From: an uncultured Caldisericota bacterium
Lineage (GTDB): Bacteria > Caldisericota > Caldisericia > Cryosericales > Cryosericaceae
Reading direction: 5' to 3'
DNA length: 64,000 nucleotides
Assembly: GCA_903871855.1 (NCBI GenBank)
Contig: CAIQIK010000012.1
Coordinates: 1 to 64,000 of the forward strand
The number at the start of each line of letters is the position of its first letter. The first letter of the stretch is position 1. Below, one piece after another: positions 1-64,000 of the stretch. The notes below the pieces were generated by a model. The model had not been told where the DNA came from. It worked only from the letters and a program-made list of their open reading frames with translations, and searched no databases. Position numbers and translations under genes: made by a program.

Positions 1-1145
1 ATGTTGATGTCTCGTTGCAGGGAGATGGGGTCAACATCCTTGAGCTGTTGCAGGAGCCGTGCCTTTGCCTGGTCACTGACCTCGGGAGCCTGCAGGAGCC
101 GGTGCAGGGGAGTGAGAGGAGCATGGTATCTCTTCTGGATCATGCTGCCAGTGCGAACCTTTTCCAGGAGGGCCATGGAGGGTTGGAGCACATTGGCACG
201 CTGAGCAAGCAATGTTTCCAGTTGTCTGAGATCAGCAAGTTGTCCCTCCGTATCGAACCGGCGGTAGCCCAGGCACCGGCGTACCAGGGTCCAGTTCTTG
301 CTCTCCACGTAGCAGTTGTCGTTCTTGTGGTACGGACGGGAACGGGTGAAGTGAATACTGTGTGCCTCACAGAATCGTCGTAGTTCATCATTGATGAACT
401 TACTTCCGTTGTCCGAGTGCAGGATCAAGACTTGGAACGGCAGGTGACTCAAGACGATGGTGAGAGCATCAAAGACGTACACCTGTGCACGGTTGGGGAC
501 GGGGACAATCTCCGTCCATCCAGAACAGCGGTCGGTGACGGTGAGGGTGTAACAGTGGTCCCCGGTTGCCTTTCCTCCATCATGACTTACCAAGTCTACC
601 TCCATCTGTCCCGGAGCAGCAGCCGAGAGTTCCCGGGAGGAGACGATGGGAATGAGTCTGAGAAGGCTTCCTGGTTTTGTCCGGGGAGCATGCCTCCGGT
701 TGTTCCCCTTGGCTTTCTCTTCCCGGAGCAGTCGGTCCATGGTGGCAGACCCCATCCTCAGGAGTGCACCATGCAGAGGATCCGGAAGGCTCGTTCCATG
801 TCTCTCCAGGGCATGCAGGAGCTCCGGCATGGCTACTTGCAGTCTCTTCCCACAGAGTTCCCCGCTCAGGTGATACATCCAGACGAGTGCCTCTACCACG
901 GCAGGACTGTACACATGCTTGCGTTCTCTGGGCCAGGGAGAGGGCCTCGTTGGTACCAGGGACACTGCTCCCAGGATAACCCGCTTGGCGTACGTACGGA
1001 GCAGGTATGCTGCATACGGAGGACTGTATCCTGTCGTAGCACAGAATTCCTGCAGCATGGTTCCTTTCTCCTTCTTCCGTGCATGGAGATATCGCAGTGC
1101 GACCTCTCTTCCAACATGCCGTTTCTCTTGCATTGATAGCGCCAT
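1..1145 (-). mobile_element. IS transposase with integrase-core (DDE) domain, 3' end cut by window edge
   Basis: Reverse-strand frame from ATG at 1145 is open to the window edge (MALSMQEKRHVGREVALRYLHARKKEKGTMLQEFC...). Motifs MEVDLVSHDGG, LILHSDNGSKFINDELRRFCEAHSIHFTRSRPYHKNDNCYVESKNW. Missing from the ORF track because its stop is outside the window. Confidence 0.88.
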
Positions 1146-1275
1146 GATGCTGCTCCTTTCCCTCCTCTTCACACAAGGATGTCAGTATCATGGCTGCCTC
1201 CTCTCGTTTCACGATGATTTGTTCGTGATGCAACGAAGGGAGTTCGCGATGAATTAAGATGATGCAACTCGCCAT

Positions 1276-1303
1276 TTGCCGAATAGGGAGACCGAACTAT
1301 ACT
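1276..1303 (+). promoter_or_regulatory. Putative sigma70-type promoter of recA
   Basis: TTGCCG, 16 nt, TATACT upstream of recA. Confidence 0.45.
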
Positions 1304-1337
1304 GAACTGGTAGGCTTACACCAAACGTGGAGGCTGT

Positions 1338-2402
1338 ATGGAAAATGCAAAGATGACCGACAAGGTACAGAAGAACGAGGCCGCAGACAGAGTGACCGAT
1401 CGCGACAAAGCTCTGGCAGCTGCCATGTCTCAGATAGAGAAGCAGTTTGGCAAGGGTTCAGTCATGAAGCTTGGCGATCGCTCAGAAAGGGCGTTGGTTC
1501 CTGCCATTTCGACCGGTAGCCTTTCGCTTGATGCCGCGCTCGGCATTGGCGGGCTTCCACGCGGCAGGATCGTTGAGATCTACGGTCCAGAGGGGGGAGG
1601 CAAGACCACTCTTGCTCTCCAGGCAATTGCCGAGGCACAGAAGGCGGGGGGCAGGGCGGCATTCATCGATGCTGAGCATGCTCTTGACCCTGTGTACGCC
1701 CGGAACATCGGAGTCGACGTAGACGAGCTCATCATCTCACAGCCTGACTATGCCGAGCAAGCTCTGGAGATAGCCGACATGCTTGTCCAGTCAGGTGGTT
1801 TGGATGTGTTTGCCCTTGATTCTGTGGCTGCGCTTGTACCGAGAGCTGAGCTCGAAGGCATGATGGGGGATCAGTTTGTGGGACTTCAGGCGCGTCTCAT
1901 GTCGCAGGCTCTGCGCAAGCTTACGGGTGTCCTGAGTAAGTCACAGACGTGTGCTATCTTCATCAACCAGTTGCGCGAGAAGATTGGCGTCACGTACGGG
2001 AATCCAGAGGTCACACCCGGTGGACGTGCGCTGAAGTTCTACTCATCCGTGAGGCTGGAAGTGCGTCGCGTCGAGAGTATCACCGAGGGTGACGCGGTCA
2101 TTGGTAACAAGGTGAAGGTCAAGGTTGTCAAGAACAAGATGGCGCCGCCCTATCGTGTGGCGCAGTTCGACGTCATCTTCGGCAAGGGTATCCAGACGTT
2201 CGGCGAGGTCGTAGACTTGGCCGTGCAGTTCGACATCATTGAGAAGAGCGGGTCGTGGTATGCCTACGGCGGCACACGGCTTGCACAGGGACGCGACAAC
2301 GCTGCGGCCTACCTCAAGGAACACGCAGACATCATGGCCGAGATAAAGGACAAGGTCCGCGACAAGCTTTCGCCTCAAGCGGATCCTGCCCCCACAGACT
2401 AG
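1338..2402 (+). CDS. recA: Recombinase RecA
   Basis: [79 protein letters not shown]. Confidence 0.98.
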
Positions 2403-2478
2403 TTCGGCAGGGTTCCTTGAAGGCACTTCGGTCGGCATTGGCCAGACTGAAGTCATATACGCTAAGGATGGTAGATAC

Positions 2479-4029
2479 ATGCCTGGAACAAACGGGATCA
2501 TCTCCTCCGCGATATACGCGGGGATGCTGATTCTTGGCATTGTCATAGGTCTCCTCATTGAAGGATACATCGCCAGGAACCGTGTCGAGTCGGCGCGTGA
2601 GCTCGTGCGCAGGATGGAACAGGAAGCGCGTTCGAGCATCGAGGCCGAGAATGCCAAGAACAGGCTCAAGCTCCAAGAAGAACTTGAAGAGAAGAAGAAC
2701 AGTCTGGAGAACAGGTTCGTTGCCCGCCAGACAGAGCTGCAGAAGACGGAGCATCGTCTGATCCAGAAAGAGGACTTTCTTGACCATCGCGTTGAGCAGG
2801 TGGAGCAGAAGAACAGAGATCTTGACGCAGCACAAGAGAAGCTTCGCAGCAAGACGGAGGTCCTCGAGGGTCAGCGAGTTGCCGCGGAAGCTGAACTACA
2901 GCGTATTGCGCAACTGAATCCCGACGAGGCCCGGGCGATCGTTCTGGACCGAGCGGAAAAGGACACGAGGTCCCGCGTTGCCAAGATGATAGGCGAGGTG
3001 GTACATGATGCTCAGCTTCAGGCTGATGCCAAGGCAGCTGAGGTCATCGCTTCGTCTATCCAGAAGATTGCCACTGACTACGTGGGTGAGTCTACGATCA
3101 GCGTCGTTCCTCTCCCCTCCGAAGACTGGAAGGGACGCATCATTGGCCGCGAAGGACGGAATATCAGGGCTTTCGAGACTCTGACGGGTGTGGACCTCCT
3201 GATCGATGATACCCCGGAAGCCGTCACCTTGTCCGCGTTCAACCCGATTCGACGGGAAGTGGCACGGATTGCCCTCGAACGGCTGGTTGCTGACGGACGC
3301 ATTCACCCGGCGCACATCGAACAATTCGTCGAGGAAGCGGAACGCCAGATGGACGAACGAGTTTTCAGCGAAGGGCAGCAGGCGGCGAACCATGTCGGCA
3401 TTGCCGGCCTCTCCGACGAAATCACGCGCCTGATTGGTCGGCTGAAGTACCGCACGAGCTATGGCCAGAACGTCCTCGCACATTCAGTGGAGGCGGCTTT
3501 CATAGCAGCTAACATCGCGTCCGAGCTGAAGCTTCCTGCTGGACCAGCAAAACGGGCCGGGTTCCTTCACGACATCGGCAAAGCTGTCGACTACGAAATC
3601 GAAGGACCACACGCGCTCATCGGGTCGGACATCCTGAACAAGTCCGGCGAACCCGAGAGCATTGTTCATGCCGTCGCCGCACATCATTCCGACGTTCCTA
3701 TGGAGACTGTTCTTGACGTCATCGTGCACGTCGCCGACGCTCTCTCCGCATCAAGACCAGGCGCTCGCCGTGAAAGCGTTGAAAGCTACATTAAGCGCTT
3801 GGAGAAACTGGAGTCAATTGCTAACTCGATACCTGGAATCAAGAAGTCATATGCCATACAGGCGGGACGTGAGTTGCGAATTCTTGTGGAACCCGATGAA
3901 GTTGACGAGTCCCTGGCAGCAAAGATCGCCATGGATGTTGCCCGCAAGGTGGAACTGGAAGTCTCGTACCCGGGGCAGATCAAGGTGACCGTCGTTCGTG
4001 AGACCAGATATTCCGACTACGCTAAATAA
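2479..4029 (+). CDS. rny: Ribonuclease Y
   Basis: N-terminal TM, coiled coil, KH domain (GRIIGREGRNIRAFETLTGVDLLIDDTPEAVTLSAFNPIRREVAR), HD domain (GFLHDIGKAVDYE). Confidence 0.97.
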   Translation: MPGTNGIISSAIYAGMLILGIVIGLLIEGYIARNRVESARELVRRMEQEARSSIEAENAKNRLKLQEELEEKKNSLENRFVARQTELQKTEHRLIQKEDFLDHRVEQVEQKNRDLDAAQEKLRSKTEVLEGQRVAAEAELQRIAQLNPDEARAIVLDRAEKDTRSRVAKMIGEVVHDAQLQADAKAAEVIASSIQKIATDYVGESTISVVPLPSEDWKGRIIGREGRNIRAFETLTGVDLLIDDTPEAVTLSAFNPIRREVARIALERLVADGRIHPAHIEQFVEEAERQMDERVFSEGQQAANHVGIAGLSDEITRLIGRLKYRTSYGQNVLAHSVEAAFIAANIASELKLPAGPAKRAGFLHDIGKAVDYEIEGPHALIGSDILNKSGEPESIVHAVAAHHSDVPMETVLDVIVHVADALSASRPGARRESVESYIKRLEKLESIANSIPGIKKSYAIQAGRELRILVEPDEVDESLAAKIAMDVARKVELEVSYPGQIKVTVVRETRYSDYAK

Positions 4030-5692
4030 CACTTTCAACGGCCTGGACACCGCATACAAGCTGCCTTTCGAGAAGGGTTCTCTCGGTAAACTCCCGGCTA
4101 CGCCGGGGGTTTACGTCATACGGGATTCCTCTGACCGTATCATCTATGTCGGCAAAGCCAAGAATCTCCGCAAGAGAGTCGAGTCGTACTTCAGAAACGA
4201 CCTGAATCCGAAAACGAAATCGATGGTGGGTAATGCCCGCTTCTTCAGTTTCATCACGGCGGGACACGAGGATCAGGCTCTGGTCCTCGAGTCGAATTTT
4301 ATCAAGTGCTACAAGCCCCATTACAACGTCCAGCTCATCGACGGCAAGTCGTATCCCCTGATCGAGTTGACGGGAGAGGCTTTTCCGATCCTCAGGAAGA
4401 CCCGTCGTGTAACGACGGCCAGAAACCGCTACTTTGGTCCATATCCGAAGTCTGGACTGCTGAACCTTGGCCTTGACAGCCTGAGACATGCGTTTCCAGT
4501 CCGGACGTGCCATCGAAGAATCAACCCGGCGAAACCCACCAAGCCTTGCCTTGACTTCGACCTGGGCCTCTGTCTGGCACCGTGTGGGAACCGGTGTTCG
4601 CACGATGAGTATGCAGAGGTGGTCCAGGACCTGTCGGAGTTCCTGAACGGCAAGATGCGCGCGTTGCTGAGACAGCTCGAGAACAGCATGGATCAAGCGT
4701 CTCGGTCGCAGCAGTATGAGCGGGCGGTACGTCACCGGGACTCGTACCTGGCGCTCAAGGGATTGTTTGAGCGATACGCCGTGTTTGCGCCCAAGGCGCG
4801 AGACATGGATGTCTTCGCATTTCATAGGCAGGGGAATCTTGTGGCCGTTGTCCGGCAAGCACTTCGTGAGGGAAGGTTGATCGCTTCCACAGAGTTCATC
4901 TATGATCTGAAGGGTAAGGATGCTCTCGATGCAGTCATGCGGGCGGATCTTATTATCGATTTCTACCAGCGGTTTCGCGTAGCTGCTCCGGTGCGGATTG
5001 CTGTCGACGCTGTGGGCGCCGAAGCGACGATTGTGCGCGATCGGCTGCGGGAGGCTCTTGGATCAGCAATTTCCTTGGCGTCACCACGTTCGACAGAGGC
5101 CTCGCGCCTCCTGCGTTTTGCAGCCGAGAATGCAGAACAGAAACTCATTGCCTCGACGCGGGCGAGTGACATCCCCGCGCAGCTGTCAGTTCTGAAGGCG
5201 ATATTGGACCTTGAACACCTGCCGGTGCGTATTGAAGGATACGACGTATCGAACATCTCGGGAAAAGACGCCACTGTTTCCATGGTCGTTTTTGTGGCCG
5301 GCAAACCCGCCAAGGATCAGTACAGACTGTTCAATATGCACTCTCTGGATACACCGAACGATCCAGCAATGCTGGCGGAGGCTCTTGCGCGGCGCTTCGC
5401 AAGGTGGAGTGACATCACTTTTGGCGACCCTGCGAATCTCCTGCTGATCGACGGTGGACTGTCGCAGCTGGGAGCTGTATGTGCGGTACGCGACGAGGCC
5501 GGCGTGGATGTTCCCGTTGTAGGCATCGCCAAGAAGGAAGAACTGCTGTACCGCGAAGGAACACCGGAACCGGTACGGCTCTCACATGATTCCGGTGCTT
5601 TGCTGTTGCTCATGGCCATTCGGGACGAAGCTCACCGCTTTGGCAAGCGGGAGTTTCACAAACGCCACGAAGGCTCTCTGAAGCACCGCTGA
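3998..5692 (+). CDS. uvrC: UvrABC system protein C
   Basis: GIY-YIG domain (LPATPGVYVIRDSSDRIIYVGKAKNLRKRVESYF), Cys cluster, C-terminal nuclease/HhH region; start overlaps rny. Confidence 0.96.
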   Translation: MRPDIPTTLNNTFNGLDTAYKLPFEKGSLGKLPATPGVYVIRDSSDRIIYVGKAKNLRKRVESYFRNDLNPKTKSMVGNARFFSFITAGHEDQALVLESNFIKCYKPHYNVQLIDGKSYPLIELTGEAFPILRKTRRVTTARNRYFGPYPKSGLLNLGLDSLRHAFPVRTCHRRINPAKPTKPCLDFDLGLCLAPCGNRCSHDEYAEVVQDLSEFLNGKMRALLRQLENSMDQASRSQQYERAVRHRDSYLALKGLFERYAVFAPKARDMDVFAFHRQGNLVAVVRQALREGRLIASTEFIYDLKGKDALDAVMRADLIIDFYQRFRVAAPVRIAVDAVGAEATIVRDRLREALGSAISLASPRSTEASRLLRFAAENAEQKLIASTRASDIPAQLSVLKAILDLEHLPVRIEGYDVSNISGKDATVSMVVFVAGKPAKDQYRLFNMHSLDTPNDPAMLAEALARRFARWSDITFGDPANLLLIDGGLSQLGAVCAVRDEAGVDVPVVGIAKKEELLYREGTPEPVRLSHDSGALLLLMAIRDEAHRFGKREFHKRHEGSLKHR

Positions 5693-5709
5693 TCACGAAA
5701 GGAGACCTT

Positions 5710-6066
5710 ATGGACCTCATTATTCGTCTGTTGCTCAACGCTTCTGTTTTTCTGCTCGTCAGCAGGGTGGTCCCCGGCTTCGACGTTGCCTCGTTATGGG
5801 CGGCGTTATGGGCGGCGCTCATCTTCGGATTCGTGAACGCTCTCATTCGACCGATCCTGCTCGCCATAAGCCTTCCACTGAGCATTCTGAGTCTTGGACT
5901 GTTTACGCTCGTCATCGACGCGGCAGTCATGGCTCTGACAGCATGGCTGGTCCCGGGCTTCGACGTCCACGGTTTCCTGGCGGCGCTCATCGGATGGGTG
6001 CTCGTCTCCCTCGGGAGCATGGTTGTCTCATCCTTGCTCAGAGACAACGGAGGCAGGCGGGCGTGA
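5710..6066 (+). CDS. Phage holin family (YvlD/PF04020-like) membrane protein
   Basis: About 118 aa, hydrophobic, with repeated VVPGFDV/LVPGFDV and ALIFGFVNALIRPILL. Confidence 0.8.
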   Translation: MDLIIRLLLNASVFLLVSRVVPGFDVASLWAALWAALIFGFVNALIRPILLAISLPLSILSLGLFTLVIDAAVMALTAWLVPGFDVHGFLAALIGWVLVSLGSMVVSSLLRDNGGRRA

Positions 6067-6794
6067 GTCCGCACATGCTTGGGGACTTCCATGTCCATAC
6101 TATCTTCTCTGGACATGCGTTCTCTACGCTTCAGGAAGTAGTTGCCGTAGCACAGGAGCGTGGCCTGCACTATCTTGCCATCACGGACCATGGACCCGCA
6201 CGCCCGGATGGGCCCATGCTGGACTACTTCAAGAATCTCAACAGACAGGATACCCTGCGTCACTTGCCCGGGATCCGGGTGCTCATAGGGGTTGAAGCAA
6301 ACATCATCAATCCCTGGGGCGACCTGGACATGCCTGAGAAGTTGTTGCATGAGCTCGACATTGTGATTGCCGGGTTCCACAACGCTACGGGGTACGGTGG
6401 CTCGTCGGTTTCCGAGAACACGGGAGCCCTCATCAAGGCTATCGAGAAAAACCGGATAACGGTCGTGGCTCATATCGGCGACCCCCGTTTTCCATATCCA
6501 GTAGATCTCGAAGAGTCGATTGCAGCTGCAGCAGCAAAGGGAGTGCTTGTCGAGCTGAACGAGTCGGCTCTTCATACCTGGAAGGACGTCAACGTTGCTC
6601 ACTACGAGCGCATCCTGGAGCTCCTCGGCAAGTACCATGCCCCGATCCTGATGAGCTCGGATTCGCACATCTCCTACAGCGTAGGCATCGTGTCGGGGTG
6701 CGAGAGGCTACTGGCTGCACACGGGATCGATCTAGCTTCTACGGTAAACTATTCGGAAGAGCTGATTCAGAAATATCTGATTCCCCGGTCATGA
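6063..6794 (+). CDS. PHP-domain phosphoesterase
   Basis: GTG start overlaps previous stop (GTGA). DFHVHTIFSGHAFST, ITDHGPA, GVEANI, SSDSHIS. Confidence 0.88.
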   Translation: MSPHMLGDFHVHTIFSGHAFSTLQEVVAVAQERGLHYLAITDHGPARPDGPMLDYFKNLNRQDTLRHLPGIRVLIGVEANIINPWGDLDMPEKLLHELDIVIAGFHNATGYGGSSVSENTGALIKAIEKNRITVVAHIGDPRFPYPVDLEESIAAAAAKGVLVELNESALHTWKDVNVAHYERILELLGKYHAPILMSSDSHISYSVGIVSGCERLLAAHGIDLASTVNYSEELIQKYLIPRS

Positions 6795-8038
6795 GCGGCG
6801 AAGGCATCGCGCGAACGGCTGTTATTGTGAGCGTCCGGCGAGTCGGCGAAGACATGGATCCTGACCGGGCCGAAGAAACACGCCAACTAGCCGAGGGACT
6901 TGGAGCAGATGTACTTCAAATGAAGACGTTTGTGCAGCGGACACCTCAGCATTATCTGCTTGGCAAGGGTCAGGTGGAGGAGCTGCATGACCTGCTGCAA
7001 GCTCTACGGGCGGACCTTGTCATTTTCGATTCCGAGCTTACGCCTCCGCAGTATCGTCACATGATCGACTTTCTCGAGAGTTCAGTGATGGACCGTACCA
7101 GACTCATTCTGGAGACGTTCGCTGCTCACGCGCACACGGGGGAAGCGAAGAAGCGTGTGCAGATTGCTGAGCGTATGTTTGAGCTCGGGCAGTTGCGTGC
7201 AATGAATGCAGGATATGATCAGCAGGCGGGTTTCATCGGCATGCGCGGGCCTGGCGAGACCTTGTTTCAGAAGCGCCGCCGAGCAAAGAGATCGGAGATC
7301 CACGATCTCCGTGAAGAGGTGAAGAAGGTCGATACGCGGTATGCCATAAAGACGCACACTCGGCAGGAATCGGCGACTGCAAAAGTCGCTGTCGTAGGAT
7401 ATACCAATGTGGGCAAGAGCACGCTAATCAATCTGCTGGCCGGGTCTGAGCTGCTGGTCGAGAACAGGCTGTTTGCGACGCTGGACACAGCAGCAAGACC
7501 AGCCCACTTCGGACGCCAATCCGCCGTTCTGATCGATACAGTCGGGTTTATCCGCGACCTTCCCGAATCACTCATGGATTCGTTTCGCTCTACTCTCGAG
7601 GAAGCCCGTGATGCGGACCTCCTCCTGCACATTGTCGATGCCGGCGTGCGAGACCTGCACGAGCGTATTCACGTTGTCGACACCGTTCTGGCACGCATTG
7701 GCTGTGCCGACATTCCCCGGATGCTGATCTTCAACAAGATCGATACGGTCGGTCAGGCCAGGCGGGAAGAGGTTCTCCACATCGGAGCAGGGTTCTTGGT
7801 CTCTGCTACGACTCTTGAGGGTATCGATCGACTCAAGGACCACATTGCGGAAGTCCTGCTCCGCCGCGTTGTCCACGGGCGATACATTATCCCGTTCACT
7901 GAGCCGGGAGCGCGAGCTGAACTCTATGCCGGTGCAGTTGTCCTGAATGAGAGACTCACCGCGCGGAGCTGGATCATCGAAGCAGCTGGCGCAGCTCCCG
8001 GCACCCGCCTCCCTCACCGTTTCCTGCGAAAGGATTGA
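6791..8038 (+). CDS. hflX: GTPase HflX (divergent linker motif)
   Basis: GYTNVGKSTLINLL, DTVGFIRDLP, FNKID; ATG overlaps previous TGA (ATGA). Confidence 0.93.
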   Translation: MSGEGIARTAVIVSVRRVGEDMDPDRAEETRQLAEGLGADVLQMKTFVQRTPQHYLLGKGQVEELHDLLQALRADLVIFDSELTPPQYRHMIDFLESSVMDRTRLILETFAAHAHTGEAKKRVQIAERMFELGQLRAMNAGYDQQAGFIGMRGPGETLFQKRRRAKRSEIHDLREEVKKVDTRYAIKTHTRQESATAKVAVVGYTNVGKSTLINLLAGSELLVENRLFATLDTAARPAHFGRQSAVLIDTVGFIRDLPESLMDSFRSTLEEARDADLLLHIVDAGVRDLHERIHVVDTVLARIGCADIPRMLIFNKIDTVGQARREEVLHIGAGFLVSATTLEGIDRLKDHIAEVLLRRVVHGRYIIPFTEPGARAELYAGAVVLNERLTARSWIIEAAGAAPGTRLPHRFLRKD

Positions 8039-8096
8039 CGGCAGCCACCCAGCGTTCCTGTGCCCGGCATGTGAACGCCTGCGAGCCCCGACTCTA

Positions 8097-8124
8097 TTGG
8101 CAACAGGGACCGCATCCATATAAT
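8097..8124 (+). promoter_or_regulatory. Putative sigma70-type promoter of queA-tgt
   Basis: TTGGCA, 16 nt, TATAAT. Confidence 0.5.
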
Positions 8125-8198
8125 ACACTCTGCTGAACTGGAAACCGGTGCATTGACGTCGGCGCACAGCGGCGTGGAGACAAGGAGCTGGACAAAGC

Positions 8199-10357
<2,159 letters not shown>

Positions 10358-10382
10358 GTACCTCGCAGCGCCCATTGCCGCA

Positions 10383-10411
10383 TTGACACTGAGTCTCATT
10401 TGATGTACATT
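10383..10411 (+). promoter_or_regulatory. Putative sigma70-type promoter of secDF
   Basis: TTGACA, 17 nt, TACATT. Confidence 0.5.
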
Positions 10412-10442
10412 TGATATGTTGTCGAAACCAGGAGGAACCATA

Positions 10443-11681
10443 ATGCGGTCGAAGGTAACAGCAAGCCTTATTCTTGTGATTGTCGTGGCTATCGTCGCTG
10501 GTGTGATCAACTACGAGGGATTGATTGCCAAAAACACAAAACTGGTCCCGAAGCTCGGACTTGACCTCAGAGGCGGCGTGCGTATTGTGCTCGAAGCGCA
10601 GGACACGGAGAGCGCCAAGGCTACGAACGAGGCTATCGATGCGGCTGTCGGAGTCATCGACAAGCGTGTCAATGCCCTCGGAGTCAGCGAGGCGGTCGCC
10701 GTTCGTCAGGGTGCCAACTCAAAGCGCATCACCGTGGAACTTCCCGGTTGGGAGGATCCTGAACGTGCCAAAGCGATTATTGGCAAGACCGCGTTGCTCG
10801 AGTTCAAGACCGAGGATGGGAAGGTCGTCGTGAATGGTTCGAACCTCAAGACTGCCCAGCTTGTCTTTAGCCAGGCGCAGGACAGTCTGGGAGAACCCCA
10901 GATCTCGTTTGAGCTGGATGCAGCGGGTACTACGGCGTTCGCTGCCGCAACTCAGGCCAACGTCGGGAAGAAGATCACCATCTACCTCGACAGCCAAGTT
11001 CTGATGAGCCCCACGGTCGAGGTCGCGATCACGGACGGCAAGGGCGTCATTTCGGGCGGTTTCACAGCGGAGGAGGCCAGCAATTATGCGCTCCTGCTCA
11101 AGAGTGGATCGCTTCCCGTCAAACTGGTTGCGATCTCCGAAGAAGTCGTTGGGCCTTCGCTCGGTAGCGTTTTTGTCCACCGCAGTGCGTGGGCGGCATT
11201 GATCGCCTTTCTCCTCGTCGTCATCTGGATGTTCATCATGTACCGGTATCTGGGTCTTGTCTCCGGCATTGCTCTCATCATCTATGCCGATATCCTCATG
11301 GCTGCGTATCTCGTGCTGCATGCAACACTCTCGCTGCCCGCCATCGGTGGTGCGATCTTGTCCATCGGTATGGCGGTAGATGCCAACTGCATCATTTTCG
11401 AACGCATCCGTGAAGAACTTGGGATGAAGAAGACCGTCAAGAGCGCAATTGGAGCGGGTTTCTCTCGCGCATTCCGCGCCGTGTTTGACTCCAACCTGAC
11501 CGTGCTCGTAGGCACCGCGTTCCTGTTCTACTTTGGCACCGGCACCGTGCGCGGATTTTCCGTGACACTTGCTCTCGGCGTTCTCGCCAGCATGTTCACG
11601 GCTGTGTTTGCCAGCCATACGCTGGTTGATCTCCTGCTTACTCCTGGCATTGCCAAGAACAGCAGGAAATTCCTCGGTTAG
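10443..11681 (+). CDS. secD: Protein translocase subunit SecD
   Basis: LGLDLRGGVRIVLEA, GMAVDANCIIFERIREEL; AGGAGG upstream of ATG 10443 (ORF track starts at 10416). Confidence 0.96.
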   Translation: MRSKVTASLILVIVVAIVAGVINYEGLIAKNTKLVPKLGLDLRGGVRIVLEAQDTESAKATNEAIDAAVGVIDKRVNALGVSEAVAVRQGANSKRITVELPGWEDPERAKAIIGKTALLEFKTEDGKVVVNGSNLKTAQLVFSQAQDSLGEPQISFELDAAGTTAFAAATQANVGKKITIYLDSQVLMSPTVEVAITDGKGVISGGFTAEEASNYALLLKSGSLPVKLVAISEEVVGPSLGSVFVHRSAWAALIAFLLVVIWMFIMYRYLGLVSGIALIIYADILMAAYLVLHATLSLPAIGGAILSIGMAVDANCIIFERIREELGMKKTVKSAIGAGFSRAFRAVFDSNLTVLVGTAFLFYFGTGTVRGFSVTLALGVLASMFTAVFASHTLVDLLLTPGIAKNSRKFLG

Positions 11682-11692
11682 GCGGTGCAGCT

Positions 11693-12619
11693 ATGACATT
11701 CAGAGAAAGAATCCTGAAGTGGGACATCATTGGCAAGACACGTACATGGTTCACGGCGTCATCCATCATCATTGCGATCGGCCTTGTGGCCATGGTTGTC
11801 AATACGGTCAGCTTCGGGTCACCGCTCAAGTTTGGTATCGACTTCATAGGCGGAACAGTCATCAACGCCTCCTTTGAGAAAGCTCCCGATGAGGCAGTTG
11901 TCCGCGGCATACTTTCGGCCAACGGCTACAGCAACGTTACGGTGCAACGGGCCGGAGAAAAGGGTATTACGATGAAAGTGGAGGCAAGCGAGATTGACCC
12001 GGCTGTCAGCGGGAAGATCATCAGCGACATTGTGGCGAAGTACGGCGCCGTTGATGTGGGCACCAAGGAAATCACCTCCATCGCACCGGTCATTGGGCGC
12101 GACCTCCTGCGTCGCTCCAGCTTGGCATTGGGCCTTTCGCTGCTGTTTACCTTGCTCTACATCACGATTCGTTTCAAATTCTCATTTGGTCTTGCAACGA
12201 TCCTGGGCATGGTGCATGATATCTTCGTCGCTCTCGGCATCCTGGCTCTTTTCCGGGTTCCTCTCAACGCGCCCTTTGTCGGTGCGTTTCTCGCAATCAT
12301 TACGTACTCGGTGCAGGATGGTGTCGTGGTCATGGACCGCATCCGCGAGAAGCTGCGCTACCGGGCGAAGGAGCCGTTCGACAAGCTTGCAAACGCTGCA
12401 GTCACTGAGACGTGGGTCCGGTCGTTCAACACGTCCTTCACGACGTTTCTCGCCGTGCTGGTTCTGTTCATCATGGGCGGATCTCCAATACGCGACTTCT
12501 CGACGACGCTGTTAGTGGGCATCATCTCTGGAACCTACTCCTCTATCTACATTTCTACGCCTCTGCTTGTACTGTGGGTACAGAGCAGAGAGAGGGCTGC
12601 TGCTCTGCAGAAGGCATAA
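11693..12619 (+). CDS. secF: Protein translocase subunit SecF
   Basis: FGIDFIGGTVI, YSVQDGVVVMDRIREKLR; follows secD. Confidence 0.96.
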   Translation: MTFRERILKWDIIGKTRTWFTASSIIIAIGLVAMVVNTVSFGSPLKFGIDFIGGTVINASFEKAPDEAVVRGILSANGYSNVTVQRAGEKGITMKVEASEIDPAVSGKIISDIVAKYGAVDVGTKEITSIAPVIGRDLLRRSSLALGLSLLFTLLYITIRFKFSFGLATILGMVHDIFVALGILALFRVPLNAPFVGAFLAIITYSVQDGVVVMDRIREKLRYRAKEPFDKLANAAVTETWVRSFNTSFTTFLAVLVLFIMGGSPIRDFSTTLLVGIISGTYSSIYISTPLLVLWVQSRERAAALQKA

Positions 12620-12665
12620 CGCTTCCAGAGCTCACAGTCGACAGGGGACAACGCAGGGGGGCACA

Positions 12666-13178
12666 ATGAACCTGAGAGATTTTATACGCGACATTCCTGA
12701 TTTTCCTCAAAAGGGGATCATGTTCAGGGACCTGACACCCCTCATGGGCGATGCCGATGCGTTCGAGTTCGCGGTGAACGAGCTGGCGAAACAGTTCAGA
12801 GCGGACCGCATTGACAAGATCGTCGCGGTGGAAGCAAGAGGTTTCATCATCGGTGCTGCACTGGCCTATGCCCTGCATGTGGGCTTCGTTCCGGCTCGCA
12901 AGCCGGGGAAGCTTCCCTACAAGTCGGTTCGGAAAGAATACGAGCTGGAGTACGGGGTGTCGATCCTTGAGATGCATGAGGACGCCATCAAGCCCGGCGA
13001 ACGCGTGCTCATCGTTGATGACCTGCTGGCGACGGGTGGCACTGTCAGCGCTACCGCCGACCTCGTCCAGTCATTGGGCGGCGACATCGTGGCATACGCG
13101 TTTCTGGTGACCCTGAAAGACCTCGGCGGAGCCAGCAAGCTGAGTGGTGGAAGGGTTGTCTCGTTGCTTGACCTTTGA
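12666..13178 (+). CDS. apt: Adenine phosphoribosyltransferase
   Basis: IRDIPDFPQKGIMFRDLTPLM, VEARGFIIGAALAYAL, VLIVDDLLATGGTV. Confidence 0.96.
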   Translation: MNLRDFIRDIPDFPQKGIMFRDLTPLMGDADAFEFAVNELAKQFRADRIDKIVAVEARGFIIGAALAYALHVGFVPARKPGKLPYKSVRKEYELEYGVSILEMHEDAIKPGERVLIVDDLLATGGTVSATADLVQSLGGDIVAYAFLVTLKDLGGASKLSGGRVVSLLDL

Positions 13179-15199
13179 AGCTTGACACTGAGTTTGACGT
13201 CGACAAGGAGTTTGAGACTCTCATAACGACGCTTCGAGGCTGGCTCTCCCCAGAGGAGATCGGCCTCGTCGAACGAGCGTTTGTATTTGCGCGCCAGAGG
13301 CATGGGGATCAGAAACGTGCTTCTGGCGCTCCCTATATGCTCCACCCGGTCAAGGCCGCCGAGGTGCTGGCTGGTTATCGTCTGGATGCTGAGACCTACG
13401 CGGCCTGTCTGCTGCACGACGTCCTGGAGGACACCAAGACGACGGCCAAGGAGTTGGAGGACGGGTTTGGTCCCAAGGTCGCATCGTTAGTGGAAGGGGT
13501 CACCAAGCTGCACGGGTTGAACTACCTGTCGCGCGAGGAGAACAACCTCGAGAATGTCCGCAAGATCCTCCTCGCTATGGCCGCAGACTTGCGGGTGGTC
13601 CTCATCAAGCTTGCGGACCGGCTGCACAACATGCGGACGCTGCAGTATCTGAGTGAGGATAAGCAACAGCGCATTGCCCAGGAGACCATGGAGATCTACG
13701 TTCCTCTCGCTCACCGGCTTGGGATCTACGAGCTCAAGTGGGAGATGGAGGACCTCGCATTCCGCTATTTGAACGCCGACGAGTACCGGAGACTGGCTGG
13801 GCTTGTTGCTGCCAAGCGGGCTGAACGGGAAGCGTTTGTGAAGGAAACGATCGCGCAGATCGATCACTCCCTGAAAGAAAAGGGTATCCACGCCCAAGTC
13901 TCGGGTCGGCCGAAAAATCTGTACAGCATCTACCGCAAGATGGTCCAGCAGGGCAAGACATTCGACGAAATCTACGATCTCGTTGCGGTACGGATTCTCG
14001 TCAACACGATCCCTGAGTGCTACCTCGTTCTGGGATACGTGCATGAGGCATTCACGGTCGTTCCTGGGCGGGTAAAGGACTACATCGCTCTCCCGAAGCC
14101 GAATGGCTACCAGTCGTTACACACGACCGTGATGGGCTCCAATGGAGAACCGCTGGAGATCCAGATACGGACCAAGCGGATGCACGAAGTCGACGAGATG
14201 GGCGTGGCGGCTCACTGGAAGTACAAGGAAGGAAAAGCAGCCGATCTGGTCGATTCGGAGCGGTTCGCGTGGCTGCGCCAGATGGTGGATTGGCAAAGGG
14301 ATGTCCGCAGTAGCGGAGAGTTCGTGGAACGAGTCAAGGTAGACGTGTTTTCGGACGAAGTTCTCGTCTTCACGCCGAAAGGGGACGTTATCAACCTGCC
14401 GGTCGGCTCCACCCCCGTCGATTTTGCCTATCACATCCATACAGACATAGGTAACAACTTGGTCGGAGCCAAAGTCAACGATCGCATTGTTCCTATCGAT
14501 ACGGAGCTGGCGACTGGGGACCGCGTGCAGATCATTACCTCGCGGAATTCCGGAGGGCCGAAGTCAGACTGGCTGAAGTTTGTCAAGGCAGCCTCGACGA
14601 AGGGGCATATCCGGGCGTATCTGCGGAAGAAGGAATTGGAGCTGCATTCAACCCCCGAGAGACCCGCTGTGGAGGAGCGTCCGCGCACCGCGGTAGCGCG
14701 CCCGTCGTCGGACAGGCGGGCTGTGGCAGACAGTGGATTCCGCGTCGTCGTTCGTGGTGATGCGACGCTTCCTATTGTCATGGCCACGTGTTGCAAACCT
14801 TCATATCCTGATGAGATCCTCGGCTACGTGACGCGTGGCAGAGGCGTCACGATTCATAAGGTGGGCTGTGCTAATGTTCCATCACTTGCCATGGAGCCGG
14901 AGCGTCTTCTCGATGCTCACTGGGAGATGATCCCTCGGAAAGCGCGCGAACGGACTATTGTCATCGAGACACTGAATGTCCCTGGCGTGCTCTACCAGGT
15001 GTCTGAGGAGTTTGCCAAGAGAAACATCAACATCACGTACATGAAAAACGCCGAGCGCCTTTCCATGTTCAGAAAGAAGGGCGGGGCACCGCGCACAGAG
15101 ATCAAGATCGTCGCGGAATTCCCTGATGATGCCGCCTATCGACAGACGATGGACGCGCTCAAGGGACTTACGTCTGTGTTCTCTGTCAAGCAGCAGTAG
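13175..15199 (+). CDS. relA: Bifunctional (p)ppGpp synthetase/hydrolase (Rel/SpoT)
   Basis: TTG start overlaps apt stop. HD motif LLHDVLEDT, synthetase motif YQSLHTTVMG, TGS domain, ACT domain. Confidence 0.95.
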   Translation: MKLDTEFDVDKEFETLITTLRGWLSPEEIGLVERAFVFARQRHGDQKRASGAPYMLHPVKAAEVLAGYRLDAETYAACLLHDVLEDTKTTAKELEDGFGPKVASLVEGVTKLHGLNYLSREENNLENVRKILLAMAADLRVVLIKLADRLHNMRTLQYLSEDKQQRIAQETMEIYVPLAHRLGIYELKWEMEDLAFRYLNADEYRRLAGLVAAKRAEREAFVKETIAQIDHSLKEKGIHAQVSGRPKNLYSIYRKMVQQGKTFDEIYDLVAVRILVNTIPECYLVLGYVHEAFTVVPGRVKDYIALPKPNGYQSLHTTVMGSNGEPLEIQIRTKRMHEVDEMGVAAHWKYKEGKAADLVDSERFAWLRQMVDWQRDVRSSGEFVERVKVDVFSDEVLVFTPKGDVINLPVGSTPVDFAYHIHTDIGNNLVGAKVNDRIVPIDTELATGDRVQIITSRNSGGPKSDWLKFVKAASTKGHIRAYLRKKELELHSTPERPAVEERPRTAVARPSSDRRAVADSGFRVVVRGDATLPIVMATCCKPSYPDEILGYVTRGRGVTIHKVGCANVPSLAMEPERLLDAHWEMIPRKARERTIVIETLNVPGVLYQVSEEFAKRNINITYMKNAERLSMFRKKGGAPRTEIKIVAEFPDDAAYRQTMDALKGLTSVFSVKQQ

Positions 15200-15367
15200 G
15201 GACTGGGCGTCTTCCTGGCCTAAACAACAGCGGGCGACCAGCAGGTGGGGTCGTGGTTGATTTGAGGGTCTGCCAGACAGGCTTGTTCAATGGCTTGAGA
15301 AGACAATGATTGCATATTGAGATGGGATGGTTAGATTGCTGAAAGAAGGCGTACCAGAAGACGGCCA

Positions 15368-16378
15368 ATGAGAGAGGGAAGCATGGATAACTGGCGAATG
15401 GAATTGAGGTTCGATCCAGTCCCGCCGCTCCTGACCTCTGGCAATGTAGCGCTTCAATACCTGGTCCGCCGCGATCTCTTGCGAGAGCGCGTCGGCCCAG
15501 TCAGTTGCCTCTGGGAGTTGCCGGCAGCGCAGCGAATCCTCAAACGGCAACTCGCCGATGGATCCTGGCCCCGGCCTGGCGAGCACAAGTACCCGGCCAT
15601 CAACTACCCTCTCATCGAAACCTGGCGGCAGTTCAGATTTCTGGTGGAGCAGTATGGTATGACCTGGGAGCATCCCCAGGTTCGGAAGGCCGCTGAGTAT
15701 CTGTTCTCCTGCCAGACCCCGCAGGGGGACATCCGGGGCATGTTGGCCAATCAATACGCGACCTACTACACGGGTGCGATCATGGCCCTCCTCGTTGAAG
15801 CAGGCTATGCTGATGACCCTCGCATCGAGAGAGGCTTCCAATGGCTGCTCGCTATGCGCCAGGATGATGGTGGTTGGACCATCCCACTCATTACCCGCAA
15901 GTTCGACCGTGCCACACAGTACCGCTTGACCACCGAGTACGCCGATCCCGTCGAGCCCGATCGGTCCAAACCCTTCTCGCACAATTGGACGGGCATGGTG
16001 CTGCGAGCCTTTGCCCTCCATCCGCAGCAGCGGCACTCTGAAGCAGCGATGGTCGCCGCACAGTTGTTGAAATCACGGTTTTTCCAGGCGGACTCCTACA
16101 CGTCATATCAGGCCGCCAGCTACTGGGTGCGATTCGAGTATCCGTTCTGGTGGAACAATCTGGTCGCTGCGCTGGATTCGCTCTCCTTGATGGGGCTCTC
16201 CAAGGAGGACCCACAGATCCGGCAGGCGCTGGCGTGGTTGGCCGCGCATCAAGAAGGAAACGGGTTGTGGAGAGTGTCATATGCGCAGGCTCAGGAGCGG
16301 GAGACTGCCAAAGTGCGAGAGATGCGGCCGTGGGTCAGCCTGGCGATCTGTCGCGTGTTCAGAAGGCTGTACGGATAG
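15368..16378 (+). CDS. Prenyltransferase / squalene-hopene-cyclase-fold (alpha-alpha barrel) protein
   Basis: Repeat signatures such as AAEYLFSCQTPQGDIRG, GFQWLLAMRQDDGGWTIP, ALAWLAAHQEGNGLWRVSY. ATG 15383 (MDNWRMELRF) is an alternative start. Confidence 0.7.
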   Translation: MREGSMDNWRMELRFDPVPPLLTSGNVALQYLVRRDLLRERVGPVSCLWELPAAQRILKRQLADGSWPRPGEHKYPAINYPLIETWRQFRFLVEQYGMTWEHPQVRKAAEYLFSCQTPQGDIRGMLANQYATYYTGAIMALLVEAGYADDPRIERGFQWLLAMRQDDGGWTIPLITRKFDRATQYRLTTEYADPVEPDRSKPFSHNWTGMVLRAFALHPQQRHSEAAMVAAQLLKSRFFQADSYTSYQAASYWVRFEYPFWWNNLVAALDSLSLMGLSKEDPQIRQALAWLAAHQEGNGLWRVSYAQAQERETAKVREMRPWVSLAICRVFRRLYG

Positions 16379-16633
16379 GCTCGTGGGGAGGGGCTTCTGC
16401 TCCATACGCAAGCTGGTGCTTATGGGTTTGTGAGCAGCCCGAGAAGCGCGACGCCCAGTAATGATGTAAAGTGAGGGTGAAACGCCGTGTTCACCCGATA
16501 TCCGGCGGGGGAGTCGGCGGAGTCGTCATCTATGCAGGGACGGACGTCCGACTCCTTGCAGACCACATCATCGCCGTGCCTTGGTCGATGTTGTAGGAAA
16601 CACTCGTCCTAGAGCGGCTGGCAGGGCTTGTCT

Positions 16634-16680
16634 TTCATGCTATTCACGACGTGAATAGAAGTTGTTCATGCTATGAATAG
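16634..16680. repeat. Paired palindromes with a direct repeat TTCATGCTAT
   Basis: CTATTCAC-GAC-GTGAATAG (16640-16658) and TTCAT-GCT-ATGAA (16665-16677). Confidence 0.6.
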
Positions 16681-16854
16681 ACTAAGATCTCAACTTCTTA
16701 TTATGGTCTCATCTGCAGCAAAGGTCGTAGACGTAGCGTAGCCTCGACCTGTACCATGAGGGATGCGGTTAGGTCTCGGTATTTGGCCGCAGAGGGTCGA
16801 ATAGATGCCTGGCTGCGCGGGCATGACAGTCTCTCCTTTGTCGTTCCCCCCGAG

Positions 16855-16930
16855 CCCTTTTTCCCAAGGCCCCCGAGCACTTTCTTCCCATGCCCCCGAG
16901 TATGTTAGTCCAATACGAGGGGTGCTCTTG
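16855..16930. repeat. Dispersed intergenic repeat, copy A
   Basis: CCCCCGAGCACTTTCTTCCCATGC and GAGGGGTGCTC, both also near 21066-21101. Confidence 0.6.
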
Positions 16931-17020
16931 AGGGGCGTTTCTGAGGGGTGCTTTCCGCAAAGGCGGGAGCCTTTCGAGCACACTCTGAACCAACCGACGT
17001 ACATGATCAACACTATATAC

Positions 17021-17049
17021 TTGACATATATGTGAGTAACTAATATATT
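17021..17049 (+). promoter_or_regulatory. Strong promoter of the AbiE-like operon
   Basis: TTGACA, 17 nt, TATATT; overlaps palindrome ACATATATGT. Confidence 0.6.
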
Positions 17050-17084
17050 AACTATCAGTAGTCAACATAGATGTCAAGGGAGAG

Positions 17085-18005
17085 GTGGAGATGCGAGTTC
17101 GAGAGTTCATCGATACCCATAGCGTGTTCACGTACCGTGAATTTGCGGTAGTCCATGATGGCGACGTGCCGTCAGCGGCACCAACGCGTGACGCACTGCT
17201 GAACCAGTACATTCGGGCTGGTCGCCTCGTCAGAGTTCGTCGTGAGCTCTATGTTACCGTGCCTCTGGGTGTCGGCCCTGCTGCGGCAGTCACTGACCCC
17301 ATGGCCATCGCTGCCAGGATGGCTGTTGACGCTGTTCTGGCCTACCATACGGCACTGGAGTACCATGGGGCTGCATATACTATCTACAGCCGGGTGACCT
17401 ATCTGACCAGTATCGGACAGCGCCCGTTTGCGTTCCAAGATATCATGTATGCTCCAGTGCCATTCCCTCATGTGCTGGTAAACGGTGATCGACAAAACAT
17501 GATGATCGATGAGGGGTTCAGGGGTACCACGTTGGTCCATGTCACGTCGCGCGAGCGGACGCTCGTCGATGTCCTCGATCGGGTCGGCCTGTCCGGTGGC
17601 TGGGAGGAAGCATGGCGATCGCTGGAAATGCTGTCTACCTTGGACCTGGAGTCCGTGGTCACATACGCGATGACACTGGCGAACGCAACCACAATCGCCA
17701 AGGTCGGGCTCTTTCTGGAACAGCATGCAGAGCAGTTGGCGGTGGACAATGGTGTTCTGGAGCGTTTGCGGACGCGCGTTCCGCGCGGTCTCCACTATGC
17801 CGATCGAGGCCGGGCCTCCACTGGGCGTCTGGTGGAACAATGGCATCTGATCATGCCGGTCACCGTTCTCGATAGGGCTGGGAGGAAGACAGGTGAGACT
17901 GAGCCACGACATTCTGATGGCAGACGCTGGCGCAACCGGCTTCCGCCCCGAGATCCTGGAGAAATGCGAGTTGCTACTCAGCCTCCTGCAGGGCCTGGTC
18001 GATGA
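17085..18005 (+). CDS. Type IV toxin-antitoxin system AbiEi-family antitoxin/regulator
   Basis: N-terminal wHTH-like segment, YIRAGRLVRVRRELYVTVP, AYHTALEYHGAAYTIYSRVTYLT, SRERTLVDVLDR; adjacent to an AbiEii-like gene. Confidence 0.8.
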   Translation: MEMRVREFIDTHSVFTYREFAVVHDGDVPSAAPTRDALLNQYIRAGRLVRVRRELYVTVPLGVGPAAAVTDPMAIAARMAVDAVLAYHTALEYHGAAYTIYSRVTYLTSIGQRPFAFQDIMYAPVPFPHVLVNGDRQNMMIDEGFRGTTLVHVTSRERTLVDVLDRVGLSGGWEEAWRSLEMLSTLDLESVVTYAMTLANATTIAKVGLFLEQHAEQLAVDNGVLERLRTRVPRGLHYADRGRASTGRLVEQWHLIMPVTVLDRAGRKTGETEPRHSDGRRWRNRLPPRDPGEMRVATQPPAGPGR

Positions 18006-18855
18006 TCCCTTTCTTGGTCCTCGACTGGTGCTAAAGGGAGGCACTGCACTCAACCTGTTTGTGTTCAAGGTTCCTCGGCTTTCGTTGGATGCTGACGTAA
18101 ACTACATCGGGGCTGCTGATGTCGGGAAAATGGAGGCCGAACGACCGCTGGTTGGAGCTGCCATCCGCAGCGTCTGCCAGCGCGAGGGCTTCCAGTTAGG
18201 TCGAACTCCAAACAAGCACGCGGGAGGAAAGTGGCATCTCGTGTACGCATCCGCATTAGGCGGCAACGCAGAGCTCCAACTGGATGTCAATTCCATGCTG
18301 AGGGCCCGCTTTGGCCGGTCGTTGCTCGGGATTCCAGGACTCTTGGACATGCAGGCGCTCACCGTACCCGTCCTCGATGTCAATGAGTTGGCAGCGGGCA
18401 AGCTGGCAGCTCTGCTGAGCCGTCACGCCAGTCGCGATCTGTTCGACGCGCATCAATTGCTTGCGAGTGACCTGCTGGATCCTGAGCGACTGCGCATCGC
18501 CTTCGTCGTGTACGGGGGAGCGAGCCGACTGGATTGGCGCACTGTAGCCATACGCGACGTGTTTTTCGAGGCGCGCGAATTACGTGACCAGCTCATTCCC
18601 GTCCTCCAGTGGCCTGCTAAGTCAGAGGGTGTCAGAGACTCGTTCGCCGAGCGCCTCCTGAATGAAACGAGAGCGATGCTCGCGGCCGTGCTGCCGCTGC
18701 GCGAACACGAGTCGGCTTTTCTGGAGTCGCTCCTGGGTGATGGAATCGTGGATGCTTCGCTCCTGACAGACGATCCAGTGCTCAGAGAACGTATTCAGGT
18801 GCAGCCCGGTCTCCACTGGAAAGCGCTCAATGTTCGCAAGACTCTAGGGCTCTGA
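17893..18855 (+). CDS. AbiEii-family nucleotidyltransferase toxin
   Basis: GTG start with upstream GGAGGAAG; LVLKGGTALNLFVFKVPRLSLDADVNYIG and ASRDLFDAHQLL. Confidence 0.82.
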   Translation: MRLSHDILMADAGATGFRPEILEKCELLLSLLQGLVDDPFLGPRLVLKGGTALNLFVFKVPRLSLDADVNYIGAADVGKMEAERPLVGAAIRSVCQREGFQLGRTPNKHAGGKWHLVYASALGGNAELQLDVNSMLRARFGRSLLGIPGLLDMQALTVPVLDVNELAAGKLAALLSRHASRDLFDAHQLLASDLLDPERLRIAFVVYGGASRLDWRTVAIRDVFFEARELRDQLIPVLQWPAKSEGVRDSFAERLLNETRAMLAAVLPLREHESAFLESLLGDGIVDASLLTDDPVLRERIQVQPGLHWKALNVRKTLGL

Positions 18856-18979
18856 TATGGGTCAGCTGATGATTGCATGGCCGGTGGTTACCTCGCCGAT
18901 TCAGCCTCGCTGGCCTTCAGCAGTCCGTAGGCGAGGACCAGAGGTGAATTCCCGTATGCGCGAGAATGGCACATCAGAC

Positions 18980-19023
18980 TGTAACATTCTTGCCTTAAAT
19001 GGAACCGTCCCGAGAATGTTACA
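18980..19023. repeat. 11-bp perfect inverted repeat, possible remnant IS/MITE
   Basis: TGTAACATTCT (18980-18990) and AGAATGTTACA (19013-19023). Confidence 0.5.
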
Positions 19024-19130
19024 CTTTTCAGGTAAGGTTGATTTGGCCATCGACATCCCAGAGACAAGGACAGGACTGGATTCTCGCATGCGTGGAAATA
19101 ACGCATGGGAAGATCCTCGAATTCTTTTCT

Positions 19131-19156
19131 GTCGTCCCCGCGAAGGCGGGGACCCA
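19131..19156. repeat. Short palindromic dispersed repeat (REP/dRS3-like)
   Basis: GTCGTCCCCGCGAAGGCGGGGACCCA; an imperfect inverted counterpart lies near 21141. Confidence 0.6.
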
Positions 19157-19379
19157 CAGCACGTGCTTCGTATTGCATCACTTTAGAATCCTTATGATCG
19201 GGCAGAGCCAGTTCACCCCTATTTGGATGAATCGATGCGGACTCTTGCAAATATATACCCCGTGTTTATCGTTAGTGTAGTATGGGTACTTGAGTACTTG
19301 CCAAGGAATAGCGAAGGCCCGCTGGTATGCAGGTGAATTTCCAGGTGGAGCCCTCAGACTTGAAGCAAAGGAGGAATGT

Positions 19380-20051
19380 ATGGGCGTTTTTGATCGGATT
19401 GGAGACATCCTGAAAGCTAATGTCAATGATTTGCTGGATCGGGCAGAAGATCCGGAGAAGATGATCAAACAAATGGTCATTGAGATGGAAGATGCCCTGA
19501 ACAAGTCTACGCTCGCCTTGGGACAGGCAATCGCCAACGAGAACACCCTGGCCCACCAGATGGAAGACAAGAAGAAGGCTGCCGATGAGTATCAGGCCAA
19601 AGCGGAGGAAGCCGTCAAGTTGGGGCGTGACGACCTGGCAAAGCAAGCCCTGGAGAAGAAGAACATGCTGGTTCGGGCTGCTCAGGAGATGGAAGAGCCG
19701 GTTGCCCAGTCCCAAAAAGCGACCGCAAGCCTCAAGCAGCAGGTAGACCTCCTGAGGACCAAAGTCGAGGAAGCCCGGATGTCCCAGAGCACCCTGGTAG
19801 CTCGAGCCGAAGCCGCCAAGGCACGCAAGCAAGCAGCTCAGGCAGTGGCTGGTATCGGGAATACCGGAGCGGCTGGTTTTGAGAAATTCGAGCAGAAGAT
19901 CGAGAAGTCCGAAGGAGAGGCGGAAGCCTTCGAAGGAATGGCCGAAGAGCAAACCCCAAGCCTGGAGAAGGATCTCGAAGAAGCATCTGTCTCGAAGGCT
20001 GCCGATGACGACCTGGCCAAGCTCAAGGAATCGTTGGGCCCGAAGCCCTGA
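19380..20051 (+). CDS. PspA/IM30 (Vipp1) family envelope-stress protein
   Basis: MGVFDRIGDILKANVNDLLDRAEDPEKMIKQMVIEMEDAL; coiled coil; AAAGGAGG upstream. Confidence 0.95.
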   Translation: MGVFDRIGDILKANVNDLLDRAEDPEKMIKQMVIEMEDALNKSTLALGQAIANENTLAHQMEDKKKAADEYQAKAEEAVKLGRDDLAKQALEKKNMLVRAAQEMEEPVAQSQKATASLKQQVDLLRTKVEEARMSQSTLVARAEAAKARKQAAQAVAGIGNTGAAGFEKFEQKIEKSEGEAEAFEGMAEEQTPSLEKDLEEASVSKAADDDLAKLKESLGPKP

Positions 20052-20074
20052 ACCGTCAAGGAGAAGGTGATGAC

Positions 20075-20875
20075 ATGCTGATCGCCGGAATTGTCCTGGT
20101 TGTTGTGGCAGTTGTCCTGTTCTTTGTGCGCCGCTCCCAGCAGGCTCGCCTGTTGGACGTCCGCTTCACACAAACCAGCACTGCAAAAGATCTGATGGAA
20201 TTGGCCAAGTCTGTCCAAGAGGGAGTGGGTCATGCGGGGGGTGTCCGCCAGCAGGTGGAGTTGAAGGGCACGATCCAAAGCGAGACGGAACTTGTTTCGG
20301 AGATCGCCAAACTGCCATGTGTCTACTATCGGGCTGACGTCACGCGGGAATACGAAGAGACCTACACCGAGACCAATCCCCAGACCAAGCAAATAGAGCG
20401 CAAGACCCGTCGCCTCAGTGAAGTCGTCTCCAGCAACTCGCGCATGGTGAACTTCTACGTGCAGGATGCTACCGGAAAAGTACTGGTCAACCCCAATGGC
20501 GCCGAGTTGGGCCGAGAGACGGTGGTGGATCGCTTCGAGACCCAGCGGTCAGGTGGGCCGGGATCGATTGACTTTGAAGGTTTTCACTTCACCCTGCCCG
20601 ATTCTTCCGGCAGAGGGGGCACCCTCGGCTACCGTTTCCACGAAGAGATCCTCCCAGTCGGACGTCCTGTCTACATACTGGGTGAAGCCTCCGATGCGTC
20701 CGGCCAACTGATCGTGCAGAAACCTGCTGAGAAGGGCCGCTTCATCATCTCCCTCAAGTCGGAGGAAGAACTGGTGCGGGCTGCCTCGGCCGCTGTCCAG
20801 TGGACTCTTTACGGAGCGATTCTGTGCGGCATCGCCGGTGTGGTATTGGCGGTCATCGGGCTGATCCGTCCATAA
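20075..20875 (+). CDS. GIDE-domain (MULAN/MUL1-like) membrane protein without RING
   Basis: N-terminal TM, central QVELKGTIQSETELVSEIAKLPCVYYRADVTREYEE, C-terminal TM. Confidence 0.75.
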   Translation: MLIAGIVLVVVAVVLFFVRRSQQARLLDVRFTQTSTAKDLMELAKSVQEGVGHAGGVRQQVELKGTIQSETELVSEIAKLPCVYYRADVTREYEETYTETNPQTKQIERKTRRLSEVVSSNSRMVNFYVQDATGKVLVNPNGAELGRETVVDRFETQRSGGPGSIDFEGFHFTLPDSSGRGGTLGYRFHEEILPVGRPVYILGEASDASGQLIVQKPAEKGRFIISLKSEEELVRAASAAVQWTLYGAILCGIAGVVLAVIGLIRP

Positions 20876-20893
20876 GAACGTCAGAAGTGGTAG

Positions 20894-20937
20894 CACCCTG
20901 CACGCCATAGACCTATGGCGTGCAGGGTGTTTTGTTT
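20894..20937 (+). terminator. Rho-independent terminator after the pspA-GIDE operon
   Basis: CACCCTGCACGCCATAG-AC-CTATGGCGTGCAGGGTG followed by TTTTGTTT. Confidence 0.95.
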
Positions 20938-21060
20938 CATTACGTCGCAGGAGCAATGGGTAAAGTGCCGATAAGACGCTGTGCTGTGCAGGAAGGGAGG
21001 GGGAGAAACCGATATGACGCCTGATCAGAGGCTGTCTCCTCCCTGCAATCGTCTGTCTCC

Positions 21061-21165
21061 GTCATTCCCCCGAGCACTGTCTTCCCATGCGAGGGGTGCT
21101 CCTCTGCGCATGCGGGAATCCATCGTTGCATCAGGGCATAGGTCCCCACCTCCGCGGAGGCGACG
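21061..21165. repeat. Dispersed intergenic repeat, copy C
   Basis: GTCATTCCCCCGAGCACTGTCTTCCCATGCGAGGGGTGCTC...GCATGCGGGAATCCAT, then GGTCCCCACCTCCGCGGAGGCGAC. Confidence 0.6.
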
Positions 21166-21500
21166 AAACACACTGCCTGTCTTTCTAATTGCTTCTTTCT
21201 CGTCCGAAGGACCGGCACTCTTTTGCCCTTCGTCAAGTATATCTTGGATGAGTCGATGCGATACTTGACTGGCTAAGTAATTGCAAATATGATAGTTCTT
21301 ACAACTGGATAGAAAGGGCAACCGAAGTGGTGAGATGGTAGCCCGTGAATGAGAGGGGGGAAGAAGGAAAACACTTTGGGGCGAACGGTGCGGAGCAGAA
21401 CCTATGTAGTTACGCATGCTTCATGCGTGGGCTCAGTTCTTTGGTTCGTTCGAAGCTTCAGATTCGCTCAGCCGTTAGCTGAGATACTGGAGGAGGGGAC

Positions 21501-21752
21501 GTGATTATCGATACAGAGCTACTTAGACAAAGACTCGAAGAAGTTGGAGAAGACGGAATTCGGGAGTGTTTGGCAGAAGGCACGTATGATCCTCAGGCGA
21601 GACCGATTGTGGAAGAGTGGCTAAGAGGCAAAGACACAGGAAGAATGCGAGAATACATCAAAGTGGCTAGAAGTGCAAGCTATGCGGCATGGGTGGCAGC
21701 TATTGTCGCGGTCGCTAGCGCTCTGGCTGCAATCGTTGCATGGCTACGGTAA
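21501..21752 (+). CDS. Small protein with C-terminal TM helix
   Basis: 83 aa, GTG start; charged N-terminus (LRQRLEEVGEDGIRECLAEGTYDPQARPIVEEWLRGK) and C-terminal YAAWVAAIVAVASALAAIVAWLR. Confidence 0.7.
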   Translation: MIIDTELLRQRLEEVGEDGIRECLAEGTYDPQARPIVEEWLRGKDTGRMREYIKVARSASYAAWVAAIVAVASALAAIVAWLR

Positions 21753-21767
21753 AGAGGAGGCAAGGAG

Positions 21768-22298
21768 ATGTTTCTTCTCAGTCGCAAAGTTCTCTTGCAG
21801 TACAAGACTGAAGGCCTATTAGATATCGAGGGTTTTGATTCACAGTATCTGCTCCCCGCACACTACGAATTTCGCTTGGGCAGGTCGGTACAACTATGGA
21901 ACGGGAAAGTTCGTGACTACACCGTAAAGGCATTGGGGGATCCGGGAAGAGAGATCTTAGACATCCCCCCTGGAGGATATGCGATTATCATGTCCTTGGA
22001 ACGATTTAAGCTTTCCAAGAGGGTGCTGGGCATTTTCGGTCAGATATCAACTCTTGTTCAGAGAGGGTTACGGTTGAATCATTCGCCAACTATTGACCCC
22101 ACCTTCTCAGGGTACTTGGAGATGGGGGTGGAGAATCTTCTGAACAAGCCTACGGAAATGAGATACGGTGATGCTATTGGAAAGGTATTGTTTTTTGACA
22201 TTTCTGATACATACCCCATACCGAGCATCAAAGGGACAAGAGGTGAAAACAATTTTAGGCGTCGCGACAGACTTGACATACCAGAACCGCTTGAGTAG
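21768..22298 (+). CDS. dCTP deaminase/dUTPase-fold (Dcd-like) protein
   Basis: QISTLVQRGLRLNHSPTIDPTFSGYLEMGVENLLNKPTEMRYGDAIGKVLFFDIS resembles the Dcd core (SSLARLGL..H...IDPGW.G...LE..N). Confidence 0.75.
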   Translation: MFLLSRKVLLQYKTEGLLDIEGFDSQYLLPAHYEFRLGRSVQLWNGKVRDYTVKALGDPGREILDIPPGGYAIIMSLERFKLSKRVLGIFGQISTLVQRGLRLNHSPTIDPTFSGYLEMGVENLLNKPTEMRYGDAIGKVLFFDISDTYPIPSIKGTRGENNFRRRDRLDIPEPLE

Positions 22299-22832
22299 GC
22301 CTTGTCGCTCTTTGACTACCGAGGCATGTCTAGTTGTGGTGTTCTGTACTCATCGCATCTGCCCCAACATGGAAGTCGTAAGGTGCCTCCAACTATTCGT
22401 CTGTCCTACCTCCAGGTATGCTTGTGCCTTGACCATCCTGAGTTTCTTGCGTCTCCGAATTGCGAGCTCCGCTGCTGTCTCTCCCAAAGGACCAGCATCA
22501 ATTTGTCATCCTCCCCTGCACTTTCTCATGGGGTGACTGAGCCAGTTTGCCTCCATGGCGAACGAGCCGATGCGGCTGGTGACGGAGCGATGGGGCGTGG
22601 ACTGCTCTTGGCGACCACTACTGGATTGACGCGCTCCAAGTTCGGTCGTTGGGCAGCTTTCTGAACTCCTAGGGATATTGGTCGAGGAGGAGAGGGGGCA
22701 AGATAGACTTCCTGTAGCTCTGGGGGCACGCAGATCGCCAAGGAACAGTCTGTGCCTATTGTGTAGTAGTACGTTCACGATTGCTGACGACACCGCAGGT
22801 TTTGCAAAGCCACTTGTGGGTGGGGAGATCTG

Positions 22833-23099
22833 TTGCGTTATGCTGTTGGGGATAACTTTCGCTCAAAGCATCGCAAGAGAAGAACGGCACTCTTCATAGT
22901 GGAACATTATGAATTGCTGGAAAGAGCTGTTCCTCGGTTCTGGGTAATGGGCTTTTATGGGAAGACTTTTCAGGAATCTTGCAGCGGACAGGATCAGAAA
23001 TGCCCACGCTACGTGAATGTCTTGAGGGAACGGTTGCCCAGAAAGGTTGACTATTACGGGCTTCTTTTGAGAACGATGGTTTGGGAGTGGACATCATGA
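22833..23099 (+). CDS. Hypothetical short ORF coupled to the downstream membrane protein
   Basis: 88 aa; TTG start; stop overlaps ATG at 23096 (ATGA). No recognised family. Confidence 0.3.
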   Translation: MRYAVGDNFRSKHRKRRTALFIVEHYELLERAVPRFWVMGFYGKTFQESCSGQDQKCPRYVNVLRERLPRKVDYYGLLLRTMVWEWTS

Positions 23100-24121
23100 A
23101 GATCCTGCTCAGAGTGCTTGACCACATTGCGGGAATAAGGATTCTTGGACGCGCCAGACCGGCTGCGGCTTTTTTCCTCCTCGTCGGAATCCCAGGGTAC
23201 GGGGTTTTCACAGCGATTCTATTGGCGTACAGGGCAAGCATCACGGCAAAGATACCGGAACTGGCTACTTATTACTTGGCCTTAACTTGGGGATGGATGG
23301 GAATGGCCATAATATGGTACTACTATTTTCCTCTTCTTGCATCATTCAAGAAGAGTATTGTCACGATTATGGTAAAGGTCCCGGAGAACCTTGAGACAGT
23401 CACAACAGGCGGAACACTAGCAAATACACTGGTTTTGATGTGGGCTCTTCTTGTGGCATACGCATTTCTATCTGCTTTCTCATACATTCAATCGAAGATA
23501 GGCGTTGTGCCGGGGAGCGCGGGCTACTATGTTGCTCTTGCAGGAGTATTTCTATTCGGATGCGTTACTGGCGTTGGAGGCCTCTTCGTATTGAATACGA
23601 TGCTGCTTGTCCGAAGGATCTGCAGACAACGTGAGTTTGTGATTGATGTGTACAATGTTGATAACATGGGAGGGCTGTCTGCAGTGGGGAAACTGACGCT
23701 GATCTCAACGCTTCTTTGTTCGAGCGGTGCGGTTTGTATTCCGGCACTAGTAACAGTCGCAAAGACAATTGGGTCTATGCATTCCATGGCTCTTTACCTA
23801 CTAGCGCTTCTTGCCTCCATCGGCATCTTGGTTTCCTTTCTTTACCCTAACTTCATTGTGTATAGAAAAATGCAAGTAATCGCCCAGCGGGACTTGGAAA
23901 ACCTCTCAATAAGTCTGTCAGTGCTTTCAAAAAGGATGCTTTCTGGTATAGCCGGAGAAGACGATCTTGCATTGTTCAGCGCAACCCGAAAATACTACTG
24001 GGATGTGAAGTCCGTGCACCTGTTCCCTCTTAACACAGGAACCCTTTTACCGCTTGCCTCCTCAGTGTTGCTCCCGCTGGTAATGACGGTTCTCCAGGCC
24101 TATCTCTCAAAAAACATGTAA
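23096..24121 (+). CDS. Polytopic membrane protein of unknown function
   Basis: About 341 aa with several TM segments (e.g. AAAFFLLVGIPGYGVFTAILLAY, LYLLALLASIGILVSFLYPNF). Confidence 0.7.
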   Translation: MKILLRVLDHIAGIRILGRARPAAAFFLLVGIPGYGVFTAILLAYRASITAKIPELATYYLALTWGWMGMAIIWYYYFPLLASFKKSIVTIMVKVPENLETVTTGGTLANTLVLMWALLVAYAFLSAFSYIQSKIGVVPGSAGYYVALAGVFLFGCVTGVGGLFVLNTMLLVRRICRQREFVIDVYNVDNMGGLSAVGKLTLISTLLCSSGAVCIPALVTVAKTIGSMHSMALYLLALLASIGILVSFLYPNFIVYRKMQVIAQRDLENLSISLSVLSKRMLSGIAGEDDLALFSATRKYYWDVKSVHLFPLNTGTLLPLASSVLLPLVMTVLQAYLSKNM

Positions 24122-24592
24122 TTGCCGGTATTGTCAATGATCTTCTTCTCCCACGGTAGGAGCATGTGAAGAAGGATCTTGTAGACGAAAGGGACCGTGA
24201 GCTTGGCACCCGGCTCTCTTCTTGCTTGTGTGCTATGCCCGGACCTCCACCTTCCCTATTCCCGCTCATTCCTTCCTTGGCTGATCCGTGAGCCCGCCGG
24301 ACAGCGATCATGTATTGAATGATTGCAGACTCCACCGCAAGGATCGACCTCATACGCCGAAGAGTGTGGTCCCGAGAGAGGTTGGTGTGACTTATAAAGA
24401 CACTATTCATGAGCCTTCTACAAGGTGCACGTAGTTAGGTGGTGGGGCAGGGGTTATCCGAACACAGTGCAGGCTATAGTGCGGGCTCAAATTTCTAAGC
24501 AGACGTGCCCGGCAGGTTCTCTGGTGCTGCGACAGGAAGCGAGGAGAGTCCGCAGCGTCTGAGGATGTACTGAAAACGCAGTATTAATGCAG

Positions 24593-24668
24593 TGGTGGAG
24601 CCGAGGGGATTCGAACCCCTGACCTCATCCGTGCGAGGGATGCGCTCTCCCAGCTGAGCCACGGCCCC
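24593..24668 (-). tRNA. tRNA-Ala (CGC), CCA encoded
   Basis: GGGGCCGTGGCTCAGCTGGGAGAGCGCATCCCTCGCACGGATGAGGTCAGGGGTTCGAATCCCCTCGGCTCCACCA; cloverleaf, G3:U70, anticodon CGC. Confidence 0.97.
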
Positions 24669-24813
24669 ATCCACAGGAATTATATGAAATTCGCTGTGAT
24701 AGTCAAAATGCCACTGCGAGGATGAAGCCCTGGAAGCTGGTCCTTGGTTGACATTGGCAACCTTGGAACTACAATCTGTTAGGTATCAGACAACTTGTTC
24801 GTGAGGAGCAGCC

Positions 24814-25605
24814 ATGTCCAGACCTATTGGTCTTATCGTTGGCACGGGCGTCGACAGTGTTCAGCTTCTTTCCGATGCGAGCCTCTCCAGCATCAAAACC
24901 CCGTTTGGCGATGTAAGCTATGTGCGGGGCTCCATGGGCGATGTAGACGTCTGTCTCCTCAAGCGTCACGGAGAAGGCCACGTCGTACCACCCCATCTCA
25001 TCAACTACCGTGCCAACATCATGGCACTGTACATGCTTGGCGTCGAAAAGGTCGTCACGACGAGTGCCGTAGGATCGCTCAAACAGTCACTTGTGCCAGG
25101 ATCGTACGCACTGATGGATGGTTTCCTGGATTTCACCAAGATGCGCGCGCAGACATTCTTCGAGGTTGGCAAGGTCGTTCACACGGACATGACCCATCCC
25201 TACAGTGCAGCCATCACGGAGGTGCTTGCGACAGCAATGTCCGCCCTCGGGCTGTCACTCCACACTGGCGAAGTGTACGTGGCGGCAGAAGGTCCACGCT
25301 TCGAGTCGCCGCAGGAAGTCCGCATGTATGCGACCATGGGTGGATCGGTGGTTGGGATGACGGGCTTGCCCGAGGTGACGCTTGCCCGGGAGGCAGGTCT
25401 CGAGTATCAGACGATTGCCATTATCACGAACTACGCGGCCGGCATCAGTGCCTCACTCCTCACGCACAAGGAGGTCCTCGACGCCATGGCTGCAGCTTCG
25501 GCATCGTTGATCGAGGTCCTGCGCCGGTCTCTTCTCCACATCGCGCAACTCCCAGTTGGTCAGCGTGACGATGAGTACCCACTCGACTTCCTGTTGAATT
25601 CATGA
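24814..25605 (+). CDS. Purine nucleoside phosphorylase / MTA phosphorylase family
   Basis: IGLIVGTGVDS, HGEGHVVPPHLINYRANI, AAEGPRFESPQEVRMYATMGGSVVGMTGLPEVTLARE. Confidence 0.9.
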   Translation: MSRPIGLIVGTGVDSVQLLSDASLSSIKTPFGDVSYVRGSMGDVDVCLLKRHGEGHVVPPHLINYRANIMALYMLGVEKVVTTSAVGSLKQSLVPGSYALMDGFLDFTKMRAQTFFEVGKVVHTDMTHPYSAAITEVLATAMSALGLSLHTGEVYVAAEGPRFESPQEVRMYATMGGSVVGMTGLPEVTLAREAGLEYQTIAIITNYAAGISASLLTHKEVLDAMAAASASLIEVLRRSLLHIAQLPVGQRDDEYPLDFLLNS

Positions 25606-26240
25606 GGGTAGAGCTGCTGGCCCATACTCCGGATGCAGATGTGCTGTGTGCCTACGCAGCTCACATCTGCTACAGCACCGAACCGTTCAATGTTGATCGA
25701 AGCGCTGGCATTTTGCGAAAGGTCTGTGACAACAGACACCTGTCCGTGCTCGAGCATGCCAGTTTCACGTTTCTTGTGGAAGGGCTGTCGCGTGCAGCCT
25801 CCCATCAATTGATCCGGCACCGGTTCGCCTCATACTCGCAGCAGAGTCTGCGGTTCACCAAGGCTCAGCCGGTCTTTGTCTCTCCTCCAGGTAGTGATTT
25901 CAGACGCTTCTATGAGCGGGCTTACACAGAATATGAACGCCTGCTCGCAGAGGGTGTGCACGAGGAAGACGCCCGCTATGTCCTTCCACAGGGCATTGCG
26001 TCACGTCTGGTGGTTACGATGAATGCCAGGGAGCTGAGACACTTCTTCGAGCTGCGTTGCTGTCTGAGAGCACAGTTCGAGATTCGGGCCCTGGCGTGGC
26101 TGATGCTGGCAAAGGCCAAAGCCGTGGCGCCCCTCCTGTTTGAGAATGCCGGTCCGGTATGTCTGCAGGGAATGGAGTGTCCGGAGCGCTCGTTTGCGTG
26201 TCACCTGAAAATGAAGAAGCAGAAAGGAGAGTCGGCATGA
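25602..26240 (+). CDS. thyX: FAD-dependent thymidylate synthase ThyX
   Basis: ThyX motif RHRFASYSQQSLR; VLPQGIASRLVVTMNARELRHFFELR. Confidence 0.95.
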   Translation: MRVELLAHTPDADVLCAYAAHICYSTEPFNVDRSAGILRKVCDNRHLSVLEHASFTFLVEGLSRAASHQLIRHRFASYSQQSLRFTKAQPVFVSPPGSDFRRFYERAYTEYERLLAEGVHEEDARYVLPQGIASRLVVTMNARELRHFFELRCCLRAQFEIRALAWLMLAKAKAVAPLLFENAGPVCLQGMECPERSFACHLKMKKQKGESA

Positions 26241-27286
26241 CGGGAACGATGCTAGCGCTTGTGAAGGAACGTCCGGAATATGGGGCAGCACTGACGAAGG
26301 TGAACATCCCCGGGATCGCAGAGGACGAGGTGCTGGTGAAGATCGACTATGCCTCTATCTGCGGCACAGATGTCCATATCTACGTGTGGAACGAGTGGGC
26401 ACAAAATCGGATCAAGACGCCGCATATCATGGGCCACGAATTCGCCGGGCACGTTGTAGAGACAGGCAGGTCCGTGCGGGGATTCAAGGAAGGCGATTTT
26501 GTCAGTTCCGAAACACATATTTACTGTGGGCACTGCTATCAGTGCCATACAGGCCACAGTGAGGTCTGCCAGAACCTCCAGATCCTGGGAGTAGATCGCG
26601 CCGGCGCATTTGCCGAGTACATCGCCGTTCCAGAGCGCGTGCTCTGGAAGAACGACGAGTCTATTCCAGCCGCGTGGGCTTCCATACAGGAGCCGATGGG
26701 CAATGCATTGGACACCGTCAATTCCGAGTCGGTAGCGGGGAAGACCGTCCTCGTCACGGGGGCGGGCCCGATCGGGGTGCTTGCCGTTGGGATTGCCAAG
26801 GCTTTCGGTGCCACGCAGCTGTTTGTGAGCGATCTTTCGGACTACCGACTTGATCTTGCCAAGAGCATGGGCGCAGACTTCGTTCTCAACCCCACACGTG
26901 ACGACGTCGAGACCGTGATCAGGGAGCAGACACATGGCATCGGCGTGGATGTCGTACTAGAGATGTCCGGCAGCGAGAAAGCCATGCACCAGGGCCTGAA
27001 GGCGCTGACGCCAGGCGGGCGTATGTCGATGCTCGGCCTTCCTGAGCGCCCGGTGACCATTGATCTGACCAATGAAGTCATCTTCAAGGAAATCCGCATC
27101 TACGGCATCACGGGGCGCAAGATCTTCTCGACGTGGCAGACGGTATCCCGGCTGCTTGCTTCGCGCATTGTGGACCCGAACCCCGCCATCACCCATCAGC
27201 TGAAGTTTGAGGACTGGCAGACAGGCATGGACGCCATGGTCGCCGGAACCTGTGGCAAAGTCGTTCTCCAGATCGCGGGGAGGTAG
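26237..27286 (+). CDS. tdh: L-threonine 3-dehydrogenase
   Basis: CGTDVHIYVWNEWAQNRIKTPHIMGHEFAGHVVE; adjacent to kbl. Confidence 0.94.
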   Translation: MTGTMLALVKERPEYGAALTKVNIPGIAEDEVLVKIDYASICGTDVHIYVWNEWAQNRIKTPHIMGHEFAGHVVETGRSVRGFKEGDFVSSETHIYCGHCYQCHTGHSEVCQNLQILGVDRAGAFAEYIAVPERVLWKNDESIPAAWASIQEPMGNALDTVNSESVAGKTVLVTGAGPIGVLAVGIAKAFGATQLFVSDLSDYRLDLAKSMGADFVLNPTRDDVETVIREQTHGIGVDVVLEMSGSEKAMHQGLKALTPGGRMSMLGLPERPVTIDLTNEVIFKEIRIYGITGRKIFSTWQTVSRLLASRIVDPNPAITHQLKFEDWQTGMDAMVAGTCGKVVLQIAGR

Positions 27287-27290
27287 TGGC

Positions 27291-28481
27291 ATGAATGAGA
27301 AGTTCCAGGGGATGATGCAGGCCGAGCTCGACCGGCTCGAGAAGGAAGGGCTCAGTCTGCGCATACGAACGCTCGACTCCGAACAGGGTCCAGCATGCAC
27401 CATCGACGGCAAGTACGTCGTGAACCTTGCTGCCAACAATTACCTGGGCATGATTGCCCGCAGGGATGTCAAGGAAGCCGCCAAGAAGGCTATCGACGAG
27501 TTCGGCGTGGGGTCTGGCGCCGTTAAGACGATCATCGGTAATACGCGTCTGATCGTCGAGGGTGAGAAGAAGCTGGCGAAGTTCAAGGAAGTCGAAGACG
27601 TTCTGATGTACCAGGGAGGTCTGACGGCGAATTCTGGCACCATTCCGGCGCTTGTCCACGACGGAGACCTTATCTTCAGCGATGAGCTGAATCACGCCAG
27701 TATCATCGACGGTTGTCGCCTCAGCAAGGCGAAGATCGTGCCCTTCAAGCACTGTGACGTTGCCAGTCTCGAAGAGAAGATGAAGGAATACGAGAGCGAG
27801 CCGGGCACGAAGATGGTCATCACCGATGGTGTCTTCAGCATGGACGGTGACATCGCTCCACTACCCGATATCGTCGAAGTGGCCAAGAGACATGGGGTGG
27901 TCACCATGGTCGATGATGCGCACGGCGAGGGAGTCCTGGGAGATCACGGGCGCGGTATCGTCAATCATTTTCATCTCGAGGGAGAAGTTGATGTCGAGGT
28001 TGGAACCATGTCGAAGGCGTTCGGTGTCGTGGGTGGATACGCGGCGGGCACACACACGCTCATCGAGTATCTCAAGAACAAGTCCCGTACAATCTTGTTC
28101 AGCTCAACCATTACGCCTGCCGATGCAGGTGCAATCCTCAAGGTGATCGACATCTTGACCGAGAGCGATGACCTGGTGCACAAGCTGTGGGAGAACGCAG
28201 CGTACTTCAAGACCAAAATGAAGGCCTATGGGTTTGACACCTGGCGAAGCGAGACCCCAATCACCCCCATCATCGTGGGCGATGGCCGGCTTGCCAAGAG
28301 CCTTTCAGCCAAGCTGTTCGAGAGGGGAGTCTTTGCGCAATCACTCGGCTTCCCGACAGTTCCGAAGGGCCTGGCGCGTATCCGCTGCATGCTGTGCTCG
28401 ACACACACGAAGGAACAGCTCGATTTTGCAGCCGATATGTTCCATGAGTCGGCTCTCGAGCTGGGTATTCTGAAGAGCTAG
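27291..28481 (+). CDS. kbl: Glycine C-acetyltransferase (2-amino-3-ketobutyrate CoA ligase)
   Basis: ANNYLGM, FSDELNHASIIDGCRLSKA, VDDAHGEGVLGDHGRGIVNHF. Confidence 0.94.
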   Translation: MNEKFQGMMQAELDRLEKEGLSLRIRTLDSEQGPACTIDGKYVVNLAANNYLGMIARRDVKEAAKKAIDEFGVGSGAVKTIIGNTRLIVEGEKKLAKFKEVEDVLMYQGGLTANSGTIPALVHDGDLIFSDELNHASIIDGCRLSKAKIVPFKHCDVASLEEKMKEYESEPGTKMVITDGVFSMDGDIAPLPDIVEVAKRHGVVTMVDDAHGEGVLGDHGRGIVNHFHLEGEVDVEVGTMSKAFGVVGGYAAGTHTLIEYLKNKSRTILFSSTITPADAGAILKVIDILTESDDLVHKLWENAAYFKTKMKAYGFDTWRSETPITPIIVGDGRLAKSLSAKLFERGVFAQSLGFPTVPKGLARIRCMLCSTHTKEQLDFAADMFHESALELGILKS

Positions 28482-28485
28482 GCGT

Positions 28486-29865
28486 GTGATGTCTACTCCC
28501 TCTGTTCAGACCCTGATCCTAGCTGGAGGGCTCGGCACCCGCATGAAGAGTGCGGTACCCAAGGTTCTCCATGATGTCCTTGGCCATCCGATGTTGTGGT
28601 ACGTTGTTGATGCGCTGGCGGACATCGATCCGCAGCCGATTATCGTTACACCGGCGGCCAATGAGGCGTTTCGCGCGGCGTTCGGCGACCGTCTGACCTA
28701 TGCGGTTCAGCCTGAACAGCATGGCAGCGGTCACGCCGTTCAGTGTGGCATGGAACACGTTTCTGCGGAGTACGTGCTCGTCTGCAACGGAGATGATCCC
28801 TTTCCATCGGCAGAGGACTACCGCGGATTTCTTGATGAGAGCCTTGTTGAACATGCAGATGCGGCAGTCCTTGTGGCGTATCTTGACAACCCAGACAAAC
28901 TTGGACGCGTCATACGAACTGCGGACAGTGCGTTTGCTGGCATTGTTGAGGCACGAGACGCGAGGCCGGAACAACTTGGCATTCACGAGATCAACACGGG
29001 TGTCTACCTGTTTCGTTCGGCGGACCTTCGCAGCTGGCTGGTACAGATGAAGCCAAACAATGTTCAGGGTGAGTACTACATCACGGATTGTCTCGCAATG
29101 GCTGTGCAGAATGGCAGTCGTGTGTATTGCCATGTGGCTCGTGATAAGTGGGAACTGTCCGGTGTGAACGACCGGGCGGAACTCGCGCTGGCGGCCAGCG
29201 TGCTTCAGCGCCGGAAGCTGGACCATCTGTCCCGGGAGGGCGTTACCATCGACATGCCGGAGACAGTTCGTGTCGATTGGGACGTCGCCATCGGACGCGA
29301 TTCGGAGATACGGCAAGGTTCCTGTCTGAAAGGAAACACCAAGGTAGGCCACTCCAGCATCATTGGGCCCAACACGATTCTCATCGACGCACAGGTGGGT
29401 GATGAGACAACCGTTCTGGCATCGTTCGTGGAGGGCTCCGCGATAGGCAACAACTGCGTCGTTGGCCCCTTCTCTTACATTCGGCCGGGGACCCTGACAG
29501 CCGAACGATCCAAGGTCGGCGCCTTCTGCGAACTCAAAGCCTCTTCTCTGGGAGCAGGGAGCAAGGTTCCACATCTTTCGTACATCGGCGACGCTACTAT
29601 TGCCGAGAACGTCAACGTTGGAGCTGGTACGATCACCTGCAACTACGACGGATTCACGCATGCCAAGCACCGAACGGTCATCGAGAAAGATGTCTTCATT
29701 GGCGCCAACAACAATCTGGTTGCTCCAGTGACGATTCATGAGGGAGCGTACACTGCGACCGGGTCGACGATCACCCATGATGTGCCCCCGGAAGCTCTTG
29801 GCATCGCACGAGCGGTTCAAGTCGACAAAGAGGGATGGGTTAGGAGGAAAAAACATGGACAGTGA
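28486..29865 (+). CDS. glmU: Bifunctional GlmU (UDP-GlcNAc pyrophosphorylase / GlcN-1-P acetyltransferase)
   Basis: LILAGGLGTRMKSAVPKVLHDVLGHPML; C-terminal left-handed beta helix with GAGTITCNYDGFTHAKHRTVIEKDVFIGANN. Confidence 0.96.
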   Translation: MMSTPSVQTLILAGGLGTRMKSAVPKVLHDVLGHPMLWYVVDALADIDPQPIIVTPAANEAFRAAFGDRLTYAVQPEQHGSGHAVQCGMEHVSAEYVLVCNGDDPFPSAEDYRGFLDESLVEHADAAVLVAYLDNPDKLGRVIRTADSAFAGIVEARDARPEQLGIHEINTGVYLFRSADLRSWLVQMKPNNVQGEYYITDCLAMAVQNGSRVYCHVARDKWELSGVNDRAELALAASVLQRRKLDHLSREGVTIDMPETVRVDWDVAIGRDSEIRQGSCLKGNTKVGHSSIIGPNTILIDAQVGDETTVLASFVEGSAIGNNCVVGPFSYIRPGTLTAERSKVGAFCELKASSLGAGSKVPHLSYIGDATIAENVNVGAGTITCNYDGFTHAKHRTVIEKDVFIGANNNLVAPVTIHEGAYTATGSTITHDVPPEALGIARAVQVDKEGWVRRKKHGQ

Positions 29866-30802
29866 GTACAACCCGATCAAGATCTTCTCTGGTAATGCGA
29901 ACAAGCCGCTGGCTGAGAAGGTCGCGTCCTACCTTGGTATTCCTCTCGGTCAGGCTGAGATTGGCCGTTTCCCTGATGGAGAGATCAAGCTCCGTATCAG
30001 CGAGAACGTGCGGGGGTTGAACGTCTACGTCATCCAACCCACCAACGCACCTGCGGAAAATCTGTTGGAACTGCTGATCCTGCTTGACGCTCTGAAACGT
30101 GCTTCAGCCGCGAGCATCACTGCGGTCATCCCATTTTTCGGCTACGCGCGCCAGGATCGGAAAGTTCGCTCGCGAGAACCCATCAGCGCCAAACTCGTTG
30201 CGAATCTCGTAACCGTGGCGGGAGCAGATCGCGTAGTTGCAATCGATCTCCACGCTTCCCAGATTCAGGGTTTCTTCGACATCCCTGCTGATAACCTGAC
30301 GGCCATGGTCCAGTTTGCGCAGTATATCAAGCGCAAGGAACTGGAGGACCTTGTTGTCTTGTCCCCCGATGTAGGGGGCGTGGCACGGGCCAGTACGTTT
30401 GCTCAGACCATTCGTGCTTCACAGGCCCTGTTTGTGAAGAAGCGTCTTTCGCCGGACGCCGTTGAGATTCAATCATTCATCGGTGACGTACGAGGCAAGA
30501 ACGTCATTATTGCAGACGATGCGATTCACACGGGTAATACGATGCTGAACGCCTGCAACCGCGCCCTGACCGAGGGCGCCAAGAGTGTCATTGCCTGCGC
30601 GACGCATGCCGTCTTTGCGGGGGAATCCCTTGCATTGTTTGCCCGGTCCAACTTCAGCGAAGTGATTGTGACAGATACGATGTATGTCCCTGGACGCGAA
30701 TATCCCTCGATGTTCACGGTGTTGTCGGTGTCGGAGCTCATTGCCAAGGCTGTCTACAGCATCCACAACCACTCGTCAGTCTCTGCTCTGTTTCAGCTGT
30801 GA
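29855..30802 (+). CDS. prs: Ribose-phosphate pyrophosphokinase
   Basis: IKIFSGNANKPLAEKVASYLGIPLG, FPDGEIKLRI, FFGYARQDRK, AVDLHASQ-like motif (AIDLHASQIQGFFDIP). Confidence 0.96.
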   Translation: MDSEYNPIKIFSGNANKPLAEKVASYLGIPLGQAEIGRFPDGEIKLRISENVRGLNVYVIQPTNAPAENLLELLILLDALKRASAASITAVIPFFGYARQDRKVRSREPISAKLVANLVTVAGADRVVAIDLHASQIQGFFDIPADNLTAMVQFAQYIKRKELEDLVVLSPDVGGVARASTFAQTIRASQALFVKKRLSPDAVEIQSFIGDVRGKNVIIADDAIHTGNTMLNACNRALTEGAKSVIACATHAVFAGESLALFARSNFSEVIVTDTMYVPGREYPSMFTVLSVSELIAKAVYSIHNHSSVSALFQL

Positions 30803-30821
30803 CAGTCTGAAGGCTGTCTAC

Positions 30822-30849
30822 TTGATTCAGAGCTGATTTGGCATACAAT
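30822..30849 (+). promoter_or_regulatory. Putative promoter of rplY
   Basis: TTGATT, 16 nt, TACAAT. Confidence 0.4.
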
Positions 30850-30888
30850 ATCAAAGATATGCCGGTATCTTATGAGTAAGGAGTTGGT

Positions 30889-31581
30889 ATGCAAAGAGTA
30901 ACGATAGAGGCCGTTGCCCGTGAAAGCGGCAACCATGGCAAGCTAAGCGCTCTGCGCAGGCAGGGCTTCATCCCCGCGGTTGTCTACGGGCGGGGGATGA
31001 CCCCCCAGCCTGTCGCTGTTCCTGTACGTGCATTTGAGCGTATCCGTCGCACGACAGGGGAATCAGCCATCGTCGACCTTCAGTTTGAGGGTGACAAGAC
31101 CATGACCACAGTTGTGCAGGAGTACCAGGTGAACCCGATCCGGGACACCTATACACACGTCGACTTTCTGTCTATTTCGCTTGACGAACCACTGACAAGC
31201 AGGATCCCGATTCGCCCGATTGGAACAGCTATCGGCCTCAAGGAAGGTGGAGTGCTCGAGCACTCACTGTATGAGCTTGAAGTCGAAGCCCTTCCGCTCG
31301 ACATTCCAGACTATTTGGAGGTTGACGTTTCCGACCTCGGATTGAAGCATTCCATCCATGTCGCTGATCTGAAGCTTGGCGACAAGGTAAAAGTGCTTAC
31401 AAGCGAAGCGGCGACGGTCTTCTCGGTCGTTGCGCCAGTCATCGAAGAAGCCCCGCCTGCTCCTGAGGAGGGTGTTGCGGTCGAAGGCGCCGCTCCTGCA
31501 GCAGGAACTGTTCCTGTAGCAGGTGCTGCCCCCGCCCCTGCTCCTATTGAGAGCACTGCAAAGACAGCATCGAAGAAGTAG
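30889..31581 (+). CDS. rplY: 50S ribosomal protein L25/general stress protein Ctc
   Basis: GKLSALRRQGFIPAVVYG, HVDFLSISLDEPL; Ala/Pro-rich C-terminal tail. Confidence 0.94.
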   Translation: MQRVTIEAVARESGNHGKLSALRRQGFIPAVVYGRGMTPQPVAVPVRAFERIRRTTGESAIVDLQFEGDKTMTTVVQEYQVNPIRDTYTHVDFLSISLDEPLTSRIPIRPIGTAIGLKEGGVLEHSLYELEVEALPLDIPDYLEVDVSDLGLKHSIHVADLKLGDKVKVLTSEAATVFSVVAPVIEEAPPAPEEGVAVEGAAPAAGTVPVAGAAPAPAPIESTAKTASKK

Positions 31582-31624
31582 CACGATACGACCGTTGTCT
31601 GCTCTGCATCAATCGCTCCACATG

Positions 31625-31651
31625 CGCTGGCCCTTGGGGGCCAGCGTTTTT
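31625..31651 (+). terminator. Rho-independent terminator after rplY
   Basis: CGCTGGCCC-TTGG-GGGCCAGCG-TTTTT. Confidence 0.9.
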
Positions 31652-31683
31652 GCTGTCTGCACCTCGTCGGATAAGGACCTCTC

Positions 31684-32463
31684 GTGAGATTACTCTTCAT
31701 CGGTGATATCTTCGGCCGCCCCGGGCGCACGATTGTGCGGCGACTGCTTCCGCAACTTAAGACAGAGTTACGGCCCACTCTCGTCGTTGCCAACGCGGAG
31801 AACGCGACACACGGGACCGGCATGACCCGGTCTGCGTTTGAAGAACTCAGTGCTGCCGGCGTCGACATATTCACGGGGGGTAATCACACGCTCGGCAAAC
31901 CAGAGATTCTTGAGCTGATGCAAGAACACCCGAGCGTGTTGTGCCCGGGCAATATCGGTCCCGCTGTCAGGCATCATGGATCCGTCATCTGGCAGACGCC
32001 GGAGGGCCCCATAGCCGTTGTCAACGTGATGGGCCAGTATTGCATGAATGGTACTGACAACCCCTTCCGCTATATGGAAGAAGTCCTGCGCGATCCAGAG
32101 ATTGCTGCTGTGCGTGTGAAAGTCGTTGATGTTCATGCGGAGGCAACGGCGGAGAAAGCGGCGATGCTGCATCTGCTGGATGGCCGTGTGTCGGCAGTTC
32201 TTGGAACACACACGCATGTTCCTACGGCGGATGCGCGCATCACAGCCGCAGGCACTGCTTTCATCACCGATGTCGGCATGACGGGCGTACGATCTTCGAT
32301 CATCGGACTGGATCCAGAAGTCATGATGCGTCGCTTCGAGACGGGCATCATGTATGCGCCGCGCGTGGCAGAGGGCGATGCAACGTTGATGGCGGTCGTC
32401 GTCGACATTGATGCATCTACTGGAAACAGTATGGCAATAACGCTTTTGCAAAGGGAGAGTTGA
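31684..32463 (+). CDS. YmdB-family metallophosphoesterase
   Basis: GTG start; LLFIGDIFGRPGRTIVRRLLP, NAENATHGTGM, TGGNHTLGK, GTHTHVPTADARI. Confidence 0.92.
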   Translation: MRLLFIGDIFGRPGRTIVRRLLPQLKTELRPTLVVANAENATHGTGMTRSAFEELSAAGVDIFTGGNHTLGKPEILELMQEHPSVLCPGNIGPAVRHHGSVIWQTPEGPIAVVNVMGQYCMNGTDNPFRYMEEVLRDPEIAAVRVKVVDVHAEATAEKAAMLHLLDGRVSAVLGTHTHVPTADARITAAGTAFITDVGMTGVRSSIIGLDPEVMMRRFETGIMYAPRVAEGDATLMAVVVDIDASTGNSMAITLLQRES

Positions 32464-32464
32464 C

Positions 32465-33721
32465 GTGGCCGGGTTTCTCATCAGGACTTTCGGGTGTCAG
32501 TTCAACGAGCTGTACAGCGCTACGATTGCTGATGCGCTGACACGGGGAGGGCTTCGGTCTTCCGAGAGTCTTGGTGAAGCGTCTCTTATCATCATTAATA
32601 CGTGTGCAGTTCGCGAAAAGGCCGAGGAAAAGGCTTTCAGCTTTCTCGGCGAAGCCGCGAAGGCGGTCGGGGCCGGCCATATCGTGTTCATGGGTTGCAC
32701 GGCTACGCTCGACAAGGAACGTGCGGTACGCATAGCGGGCCGCGGTCTGAATGTCGTTGATGGCACCGCGGGCGCGGAACAAGTTCTTGCCCTAATAGGG
32801 ACCATGGTGCCTCTCGGCGAACCGGATTGCGTGGCTCCTCGCTCGCTGTTCCCCACGGCCAACATCGAGCTCATGCGTGGCTGCGAGAGCTACTGTACAT
32901 ACTGCATCGTTCCCAGGTCGCGAGGCCCCGAGGTCGTTGTCGATGGGGGCGAAATCCTGCGCCGAGCCGAGCAGGCTGTCGGGAGCGGTTTCTCTGAGTT
33001 GCTCTTCTTGGGACAGAACATCAACAGGTATCGGTCGAACCGTGGAGGACTCGTCGAGATCATGTCCTCGGTCGACCAACTGGACGGCAACTTCTGGTTC
33101 TGGTTTCTGAGCCCTCACCCGGCAAACTTCACGCCGGAGGAAGTGAGACGACTCATGGAGCTGCGGCACATTGAGCATCGCGTGCACCTTCCGCTGCAGT
33201 CGGGAAGCGACCGCATCCTCGGGCGAATGAACCGGAGGTACACGATTGCAGACTATGCCAGGCTCGCCGAGCCAGTCCGTGAGAATACCGATTGGACGCT
33301 GACGACAGATATCATTGTGGGTTTTCCTGGGGAAACAGATGATGACTTTGCCCATACGGTCGATGCGGTACGTGAGTTCCGGTTTGATGGCGTCTTTCTT
33401 GCCAAGTACTCCGACAGGCCGGGCACGCCATCGTCGAGCATGCAGGATAAGGTCCCGTCCGCGCTCATCGATGAGAGGCACTCCGCCTTGCTCAGAATCG
33501 TCCAGAACCTGAGCGAGCAGAGCAACCAGGTACTGGCAGGTAGATGTGTCGACGTACTCGTCCTGGCTGCACAGGTGGGGGGCAATGCCTTTGGAAGATC
33601 GATCGATGGCAGGAATGTCTGGTTCTCGTGTTCCGAACCAGCCCCAGGGATTGGCTCATTCGTCAAGGTGGCTGTCGACCATGGGTCGAGAGAAGGGCTG
33701 TATGGCGCTCGAGCTTGCTAG
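32465..33721 (+). CDS. miaB: tRNA methylthiotransferase MiaB
   Basis: TFGCQFNELYS, NTCAVREKAEEK, MRGCESYCTYCIVPRSRGPE radical-SAM motif, TDIIVGFPGETDDDF. Confidence 0.95.
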   Translation: MAGFLIRTFGCQFNELYSATIADALTRGGLRSSESLGEASLIIINTCAVREKAEEKAFSFLGEAAKAVGAGHIVFMGCTATLDKERAVRIAGRGLNVVDGTAGAEQVLALIGTMVPLGEPDCVAPRSLFPTANIELMRGCESYCTYCIVPRSRGPEVVVDGGEILRRAEQAVGSGFSELLFLGQNINRYRSNRGGLVEIMSSVDQLDGNFWFWFLSPHPANFTPEEVRRLMELRHIEHRVHLPLQSGSDRILGRMNRRYTIADYARLAEPVRENTDWTLTTDIIVGFPGETDDDFAHTVDAVREFRFDGVFLAKYSDRPGTPSSSMQDKVPSALIDERHSALLRIVQNLSEQSNQVLAGRCVDVLVLAAQVGGNAFGRSIDGRNVWFSCSEPAPGIGSFVKVAVDHGSREGLYGARAC

Positions 33722-34649
33722 TCTTCCGTTGATCGTAGCAATCATTGGCGCCACGGGTACGGGCAAAACAGTGCTTTCGCTGGGGCTCGCCCGTCGTTTC
33801 GGAGGATCGATCATCTCTGCCGACTCGATGCAGGTTTACCAAGGGATGGACGTCGGGACGGCGAAACCAAGCCCGTCGGAACGTCTAGGCGTACCCCATG
33901 CTCTCATTGATGTTGTTCCTCCCAAACATCACTTCTCTGTCGCGGAATACCAGATACTGGCGTTCGAAGCAGTGCATGCGGCGATTCGCTCGCAGCGTCT
34001 GCCGATCCTGGTGGGAGGGACTGGCCTATACGTGAAGGCTGTCCTGGATGGATACGAGTTTTTGCCGGAGAAACCGGATGCGAGTCTGCGCGGCCAGCTT
34101 CGAGTACTGTCCGAGGACGAGCTTCGCGAGCGCCTGAGAGCAATCGATCCTCTGGCAGAACACGAGATTGCACCCAACGATTCCAGGCGGCTGGGGCGAG
34201 CTCTGGAGATGAGCGCTCAGTCAGGAGACCTGCCGAGCGCTCTGAAGCGGAGACAACACCCGGTTCCATGGCGAATCCTCCGTATTGGCCTGCGTGCAGA
34301 GCGGGCTGAACTCTACAGACGGCTTAACCAGCGAGTTGATGCCATGATCTCCGCAGGAATGGAAGGAGAAGTGCGGCGTTTGCTTGCCAACGGCCTGAAC
34401 TCTGACGACACCGCGATGCAGGGCATAGGCTACAAGGAGCTGAGTGCCTGGATACGTGGAGAGACAGGGCGCGACGAAGCAATCGAGCTCTGGAAGAAGC
34501 GTACACGCAACTACGCCAAGCGGCAGGAGACGTGGTTCAGAGGAGAGAAGAGCGTTCACTGGATTGACGTTGACGTTCAGACAGCTGATTCGGTTCTGAC
34601 GCAGGCGACCGCCCTCGTTGAATCCGCTGCAGGAGAACGCAGCAGATGA
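33702..34649 (+). CDS. miaA: tRNA dimethylallyltransferase MiaA
   Basis: IIGATGTGKTVLSLGLARR, ISADSMQVYQGMDVGTAKPS, LVGGTGLYVKA, GIGYKEL. Confidence 0.96.
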   Translation: MALELASLPLIVAIIGATGTGKTVLSLGLARRFGGSIISADSMQVYQGMDVGTAKPSPSERLGVPHALIDVVPPKHHFSVAEYQILAFEAVHAAIRSQRLPILVGGTGLYVKAVLDGYEFLPEKPDASLRGQLRVLSEDELRERLRAIDPLAEHEIAPNDSRRLGRALEMSAQSGDLPSALKRRQHPVPWRILRIGLRAERAELYRRLNQRVDAMISAGMEGEVRRLLANGLNSDDTAMQGIGYKELSAWIRGETGRDEAIELWKKRTRNYAKRQETWFRGEKSVHWIDVDVQTADSVLTQATALVESAAGERSR

Positions 34650-35896
34650 TTACGGAACGCCAGCTGATGGAACGGGCGCAGCAGCTCGAGCAGGAGTATG
34701 CGACCGAAATCGGAGGTATTCGTGCAGTTGAACGCCGCAACTTCGTGCGCATCCTCGATGCATTTCACGCCGCCCGATTGTCGACATCGGACCTTCGCCC
34801 CATGTCGGGCTACGGCATTGGGGACAACCTGCGGGACAAGACCGAACGCGTGTTTGCCCTCCTCTACGGCGCACAAGCCGCACTCGTGCGCCCGCAGATC
34901 ATTTCTGGAACCCATGCTCTGGCTATCGCGCTGTTCGGCGTGCTTCGTCCAAAAGATCTGCTGTGCTGCGTAACGGGGGCTCCCTACGATACGATGGAGG
35001 AGGTCATTGGAATCCGCCCTTCTGATGGTTCGCTGGCAGAGTTTGGTGTCGGCTATGCCCAGTGCGACATCACGGCGTTACCCGCAGATCTCTGGGAGAA
35101 ACAGCTCGAGCAATGCTTCGCGACCCAGATGCCGAAACTTGTCCTGATTCAGCGGAGTCGGGGATACAAGCGCCTCCGGGCGCTTCGGGAGAGGGAGATC
35201 GCACGGATGATTTCCTCCGTAAAACGTGTCTCGCCTGAGAGCCTGGTTCTCGTCGACAACTGCTATGGAGACCTTCTCGAGGATCGTGAGCCCACAATGG
35301 ATGGGGCGGATCTGCTGGCTTCATCATTCATGAAGAACATCGGAGCAGGAATTGCCCCGACGGGCGGCTATCTGGTGGGAACTTCCCGGGCCATCGCTCT
35401 GGCCGCGACGCGGTACTCGAGTCCAGGAGTAGGTGCCGAGATTGGGCCGAATCTTGGGTTTGCCGAGACGTTCCTGCGGGGTCTGCTCTTCGCCCCGACA
35501 GTACTTGAGCAAGTGCTGACAGGGAATCTCCTTGCGAGTGCGCTTCTGCAGGAAAACGGCTTCGTGGTAGATCCGGGCCCTCACGAGCTTCGCGGGGACG
35601 TTGTTCTGCGCATCGAGTGCGGGTCAAGGGGGTCGTTTATGGCGTTTGCACAGGCCGTGCAGGAGTGCTCTGCACTGGACGCCGATGCCATGCCCGAGCC
35701 GAGCCTCATGTGCGGATACGGGACGGAGGTTCTGATGGCAGGCGGAACCCTTGTCCAGGGATCGACGATTGAACTGAGTTTCGACGGACCCTTTTGCGAG
35801 CCGTACGTCGGGTATCTGCAGGGAGGTCTGAATGCATGGCAAGTGGTGCAGGCGACCGCGCGGGGCATCGCAAACAGTATGAATGCGCGCAAGTAG
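34646..35896 (+). CDS. Methionine gamma-lyase family / aluminium-resistance-type PLP protein
   Basis: GYGIGDNLRDKTERVFALLYGAQAALVRPQIISGTHAL, SSFMKNIGAGIAPTGGYLVG. Confidence 0.88.
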   Translation: MITERQLMERAQQLEQEYATEIGGIRAVERRNFVRILDAFHAARLSTSDLRPMSGYGIGDNLRDKTERVFALLYGAQAALVRPQIISGTHALAIALFGVLRPKDLLCCVTGAPYDTMEEVIGIRPSDGSLAEFGVGYAQCDITALPADLWEKQLEQCFATQMPKLVLIQRSRGYKRLRALREREIARMISSVKRVSPESLVLVDNCYGDLLEDREPTMDGADLLASSFMKNIGAGIAPTGGYLVGTSRAIALAATRYSSPGVGAEIGPNLGFAETFLRGLLFAPTVLEQVLTGNLLASALLQENGFVVDPGPHELRGDVVLRIECGSRGSFMAFAQAVQECSALDADAMPEPSLMCGYGTEVLMAGGTLVQGSTIELSFDGPFCEPYVGYLQGGLNAWQVVQATARGIANSMNARK

Positions 35897-35966
35897 TGTC
35901 GCCGCCGGTCATTCGTGATACAATATTCGAACAACGAAATGCTGGAAGAAACGAAAGGAGGTCGTT

Positions 35967-37214
35967 ATGACAGGCTTGACGAGGGTTGATCCGGAGATAG
36001 CTGACGCACTGAACAAGGAGCTGCACCGCCAGCAGAACAACATTGAGCTCATCGCCTCTGAGAACTTCGTGTCCGAAGAAGTCTTGGCGGCACAGGGCTC
36101 AGTTCTGACAAACAAGTACGCCGAAGGGTACCCCGGCAGACGCTACTATGGTGGTTGTGAGTATGTCGATGTCGTCGAGACGCTGGCTATCGAGCGTGCC
36201 AAGGCGCTCTTCGGTGCGGAGGGGGCAAACGTTCAGCCCCACTCGGGAACGCAGGCCAACCTTGAGGTCTACTTCTCTGTTCTCCAGCCAGGAGACACGA
36301 TCCTGAGTATGTCTCTGGCCGACGGTGGCCATCTGAGCCACGGAAGCCCCGTGTCGCTTGTGGGTAAACTGTTTCACATCGTGTCCTATGGCGTTCGGAG
36401 AGACACCGAGACGATCGACTATGACCAGGTAGCCGAGCTGGCTCGATCAGAACGTCCCAAGCTGATCGTCGCAGGTGCCAGTGCGTACCCGCGCATTATC
36501 GACTTCCCCCGCTTCCGTGAGATCGCCGATTCGGTCGGTGCATTGCTCATGGTAGACATGGCACACATTGCCGGTCTTGTTGCCGCAGGAGTCCATCCTT
36601 CACCGGTGCCGTATGCCGATTTTGTCACGACAACCACGCACAAGACACTTCGCGGCCCCCGAGGAGGCATCATCCTCTACAGGGAAAAGTACGCTAAGCA
36701 GCTCAACAGCGCTGTGTTCCCTGGCAGTCAAGGTGGTCCTCTTGAGCATGTCATCGCGGCGAAGGCAGTCGCTTTGAGAGAGGCTGCAACTCCTGAGTTT
36801 GCAGTTTATCAGAGACAGATCCTCGCCAACGCAAGAACCTTGGCGCAGGCTCTGGCGGAGCGCGGTTATCGCATCGTGTCCGGTGGCACCGATACCCACC
36901 TTATGCTTGTGGACCTGTCGTCCAAGGGAGTTACAGGCAAAGAAGTCCAGGCGCTTGTCGAGACCGTGGGCATTACGGTCAACAAGAACGCTATCCCCTT
37001 TGATCCGTTGCCCCCGACCAAAGCAAGTGGCATACGGCTTGGGACCCCCGCTACGACCAGTCGCGGCATGCGTGAGCCGGAGATGGTCGAGATCGCCGCC
37101 CTGATCGACGAGACGATCATTGCTCGCGACGACGAGGAGAAGCTGGGTCAGATTCGAACTCGCGTGACGGCACTGACGAACCGTTTTCCTTTATATGCAG
37201 GCATGATGTACTAG
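35967..37214 (+). CDS. glyA: Serine hydroxymethyltransferase
   Basis: [58 protein letters not shown]. Confidence 0.98.
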
Positions 37215-37222
37215 GAGGACTG

Positions 37223-37855
37223 ATGGATTATCGTAACCTTCAGGTGCTGGAACATCCGCTGATACGACACAAACTGACCCTTCTTCGGAACAAAAACACG
37301 ACGCACAAGGACTTCCGCGAGCTGGCGGAGGAACTTGCCGGGCTCATGACGTACGAGGTATGCAGGAGCATGCGAACCAAGGCATGCCCCATAGAGACCC
37401 CCCTGGAGCCCTATGAAGGGCAGGAACTGGAAAACGAAGTCACCATTGTGCCCGTGCTTCGGGCCGGGCTCGTCATGGCTCAGGGGATGCTCGACATGAT
37501 CCCTCATGCCAAGGTGGGGCACATTGGTCTGTTCAGAGACGAGAACACTCTGGAACCGGTCCAGTACTATTGTAAGCTTCCCGAGAGCACCGCTGGGTCA
37601 GATGTGTTTATTGTGGACCCGATGCTTGCAACTGGAGGCAGCGCCTCCAAGGCTATTTCACTCGTTAAGGAGCGTCACCCTCGCAGCATCTCCTTTTGTT
37701 GTATCATTGCGGCGCCGGAGGGCATCAAGGTGCTGCAGCGCGAACATCCTGATGTAAAAATCGTCACTCTGGAAATTGACCGCCGTCTGAACGAGAATGG
37801 GTATATTCTTCCAGGCCTTGGTGATGCCGGGGATAGGATATACGGGACGAAGTAG
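37223..37855 (+). CDS. upp: Uracil phosphoribosyltransferase
   Basis: HPLIRHKLTLLRNKNTTHKDFRELAEELAGLM, VPVLRAGLVMAQGMLDMIPHAKVGHIGLFRDE, DPMLATGGSA. Confidence 0.97.
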   Translation: MDYRNLQVLEHPLIRHKLTLLRNKNTTHKDFRELAEELAGLMTYEVCRSMRTKACPIETPLEPYEGQELENEVTIVPVLRAGLVMAQGMLDMIPHAKVGHIGLFRDENTLEPVQYYCKLPESTAGSDVFIVDPMLATGGSASKAISLVKERHPRSISFCCIIAAPEGIKVLQREHPDVKIVTLEIDRRLNENGYILPGLGDAGDRIYGTK

Positions 37856-37858
37856 CCG

Positions 37859-38839
37859 ATGCATCTCGTAATTACGCAGGCTCAGTTCTGGTCGTTCCTC
37901 GTGGCTCTGGCGCTGAGCCTTGTGCTGACACCGGTCGTCATGAAACTTGGGCTGCGTCTTGGCATCACCGACAAACCAACTGCAACTGCTGACGCGACCA
38001 TCGACAGGCAACGGCGCAGAGTGAATAGCAAAGTGACTCCCCGCACTGGTGGCATCGCCATCGTGATCGCATTCATTGTGTCTGTGTTCTTCTTTGATTC
38101 ACTCACCATGCAGTTGAGGGGAATCCTGATCGGTGGAGGCATCGTGTTTATCGGCATGCTCCTGGACGACATGTTCGATATCCCCGCGTTGCTGAAGCTG
38201 CTGATACAATCGGTGGCAGCAGTTGTCGTCATTGCCTTTGGGGTCCGTGTGACCGCGTTCACCAACTTCCTGCACGGAGGATTCTTCCAGCTTGGCATCG
38301 GCGGCATCATCCTCACTTACTTCTGGATCGTGGGGATCACCAATGCGCTGAACCTCATCGATGGACTGGACGGTCTTGCGGGTGGCGTCGCTGCGCTGAT
38401 TCTCCTCGCAATGTTTTTCTTCGCCGCGCTCAAGAGTATGGCAACCATGGGGGCCATCCTTGTGGCGCTGCTTGGTGCTGTCCTGGGATTTCTTGTCTTC
38501 AACTACAATCCGGCAAAGGTGTTTCTTGGAGACGCCGGGTCCGAGTTTCTTGGGTTCATGATTGCAAGTCTTTCCGTCTATGGTGCCCTTAAACTCCCGA
38601 CAACTGTCATGCTCATCGTGTCGGTTTTTGCGCTTGGCATTCCCATCGCGGAAACAGTCTCGAGCATTTTCCGCCGGGCGGCCAGTCACAAATCCCCCAT
38701 GAAGGGAGACAATGGGCATTTCCATTATCTGCTGCTGTTCCGGGGGTGGAGCCAGCGGCGCATCACGACGTTGTACTACCTGGTGACGTTTGTGTTATGT
38801 TCGATTGGGTTAGCCATCGCCCTTCTGGGAGTTCACTGA
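37859..38839 (+). CDS. MraY/WecA-type undecaprenyl-phosphate glycosyl-1-phosphate transferase
   Basis: TPRTGGIAIV, LIDGLDGLAGGVAAL, FLGDAGSEFLGF. Confidence 0.92.
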   Translation: MHLVITQAQFWSFLVALALSLVLTPVVMKLGLRLGITDKPTATADATIDRQRRRVNSKVTPRTGGIAIVIAFIVSVFFFDSLTMQLRGILIGGGIVFIGMLLDDMFDIPALLKLLIQSVAAVVVIAFGVRVTAFTNFLHGGFFQLGIGGIILTYFWIVGITNALNLIDGLDGLAGGVAALILLAMFFFAALKSMATMGAILVALLGAVLGFLVFNYNPAKVFLGDAGSEFLGFMIASLSVYGALKLPTTVMLIVSVFALGIPIAETVSSIFRRAASHKSPMKGDNGHFHYLLLFRGWSQRRITTLYYLVTFVLCSIGLAIALLGVH

Positions 38840-38840
38840 C

Positions 38841-39953
38841 ATGCGCCACGATGTTTTGTCCATCTTTGGCACCCGTCCTGAGGGGATCAAGATGGCGCCT
38901 ATCGTCAAGGCACTAGAGGCCAACCCAAGGTTCAACAGCTACGTGCTCCTGACTGGCCAGCACATGCAAATGCTGGACGATGTCGTGGAGATGTTCGACA
39001 TACAGGTGTGGCGAGATCTCAATGTGATGAAGGAGCGTCAGACGCTTCCGTACTTGACGGCGGCGCTTGCAGCGCAGATTTCCGATGCGTTGGCAGAGCT
39101 GCAACCGGACTTGGTTCTGGTCCACGGAGATACGACGACCACCTTCATGGGGGCTCTCGCGGCGACCTATGCAAGGATCCCGGTGGGCCATGTCGAGGCA
39201 GGGCTCAGGTCCCATCAGAAATTCAGTCCTTTCCCCGAGGAAGTGAACCGCATGCTCACCGACCAGGTTTCTGACCTGTGCTTCGCGCCCACCGAGGAGG
39301 CCAAACAGAATCTCCTGCATGCAGGTATCGACACCGGCAGGATCGATGTCGTAGGAAACTCAATCGTGGATGCCGTGCGCATGGCCTTGCCCAACCTTCA
39401 TGCTCCGGACATCATGTCGAAGGTTCGGCCGGGTAGTCCCATGGTTATCATGACGGCACACCGCCGCGAAAACTGGGATACCGGCATTGCGATCTTCTCG
39501 AGCGCGCTCGTAAAGCTCTCCTGTTCACATCCGGAACTGACGTTTGTTTTTCCGGTACATCTCAACCCGGTTGTTCGGGAAACGGTTTTCGGGATTGCAT
39601 CGGACCTGCCAAACGTCGTGCTTACCGACCCTCTTCCCTACTTCGATTTCCTGTATTTGCTTGAGCATTGTGCCGCTGTTCTCAGCGACTCGGGTGGGAT
39701 CCAGGAAGAATGCGTAACGCTACACAAGCCGATGCTCCTTCTTCGTGAGGTCACTGAGCGTCCCGAGGCGGTGACAAGTGGCTGGGTCAAGCTGGTCGGT
39801 CAGGATGAGGAACTTATCGTCTCGTCGTTCGAGCAGCTCGTGGCAAGTGGTTTTGGAGTCTTGGGCGCGGATGGGGTCAATCCATATGGCAATGGGACAA
39901 CTGCGACGCAGATACTCACTCACATCGACGATTATCTCAATGCGACTCACTGA
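38841..39953 (+). CDS. wecB: UDP-N-acetylglucosamine 2-epimerase (non-hydrolysing)
   Basis: SIFGTRPEGIKMAPIVKAL, VHGDTTTTFMGALAA, HVEAGLRS, TAHRRENW, SDSGGIQEEC. Confidence 0.96.
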   Translation: MRHDVLSIFGTRPEGIKMAPIVKALEANPRFNSYVLLTGQHMQMLDDVVEMFDIQVWRDLNVMKERQTLPYLTAALAAQISDALAELQPDLVLVHGDTTTTFMGALAATYARIPVGHVEAGLRSHQKFSPFPEEVNRMLTDQVSDLCFAPTEEAKQNLLHAGIDTGRIDVVGNSIVDAVRMALPNLHAPDIMSKVRPGSPMVIMTAHRRENWDTGIAIFSSALVKLSCSHPELTFVFPVHLNPVVRETVFGIASDLPNVVLTDPLPYFDFLYLLEHCAAVLSDSGGIQEECVTLHKPMLLLREVTERPEAVTSGWVKLVGQDEELIVSSFEQLVASGFGVLGADGVNPYGNGTTATQILTHIDDYLNATH

Positions 39954-39965
39954 GGAGGGTAACGT

Positions 39966-41243
39966 ATGACCACGGAACAGAGCTTTCTCATCGAGGGAGG
40001 CAACTCGCTCCACGGTTCGGTCCGCTGCAGTGGCGCCAAGAACTCGATCCTGCCGCTGGTGGCTGCTGCGATCGCTGTCCGCGACGTTGTCAGCTTCCAG
40101 AATGTTCCAGACATCAGCGACCTCCAGTCTCTCCTTACTCTTATCCAGGCGATGGGCGTCAAACTGGTTTCCTTCAGCGATGGAGAACTGGTGCTCGACA
40201 CCCGAGGCCCCATTGAGACGCACGTCGAAAACACCAATGGCTACAGCTTGCGTGGAACGCAAACGCTGGTGGGAGCACTTCTTGGGCGTGAGCACAGGGC
40301 AATGCTCCCATCGCTGGGTGGTTGCAGCATCGGGGCTCGCCCCATCGACCTTCACGTCAAGGGGCTGCGAGCCATGGGTACACAGTTTGAGTGGAAAGAC
40401 GGCTACCTTATCGGTCAAGCTGCAGCTCTCAAGGCCTGCGATGTCTATCTCGACTTTCCCAGCGTGGGCGCGACAGAGAATCTCCTGTTAGCTGCTGCCC
40501 TTGCCGAAGGTACAACACGCGTCTTCAACGCAGCTCAGGAGCCGGAAGTGTATGACCTCATCTCTTTCCTGAACAAAGCGGGCGCTCGCATCGTGCCTGT
40601 TTTCCCGTTCGGATTTCGTATCGAGGGCGTTGCTCAGCTGCACGGCGCGTCGCATCGCATCATTGGCGACCGTATCGAGGCTGCGACACTGATGGTAGCG
40701 ACGGCCATTACGCAGGGCGAGGGCACGATCACGGGCATCGATGCCCGCCATATCTGGTCGGTTATCGCCAAGTTGCGAGAGACGGGGGCTGTGGTCGAAG
40801 TCGAGGGGGATGACGCCGTGGTTGTCAAGGGCGTTCCAGACTATCGATCGACGGATATTCGTACCCTGACGTTCCCGGGGTACCCGACGGATGCACAGCC
40901 TCAGATGACTGCGTATCTGACGCTGGCACATGGCAATTCGGTAGTTGTCGAGAGTATCTTCGAGAACCGATTCGGTGCCATCCTCGAGCTGGAGCGTATG
41001 GGTGCCCGTATCAAGGTCACGGAGGAGACAGCCATAATCGAGGGCGTGGAGTCGCTGAACTCGGCGACAGTCCAGGCGAAGGATCTGCGCGGCGGTGCCG
41101 CGTTGGTTATTGCCGGCCTTGCAGCACACGGTACCACGACTGTACGTTCCATTCAGCATATTGACCGGGGATACGAGGCACTGGAGAGCAAGCTGTCCCA
41201 ATTGGGCGCACACGTGATTCGTGTCACTCAACCGGAGGCATAG
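39966..41243 (+). CDS. murA: UDP-N-acetylglucosamine 1-carboxyvinyltransferase
   Basis: SLHGSVRCSGAKNSILPLVAAAI, FPGYPTDAQPQMTAYLTLA, ESIFENRF. Confidence 0.96.
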   Translation: MTTEQSFLIEGGNSLHGSVRCSGAKNSILPLVAAAIAVRDVVSFQNVPDISDLQSLLTLIQAMGVKLVSFSDGELVLDTRGPIETHVENTNGYSLRGTQTLVGALLGREHRAMLPSLGGCSIGARPIDLHVKGLRAMGTQFEWKDGYLIGQAAALKACDVYLDFPSVGATENLLLAAALAEGTTRVFNAAQEPEVYDLISFLNKAGARIVPVFPFGFRIEGVAQLHGASHRIIGDRIEAATLMVATAITQGEGTITGIDARHIWSVIAKLRETGAVVEVEGDDAVVVKGVPDYRSTDIRTLTFPGYPTDAQPQMTAYLTLAHGNSVVVESIFENRFGAILELERMGARIKVTEETAIIEGVESLNSATVQAKDLRGGAALVIAGLAAHGTTTVRSIQHIDRGYEALESKLSQLGAHVIRVTQPEA

Positions 41244-41246
41244 ACA

Positions 41247-41597
41247 ATGATAAAACAAGAGCAGGTTTTTGACGTCCTGCGGGCCGTCTACGACCCAGAG
41301 ATTCCGATCAACATCGTTGACCTCGGGCTGATTTACGGAGTAGAGATCACAGTTGAGGGAGACGTCACGGTTCGTATGACCATGACTGCTCCGCAGTGTC
41401 CGATGAGCGGCTATTTGCTCCAGCAGGCTGAGCAGGGGGTTCGGACTGTAGCAGGAGTGCGGAATGTCAAGGTGGATCTTGTGTTCGATCCTCCGTGGGA
41501 GCCCTCCATGATCAAGGAAGATGCCCTGAAGAGCGCCGGTATTGTCACAGACACTCCGGCCAACCCGGCCGGAGGTAACTGCTCCACAGAAAAATGA
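41247..41597 (+). CDS. MIP18/DUF59-family Fe-S assembly factor
   Basis: VFDVLRAVYDPEIPINIVDLGLIYGVEI, MTMTAPQCPMSGYL. Confidence 0.9.
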   Translation: MIKQEQVFDVLRAVYDPEIPINIVDLGLIYGVEITVEGDVTVRMTMTAPQCPMSGYLLQQAEQGVRTVAGVRNVKVDLVFDPPWEPSMIKEDALKSAGIVTDTPANPAGGNCSTEK

Positions 41598-42529
41598 AGG
41601 AGATCACGCCGCGACAGCCTGCAGACACGCTGGCGGCGAATCTCGACCAGCTGATCGAGAGCTTCCTGCTGGCACAGGATGTCGGCATCACCAGCAAGGT
41701 GGTGTATCGGCGCGCACTCAAGCGGTTCAAGGAGTTCCTGTCGCTTCGAGAGGCCGCTGGTGGGGTCGGCTACTTGACGAAGACGGATATTGTCCAATAC
41801 AAGAGTCATCTGTTGGCGGAGGGACTCTCGCCTCGGACGGGGAATCTGTACCTTACCGCGGTTCGTCAGTTCTTCAAGTACCTTGAGTCAAATCGCATCT
41901 ATCCCGACGTGTCCGCCGGCCTTAAAGGGTTCAAGCGTTCGTATGGATTCAATCGCGACCCGCTTACGCTGCAGCAGGCGCGTGACCTGTTGAATTCGAT
42001 CGACACGAGCGACATCATCGGCTTGCGCGACTTCGCCATGATCAACTTGATGCTTCGGACCGGTCTGCGCACGATGGAGGTCGTCGGCTCCGACGTCGGG
42101 GATATTCGTCAGACGTCCAACGCGACACTCTTGTACGTGCGGAGTAAGGGCAGGGATGCGAAAGACGATTTCGTCGTCCTGACGCGAGAGGCATATGAGC
42201 CGATTGCCCGCTACTTGGCAGTGCGTCACTGCACTGACCCACGGGCGGCACTGTTTGTGTCGCACAGCAACAACAACAAGGACAGGCGGATCACGACGAA
42301 GACCCTGCGGTTCGAGGTGAAGCAAAAGCTGATGGAAATCGGTGTGTACTCCTCGCGTGTCTCTGCACACTCGTTACGGCATACTTTTGCAACAATGGCC
42401 CTTCAGAACGGCGCTACGATTGAACAGGTACGCGACACACTCCGACATCAAAATATCACGACGACCCAGATCTACGTCCACACGACGGACCGACTGGAAC
42501 ACGCAGCCGAAAAGAGCATCAAGATCTGA
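41594..42529 (+). CDS. Tyrosine recombinase (XerC/XerD/XerA-like)
   Basis: N-terminal SAM-like domain; catalytic LRTGLRTMEV, VSAHSLRHTFATMAL, LRHQNITTTQIYVH; ATG overlaps upstream stop. Confidence 0.92.
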   Translation: MKEITPRQPADTLAANLDQLIESFLLAQDVGITSKVVYRRALKRFKEFLSLREAAGGVGYLTKTDIVQYKSHLLAEGLSPRTGNLYLTAVRQFFKYLESNRIYPDVSAGLKGFKRSYGFNRDPLTLQQARDLLNSIDTSDIIGLRDFAMINLMLRTGLRTMEVVGSDVGDIRQTSNATLLYVRSKGRDAKDDFVVLTREAYEPIARYLAVRHCTDPRAALFVSHSNNNKDRRITTKTLRFEVKQKLMEIGVYSSRVSAHSLRHTFATMALQNGATIEQVRDTLRHQNITTTQIYVHTTDRLEHAAEKSIKI

Positions 42530-42725
42530 CCCCGCCTTCTCGGTAGTCACCCTGTACGGAAAAGTGGCCCTAGGAAGAGATTTCGAATCATAAGATGCAC
42601 TGGAGTAAGCCAAATCACTGGAAAACCCCCAAATCCTGACGGACTGGGTGGCGCTAGGTTGAATTCTGCCTTAATAACGCTTCCAGGCGCAGGGTAGGGG
42701 TCAAGTCTTGGGTCGACATGCAAAA

Positions 42726-42749
42726 TGGGGCAGGAGAAATCCTGCCCCA
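42726..42749 (-). terminator. Rho-independent terminator for the VOC gene, at the convergent junction
   Basis: TGGGGCAGGA-TTTC-TCCTGCCCCA followed by TTTTG on the minus strand. Confidence 0.85.
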
Positions 42750-42761
42750 CAGTTTCTTGCC

Positions 42762-43145
42762 TTACTTTGCAGTGGGGTCGCCTTGCATGATGCCGACGAT
42801 GTTTCCTTCAGTATCAAGGAATTGCGCAAACCAACCCATCCCAGGAATTGGGCTCTTAGGGACGATGACTTTTCCACCAGCTGCCTGGGCCTTCGTGAGG
42901 TACGCGTCTACAGAGTCGACACCTATGGTGCAGACATATGCCACGATATCGCCACTGCCGGTGAGTGGTTTTTCTCTTTTCATGATTGCACCGTTGATGC
43001 CAGGTTCTTCTTTGCCTGTGTCCAACATCCAATAGTCCATTGGTCCTGGGAACTTCTGAGCTTGCCAACCGAAAACAGTCTCATAGAACTTGATTGCGCG
43101 CTCCGGTTCATCAGCATAGATTTCGAAATGAATAACTCTTGGCAT
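42762..43145 (-). CDS. VOC (glyoxalase/bleomycin-resistance) family protein
   Basis: MPRVIHFEIYADEPERAIKFYETVFGW, FLDTEGNIVGIMQ. Confidence 0.93.
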   Translation of the reverse strand: MPRVIHFEIYADEPERAIKFYETVFGWQAQKFPGPMDYWMLDTGKEEPGINGAIMKREKPLTGSGDIVAYVCTIGVDSVDAYLTKAQAAGGKVIVPKSPIPGMGWFAQFLDTEGNIVGIMQGDPTAK

Positions 43146-43369
43146 ATGACACCTCCTGTCATTAACGCATACTATAGCAAGAATTATGCAAGAAGCGAAA
43201 CACTGAGTTGCATTCTTAACAATATCCGATCCCTATCAAGAGGAAGCCCATGACTAGACAACGACTTGTATCTTGATTCATCCACACAAACCTGATAGAC
43301 TTCCGCGAGGAGTTTTTCCATGCTGGCCGAGATAGCACTTTGTATCTCTTAGGGTTGTCACTAATGGTG

Positions 43370-43414
43370 GTTCACAAATCAATCTTTGTGAACGTTGCCA
43401 TAAACTGTGGATAA
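43370..43414. promoter_or_regulatory. 9-bp inverted repeat followed by a DnaA-box consensus
   Basis: GTTCACAAA-TCAATC-TTTGTGAAC (43370-43393); TGTGGATAA (43406-43414; complement TTATCCACA). Confidence 0.5.
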
Positions 43415-43442
43415 CTTTGACCTGACCAGGAGGCGTATAAGT

Positions 43443-44405
43443 CTAGGTAGATGGGTTTCGGCGGAGGATCGTTCCGGGCACCAAACGGCGCCCGTTGAGA
43501 AGGTCGGCCGTCGACATGGGGATCTTGCCGGGAAACTGGAGCTGTAGTAGCTCAAGCCACCCGTCGCTGCAGCGAACGGCAGCGCGTTTGCGCAGAAAGG
43601 GCGCAATCATGCCGCAAGGAGCGTCTGGAGGGAATTCAAGGTCTTCAGATACAGGGGTGGCCTTGAGGATCTTCACCCGGGTCGCTCCCTGGTACGTACA
43701 CGCACATGGTTCCGGAGCAAGAGCCCGCACAAGATTGTATGTCTGTGCCACAGAGTGTGACCAGTCAATGAGCTCATCGCCGGGCTTGAGCTTGCGTGCG
43801 TAGGAGCCCTCACCGAGTTGTGACAGCGGCGTGGCCGAGCCGTGGAAAAGTTGCTCGAGGGTGTGCAGGGCTAGAGGTGTGCCTACCCGAACGATGGTGG
43901 CCTCAACATCGGTGCGGTAATCCGAGTCAGCAATTGGGAACGGTTCCTGAGCCAGGATCTTACCTCGGTCCAACAGGCCGTTCATTCGAATGATACTCAC
44001 CGCTGACTGCGTGCAACCGTCCATGATCTGGCGTTCAACAGGAGCCGCACCCCGGTACCAGGGCAATGGGGACGGGTGCAGGTTGATGGAAGCGATACGT
44101 GGTGCATCCAGGAGAGCTTGTGAGAGGAGTCTTCCGTACGAAAGCAGGAACAGAATGTCAACGGCATCGTCGACCAGTCGTTTTGTCAGTACCTCTCCAG
44201 GGATCAACGCGCCATTGAGCACGGGGATCGAATGCGACTGCGCCCACTCTTCCACAGGGTTGACCAGGAGTTTGCCTCGGCGGATGCGAGATTCTTCTGA
44301 CACCACAGCAAGGACAACGTGAAACCGGTGCCTTATAGCGTCAAAGATCGGGACCGAAATTGATGACGAACCAAAAACAGCGATGCAGGGTGCGTCTAAG
44401 GCCAT
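43443..44405 (-). CDS. fmt: Methionyl-tRNA formyltransferase
   Basis: SYGRLLSQALLDAPRIASINLHPSPLPWYRGAAPVERQIMDG; downstream of def. Confidence 0.93.
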   Translation of the reverse strand: MALDAPCIAVFGSSSISVPIFDAIRHRFHVVLAVVSEESRIRRGKLLVNPVEEWAQSHSIPVLNGALIPGEVLTKRLVDDAVDILFLLSYGRLLSQALLDAPRIASINLHPSPLPWYRGAAPVERQIMDGCTQSAVSIIRMNGLLDRGKILAQEPFPIADSDYRTDVEATIVRVGTPLALHTLEQLFHGSATPLSQLGEGSYARKLKPGDELIDWSHSVAQTYNLVRALAPEPCACTYQGATRVKILKATPVSEDLEFPPDAPCGMIAPFLRKRAAVRCSDGWLELLQLQFPGKIPMSTADLLNGRRLVPGTILRRNPST

Positions 44406-44407
44406 TG

Positions 44408-44917
44408 TCAGAGCTGGTGTCCCTTTTCCTCGATTGTTTGAGTCAGGACGGCGGCGATAGGACTTCCTTCCTGCACGGAAATGGCGGACGAGTCCGTGAT
44501 CCGATCGACGAACAGTACACCCTGAAGGTGATCGAACTCATGCTGGATGACGCGAGCCTCAAAATCGACGAACTTGTGGATGCGTCTCTTGCCGGTATGA
44601 TCCAGGTATGACAGCGTGATTTCAGTAGCACGGTTGATTGGAGCATAAACACCCGGAACGCTGAGACAGCCTTCCTCAGCACTTGCTGATCCTTTGCGCT
44701 CCAGAATCTGAGGGTTCGCCACAAGATGGAGCCCTTCGCCGACATCGTAGATGAAAAACGCTTGGCTGAGGCCAATCTGAGGGGCAGCCAAGCCGACTCC
44801 CGTTGGTTTCATGAAATCTTCCATTGATTTGGCCAGATGAACAAGCTCTCTTGTCATCTTCCGTATGGGTTTTGCCTTCTGGCGAAGGATGGGACTGCCA
44901 ATCAGCACGATCTTCAT
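44408..44917 (-). CDS. def: Peptide deformylase
   Basis: GVGLAAPQIG, EEGCLSVPGV, VIQHEFDHLQGVLFVDR; start at MKIVLIGSP. Confidence 0.96.
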   Translation of the reverse strand: MKIVLIGSPILRQKAKPIRKMTRELVHLAKSMEDFMKPTGVGLAAPQIGLSQAFFIYDVGEGLHLVANPQILERKGSASAEEGCLSVPGVYAPINRATEITLSYLDHTGKRRIHKFVDFEARVIQHEFDHLQGVLFVDRITDSSAISVQEGSPIAAVLTQTIEEKGHQL

Positions 44918-44921
44918 GTGG

Positions 44922-47012
44922 TTAGTATACCCGGATGGCGGCATTCTGGAAGTGCTTATTGTGAGCGAGTGCGGTGCCAACACGCAGTCCAAGGGCCGCC
45001 TGCAGGGAGTCAGCACGGAACTCGAGAGAAAGGACTCTTGCCCGAGCTGAGACTGTTAGGAGGTCCGCGTGCAGTCCGCGGAAATCCACTCCTTCCGCAG
45101 TAAGGGCGTTCTCCAGAGCCTTGGTCATTGCGTCTACGTTAGGGCTCTCGCCGCGAGATGAGACACGTATGACAAACTGGCGTGCAAAAGGTGGCATCAA
45201 CAGCTCACGGCGCTGTTCCCTTTCGTTTTCAAGGAAGGCTGCCATGGTCTCACTGCCGTCCAGAATTCCCCGGAGGCCTGTGGAGCGACGGTCCAGCTGG
45301 ATGAGAACGGTACCTGGCGCGGTTTCTGCGACCGCGCCACGGACGACGACGGCCAGCTGCTCGATGTTGTCGAACACGGGGTGTCGGAGCCCGACGCTCA
45401 CGTCGGGAAAGACAACGAGCTCGGGCCTCAGGACGGCGATGCGCTGAACGTCGGCATATGTACCGAGAAACAGCGACGGACCGATGTTCTGCGCAGTCAC
45501 GGCCTCGTCGGTGGGTGTCATCAGTTGCACGGCTGAGACCGGAAACGTATGCTGGAGCTCGCGAGCGAGGCGGTCCAAACCATACCCGCGTGACCGGAGC
45601 TGTGTCCCATGACAGTTGGGACAGAGATCGGGCGGAGTTTCCGAATGACCACACTGTTTGCAGAAGAGCCTCTTCCTGTCGCCTCCTAGGGTCAGCGTCG
45701 CACCACAATCAGGACATGTTGCTGTATATCCACATTCCGCGCACTCAATCAGCGTCGCAAAACCGCGGATGTTGAGGAGAAGCATAGAGTCTTTGCCCTG
45801 GTCGTAGTTTTGCCGGAGAAATTGCATCGTGGGCGTGAGGAGGGCTCCCGAGTGTCCAGGCTGTTTCTCCGGGGAAGCGTTCTGGCTTCGGAGAACGAAG
45901 GTAGCAAGTTTGTGAGCTGGATTCTCAACTACTAAGCTCAGCGCGGAGTCTGTTGGGATGCTACATGCGTCCAGCACCGAGAGAGTCGGCGCACTGACGC
46001 CAGCCAGACAGAGGATGCCGCGTGCCTTGCTCATGTCGACTGCAACACTGAGAAGACTTCTGAGTGAGAAGCGTTGCCAGAAAAAGGGCCATTCCCCGGG
46101 AATTCCCAGATCCACGACAACAAATACGATTTCAGGGAGAATCAACGACGAGAACTGACGCGTGCTCAGCCAGACGGTTGAGCGGCGGTCACCATGAAAG
46201 CGTCTGGCGCTGGTTGAGGGCCAACGAATGACCGGAATGTGCCAGTCGTGGGACAGGAGTCCTTCGTAAAGACTCGCGAGCACGTCTGAACTGACGATGA
46301 AGGCAATGCTGCCACCGCCTGCGATCGCCGCTTCTATTGCCGGGCGAAAGCGAGCTGCCCTGTCCGCAAACGATCCGATTAGGAGTTGTGGTTCAGTACA
46401 GTCGTGCGGTGTAGTGGATACTCGCGGCTCGATGTCGGCTAGTCCGCGGTCGACAATGAATCCCTGCTCATACAGCTTCCGTCTCGCAGGGGTGGAGAGT
46501 CTCCAGAGCGCGCTCTGCAGATGAGCGGTAGCATCACCATCTGAAAGCAGTTGACGTGCTGGAGCGGTTTTTGCGGAAAAAGAGGAGTCCCGTGCGGCCA
46601 TCACCTGCAGATTGTGTAGAAGCAGTGCCGGTTCGCTTACAGTGAGGCGAGCCTTGCTACGGTCGTGCGGTTGAGATGCCTGCAGGAAACGGACGATCGC
46701 GAGGGCATCTTCCCAACCAAGAACCTGTCTCTCAAGAGAACGCTGAAGAACTGTCACATCAGACCTCAGCTCCGGATAGACGCCAGGGGCTGAACACACG
46801 CTAAGCACAGGGAGAGGAAACGCTCCCCCCTCGGACCAGGAACTATCGGGGCCAGAGGTCGATACGAGCAGGGCAGGCGCGACATTGTGCAGGAAAGGAA
46901 CCAAGAACCACGTTCCCGGATACAAATTATCCCCAACCGAACCGAGGTCATACGAGAGGAGGCTCCGTGAAAACGGACCTCTTTGTGTCAAAACAGCAAA
47001 ACTGCCAAACAC
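44922..47012 (-). CDS. priA: PriA-like primosomal protein N', degenerate ATPase motifs
   Basis: LLLNIRGFATLIECAECGYTATCPDCGATL...LFCKQCGHSETPPDLCPNCHG; GYGLDRLARELQHTFP; priA-def-fmt order. Confidence 0.88.
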   Translation of the reverse strand: MFGSFAVLTQRGPFSRSLLSYDLGSVGDNLYPGTWFLVPFLHNVAPALLVSTSGPDSSWSEGGAFPLPVLSVCSAPGVYPELRSDVTVLQRSLERQVLGWEDALAIVRFLQASQPHDRSKARLTVSEPALLLHNLQVMAARDSSFSAKTAPARQLLSDGDATAHLQSALWRLSTPARRKLYEQGFIVDRGLADIEPRVSTTPHDCTEPQLLIGSFADRAARFRPAIEAAIAGGGSIAFIVSSDVLASLYEGLLSHDWHIPVIRWPSTSARRFHGDRRSTVWLSTRQFSSLILPEIVFVVVDLGIPGEWPFFWQRFSLRSLLSVAVDMSKARGILCLAGVSAPTLSVLDACSIPTDSALSLVVENPAHKLATFVLRSQNASPEKQPGHSGALLTPTMQFLRQNYDQGKDSMLLLNIRGFATLIECAECGYTATCPDCGATLTLGGDRKRLFCKQCGHSETPPDLCPNCHGTQLRSRGYGLDRLARELQHTFPVSAVQLMTPTDEAVTAQNIGPSLFLGTYADVQRIAVLRPELVVFPDVSVGLRHPVFDNIEQLAVVVRGAVAETAPGTVLIQLDRRSTGLRGILDGSETMAAFLENEREQRRELLMPPFARQFVIRVSSRGESPNVDAMTKALENALTAEGVDFRGLHADLLTVSARARVLSLEFRADSLQAALGLRVGTALAHNKHFQNAAIRVY

Positions 47013-47015
47013 AGG

Positions 47016-48185
47016 CTAGATTTTGAGCCAGCTCTTGAGTTCTCGAACCAGGTCAAGTTCTTCCCAGCTGAACCCTGGACATCCGAAGTGACCGTGCATG
47101 GATGTTTGGCGGTACATGGGCTTTCGAAGGTCGAGAGAGTTGATGATGGCTGTGGGGGTCATATCGACATTCTTCGCTATGACGTCTCGCACGACCGATT
47201 CGGGAAGTGTGCCGGTACCCTCGAAAAAAAGCTCGAATGAAACTGGGTCCTTTTGACCGATAACATAAGCCACCTGCGTGAGACATCGGTGAGCGATACC
47301 AGCTGCCACGACGTTCTTCGCGAGATAGCGCATGAGATAGGTAGCCGATCGGTCCACCTTAGTGGGATCCTTACCGGAGAAGGCTCCTCCTCCATGAGGA
47401 ATGCGCCCCCCGTATGTGTCGATGCCCAGTTTGCGACCCGTCATGCCCGTGTCTGACTGCGGGCCACCCACGACGAACTTGCCGGTCGGATTCACGAAGA
47501 TCGTAGTCTTGCTGTCGAGAAGGTCGGGCGGCAATGATGGCCGTACAATTTTCTCGATAATCTCTTCACGTGCATTATTCGACATTCGTGAGGGATTGTC
47601 AGGATCAAGAACAGTAGCGAGATGCTGGGACGAAAGAACGACAGAGCGCAGGTACACGGCCTTGTCGCCATCGTACTCCAGTGTGACTTGGCTCTTGCCA
47701 TCCGGGCCGAGGTAATCAAGAACATTCTGCTGCCGAACTTCCTCCTGCCGCATGGTCAACCGGCGCGCTAGTTCGTACGGCAGCGGCATATACTCCGGCG
47801 TCTCGTCCGTGGCATAACCATACATGATACCCTGGTCCCCGGCGCCGCCCATGTCGACCCCCTGGGCGATGTCCGGAGACTGGCGGCCAATTGCGCTGAC
47901 GACCGCACAGGTCTTGGCATCAAAGCCGTATTTCGGGTCGTTGTAGCCGATGCTTTCGATAGTCGACCGGACAACAGCGTCAACGTCAACGAATGCGGTT
48001 GTGGTTATCTCTCCACCGACGATGACCAGACCATGTGTGACAAACGTTTCACAGGCAACGCGGCTGTATCGATCCTGCACAAGCAGGTCGTCTAGAATGG
48101 CGTCGGATATCTGGTCTGCCACCTTATCGGGATGCCCGATCGTTACAAACTCTACGGTTTGACTGGTGCGCATATTCTTGTTCAT
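47016..48185 (-). CDS. metK: S-adenosylmethionine synthase
   Basis: SQTVEFVTIGHPDKVADQISDAILD, GAGDQGIMYGYA, GGRIPHGGGAFSGKDPTKVDRSA. Confidence 0.97.
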   Translation of the reverse strand: MNKNMRTSQTVEFVTIGHPDKVADQISDAILDDLLVQDRYSRVACETFVTHGLVIVGGEITTTAFVDVDAVVRSTIESIGYNDPKYGFDAKTCAVVSAIGRQSPDIAQGVDMGGAGDQGIMYGYATDETPEYMPLPYELARRLTMRQEEVRQQNVLDYLGPDGKSQVTLEYDGDKAVYLRSVVLSSQHLATVLDPDNPSRMSNNAREEIIEKIVRPSLPPDLLDSKTTIFVNPTGKFVVGGPQSDTGMTGRKLGIDTYGGRIPHGGGAFSGKDPTKVDRSATYLMRYLAKNVVAAGIAHRCLTQVAYVIGQKDPVSFELFFEGTGTLPESVVRDVIAKNVDMTPTAIINSLDLRKPMYRQTSMHGHFGCPGFSWEELDLVRELKSWLKI

Positions 48186-48205
48186 AGGTCTCTCCCTTCG
48201 CAAGT

Positions 48206-48240
48206 CACCAACACCCCGCACGGACCGTACGGGGTGAGTT
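48206..48240 (-). promoter_or_regulatory. Hairpin in the metK leader
   Basis: CACCCCGTACG-GTC-CGTGCGGGGTG between rpoZ-like stop and metK SD; no adjacent T-run. Confidence 0.5.
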
Positions 48241-48280
48241 GACACTTCTTACCAGGTGATCGGACTTCAGGGTACGCTAG

Positions 48281-48550
48281 CTAGCGCTTCGTCTCGGCGT
48301 CCTTGATGACGGGGTTCACGGCATCACGTGTCGCAGCAGCCACCAAGCGGCCGGCGGCCTTCCGAAGAATGTCATCAACGGGCTCGCGGAGCGGGTCAGT
48401 CTTCTCTTCGAGCAGCTCATGCGAAGTATCGAGAAGCTGACGAATGAGCCGATACTTGTTCGTATCGACTTTCGCAATCAACGTCTCCAGGTAGAGGTTC
48501 GCCATCTCTGGCTGTTGGGTAGGCTGTTCTTTGTGCTCGTCCATGCGCAA
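48281..48550 (-). CDS. rpoZ: Putative divergent RNA polymerase omega subunit
   Basis: 89 aa; TLIAKVDTNKYRLIRQLLDTSHELLEE; position between gmk and metK. Confidence 0.5.
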   Translation of the reverse strand: MRMDEHKEQPTQQPEMANLYLETLIAKVDTNKYRLIRQLLDTSHELLEEKTDPLREPVDDILRKAAGRLVAAATRDAVNPVIKDAETKR

Positions 48551-48553
48551 CTC

Positions 48554-49102
48554 CTATCTCCGCAGTACGCTGCGGATTATGGTGTCGACAATGTCGACTG
48601 TGGTCTCAAGGTCACGGTTGGTAACCATGTAGTCGTAGTCTTTGGCAAACATCATCTCATGGTGACCAAGTTCAATACGTCCAGCGATCTCTTCGCGCGT
48701 TTCCGAGCCTCTGAACTCCAGACGACGTTCGAGCTCCATCATGTCCGGGGGCTTGAGGAAGATCATAAGTGCTCCCGGGAACAGGCGCTTTATACTGGGA
48801 CCACCATGAATATCAATGGTCAGGACAAGTATCTCCTCTGGCTTGACGGCCTCCAACGAAGACATCAGGGTCCCATAGTGATGGCTACTCACATTAGTAT
48901 ACTCGGCGAACAGCCCTTTGTCAATCCAATCTGTAAACCGTTCCTCGGTCACAAAGACGTAGTCGACTCCGTCTACCTCGCCAGGTCGGGGCGCTCTTGT
49001 CGTTACGGAAATCGAGCGGTGCATGTCTGGGTGACGTCGCAGCAGCTCTGCCACGACAGTGCTCTTGCCCACGCCTCCAGGACCAGACACAACGACAATC
49101 AT
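48554..49102 (-). CDS. gmk: Guanylate kinase
   Basis: VVVSGPGGVGKSTVVAELLRR, SVTTRAPRPGEVDGVDYVFVTEERF. Confidence 0.95.
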   Translation of the reverse strand: MIVVVSGPGGVGKSTVVAELLRRHPDMHRSISVTTRAPRPGEVDGVDYVFVTEERFTDWIDKGLFAEYTNVSSHHYGTLMSSLEAVKPEEILVLTIDIHGGPSIKRLFPGALMIFLKPPDMMELERRLEFRGSETREEIAGRIELGHHEMMFAKDYDYMVTNRDLETTVDIVDTIIRSVLRR

Positions 49103-50298
49103 GGCCGCTTTCCTTCCTGCACTATCTGGACGGCACGCGCAAGCTGACCATCATCGGGAAGTGTTCCAAATGCCGTTGGGACCGGGTCTGCGACCACGAT
49201 GTTAGGAGTCAGTCCTTTCTTCTGGATCGTGTTCTTGTTTGGCGTGTAGTACTCCTCGACCGTCACTTTGAGCTCGTATCCCTTTGATAGGTCCCAACTT
49301 CGCTGGATGAGCCCCTTGCCAAACGTCTTGGTTCCCACGATAAGGGCCACCTTGTTCTCCTGCATCGCGGCTGAGAAGATCTCAGAAGCGCTGGCAGAGT
49401 TCTCGTTGACCAGTACGGCGATCGGAAATGAGACGCTTCCGCCACTGACGGTCACGGCATTCAACTCGCCTCCAGCCTCCTTCGTCCAGAGGGCTGTCCC
49501 CTGAGGAATGAAGTTCGACAACATGTCGAGGCACTCATTCAGATACCCGCCACCGTTGTCTCGTATGTCAATGACGAGCCCCGCGATCTTCTGGTCCTCG
49601 AGTGCGTGAAGCGCCCGGGCGAACTTCACAGCCACGCCAGAGCTGAACGACGAGACGGAGATATAGCCCACCTTGTTGCCGACTACACGACTCTCCACAA
49701 CGGGGAGTTCGACATTTCGTCGAACGACGGTGAAGTCCAGAAGTGTTCCTGCTCGGTCGATCTTCAACCGGACGGAGGTCCCAGCCTTGCCCTTCACGCG
49801 TACGGAGACCGTATCGAGGTCCAGTTTCCGCGCCGTCATGCCATCTATGCTGTCAATGAGGTCTCCAGGCTTTAGCCCCGCCTCTTCTGCAGGAGTACCC
49901 GCAAATACTCTGACAATCTCGATAGCATCGGCTTTCTTGCTGGGCGTAATGACAACGCCGATGCCTACGTATTCACCGGACAGCTGCTCGCGGAAGTCCG
50001 CCGCCTCGGCAGGCGTAAACAGTTCCGTGTACGGGTCGCCGAGCCCGGCAACCTGTCCCTTGAGAAGCATACCCGCATCGACCTTCTGGTAGTACTGCAG
50101 GCTGAGGGTGTCGTAGATGTCTCCTGATAGCTTGATGTACTCGTCACGGCTCAGCGTGGTCTGGACCGATGCTGGCCGCGGCGAAGCTGTGAGATATGGG
50201 GCAAGGACCGGATATGCAACGAATCCTGCCCAGAATGCGATCACGACAACGAGCAGTGCCGCTACTGCTATGACAAGCGAGGATTTTCTGGATGACAT
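49099..50298 (-). CDS. S41-family C-terminal processing peptidase
   Basis: GEYVGIGVVITPS, PDZ segment AEEAGLKPGDLIDSIDG, VLVNENSASASEIFSAAMQ, VGTKTFGKGLIQ. Confidence 0.95.
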   Translation of the reverse strand: MSSRKSSLVIAVAALLVVVIAFWAGFVAYPVLAPYLTASPRPASVQTTLSRDEYIKLSGDIYDTLSLQYYQKVDAGMLLKGQVAGLGDPYTELFTPAEAADFREQLSGEYVGIGVVITPSKKADAIEIVRVFAGTPAEEAGLKPGDLIDSIDGMTARKLDLDTVSVRVKGKAGTSVRLKIDRAGTLLDFTVVRRNVELPVVESRVVGNKVGYISVSSFSSGVAVKFARALHALEDQKIAGLVIDIRDNGGGYLNECLDMLSNFIPQGTALWTKEAGGELNAVTVSGGSVSFPIAVLVNENSASASEIFSAAMQENKVALIVGTKTFGKGLIQRSWDLSKGYELKVTVEEYYTPNKNTIQKKGLTPNIVVADPVPTAFGTLPDDGQLARAVQIVQEGKRP

Positions 50299-50322
50299 GG
50301 GATTCTCCTTTGACTGTCAGCG

Positions 50323-51501
50323 CTACGGTTTTGGCCCAAGATAGAGCATCGGGTTCTTCGGAGTGCCATCGATCCGCACCTCGAAGTGAAGATGAGGGCC
50401 AGTACTCCAGCCAGTGTTGTCTGTAAGCGCTATCACCTGATCACGTTTCACTGACTGCCCCTTCTTGGCAATGAACGACTTGAGATGTCCAAAAACCAGG
50501 GTCATGTGCTGGCCACACTGAAGCATCAGCATGTTACCATACCCTGAGAAGACCCCTTCGTACTCAACGACGCCGTCAGCGGGAGCCAGCAGCGTCGTCG
50601 ACATCGGGGCGCTCATATCGATGCCGTTGTGCATCTCCCAGACACCGTTGATCGGGTCGTGGCGCATTCCAAAGACCTCGGTGATGTGAATGGTGCCTGG
50701 AATTGGCCACGAAAGCTTGCCTGTCGGCTCATTGCCAGGGTGCTGTTGCCGATCAATCTCGGCGACAATCTGGTCGATGAGCTTGTTTTCCCGGTTGATC
50801 TCGTCTTGAATGCGCTTGTCGTCGGCAGAGTATTGACTACCCGTGGCTGCTAGATAGTTCAGGGTCTGCTGCGTGGCTGCTTTCTGCTCTGCCAGAAGGC
50901 TTGCCTGTTGTTTTTTGAGCGTATACACCTGCTCCAACTGGCTCTTCGCCTGGGCATAGGCGGCGCGGTCCGATTGCAGAGCGAGCTTCTGTGTGCTCAC
51001 CGCAGACAGAGACGCCGTGATCTGTTGAAGGACGGCCGATACCCCTTGCTGAGCTTCGACAGTGGCATTAAGATCTCCGCCCGTGAAAGGAAGACCTGCG
51101 ACATCGAGGTTGGACACGTGGTAGAGGAGATCGATCGACGACTCGATACCTGCTGAAAACTCGTTGTATTGTTTCTCCCTGACGGCGATCTGAGCTGCCG
51201 TCTTCTTGAGGAGAGACTCGAGCTCAGCGATACTAGTGTCGAGTTCTCCCATGTCGCCTTCCAGCTGATCCACCTGGTCATTGAGGGAAGTCAGCTGACT
51301 CAGGAGCTTGTACTTGGCGGACTTATTCTCTTTGATGAGTTTCTGAATCTCCTGAAGCTGTATTTTCAGCTGGTTCATCTTCTGCTGGGCGGCCTTGAGA
51401 TCGCTCGTGAGGTCTCCCTCGACGCGAGGAGCGAGGACGGAGGAGCCCACGAACAGGGAGAGAATCAGGACAATGACAGAAAGAAACCTCAGGGTTCTCA
51501 T
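50323..51501 (-). CDS. EnvC-like murein hydrolase activator / M23 peptidase
   Basis: Signal peptide, long coiled coil, C-terminal M23 domain (MRHDPINGVWEMHNGIDMSAPM, GPHLHFEVRIDG); next to ftsEX. Confidence 0.93.
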   Translation of the reverse strand: MRTLRFLSVIVLILSLFVGSSVLAPRVEGDLTSDLKAAQQKMNQLKIQLQEIQKLIKENKSAKYKLLSQLTSLNDQVDQLEGDMGELDTSIAELESLLKKTAAQIAVREKQYNEFSAGIESSIDLLYHVSNLDVAGLPFTGGDLNATVEAQQGVSAVLQQITASLSAVSTQKLALQSDRAAYAQAKSQLEQVYTLKKQQASLLAEQKAATQQTLNYLAATGSQYSADDKRIQDEINRENKLIDQIVAEIDRQQHPGNEPTGKLSWPIPGTIHITEVFGMRHDPINGVWEMHNGIDMSAPMSTTLLAPADGVVEYEGVFSGYGNMLMLQCGQHMTLVFGHLKSFIAKKGQSVKRDQVIALTDNTGWSTGPHLHFEVRIDGTPKNPMLYLGPKP

Positions 51502-52400
51502 TCGAGAAGTGATTCCTCTCGGCGCTGTTCCTCGTCAATGCGATACGCCAGGACGGTTGCAATGACACAGGCCAAAAGGAGGCAAGCCAGGGAAGCCAGC
51601 AGAACAACGGAGGTAGCTCCAGCGTACACTACTCCCACCGGCTCAGGCGTCACCCACGAAAAGGATGCCTCGAGGCGTGTCGTGGAGTACCTGATGACGT
51701 TGGGGAGAACAGCAGCGAAGAGGACTGATGCAAGCGCCCACACGGCGACCAAGTGGGCAGGTGTTGAGAGAAGGATCTGGAGATTGCTGGCACCAACGAT
51801 ACTCAGCACTTCAGTCTCTTTTCGCTTTCCATTGATGATGCTGAATGCCATGAGGCAGAAACCCGTAATAAAGAGAAAGCCGGCGAGAACTAACACGTAG
51901 AGCAGGAGGCTGTGGACAAACATGTTTGCGTTGGCCATCCCCTGCACCGAGCCTTCGTCATACTCCACAGTTTGAACGCCGGCAAGAGAACGAAGCTCTG
52001 CAGCCAGGCCAGCGATACCCTGCACGGAAACCGGGTAGACCCGGATCAGAGGTGGAATCGGATTGCGCGTCAGGTCGCGAAAAACGCTCGCAAACTGGGG
52101 ATATTGAGCCTCAAGCTTCTTGAGGCCGTCTGCGGGACTCACATATTCTGCACGGGAAACGGCTTCGTCTTTCTGCATTTGGTCGAGAAGAGTCTGGATA
52201 GAAGTCTGGTTCAGACCGGGCAAGAGGTATACGTTGATGGAGTGTGTCCTCTCAATCTCCGAGACGGTGTGGCGCACGTCGATGGACATTGCATAGATGC
52301 CGGCGCTTGCGACCATTAGCACGGCTATCAGCATTGAAACGAGAAGAGTGCGGACAGGATGTCGTGCAAGGTCTCGAAGTGTCTGCTTGAAGGTAAACAT
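51498..52400 (-). CDS. ftsX: Cell division protein FtsX
   Basis: MFTFKQTLRDLARHPVRTLLVSMLIAVLM; adjacent to ftsE. Confidence 0.94.
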   Translation of the reverse strand: MFTFKQTLRDLARHPVRTLLVSMLIAVLMVASAGIYAMSIDVRHTVSEIERTHSINVYLLPGLNQTSIQTLLDQMQKDEAVSRAEYVSPADGLKKLEAQYPQFASVFRDLTRNPIPPLIRVYPVSVQGIAGLAAELRSLAGVQTVEYDEGSVQGMANANMFVHSLLLYVLVLAGFLFITGFCLMAFSIINGKRKETEVLSIVGASNLQILLSTPAHLVAVWALASVLFAAVLPNVIRYSTTRLEASFSWVTPEPVGVVYAGATSVVLLASLACLLLACVIATVLAYRIDEEQRREESLLE

Positions 52401-52401
52401 G

Positions 52402-53067
52402 TCAGAAGTTGCCCTCCTCGACCTTTCGTCCACCGCGGAGCCGCACGAACGGCAGCCGCGTTGACTGGACGAGGTACAAATCATGGGTAGCCATAAGGAC
52501 GGTGGTGCCCTGACAGTTGGCATCATGGAGGACCTCGACGATCTTCTCTCCATTGCTCAGGTCAAGGTTCCCAGTCGGCTCGTCCGCAAGGATGATGTCA
52601 GGTTTTGCGATGAGTCCACGAGCGAGGGCGACACGCTGCTTCTCCCCCCCGGACAGCGAGCAGCATATTCGGCGCTGATATCCTGCGAGGCCAACCTTGT
52701 CCAGATGCTTGTCTACCTCTTGGCTGATGATCCGTTCGCCCACGCCTCGGACAGCCAGCGGCAGCGCTACGTTTTCGTATACAGTGCGGTCGAATAGCAG
52801 CATGTAGTCCTGGAACACCATGCCGATTCTCCGCCGCAGAGACGTGAGCGAGCCGCCGTGAGCCGCTGCAGTGTCCACTCCGTTTACCAGGATGGTGCCG
52901 TTTGTCGGCCGTTCGGCACGGTAGATGAGCCGCAGAACCGTGCTCTTGCCTGCGCCGGACTCGCCTGTCAGAAAAACGAACTTGCCAGGGTCTATCTTGA
53001 ACGTAATATCCCTGAGACCATAGTACCCATCATCATATCTCTTTGAGACGCTCAGCATTTGTATCAT
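52402..53067 (-). CDS. ftsE: Cell division ATP-binding protein FtsE
   Basis: LTGESGAGKSTVLRLIYRAERP, LSGGEKQRVALARGL, ILADEPTGNLD. Confidence 0.96.
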   Translation of the reverse strand: MIQMLSVSKRYDDGYYGLRDITFKIDPGKFVFLTGESGAGKSTVLRLIYRAERPTNGTILVNGVDTAAAHGGSLTSLRRRIGMVFQDYMLLFDRTVYENVALPLAVRGVGERIISQEVDKHLDKVGLAGYQRRICCSLSGGEKQRVALARGLIAKPDIILADEPTGNLDLSNGEKIVEVLHDANCQGTTVLMATHDLYLVQSTRLPFVRLRGGRKVEEGNF

Positions 53068-53930
53068 CAGCGTGTACCCAGCTCCTTGAAGCCGAGGCCC
53101 AGCGTCTCGGTCACGTCCATGATGGCGACGAAGGCATCGGGGTCAACCTCATGAACAATCTGTTTGAGATGCGATATCTGGCTCTGAGGTACGACGCAGA
53201 ATACAACTTCCTTGCGTTCGCCCGTGAAACCGCCAGTTGCAGTGAACTTCGTCACTCCGCGATCCAGTTCGACCATCACCTTGTCGGCGATGGTTTCTGG
53301 TTGGTTACTCACGACCCAGGCAGCCTTTGAGAAGGAGATTCCTTCTTGCACGAGATCGATGGCTTTTGCACAGATATAGAGTGACACGATTGAGTAAAGC
53401 GGTATTGTAATGCTGTGAAACGCGATGCCCGAAAAGGCGATGATCATCGCGTCAATGATCAGCAGGGTTGTACCGAAACTCAAGCCTATGCGTTCAGAAA
53501 GCAGCTGAGCAAGGAGATCGGTGCCCCCGGTGGAACCGAAGAAGCGAAAGATGATCCCAATCCCGACGCCCATGACGACGCCGGCGTAGACCGCTGAGAG
53601 AAGCATGTCCACATGGAAGCCACGCGTATATGGCATGATCGCATCAATAAGGAGTGACGAGATGATGGTTGCATACACTGAACGCCACAGGAATGCCTTT
53701 CCCAGCCTCTTGAGGCTCAGCAGGAAGAGCGGAGTGTTGAGGATGATGATGGTTCCGCCGATGGGAACGACTTTGAAGAAGTGGTTCAGTATGATCGCTA
53801 GTCCCGAGATGCCTCCGGGAGCCAGATTGACAGGGATGACGAAGAGGGCAAACGAAAGGGCGTAGATGAAGCACCCAATCGTTATGCCGACGACGTCACG
53901 AATCGCTCGAACGAAGGTTTTCCGTGTCAT
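53067..53930 (-). CDS. YitT-family membrane protein
   Basis: NLAPGGISGLAIILNH, GSTGGTDLLAQLL, C-terminal DUF2179-like TATGGFTGERKEVVFCVV; start at MTRKTFVRAIRD. Confidence 0.92.
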   Translation of the reverse strand: MTRKTFVRAIRDVVGITIGCFIYALSFALFVIPVNLAPGGISGLAIILNHFFKVVPIGGTIIILNTPLFLLSLKRLGKAFLWRSVYATIISSLLIDAIMPYTRGFHVDMLLSAVYAGVVMGVGIGIIFRFFGSTGGTDLLAQLLSERIGLSFGTTLLIIDAMIIAFSGIAFHSITIPLYSIVSLYICAKAIDLVQEGISFSKAAWVVSNQPETIADKVMVELDRGVTKFTATGGFTGERKEVVFCVVPQSQISHLKQIVHEVDPDAFVAIMDVTETLGLGFKELGTR

Positions 53931-55009
53931 GTCGCACACTTGCAAGGATGAAGTCCTGCAAGTCGCCGTCGAGAATCGCGTCAACATTCCCCTTCTCAAC
54001 ACCCGTACGATGGTCTTTCGCCAACTTGTAGGGTTGGAGGACGTAGGAGCGAATCTCGTTGCCCCATTCAGCCGACTTGAATACCCCGCGCACTTCTGAA
54101 ATCTGGGCATCGCGCTGCAGCTCCTGCTGCACAAACAGTCTGGACTTGAGAACAGCCATCGCCATTCGCTTGTTCTGCAATTGCGAGCGTTCATTCTGGC
54201 AGCTGGCCGAAATCCCCGTGGGAATGTGCATGATACGCACAGCGGTAGCGACCTTCTGCACGTTCTGGCCTCCATGGCCTGATGCGTGGTAGACGTCTAT
54301 GCGGAGATCACTCTCAGGAATTTCAACGTTCGTGTTGGTCTCTGGAATCTCAGGGATGACGTCTGCCGCCGCAAACGACGTATGGCGACGCTTGTTCGCG
54401 TCGAAGGGACTGATCCGGACCAGGCGATGTACGCCCTTCTCGTGCTTCAGAAGACCATAGGCATATTGTCCCTTGATGACTAGGGTGCAACCCTTGATGC
54501 CCGCCTCTTCACCCTGCATGTAATCTGTGACGAGTACTTCGAAACCCTGCCGTTCAGCATAACGGATATACATACGCATGAGCATTTCGGTCCAATCCTG
54601 TGCATCTGTTCCGCCCGCTCCGCTCGATAGTGACAAGATGGCATTGGACGCATCATAAGGACCGCTGAAATAAGCTGTCGTCTCAAGAATCTGCAAGTCA
54701 TGTTCGAGATGTTCGATGCCGTCAACAGCTTCGCGTTCGAGCTCAGGGTCCGGCATCCCGACAAGGAGGTCGAGCGCAGTCCGAGCGTTGTCCAACTCGG
54801 TCAGTGCTTTCTGGTGGGAAGCAATATCTGCTTCGATGCGCGCAATGCTGCCCATGATCTCAGCTGCACTTGTTTGGTCATTCCAGAAGCCGACAGCCGT
54901 GGTCTTGCTCCGCAGCTCTTCCAGCTGTGCCTGCCGGCTCGCCAGTCAGCCAGGCTGATAGAGTCCGGATATGCGTGCCTTACACTCTGAAACTCGCCTG
55001 CGCAGTGGT

Positions 55010-55023
<14 letters not shown>
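53896..55023 (-). CDS. prfB: Peptide chain release factor 2, with in-frame TGA (54946-54948) at codon 26
   Basis: SGAGGTDAQDW, ASGHGGQNVQK (GGQ motif), SPF anticodon-recognition motif (RISPFDAN). ATG 55023 has upstream GGAGAA and overlaps the secA end. Confidence 0.93.
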
Positions 55024-57553
<2,530 letters not shown>

Positions 57554-57663
57554 CAGAGAGGTACCTCCACGACAAAAGATGCTAGACTTGTCAACCCAAA
57601 CACCGCGCCGGCGTACTGAATTGTCACAGGGTTTGGCCGTTCAGTTTGTGCAGTAGCAGAATA

Positions 57664-57703
57664 CAGCTTTGACGTCGCTCATGAGACCGCGACGTCAAAG
57701 CTG
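57664..57703. repeat. 15-bp perfect inverted repeat between hpf and secA
   Basis: CAGCTTTGACGTCGC-(10 nt)-GCGACGTCAAAGCTG. Confidence 0.8.
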
Positions 57704-57750
57704 AACCAACAGTCGCCCATGTCGCTGCGACGACAGAGAGCCTCGCGTGG

Positions 57751-58287
57751 TCAGTCGATTTCAATAAGACCGTAGCCCCCATAGGTACGTTTGTACAGAA
57801 CACAAACCTTGTTGGACAAAGCGTTCCGGTAGACGAAGAACTGGTGCCCAAGCATCTCGATCTGAAGGATCGCCTCTTCTTCGGACATCGGAAGCACCTC
57901 AAATTCCTTGCGCTTCACGATGCTTTCAGGAGATTCTTCGACATCCTCTACCGGCACTTCGGATTGGAACAAGCCCTTGAGCTCAGCAACCGCTTTGAAA
58001 TCCCTCCGGAAGACCCGGGTGTGAAACTTGCGGATCTGTACGTCGAGCTTGTCGCATGCTGCATCGATAGAACCTTCCATGTCTGGACCCTGTCCTGAAG
58101 CCTTGATGATGCGGCCAGAGACCTCAAGCGTGAGTTCGCATGTATATTTACCTCGCAGGAGGTTCAGATTGGCCCCGAGCGTGGGTTCCTTGCGAAAGAA
58201 TTTGTCAAACCGACTGACCTTTTCGTTCAGATAGGCAAGAATGCGCGGAGGGATCTCAAGCGTCTTGGACTTATGTTCAACCTTCAT
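57751..58287 (-). CDS. hpf: Ribosome hibernation promoting factor (long form)
   Basis: Two-domain protein; C-terminal EEEAILQIEMLGHQFFVYRNALSNKVCVLYKRTYGGYGLIE. Confidence 0.93.
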   Translation of the reverse strand: MKVEHKSKTLEIPPRILAYLNEKVSRFDKFFRKEPTLGANLNLLRGKYTCELTLEVSGRIIKASGQGPDMEGSIDAACDKLDVQIRKFHTRVFRRDFKAVAELKGLFQSEVPVEDVEESPESIVKRKEFEVLPMSEEEAILQIEMLGHQFFVYRNALSNKVCVLYKRTYGGYGLIEID

Positions 58288-58326
58288 GTGTGCCTCCCTT
58301 TGCATCAGATTAGGCTCTTGCCTTCA

Positions 58327-58998
58327 TTAGCCTGACTGTATTGTAGCCCGACTACGAGCGAGGGTCAAGTACAAACATTGATGCGGACGCGCTTGCAGGA
58401 TGACGTTCGTGGCGGCACAGACCGTAGCCCCAGTTGTCAGGACATCATCTACGATGATTACCGTCTTGGCGTACAACTGGTCGACCGCCTGAGGCGAAAG
58501 CTCGAACACACCATCGACATTTTTCAGGCGTTCCATATCTGACAACTGTGTCTGAAGAGGCGTGCGACAGGTCTTGAGCAAATAGCCACTGCCATAGTCA
58601 CCGCCTACACCCGTGGAAAGTATTCTGCATGCGACGTGTGGGAAGTGATGGGGATCTCTCTCATTCCGCGTACCGAACCGCGGAATGGGGACAAAAACCG
58701 GACAGTCTCCCAGTGGAAGAGTTCTTACGAGGCTCATCAGCATGCCGGAAAGCTGCCCAGCCAACTGATACTCACCTTGTACCTTCATCTGCAGAATTGC
58801 CTGTCGCAATGTTCCTTCATACCAAAACGCAGAAAAGCCCGACGCCCGACCAGCAGCGAGATGGGCGTCGCTCCATCCCGGGTCACACATTCGAAATAGA
58901 GAAGCACAGCCAGGGCAGATAGGAAGGTCCGACTCCTCACCGCAGAGAAAACAGGCCTTGTCAGCGAGGACTTGACGAAAAATCGAGAGAACGCTCAC
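58327..58998 (-). CDS. ComF-family phosphoribosyltransferase-like protein
   Basis: N-terminal zinc cysteines (CFLCGEESDLPICPGC), PRPP-binding VIIVDDVLTTGATVCAA. Confidence 0.92.
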   Translation of the reverse strand: MSVLSIFRQVLADKACFLCGEESDLPICPGCASLFRMCDPGWSDAHLAAGRASGFSAFWYEGTLRQAILQMKVQGEYQLAGQLSGMLMSLVRTLPLGDCPVFVPIPRFGTRNERDPHHFPHVACRILSTGVGGDYGSGYLLKTCRTPLQTQLSDMERLKNVDGVFELSPQAVDQLYAKTVIIVDDVLTTGATVCAATNVILQARPHQCLYLTLARSRATIQSG

Positions 58999-60047
58999 GG
59001 GTTGGGGCGTTCCAGAACAGCCTTCAGCCGAGTGATACGGTCTACTCTGGTCTGATCGAGTCGCACGATAGACTCGTCAGCCACGCGCGAGATACTTCCA
59101 CCGAGAACACGCCGAGCAGCCTGTTGTGGTGAGTCTCCTGGTTGGAAGGCATCGAAGCCACAGCAAGCGGCCAACTGAGAGACCTTTGGATCGTAGGCGA
59201 GTGCTACCAGCGGCGACCGCGCGGCGACCGCCGCTGCAGCCATATGATATCGTCCGGCAATAGTCAACGTAGCAGAACAGCAGAGGTCCAGCAGTTCCAG
59301 TGGCTGAGGCGAGCTGATGAGTTCTGATGGCGTGAGCAGACGGCCCCGAACAGCCCGTGTGAATGCCAGGTCTGCTGCCGGAAAGAGCACGACCAGATCA
59401 AGCCGGGCAGATGATTGGGACCCGAGGCAGTCGAGAAATGAGGCCGTCTCTTCTGGCGTCCACCCGAAGCGTTCGTTGACACAGGCGACGATCCGGGACT
59501 TGCGGCGAGCACCTGTAACAAGTTCACCGCGTCGGTTGACGAGATAGGAAAGCCCGGCATCGGACGACACGGAAATACTTGGTGTTCGAATCCCGCAACC
59601 GAGCAGGAGGTCTCTTGAGGCGTCATCGCGTACATCAATGAGGATCATGCGGCTGAAGACGGCCCTGACCAGACGACGGATCCATAGCCGCTTGACTGGG
59701 CCGATACCCTGTGCGTAGGAGATGACCCCCTTCTTGTACAGCGTTGCCACCAGAGGAATGCCCAAATAGTACAAGCTGCTTCGCCAGCTGGTGACGTCCT
59801 GGATGAGACCTCCCCCGCCCAACATCACATAGTCACACTCTCTGAGAGCTGCTCTCATCGCTGTCAGGTCATGTCGATCAACGAGCGTGTACCGCGGACA
59901 GACGAGGGTGGCATACTGGCCCGGTTCATTGACTGCAAACACCGCTTCACAGTTGATATTCGTCAGTTCATCCTGCACAGCCGAGAAAATGAGCTCGTCG
60001 CCGAAATTGCCAAAACCATAGTAGCCCAAGACGAGAATTCGGCTCAT
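58995..60047 (-). CDS. csaB: CsaB-like polysaccharide pyruvyl transferase
   Basis: ILVLGYYGFGNFGDELIFSAVQ, LGGGGLIQDVTS, GRYHMAAAAVAARSPLVAL. Confidence 0.9.
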   Translation of the reverse strand: MSRILVLGYYGFGNFGDELIFSAVQDELTNINCEAVFAVNEPGQYATLVCPRYTLVDRHDLTAMRAALRECDYVMLGGGGLIQDVTSWRSSLYYLGIPLVATLYKKGVISYAQGIGPVKRLWIRRLVRAVFSRMILIDVRDDASRDLLLGCGIRTPSISVSSDAGLSYLVNRRGELVTGARRKSRIVACVNERFGWTPEETASFLDCLGSQSSARLDLVVLFPAADLAFTRAVRGRLLTPSELISSPQPLELLDLCCSATLTIAGRYHMAAAAVAARSPLVALAYDPKVSQLAACCGFDAFQPGDSPQQAARRVLGGSISRVADESIVRLDQTRVDRITRLKAVLERPNP

Positions 60048-61514
60048 CTAGCTCCGGGGTGCCGTCCGACGATGCGCAAGCACACGGAACATGAAATAGA
60101 AGATACTCCCCACGCGCCGTATACGGCTTGGCTGAACGACCAGTCTGTATAGCCACTCCGTGCCAGTCTTCTGAACGAATCGAGGGGCTCGGCGGACGAG
60201 TCCGCTCCAGACATCGAATGTGCCGCCTACCCCAATTGCGATAGGGATACCCATGTCGCGATGGTGCCAGATCCATTTCTCCTGGGCTCCCCCGCCCATG
60301 CCGACCAAGAGAATGTCGACGTGCGCTTCCTGGATTTCGTGGATTATGTGCGCTTCCTCTGCTGCATCGAAGTAGCCGGAATGGTAACCGACAACATGAA
60401 GATTCGGGTAACGTGTCATGGCGTTGGAGGCGGCCCGTTTGACGATATCCGGCTTTGCACCGAGGAAGTACACGCGGTAGCCCTGGCGCTCGGCGAGTGC
60501 CAGCAGAGAACCCGAAAACTCGATGCCGGGGATGCGGTTCTCGATGCGTGAACCCAGCATGCGTGCTCCCCAGACGATGCCAACGCCGTCAGCAACGACC
60601 AGATCCGCCTGCTGGACAATTGCCAGAAACTCGGTGTCCCTGAACGCACGAGCTGCCATTTCGCCATTCAGCGTCACAACGAGGTGAGGTGCTCCGCTTG
60701 TCACGAAACCGTCTGCGATCTCGAGAAGCTCGTCGATATCCCTGTCGCTGATAGAAATGCCAAAGAAGTCGATGCTGTCGACATGTTCCCGGGGTGATCG
60801 GAGTACAATACCCACAAACCGCGGAAGCGAGAGGATCCGAGGCAACCGCTTGGGATCGAGGACGAACCGGTAGAGCCACTCAAGACCGAGTCTCTGGATG
60901 TGGTCAGGTGCGCGTTTAAACTCACCCGACAGGACGTTGTAACTTCCTCCGACACCCATGGCAAATGGGATCCCCATCGCGGAGAGGTTGGCGGCAAGAA
61001 ACTTTTCCTGCTTGGGACTACCCATGCCGACGAACATGATGTCCGCTCTGGCAGCTGCGATCTCTGCAACCAGGGCAGACTCATCAACGGCAGTGAAGTA
61101 CCCGTCGCGTGATCCGGCTACAACGAGACCAGGGTATCTCTCCTTCACGATTGTCACCACTCTGGACAGGACTTCCGGGCGTGACCCAAGAAGAAAGAGG
61201 CGCCATCCACGTGTATCTGCCAGCTCGAGCAGCCGCAAGAACAGATCGACACCGGTGACTCGGGACTTGATACGCTCGTGGTAGAACACGCGGGAAGCCC
61301 AGATGATTCCTATGCCGTCGCAGAAATTCAGGTCGCTTTTTCGCAGGACCTTCTGAAGGGCTTTGTCCTGTTTAGCCTTAATAACCTTCTCAGGATTGAT
61401 GGCCACACCCATATGCGGAGTGCGCGACGCAACGAAGCCCTCGACAACAGTGAGAGCTTCGTCGATGTCCAGGTTGTCGACCGGAATACCGGCGACGTGG
61501 ACTCGTTCAGCCAT
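60048..61514 (-). CDS. Tandem-duplicated WecG/TagA/CpsF-family glycosyltransferase
   Basis: Two TagA-type domains: AINPEKVIKAKQD...FCDGIGIIWASR...MGSPKQEKFL...GVGGSYNVLSGEFKRAP and TLNGEMAARAFRD...VADGVGIVWGAR...MGGGAQEKWI...GVGGTFDVWSGLVRRAP. Confidence 0.93.
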   Translation of the reverse strand: MAERVHVAGIPVDNLDIDEALTVVEGFVASRTPHMGVAINPEKVIKAKQDKALQKVLRKSDLNFCDGIGIIWASRVFYHERIKSRVTGVDLFLRLLELADTRGWRLFLLGSRPEVLSRVVTIVKERYPGLVVAGSRDGYFTAVDESALVAEIAAARADIMFVGMGSPKQEKFLAANLSAMGIPFAMGVGGSYNVLSGEFKRAPDHIQRLGLEWLYRFVLDPKRLPRILSLPRFVGIVLRSPREHVDSIDFFGISISDRDIDELLEIADGFVTSGAPHLVVTLNGEMAARAFRDTEFLAIVQQADLVVADGVGIVWGARMLGSRIENRIPGIEFSGSLLALAERQGYRVYFLGAKPDIVKRAASNAMTRYPNLHVVGYHSGYFDAAEEAHIIHEIQEAHVDILLVGMGGGAQEKWIWHHRDMGIPIAIGVGGTFDVWSGLVRRAPRFVQKTGTEWLYRLVVQPSRIRRVGSIFYFMFRVLAHRRTAPRS

Positions 61515-61537
61515 TGTCCACTCGGGGCGTCTGCGCT

Positions 61538-62854
61538 CTACAGACGAACGTACCAGGGTTGTTGGAGAACGTCTGCGTCATGTTCGAACACCCCCCTGAA
61601 GTCACACAGAATCACGCACCCAGCTGCTGCGATAACAATCTTTTTCACGCGCTCATAGTCCACATTTCCCTGTCGAATCGGCAAGACAAGTGCGTCTGCC
61701 CACAACGAGCCCGCATCGATGTCTGTTTCGCGTCCGAATTCCTTGGGCGCCTCAGCAATGCTGTCGAAAACACGCACTTCGGCTCCTTCCTTCGCAAGCG
61801 CTGTGGCAAGGTCAACGGCTGGACTCACAGAAACGTCGTCCGAGTAGTCCTTCATGGCAATGCCGACGAACAGTACATGCTTGCCCGTAAGTCCACCCAT
61901 CCTTCTGGACATGCGCCCGGCGATGTAACCAGGCTGAGCGGCGTTTGCCCGACGTGCAGAGACGAAGGTCGGCAGCAAGTCGCTGCATTCGTCCTGACTT
62001 GAGAGTGATCCGAACAGATAGGGCGAGGCATAGGGGATGCAGTGCCCCCCGACGCCGATGCCAGGCATGAGAATCTTGACTCTCGAGTGGGTATTGCAAG
62101 CCTCAATAAGTTCCCAGGTAGGAATATCGAAGCGATTCGCAAAGCGCGCCAGCTGGTCGGCGACTGCGATGTTGACGTCTCGCTGAGCATTCTCGAACAT
62201 CTTCGCCGCTTCCACAAGTTCAATGGAGGACGCTTTGAAGACAGGTTCGCGATTGACGGCCCCGAGCACCTGAGTCGCGCGGTCGAGGCTCCTGGCGTTA
62301 ATGCCCCCGACGACCAGTGGCATATTGCGAAACTCATCATAGGCGTGCCCTTCGGCTATTCGCTCCGAAGAATACGCGAGGTCGAAGTCGATGCCTGCTG
62401 CCAGTCCGCTTGCGTGTTCCAGCGTGGAGAGCACGAGGCCGCGGGTCGTGCCGACAGGTACGGTAGACCGGCAGATGACAAGATCCTCCTTCTTGAGGAG
62501 CTTGCCAACCTCGGCGCAGGCGCCCGCCAGCATGCTCATGTCCAGAGTCCATGAATTGTCGATAGGGATGCCGACTGTAATAATGAAGGCTGCCACGTCC
62601 TTCGGGAGTTCATCGAACTTGCTGGTAACGTTGAGACTGCCATTTGCAAGACACGTTCGGAGGACATCATTGACCGGTATGCCGTCGAAGTCCTCGCGCA
62701 TACCGAGCGAAGAGGCCTTGATGGACGCGATGCGACGTGGGTCGATATCGACTCCCGAGACCTGAAAGCCGTCCAGTGCATAGGTAAGTGCAAGAGGCAG
62801 GCCAACATACCCAAGACCGACAATCGCAAGCTTCCTTTCCATCTTTTCCTCCAT
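61538..62854 (-). CDS. Nucleotide sugar dehydrogenase (UDP-ManNAc/UDP-Glc dehydrogenase family)
   Basis: LAIVGLGYVGLPLALTYALDGFQVSGVDID, ICRSTVPVGTTRGLV, PGIGVGGHCIPYASPYL. Confidence 0.93.
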   Translation of the reverse strand: MEEKMERKLAIVGLGYVGLPLALTYALDGFQVSGVDIDPRRIASIKASSLGMREDFDGIPVNDVLRTCLANGSLNVTSKFDELPKDVAAFIITVGIPIDNSWTLDMSMLAGACAEVGKLLKKEDLVICRSTVPVGTTRGLVLSTLEHASGLAAGIDFDLAYSSERIAEGHAYDEFRNMPLVVGGINARSLDRATQVLGAVNREPVFKASSIELVEAAKMFENAQRDVNIAVADQLARFANRFDIPTWELIEACNTHSRVKILMPGIGVGGHCIPYASPYLFGSLSSQDECSDLLPTFVSARRANAAQPGYIAGRMSRRMGGLTGKHVLFVGIAMKDYSDDVSVSPAVDLATALAKEGAEVRVFDSIAEAPKEFGRETDIDAGSLWADALVLPIRQGNVDYERVKKIVIAAAGCVILCDFRGVFEHDADVLQQPWYVRL

Positions 62855-62856
62855 AT

Positions 62857-64000
62857 TCAGGACTGGTGGTGTGCTACAGCGTCAAGCACGCGGTCGAATT
62901 CAGCGATGCGGAACGACCAGTCAAAACGTCGGGACGATTGCACGCGGAAGCGACGGAGGTCTAGCGAATCTGTATCGAGGGTATCTTGCACTGCCGAGAC
63001 AAACTCCTGAGGAGTAGCTGCAAGTCGTACCATGTCTTCGCCGAATGCTCCGAGGGCGTGAATTGTCGACGAGACCACGGGTAGTCCAGCCGAGACATAT
63101 TCATAGAATTTCAGCGGGTCGACGCCCAAGGTCAGCGGCGATTCACGGAAGGGGATAAGCGCGACGTCGTACTGGGGAGCCTCCTGGGCGATCGCAGTCT
63201 GGGACAGCGTTCCCTTGAAAACGATGTTGGTATGGGTGGCCAGTTGGTCGCGCACAGCTGGAAGGGCGTCGCCGAAGCAGTCAATCTCACAGTCTGAATA
63301 CGCGGCAGCAACAGCGCCGAGCGCCTGTACGTCGAACCATTCACGCATTGCCCCGACGTACAGGAATCTGCGTTGCTTCGGCAGTGTGGTCAATGTGTCG
63401 AGCCACGTCACGGCAGGTGCGGCGAACAGCTCGTGGTCCACGCCGTTTTGGATCAGGCTGAGCTTATCCTCGTGCGACGAAAACTTGGCCGCAATTGTTT
63501 CGTTGGTGACAATTACAGCAGATGCGATGTTGGCAGTCCGAGCCTCAAGGCGGTCGACGGTAGTCTTGTTGAGGAGTCCTGGATAAGCGCTGTGGTCATC
63601 GACGCAGTCGTACACGACCGGAGCGCCAAGCAACTGAAGAGTTCTCGGGACAAACGGCAGATACGTCAGGATGATATCGGCTTCGGCCGTCCAGCCTCCA
63701 GCGAGACTTTGCAGATAGCGGTAGTAGGTGAGCGAATCGTGGTCTGCCACACGCTCATACTTCTTGAAGTACGGAAGCCACGGTGTCGGCGACGCTGTCC
63801 ACATATGCTCTCCCTGCTTGTGTGTGCCCGACCGCCAGGCATTTAGCTTCCACCACTGCTCACGGCGAGCCGCCGCTAGCCAGGTTACCGGGGCCTCGAC
63901 GTAGAGCACGTCATAGCCTCGTTCGGCCAATCGGCGGGCAAAGCGCTGTTTTCGGCTGGGGAACGAGCGATAGTTATTGGTACTGAGGACAAGCGCCTTC
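62857..64000 (-). CDS. Family 4-like glycosyltransferase, N-terminus beyond window edge
   Basis: Frame open to the edge (KALVLSTNNYRSFPSRKQRFARRLAERGYDVLYVEAP...); SLIQNGVDHELF, PLKFYEYVSAGLPVVSS. Confidence 0.88.
   Translation of the reverse strand, partial: KALVLSTNNYRSFPSRKQRFARRLAERGYDVLYVEAPVTWLAAARREQWWKLNAWRSGTHKQGEHMWTASPTPWLPYFKKYERVADHDSLTYYRYLQSLAGGWTAEADIILTYLPFVPRTLQLLGAPVVYDCVDDHSAYPGLLNKTTVDRLEARTANIASAVIVTNETIAAKFSSHEDKLSLIQNGVDHELFAAPAVTWLDTLTTLPKQRRFLYVGAMREWFDVQALGAVAAAYSDCEIDCFGDALPAVRDQLATHTNIVFKGTLSQTAIAQEAPQYDVALIPFRESPLTLGVDPLKFYEYVSAGLPVVSSTIHALGAFGEDMVRLAATPQEFVSAVQDTLDTDSLDLRRFRVQSSRRFDWSFRIAEFDRVLDAVAHHQS

Follow-up and report, generated by a model that had tools for sequence, protein, structure and literature searches.

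A tandem TagA/WecG-family glycosyltransferase of Candidatus Cryosericum, predicted to transfer two different sugars to a pyruvylated cell-wall polymer

The DNA analysed here, a stretch of 64,000 nucleotides that we call the window, comes from the genome of a Candidatus Cryosericum species in the phylum Caldisericota, and carries a group of minus-strand genes built around a tandem glycosyltransferase (Table 1). This protein is read from a single unbroken frame of 488 aa (61514..60048, minus strand), and Pfam recognises PF03808 in it twice (E 7.7e-119, 393.9 bits, cut-off 27.4), each domain spanning nearly the whole profile. A first-pass annotation made from the DNA letters had described two complete TagA-family domains in one polypeptide; both the architecture and the two expected PF03808 matches are confirmed, and all of the family motifs occur as it quoted them. 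In a profile search of the genome the N half scores 194.5 bits and the C half 205.1 bits, and no further PF03808 match was found in the assembly, which is 94.8% complete. The two halves share 40% identity across 234 residues (E 2e-64). An AlphaFold2 model based on a 26-sequence alignment is confident in both domains (mean pLDDT 90.1, pTM 0.83) and shows the same series of secondary-structure elements twice. Foldseek matches this model to crystal structures of Thermoanaerobacter italicus TagA (7n41, 7mpk, 5wb4; TM-score ~0.95 on the target), which have the GT-E fold of family GT26. Full-length tandems recur in 12 of the 15 genus genomes and in 13 of the 18 from family f3, which contains Caldisericum, so an error of sequencing or assembly is excluded as the source of the protein; most of the genomes without a full-length tandem are incomplete or have the gene cut at a contig end. 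The fusion is a fixed trait of the genus and of the Caldisericum-containing family.

Table 1. Features of the tandem glycosyltransferase locus and related genes in the window.
Feature	Position	Strand	Basis
Tandem TagA/WecG glycosyltransferase, GT26, PF03808 x2, 488 aa	60048..61514	minus	Pfam, AlphaFold2, Foldseek
N half, aa 1-244, WecG-like domain	60783..61514	minus	residues, invariant columns, WecG model score
C half, aa 245-488 incl. stop, TagA-like domain	60048..60782	minus	residues, invariant columns, TarA model score
CsaB-type polysaccharide pyruvyl transferase	58995..60047	minus	TIGR03609 211.0 bits, cut-off 213.1
Nucleotide-sugar dehydrogenase, UDP-ManNAc dehydrogenase-like	61538..62854	minus	TIGR03026 288 bits
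GT4-type glycosyltransferase, same operon as tandem	62857..63930	minus	Pfam
ComFC-like phosphoribosyltransferase, conserved next gene	58327..58998	minus	Pfam
TagO/WecA-type GlcNAc-1-P:undecaprenyl-P transferase	37859..38839	plus	TIGR02380 124.5 bits, well below cut-off
UDP-GlcNAc 2-epimerase WecB/MnaA, UDP-ManNAc source	38841..39953	plus	TIGR00236 410 bits, cut-off 210

The genes on either side of the tandem suggest the pathway in which it acts. The start of the csaB-type gene, directly after the C half, abuts the tandem's stop codon, and the dehydrogenase gene lies directly before the N half. The best equivalog models for this dehydrogenase are UDP-ManNAc dehydrogenases, all scoring below their cut-offs; its best PDB match is 4r16, annotated as a UDP-ManNAcA dehydrogenase, another of its top three is Cap5O, which we take to be a UDP-ManNAc dehydrogenase, and it is ~30% identical to E. 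coli WecC. The GT4 gene has an earlier in-frame start beyond the window (L033:5858-7066), where the operon continues upstream with genes for a GT4 enzyme, a Wzy_C protein, a GT2 enzyme and a LytR-CpsA-Psr (LCP) protein. In several f3 genomes the TagO-like and UDP-GlcNAc 2-epimerase genes share the tandem's cluster, and the Cryosericum genome holds 13 matches to the SLH domain. A CsaB beside a TagA domain, together with TagO, MnaA and SLH proteins, is the gene set of a pyruvylated secondary-cell-wall-polymer (SCWP) system, with the qualification that CsaB scores 2 bits, and TagO well, below its own equivalog cut-off. The ComFC-like gene follows csaB in most of the Caldisericota loci examined (L036-L051), with no evident role in a polymer pathway. 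Elsewhere in the window, two overlapping frames of 306 and 320 aa (17085-18855) resemble by eye an AbiE-type antitoxin and nucleotidyltransferase toxin.

The TagA enzyme of T. italicus provides a map of the active site. Asp65 is the catalytic base and Thr37 a modelled contact to the donor sugar; Asn39, Arg83, Gln167 and Glu168 line the pocket, Tyr137 stacks on the uracil, Asp191 lies at the ribose, and Arg214, Arg221 and Arg224 belong to a C-terminal appendage through which the active monomer forms (PMC6493773). Substitution lowers activity ~4-fold for T37A and ~30-fold for D65A (PMC6493773). In the tandem, the corresponding residues are A38 (for Thr37), N40, D66 (the base), R85, Y139, Q169/E170, R216, R223 and R226 in the N half, and T281 (for Thr37), N283, D309 (the base), R327, Y381, Q411/E412, R457, R464 and R467 in the C half. 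Both halves therefore keep the equivalents of TagA D65, N39, R83, Q167, E168, R214, R221 and R224 and, with PF03808 above its gathering score, belong to GT26. The N half departs from the listed TagA residues at two positions, Thr37 to Ala and Asp191 to Asn, and the C half at none.

Throughout the Caldisericota tandems each half retains the catalytic-pocket residues and the arginine appendage, and pairwise dN/dS within the genus is ~0.06-0.2 in both halves alike, placing both under purifying selection. Because both the catalytic residues and this constraint extend to each half, the sequences make a dead half unlikely. These observations bear on the obligate pseudo-dimer raised in the first-pass annotation, read here as a catalytic half paired with a structural or regulatory one, in place of the inactive homodimer of TagA. 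That TagA lacking its C-terminal tail is a dimer in solution (PMC6493773) speaks for such an arrangement, but the appendage present in both halves is used by the active monomer only, and with a complete pocket and similar constraint on each side we regard a pseudo-dimer as very unlikely.

The clearest difference between the halves lies around the Thr37 position, where the N half reads VAINPEK, against VAINAEK in E. coli WecG, and the C half VTLNGEM, against ATPNAEI in TagA. Alanine occupies this position in all N halves, as it does in E. coli WecG and the gammaproteobacterial proteins related to it, and threonine in all C halves that have the column. E. coli WecG uses UDP-ManNAcA as its donor and TagA uses UDP-ManNAc; in ManNAcA, the carboxylate is carried at C6. 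Thr37 has been proposed to hold or touch a hydroxyl of ManNAc, placed at C5 in the text and at C6 in a figure legend of the same paper (PMC6493773). The C half thus has the TagA-type threonine that the N half lacks, and the N half combines alanine at position 37 with a dehydrogenase partner gene, as WecG does. Profile scores lean the same way: the N half scores 173.7 bits with the WecG model versus 163.2 with TarA, and the C half 180.7 bits with TarA versus 132.4 with WecG. Neither half reaches an equivalog cut-off, the TagA/TarA model NF041710 (cut-off 350) giving 180.7 for the C half and 340 for the whole protein with its two domains summed, and the WecG model NF002980 (cut-off 323) giving 173.7 for the N half as compared with 444 for E. 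coli WecG. We dropped the whole-domain score as a test of donor since it fails to separate Bacillota Ala37 genes from TagA, two of them (L128, L202) scoring higher for TarA. Our literature search found neither a donor rule based on Thr37/Ala nor a tandem TagA protein.

Comparison across Caldisericota suggests how the two domains came together. Family f2 encodes two separate adjoining genes, N-like and then C-like, followed by csaB; its N-type gene carries Pro37 and lacks a neighbouring dehydrogenase gene. The loci examined from families f4-f7 each encode a single TagA domain, carrying Thr37, which adjoins csaB in f4 and f7 and lies within a GT4-TagA-CsaB fusion in f5 and f6. In an SH-aLRT tree all N halves form one clade (99), as do N halves plus the f2 N-like genes (99) and all C halves (99), while the C halves, the f2 C-like genes and most single genes group loosely (90). 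Because the separate f2 genes group with the N half (99) and near the C half (90), the tandem arose by the joining of two genes that were distinct beforehand. A recent duplication inside one reading frame is accordingly rejected, given separate orthologues in f2 and the clade of N halves with f2 N-like genes; the first-pass proposal of an old duplication holds as regards the long divergence of the halves and not as regards duplication within the frame. For the deep order of the tree, AU tests (p 0.70, 0.78, 0.44) reject neither an origin of both halves within Caldisericota nor an affinity between the N half and WecG (p 0.78 for the tree holding these together). One f2 genome (G031) has a third PF03808 copy on another contig (G031:C180:5097-5711), besides its two adjoining genes. 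The f5/f6 fusions are proteins of ~1000 aa with Thr37 (L048:5568-8591, L049:6218-9178, L050:1358-4444; domains assigned by Pfam for L048 and L050 and by BLAST for L049), possibly three-step enzymes of the same wall-polymer pathway.

Gene order follows domain identity. Almost every f1 and f3 locus examined has the order dehydrogenase, Ala37 domain, Thr37 domain, CsaB; in two f3 loci (L039, L044) no CsaB was detected beside the tandem. Presence or absence of the dehydrogenase across the phylum was set aside as a test of the N half, since homologues occur nearly everywhere in Caldisericota, including families without an Ala37 half. Both halves might instead carry out the same reaction, either two ManNAc additions or plain redundancy, as membership of one family and 40% identity would allow; set against the fixed Ala/Thr difference at the donor site, the distinct partner genes and a divergence older than the fusion, this seems highly improbable.

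Bacillota provide a second instance of the pairing. A metagenome-assembled genome (L074, JAAZDU010000051.1) encodes, in order, DUF5693, CsaB, a tandem of 493 aa and a WecC that shares 43% identity with that of E. coli. The tandem opens with a Ser37 domain on the CsaB side and ends with an Ala37 domain on the WecC side, the mirror of the Caldisericota domain order. The halves of this tandem group with separate Bacillota genes and not with the Caldisericota halves (99, 100; SH-aLRT tree), which makes it, on this phylogeny, a fusion independent of that in Caldisericota. Where relatives keep the two genes apart, the one with Ala37 directly adjoins wecC and the one with Ser37 adjoins csaB-DUF5693; one such genome (G274) has them on different contigs, each in its own cluster and with its own partners. 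A further 299 Bacillota genomes yielded no other tandem. A survey showing the architecture to be common would have counted against the first-pass annotation; in the genomes sampled, this Bacillota protein is the one tandem found outside families f1 and f3. In a second phylum, searched with the N half as query (251 genomes), no tandem appears among the matches listed. Many TagA-family genes of that phylum (L164-L193, via G057) lie in 500-660-aa frames with a long N-terminal extension, and in these genes Asp replaces Asn at TagA position 39.

We had set beforehand the prediction that PF03808 genes directly beside a WecC-type gene carry Ala37. Among 399 Bacillota genomes, two new genes abut wecC (L202, L212), and both carry Ala37, compared with 0/39 Bacillota genes without an adjoining dehydrogenase (Fisher p 0.001 on the new loci alone, a small sample uncorrected for relatedness). 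At a further locus, where a GT4 gene separates the TagA-family gene from the dehydrogenase (L213), the residue is Ser. The halves may also differ in donor with the N half using another UDP-uronic acid, for example UDP-GlcNAcA or a diacetamido-mannuronic acid. The distance of the Cryosericum dehydrogenase from E. coli WecC, its scores under every equivalog cut-off and the N half's own change at the ribose contact (Asp191 to Asn) leave room for such a donor; we nevertheless judge it unlikely, as the highest-scoring curated models, and two of the enzyme's three leading PDB matches (4r16, Cap5O), point to UDP-ManNAc, and the counterpart locus in L074 has a closer match to WecC.

The reading that we favour, and consider fairly probable from these comparisons, is that the tandem is bifunctional, transferring both ManNAcA and ManNAc in the synthesis of a pyruvylated wall polymer to which SLH domains bind. 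We propose that it acts as a cytoplasmic, membrane-associated GT26 enzyme of an SCWP pathway, in which TagO would make GlcNAc-PP-undecaprenol, WecB/MnaA would supply UDP-ManNAc, and the adjoining dehydrogenase would oxidise part of this to UDP-ManNAcA. The N half, with Ala at the donor-contact position, would transfer ManNAcA, and the C half, with Thr, would transfer ManNAc, to which CsaB would then add a 4,6-pyruvate ketal. Wzy-, LCP- and GT-type products of the operon would complete the polymer and link it to peptidoglycan, where SLH-domain proteins would bind it. The donors, reaction order, linkage and product in this scheme are predicted, whereas the two intact domains, their residue differences, the gene order and the fusion history are observed. 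CsaB makes a 4,6-ketal, and the bond made by TagA is beta-1,4. Should the two halves work on a single chain, we would put pyruvate at the end, after ManNAcA and then ManNAc, since pyruvylation at 4,6 leaves ManNAc without the free O4 that a beta-1,4 transfer needs.

Known WecG and TagA enzymes both accept GlcNAc-PP-lipid, so sequential action requires a new acceptor for one of the halves. The suggestion of subfunctionalisation through two successive sugar additions in the first-pass annotation therefore fits as to a WecG-like (ManNAcA) N half and a TagA-like (ManNAc) C half, and its sequential part would call for this change of acceptor. The halves could instead work in parallel, both on lipid-linked GlcNAc, to give two disaccharide lipids and two polymers whose amounts the fusion balances. 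This would follow the behaviour of the single-domain enzymes and the separate clusters in G274; in Cryosericum, however, we see one TagA-family protein and one operon with both CsaB and the dehydrogenase, and we think parallel action decidedly unlikely. It concerns the acceptor only and is compatible with two donors. A bolder form of the bifunctional reading is that one polypeptide adds ManNAcA and then ManNAc to the same lipid carrier and passes the product to CsaB, combining an ECA-type with an SCWP-type repeat, and that residue 37 marks the donor across the TagA/WecG part of GT26; we put this forward tentatively, as possible though doubtful.

Parts of this scheme have precedents. The TagA/TarA enzymes of T. 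italicus, B. subtilis, S. aureus and P. alvei share the fold, active site and C-terminal appendage (PMC6030368, PMC6493773), but are single domains of ~245 aa with no fused second domain, and have Thr37 (T. italicus). P. alvei TagA also has a CsaB neighbour and MnaA as donor source; there the TagA-CsaB chemistry has been reconstituted in vitro, with TagA and then CsaB acting on the lipid-linked repeat (PMC6030368). The ligand of SLH domains is pyruvylated ManNAc (PMC7831098). E. coli WecG/RffM, of enterobacterial common antigen (ECA) synthesis, resembles the N half in Ala at the Thr37 position, the AIN-EK motif, SPKQE and a UDP-ManNAc dehydrogenase in the same cluster, but is a single domain without CsaB, and its product goes to ECA and not to a pyruvylated wall polymer. 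By function alone, the teichuronic acid synthetase of Micrococcus luteus is similar in coupling two transferase activities, one of them ManNAcA transfer, although these reside in separate subunits and the other is a glucosyltransferase (PMC3005890). The Caldisericota GT4-TagA-CsaB fusions (L048, L050) likewise join a TagA domain covalently to pathway partners, but they have a single TagA domain (Thr37), and the partners are GT4 and CsaB.

Our literature search found nothing on the envelope chemistry of the phylum Caldisericota, for which the favoured reading, if true, would predict a new pyruvylated, ManNAcA-containing wall polymer. It would also provide a sequence rule for telling neutral- from acidic-donor TagA-family enzymes, and, for the preparation of lipid-linked oligosaccharides, an enzyme that naturally combines two reactions. 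The mirror-image fusion in Bacillota suggests that pairing the two steps may have been useful enough to evolve twice.
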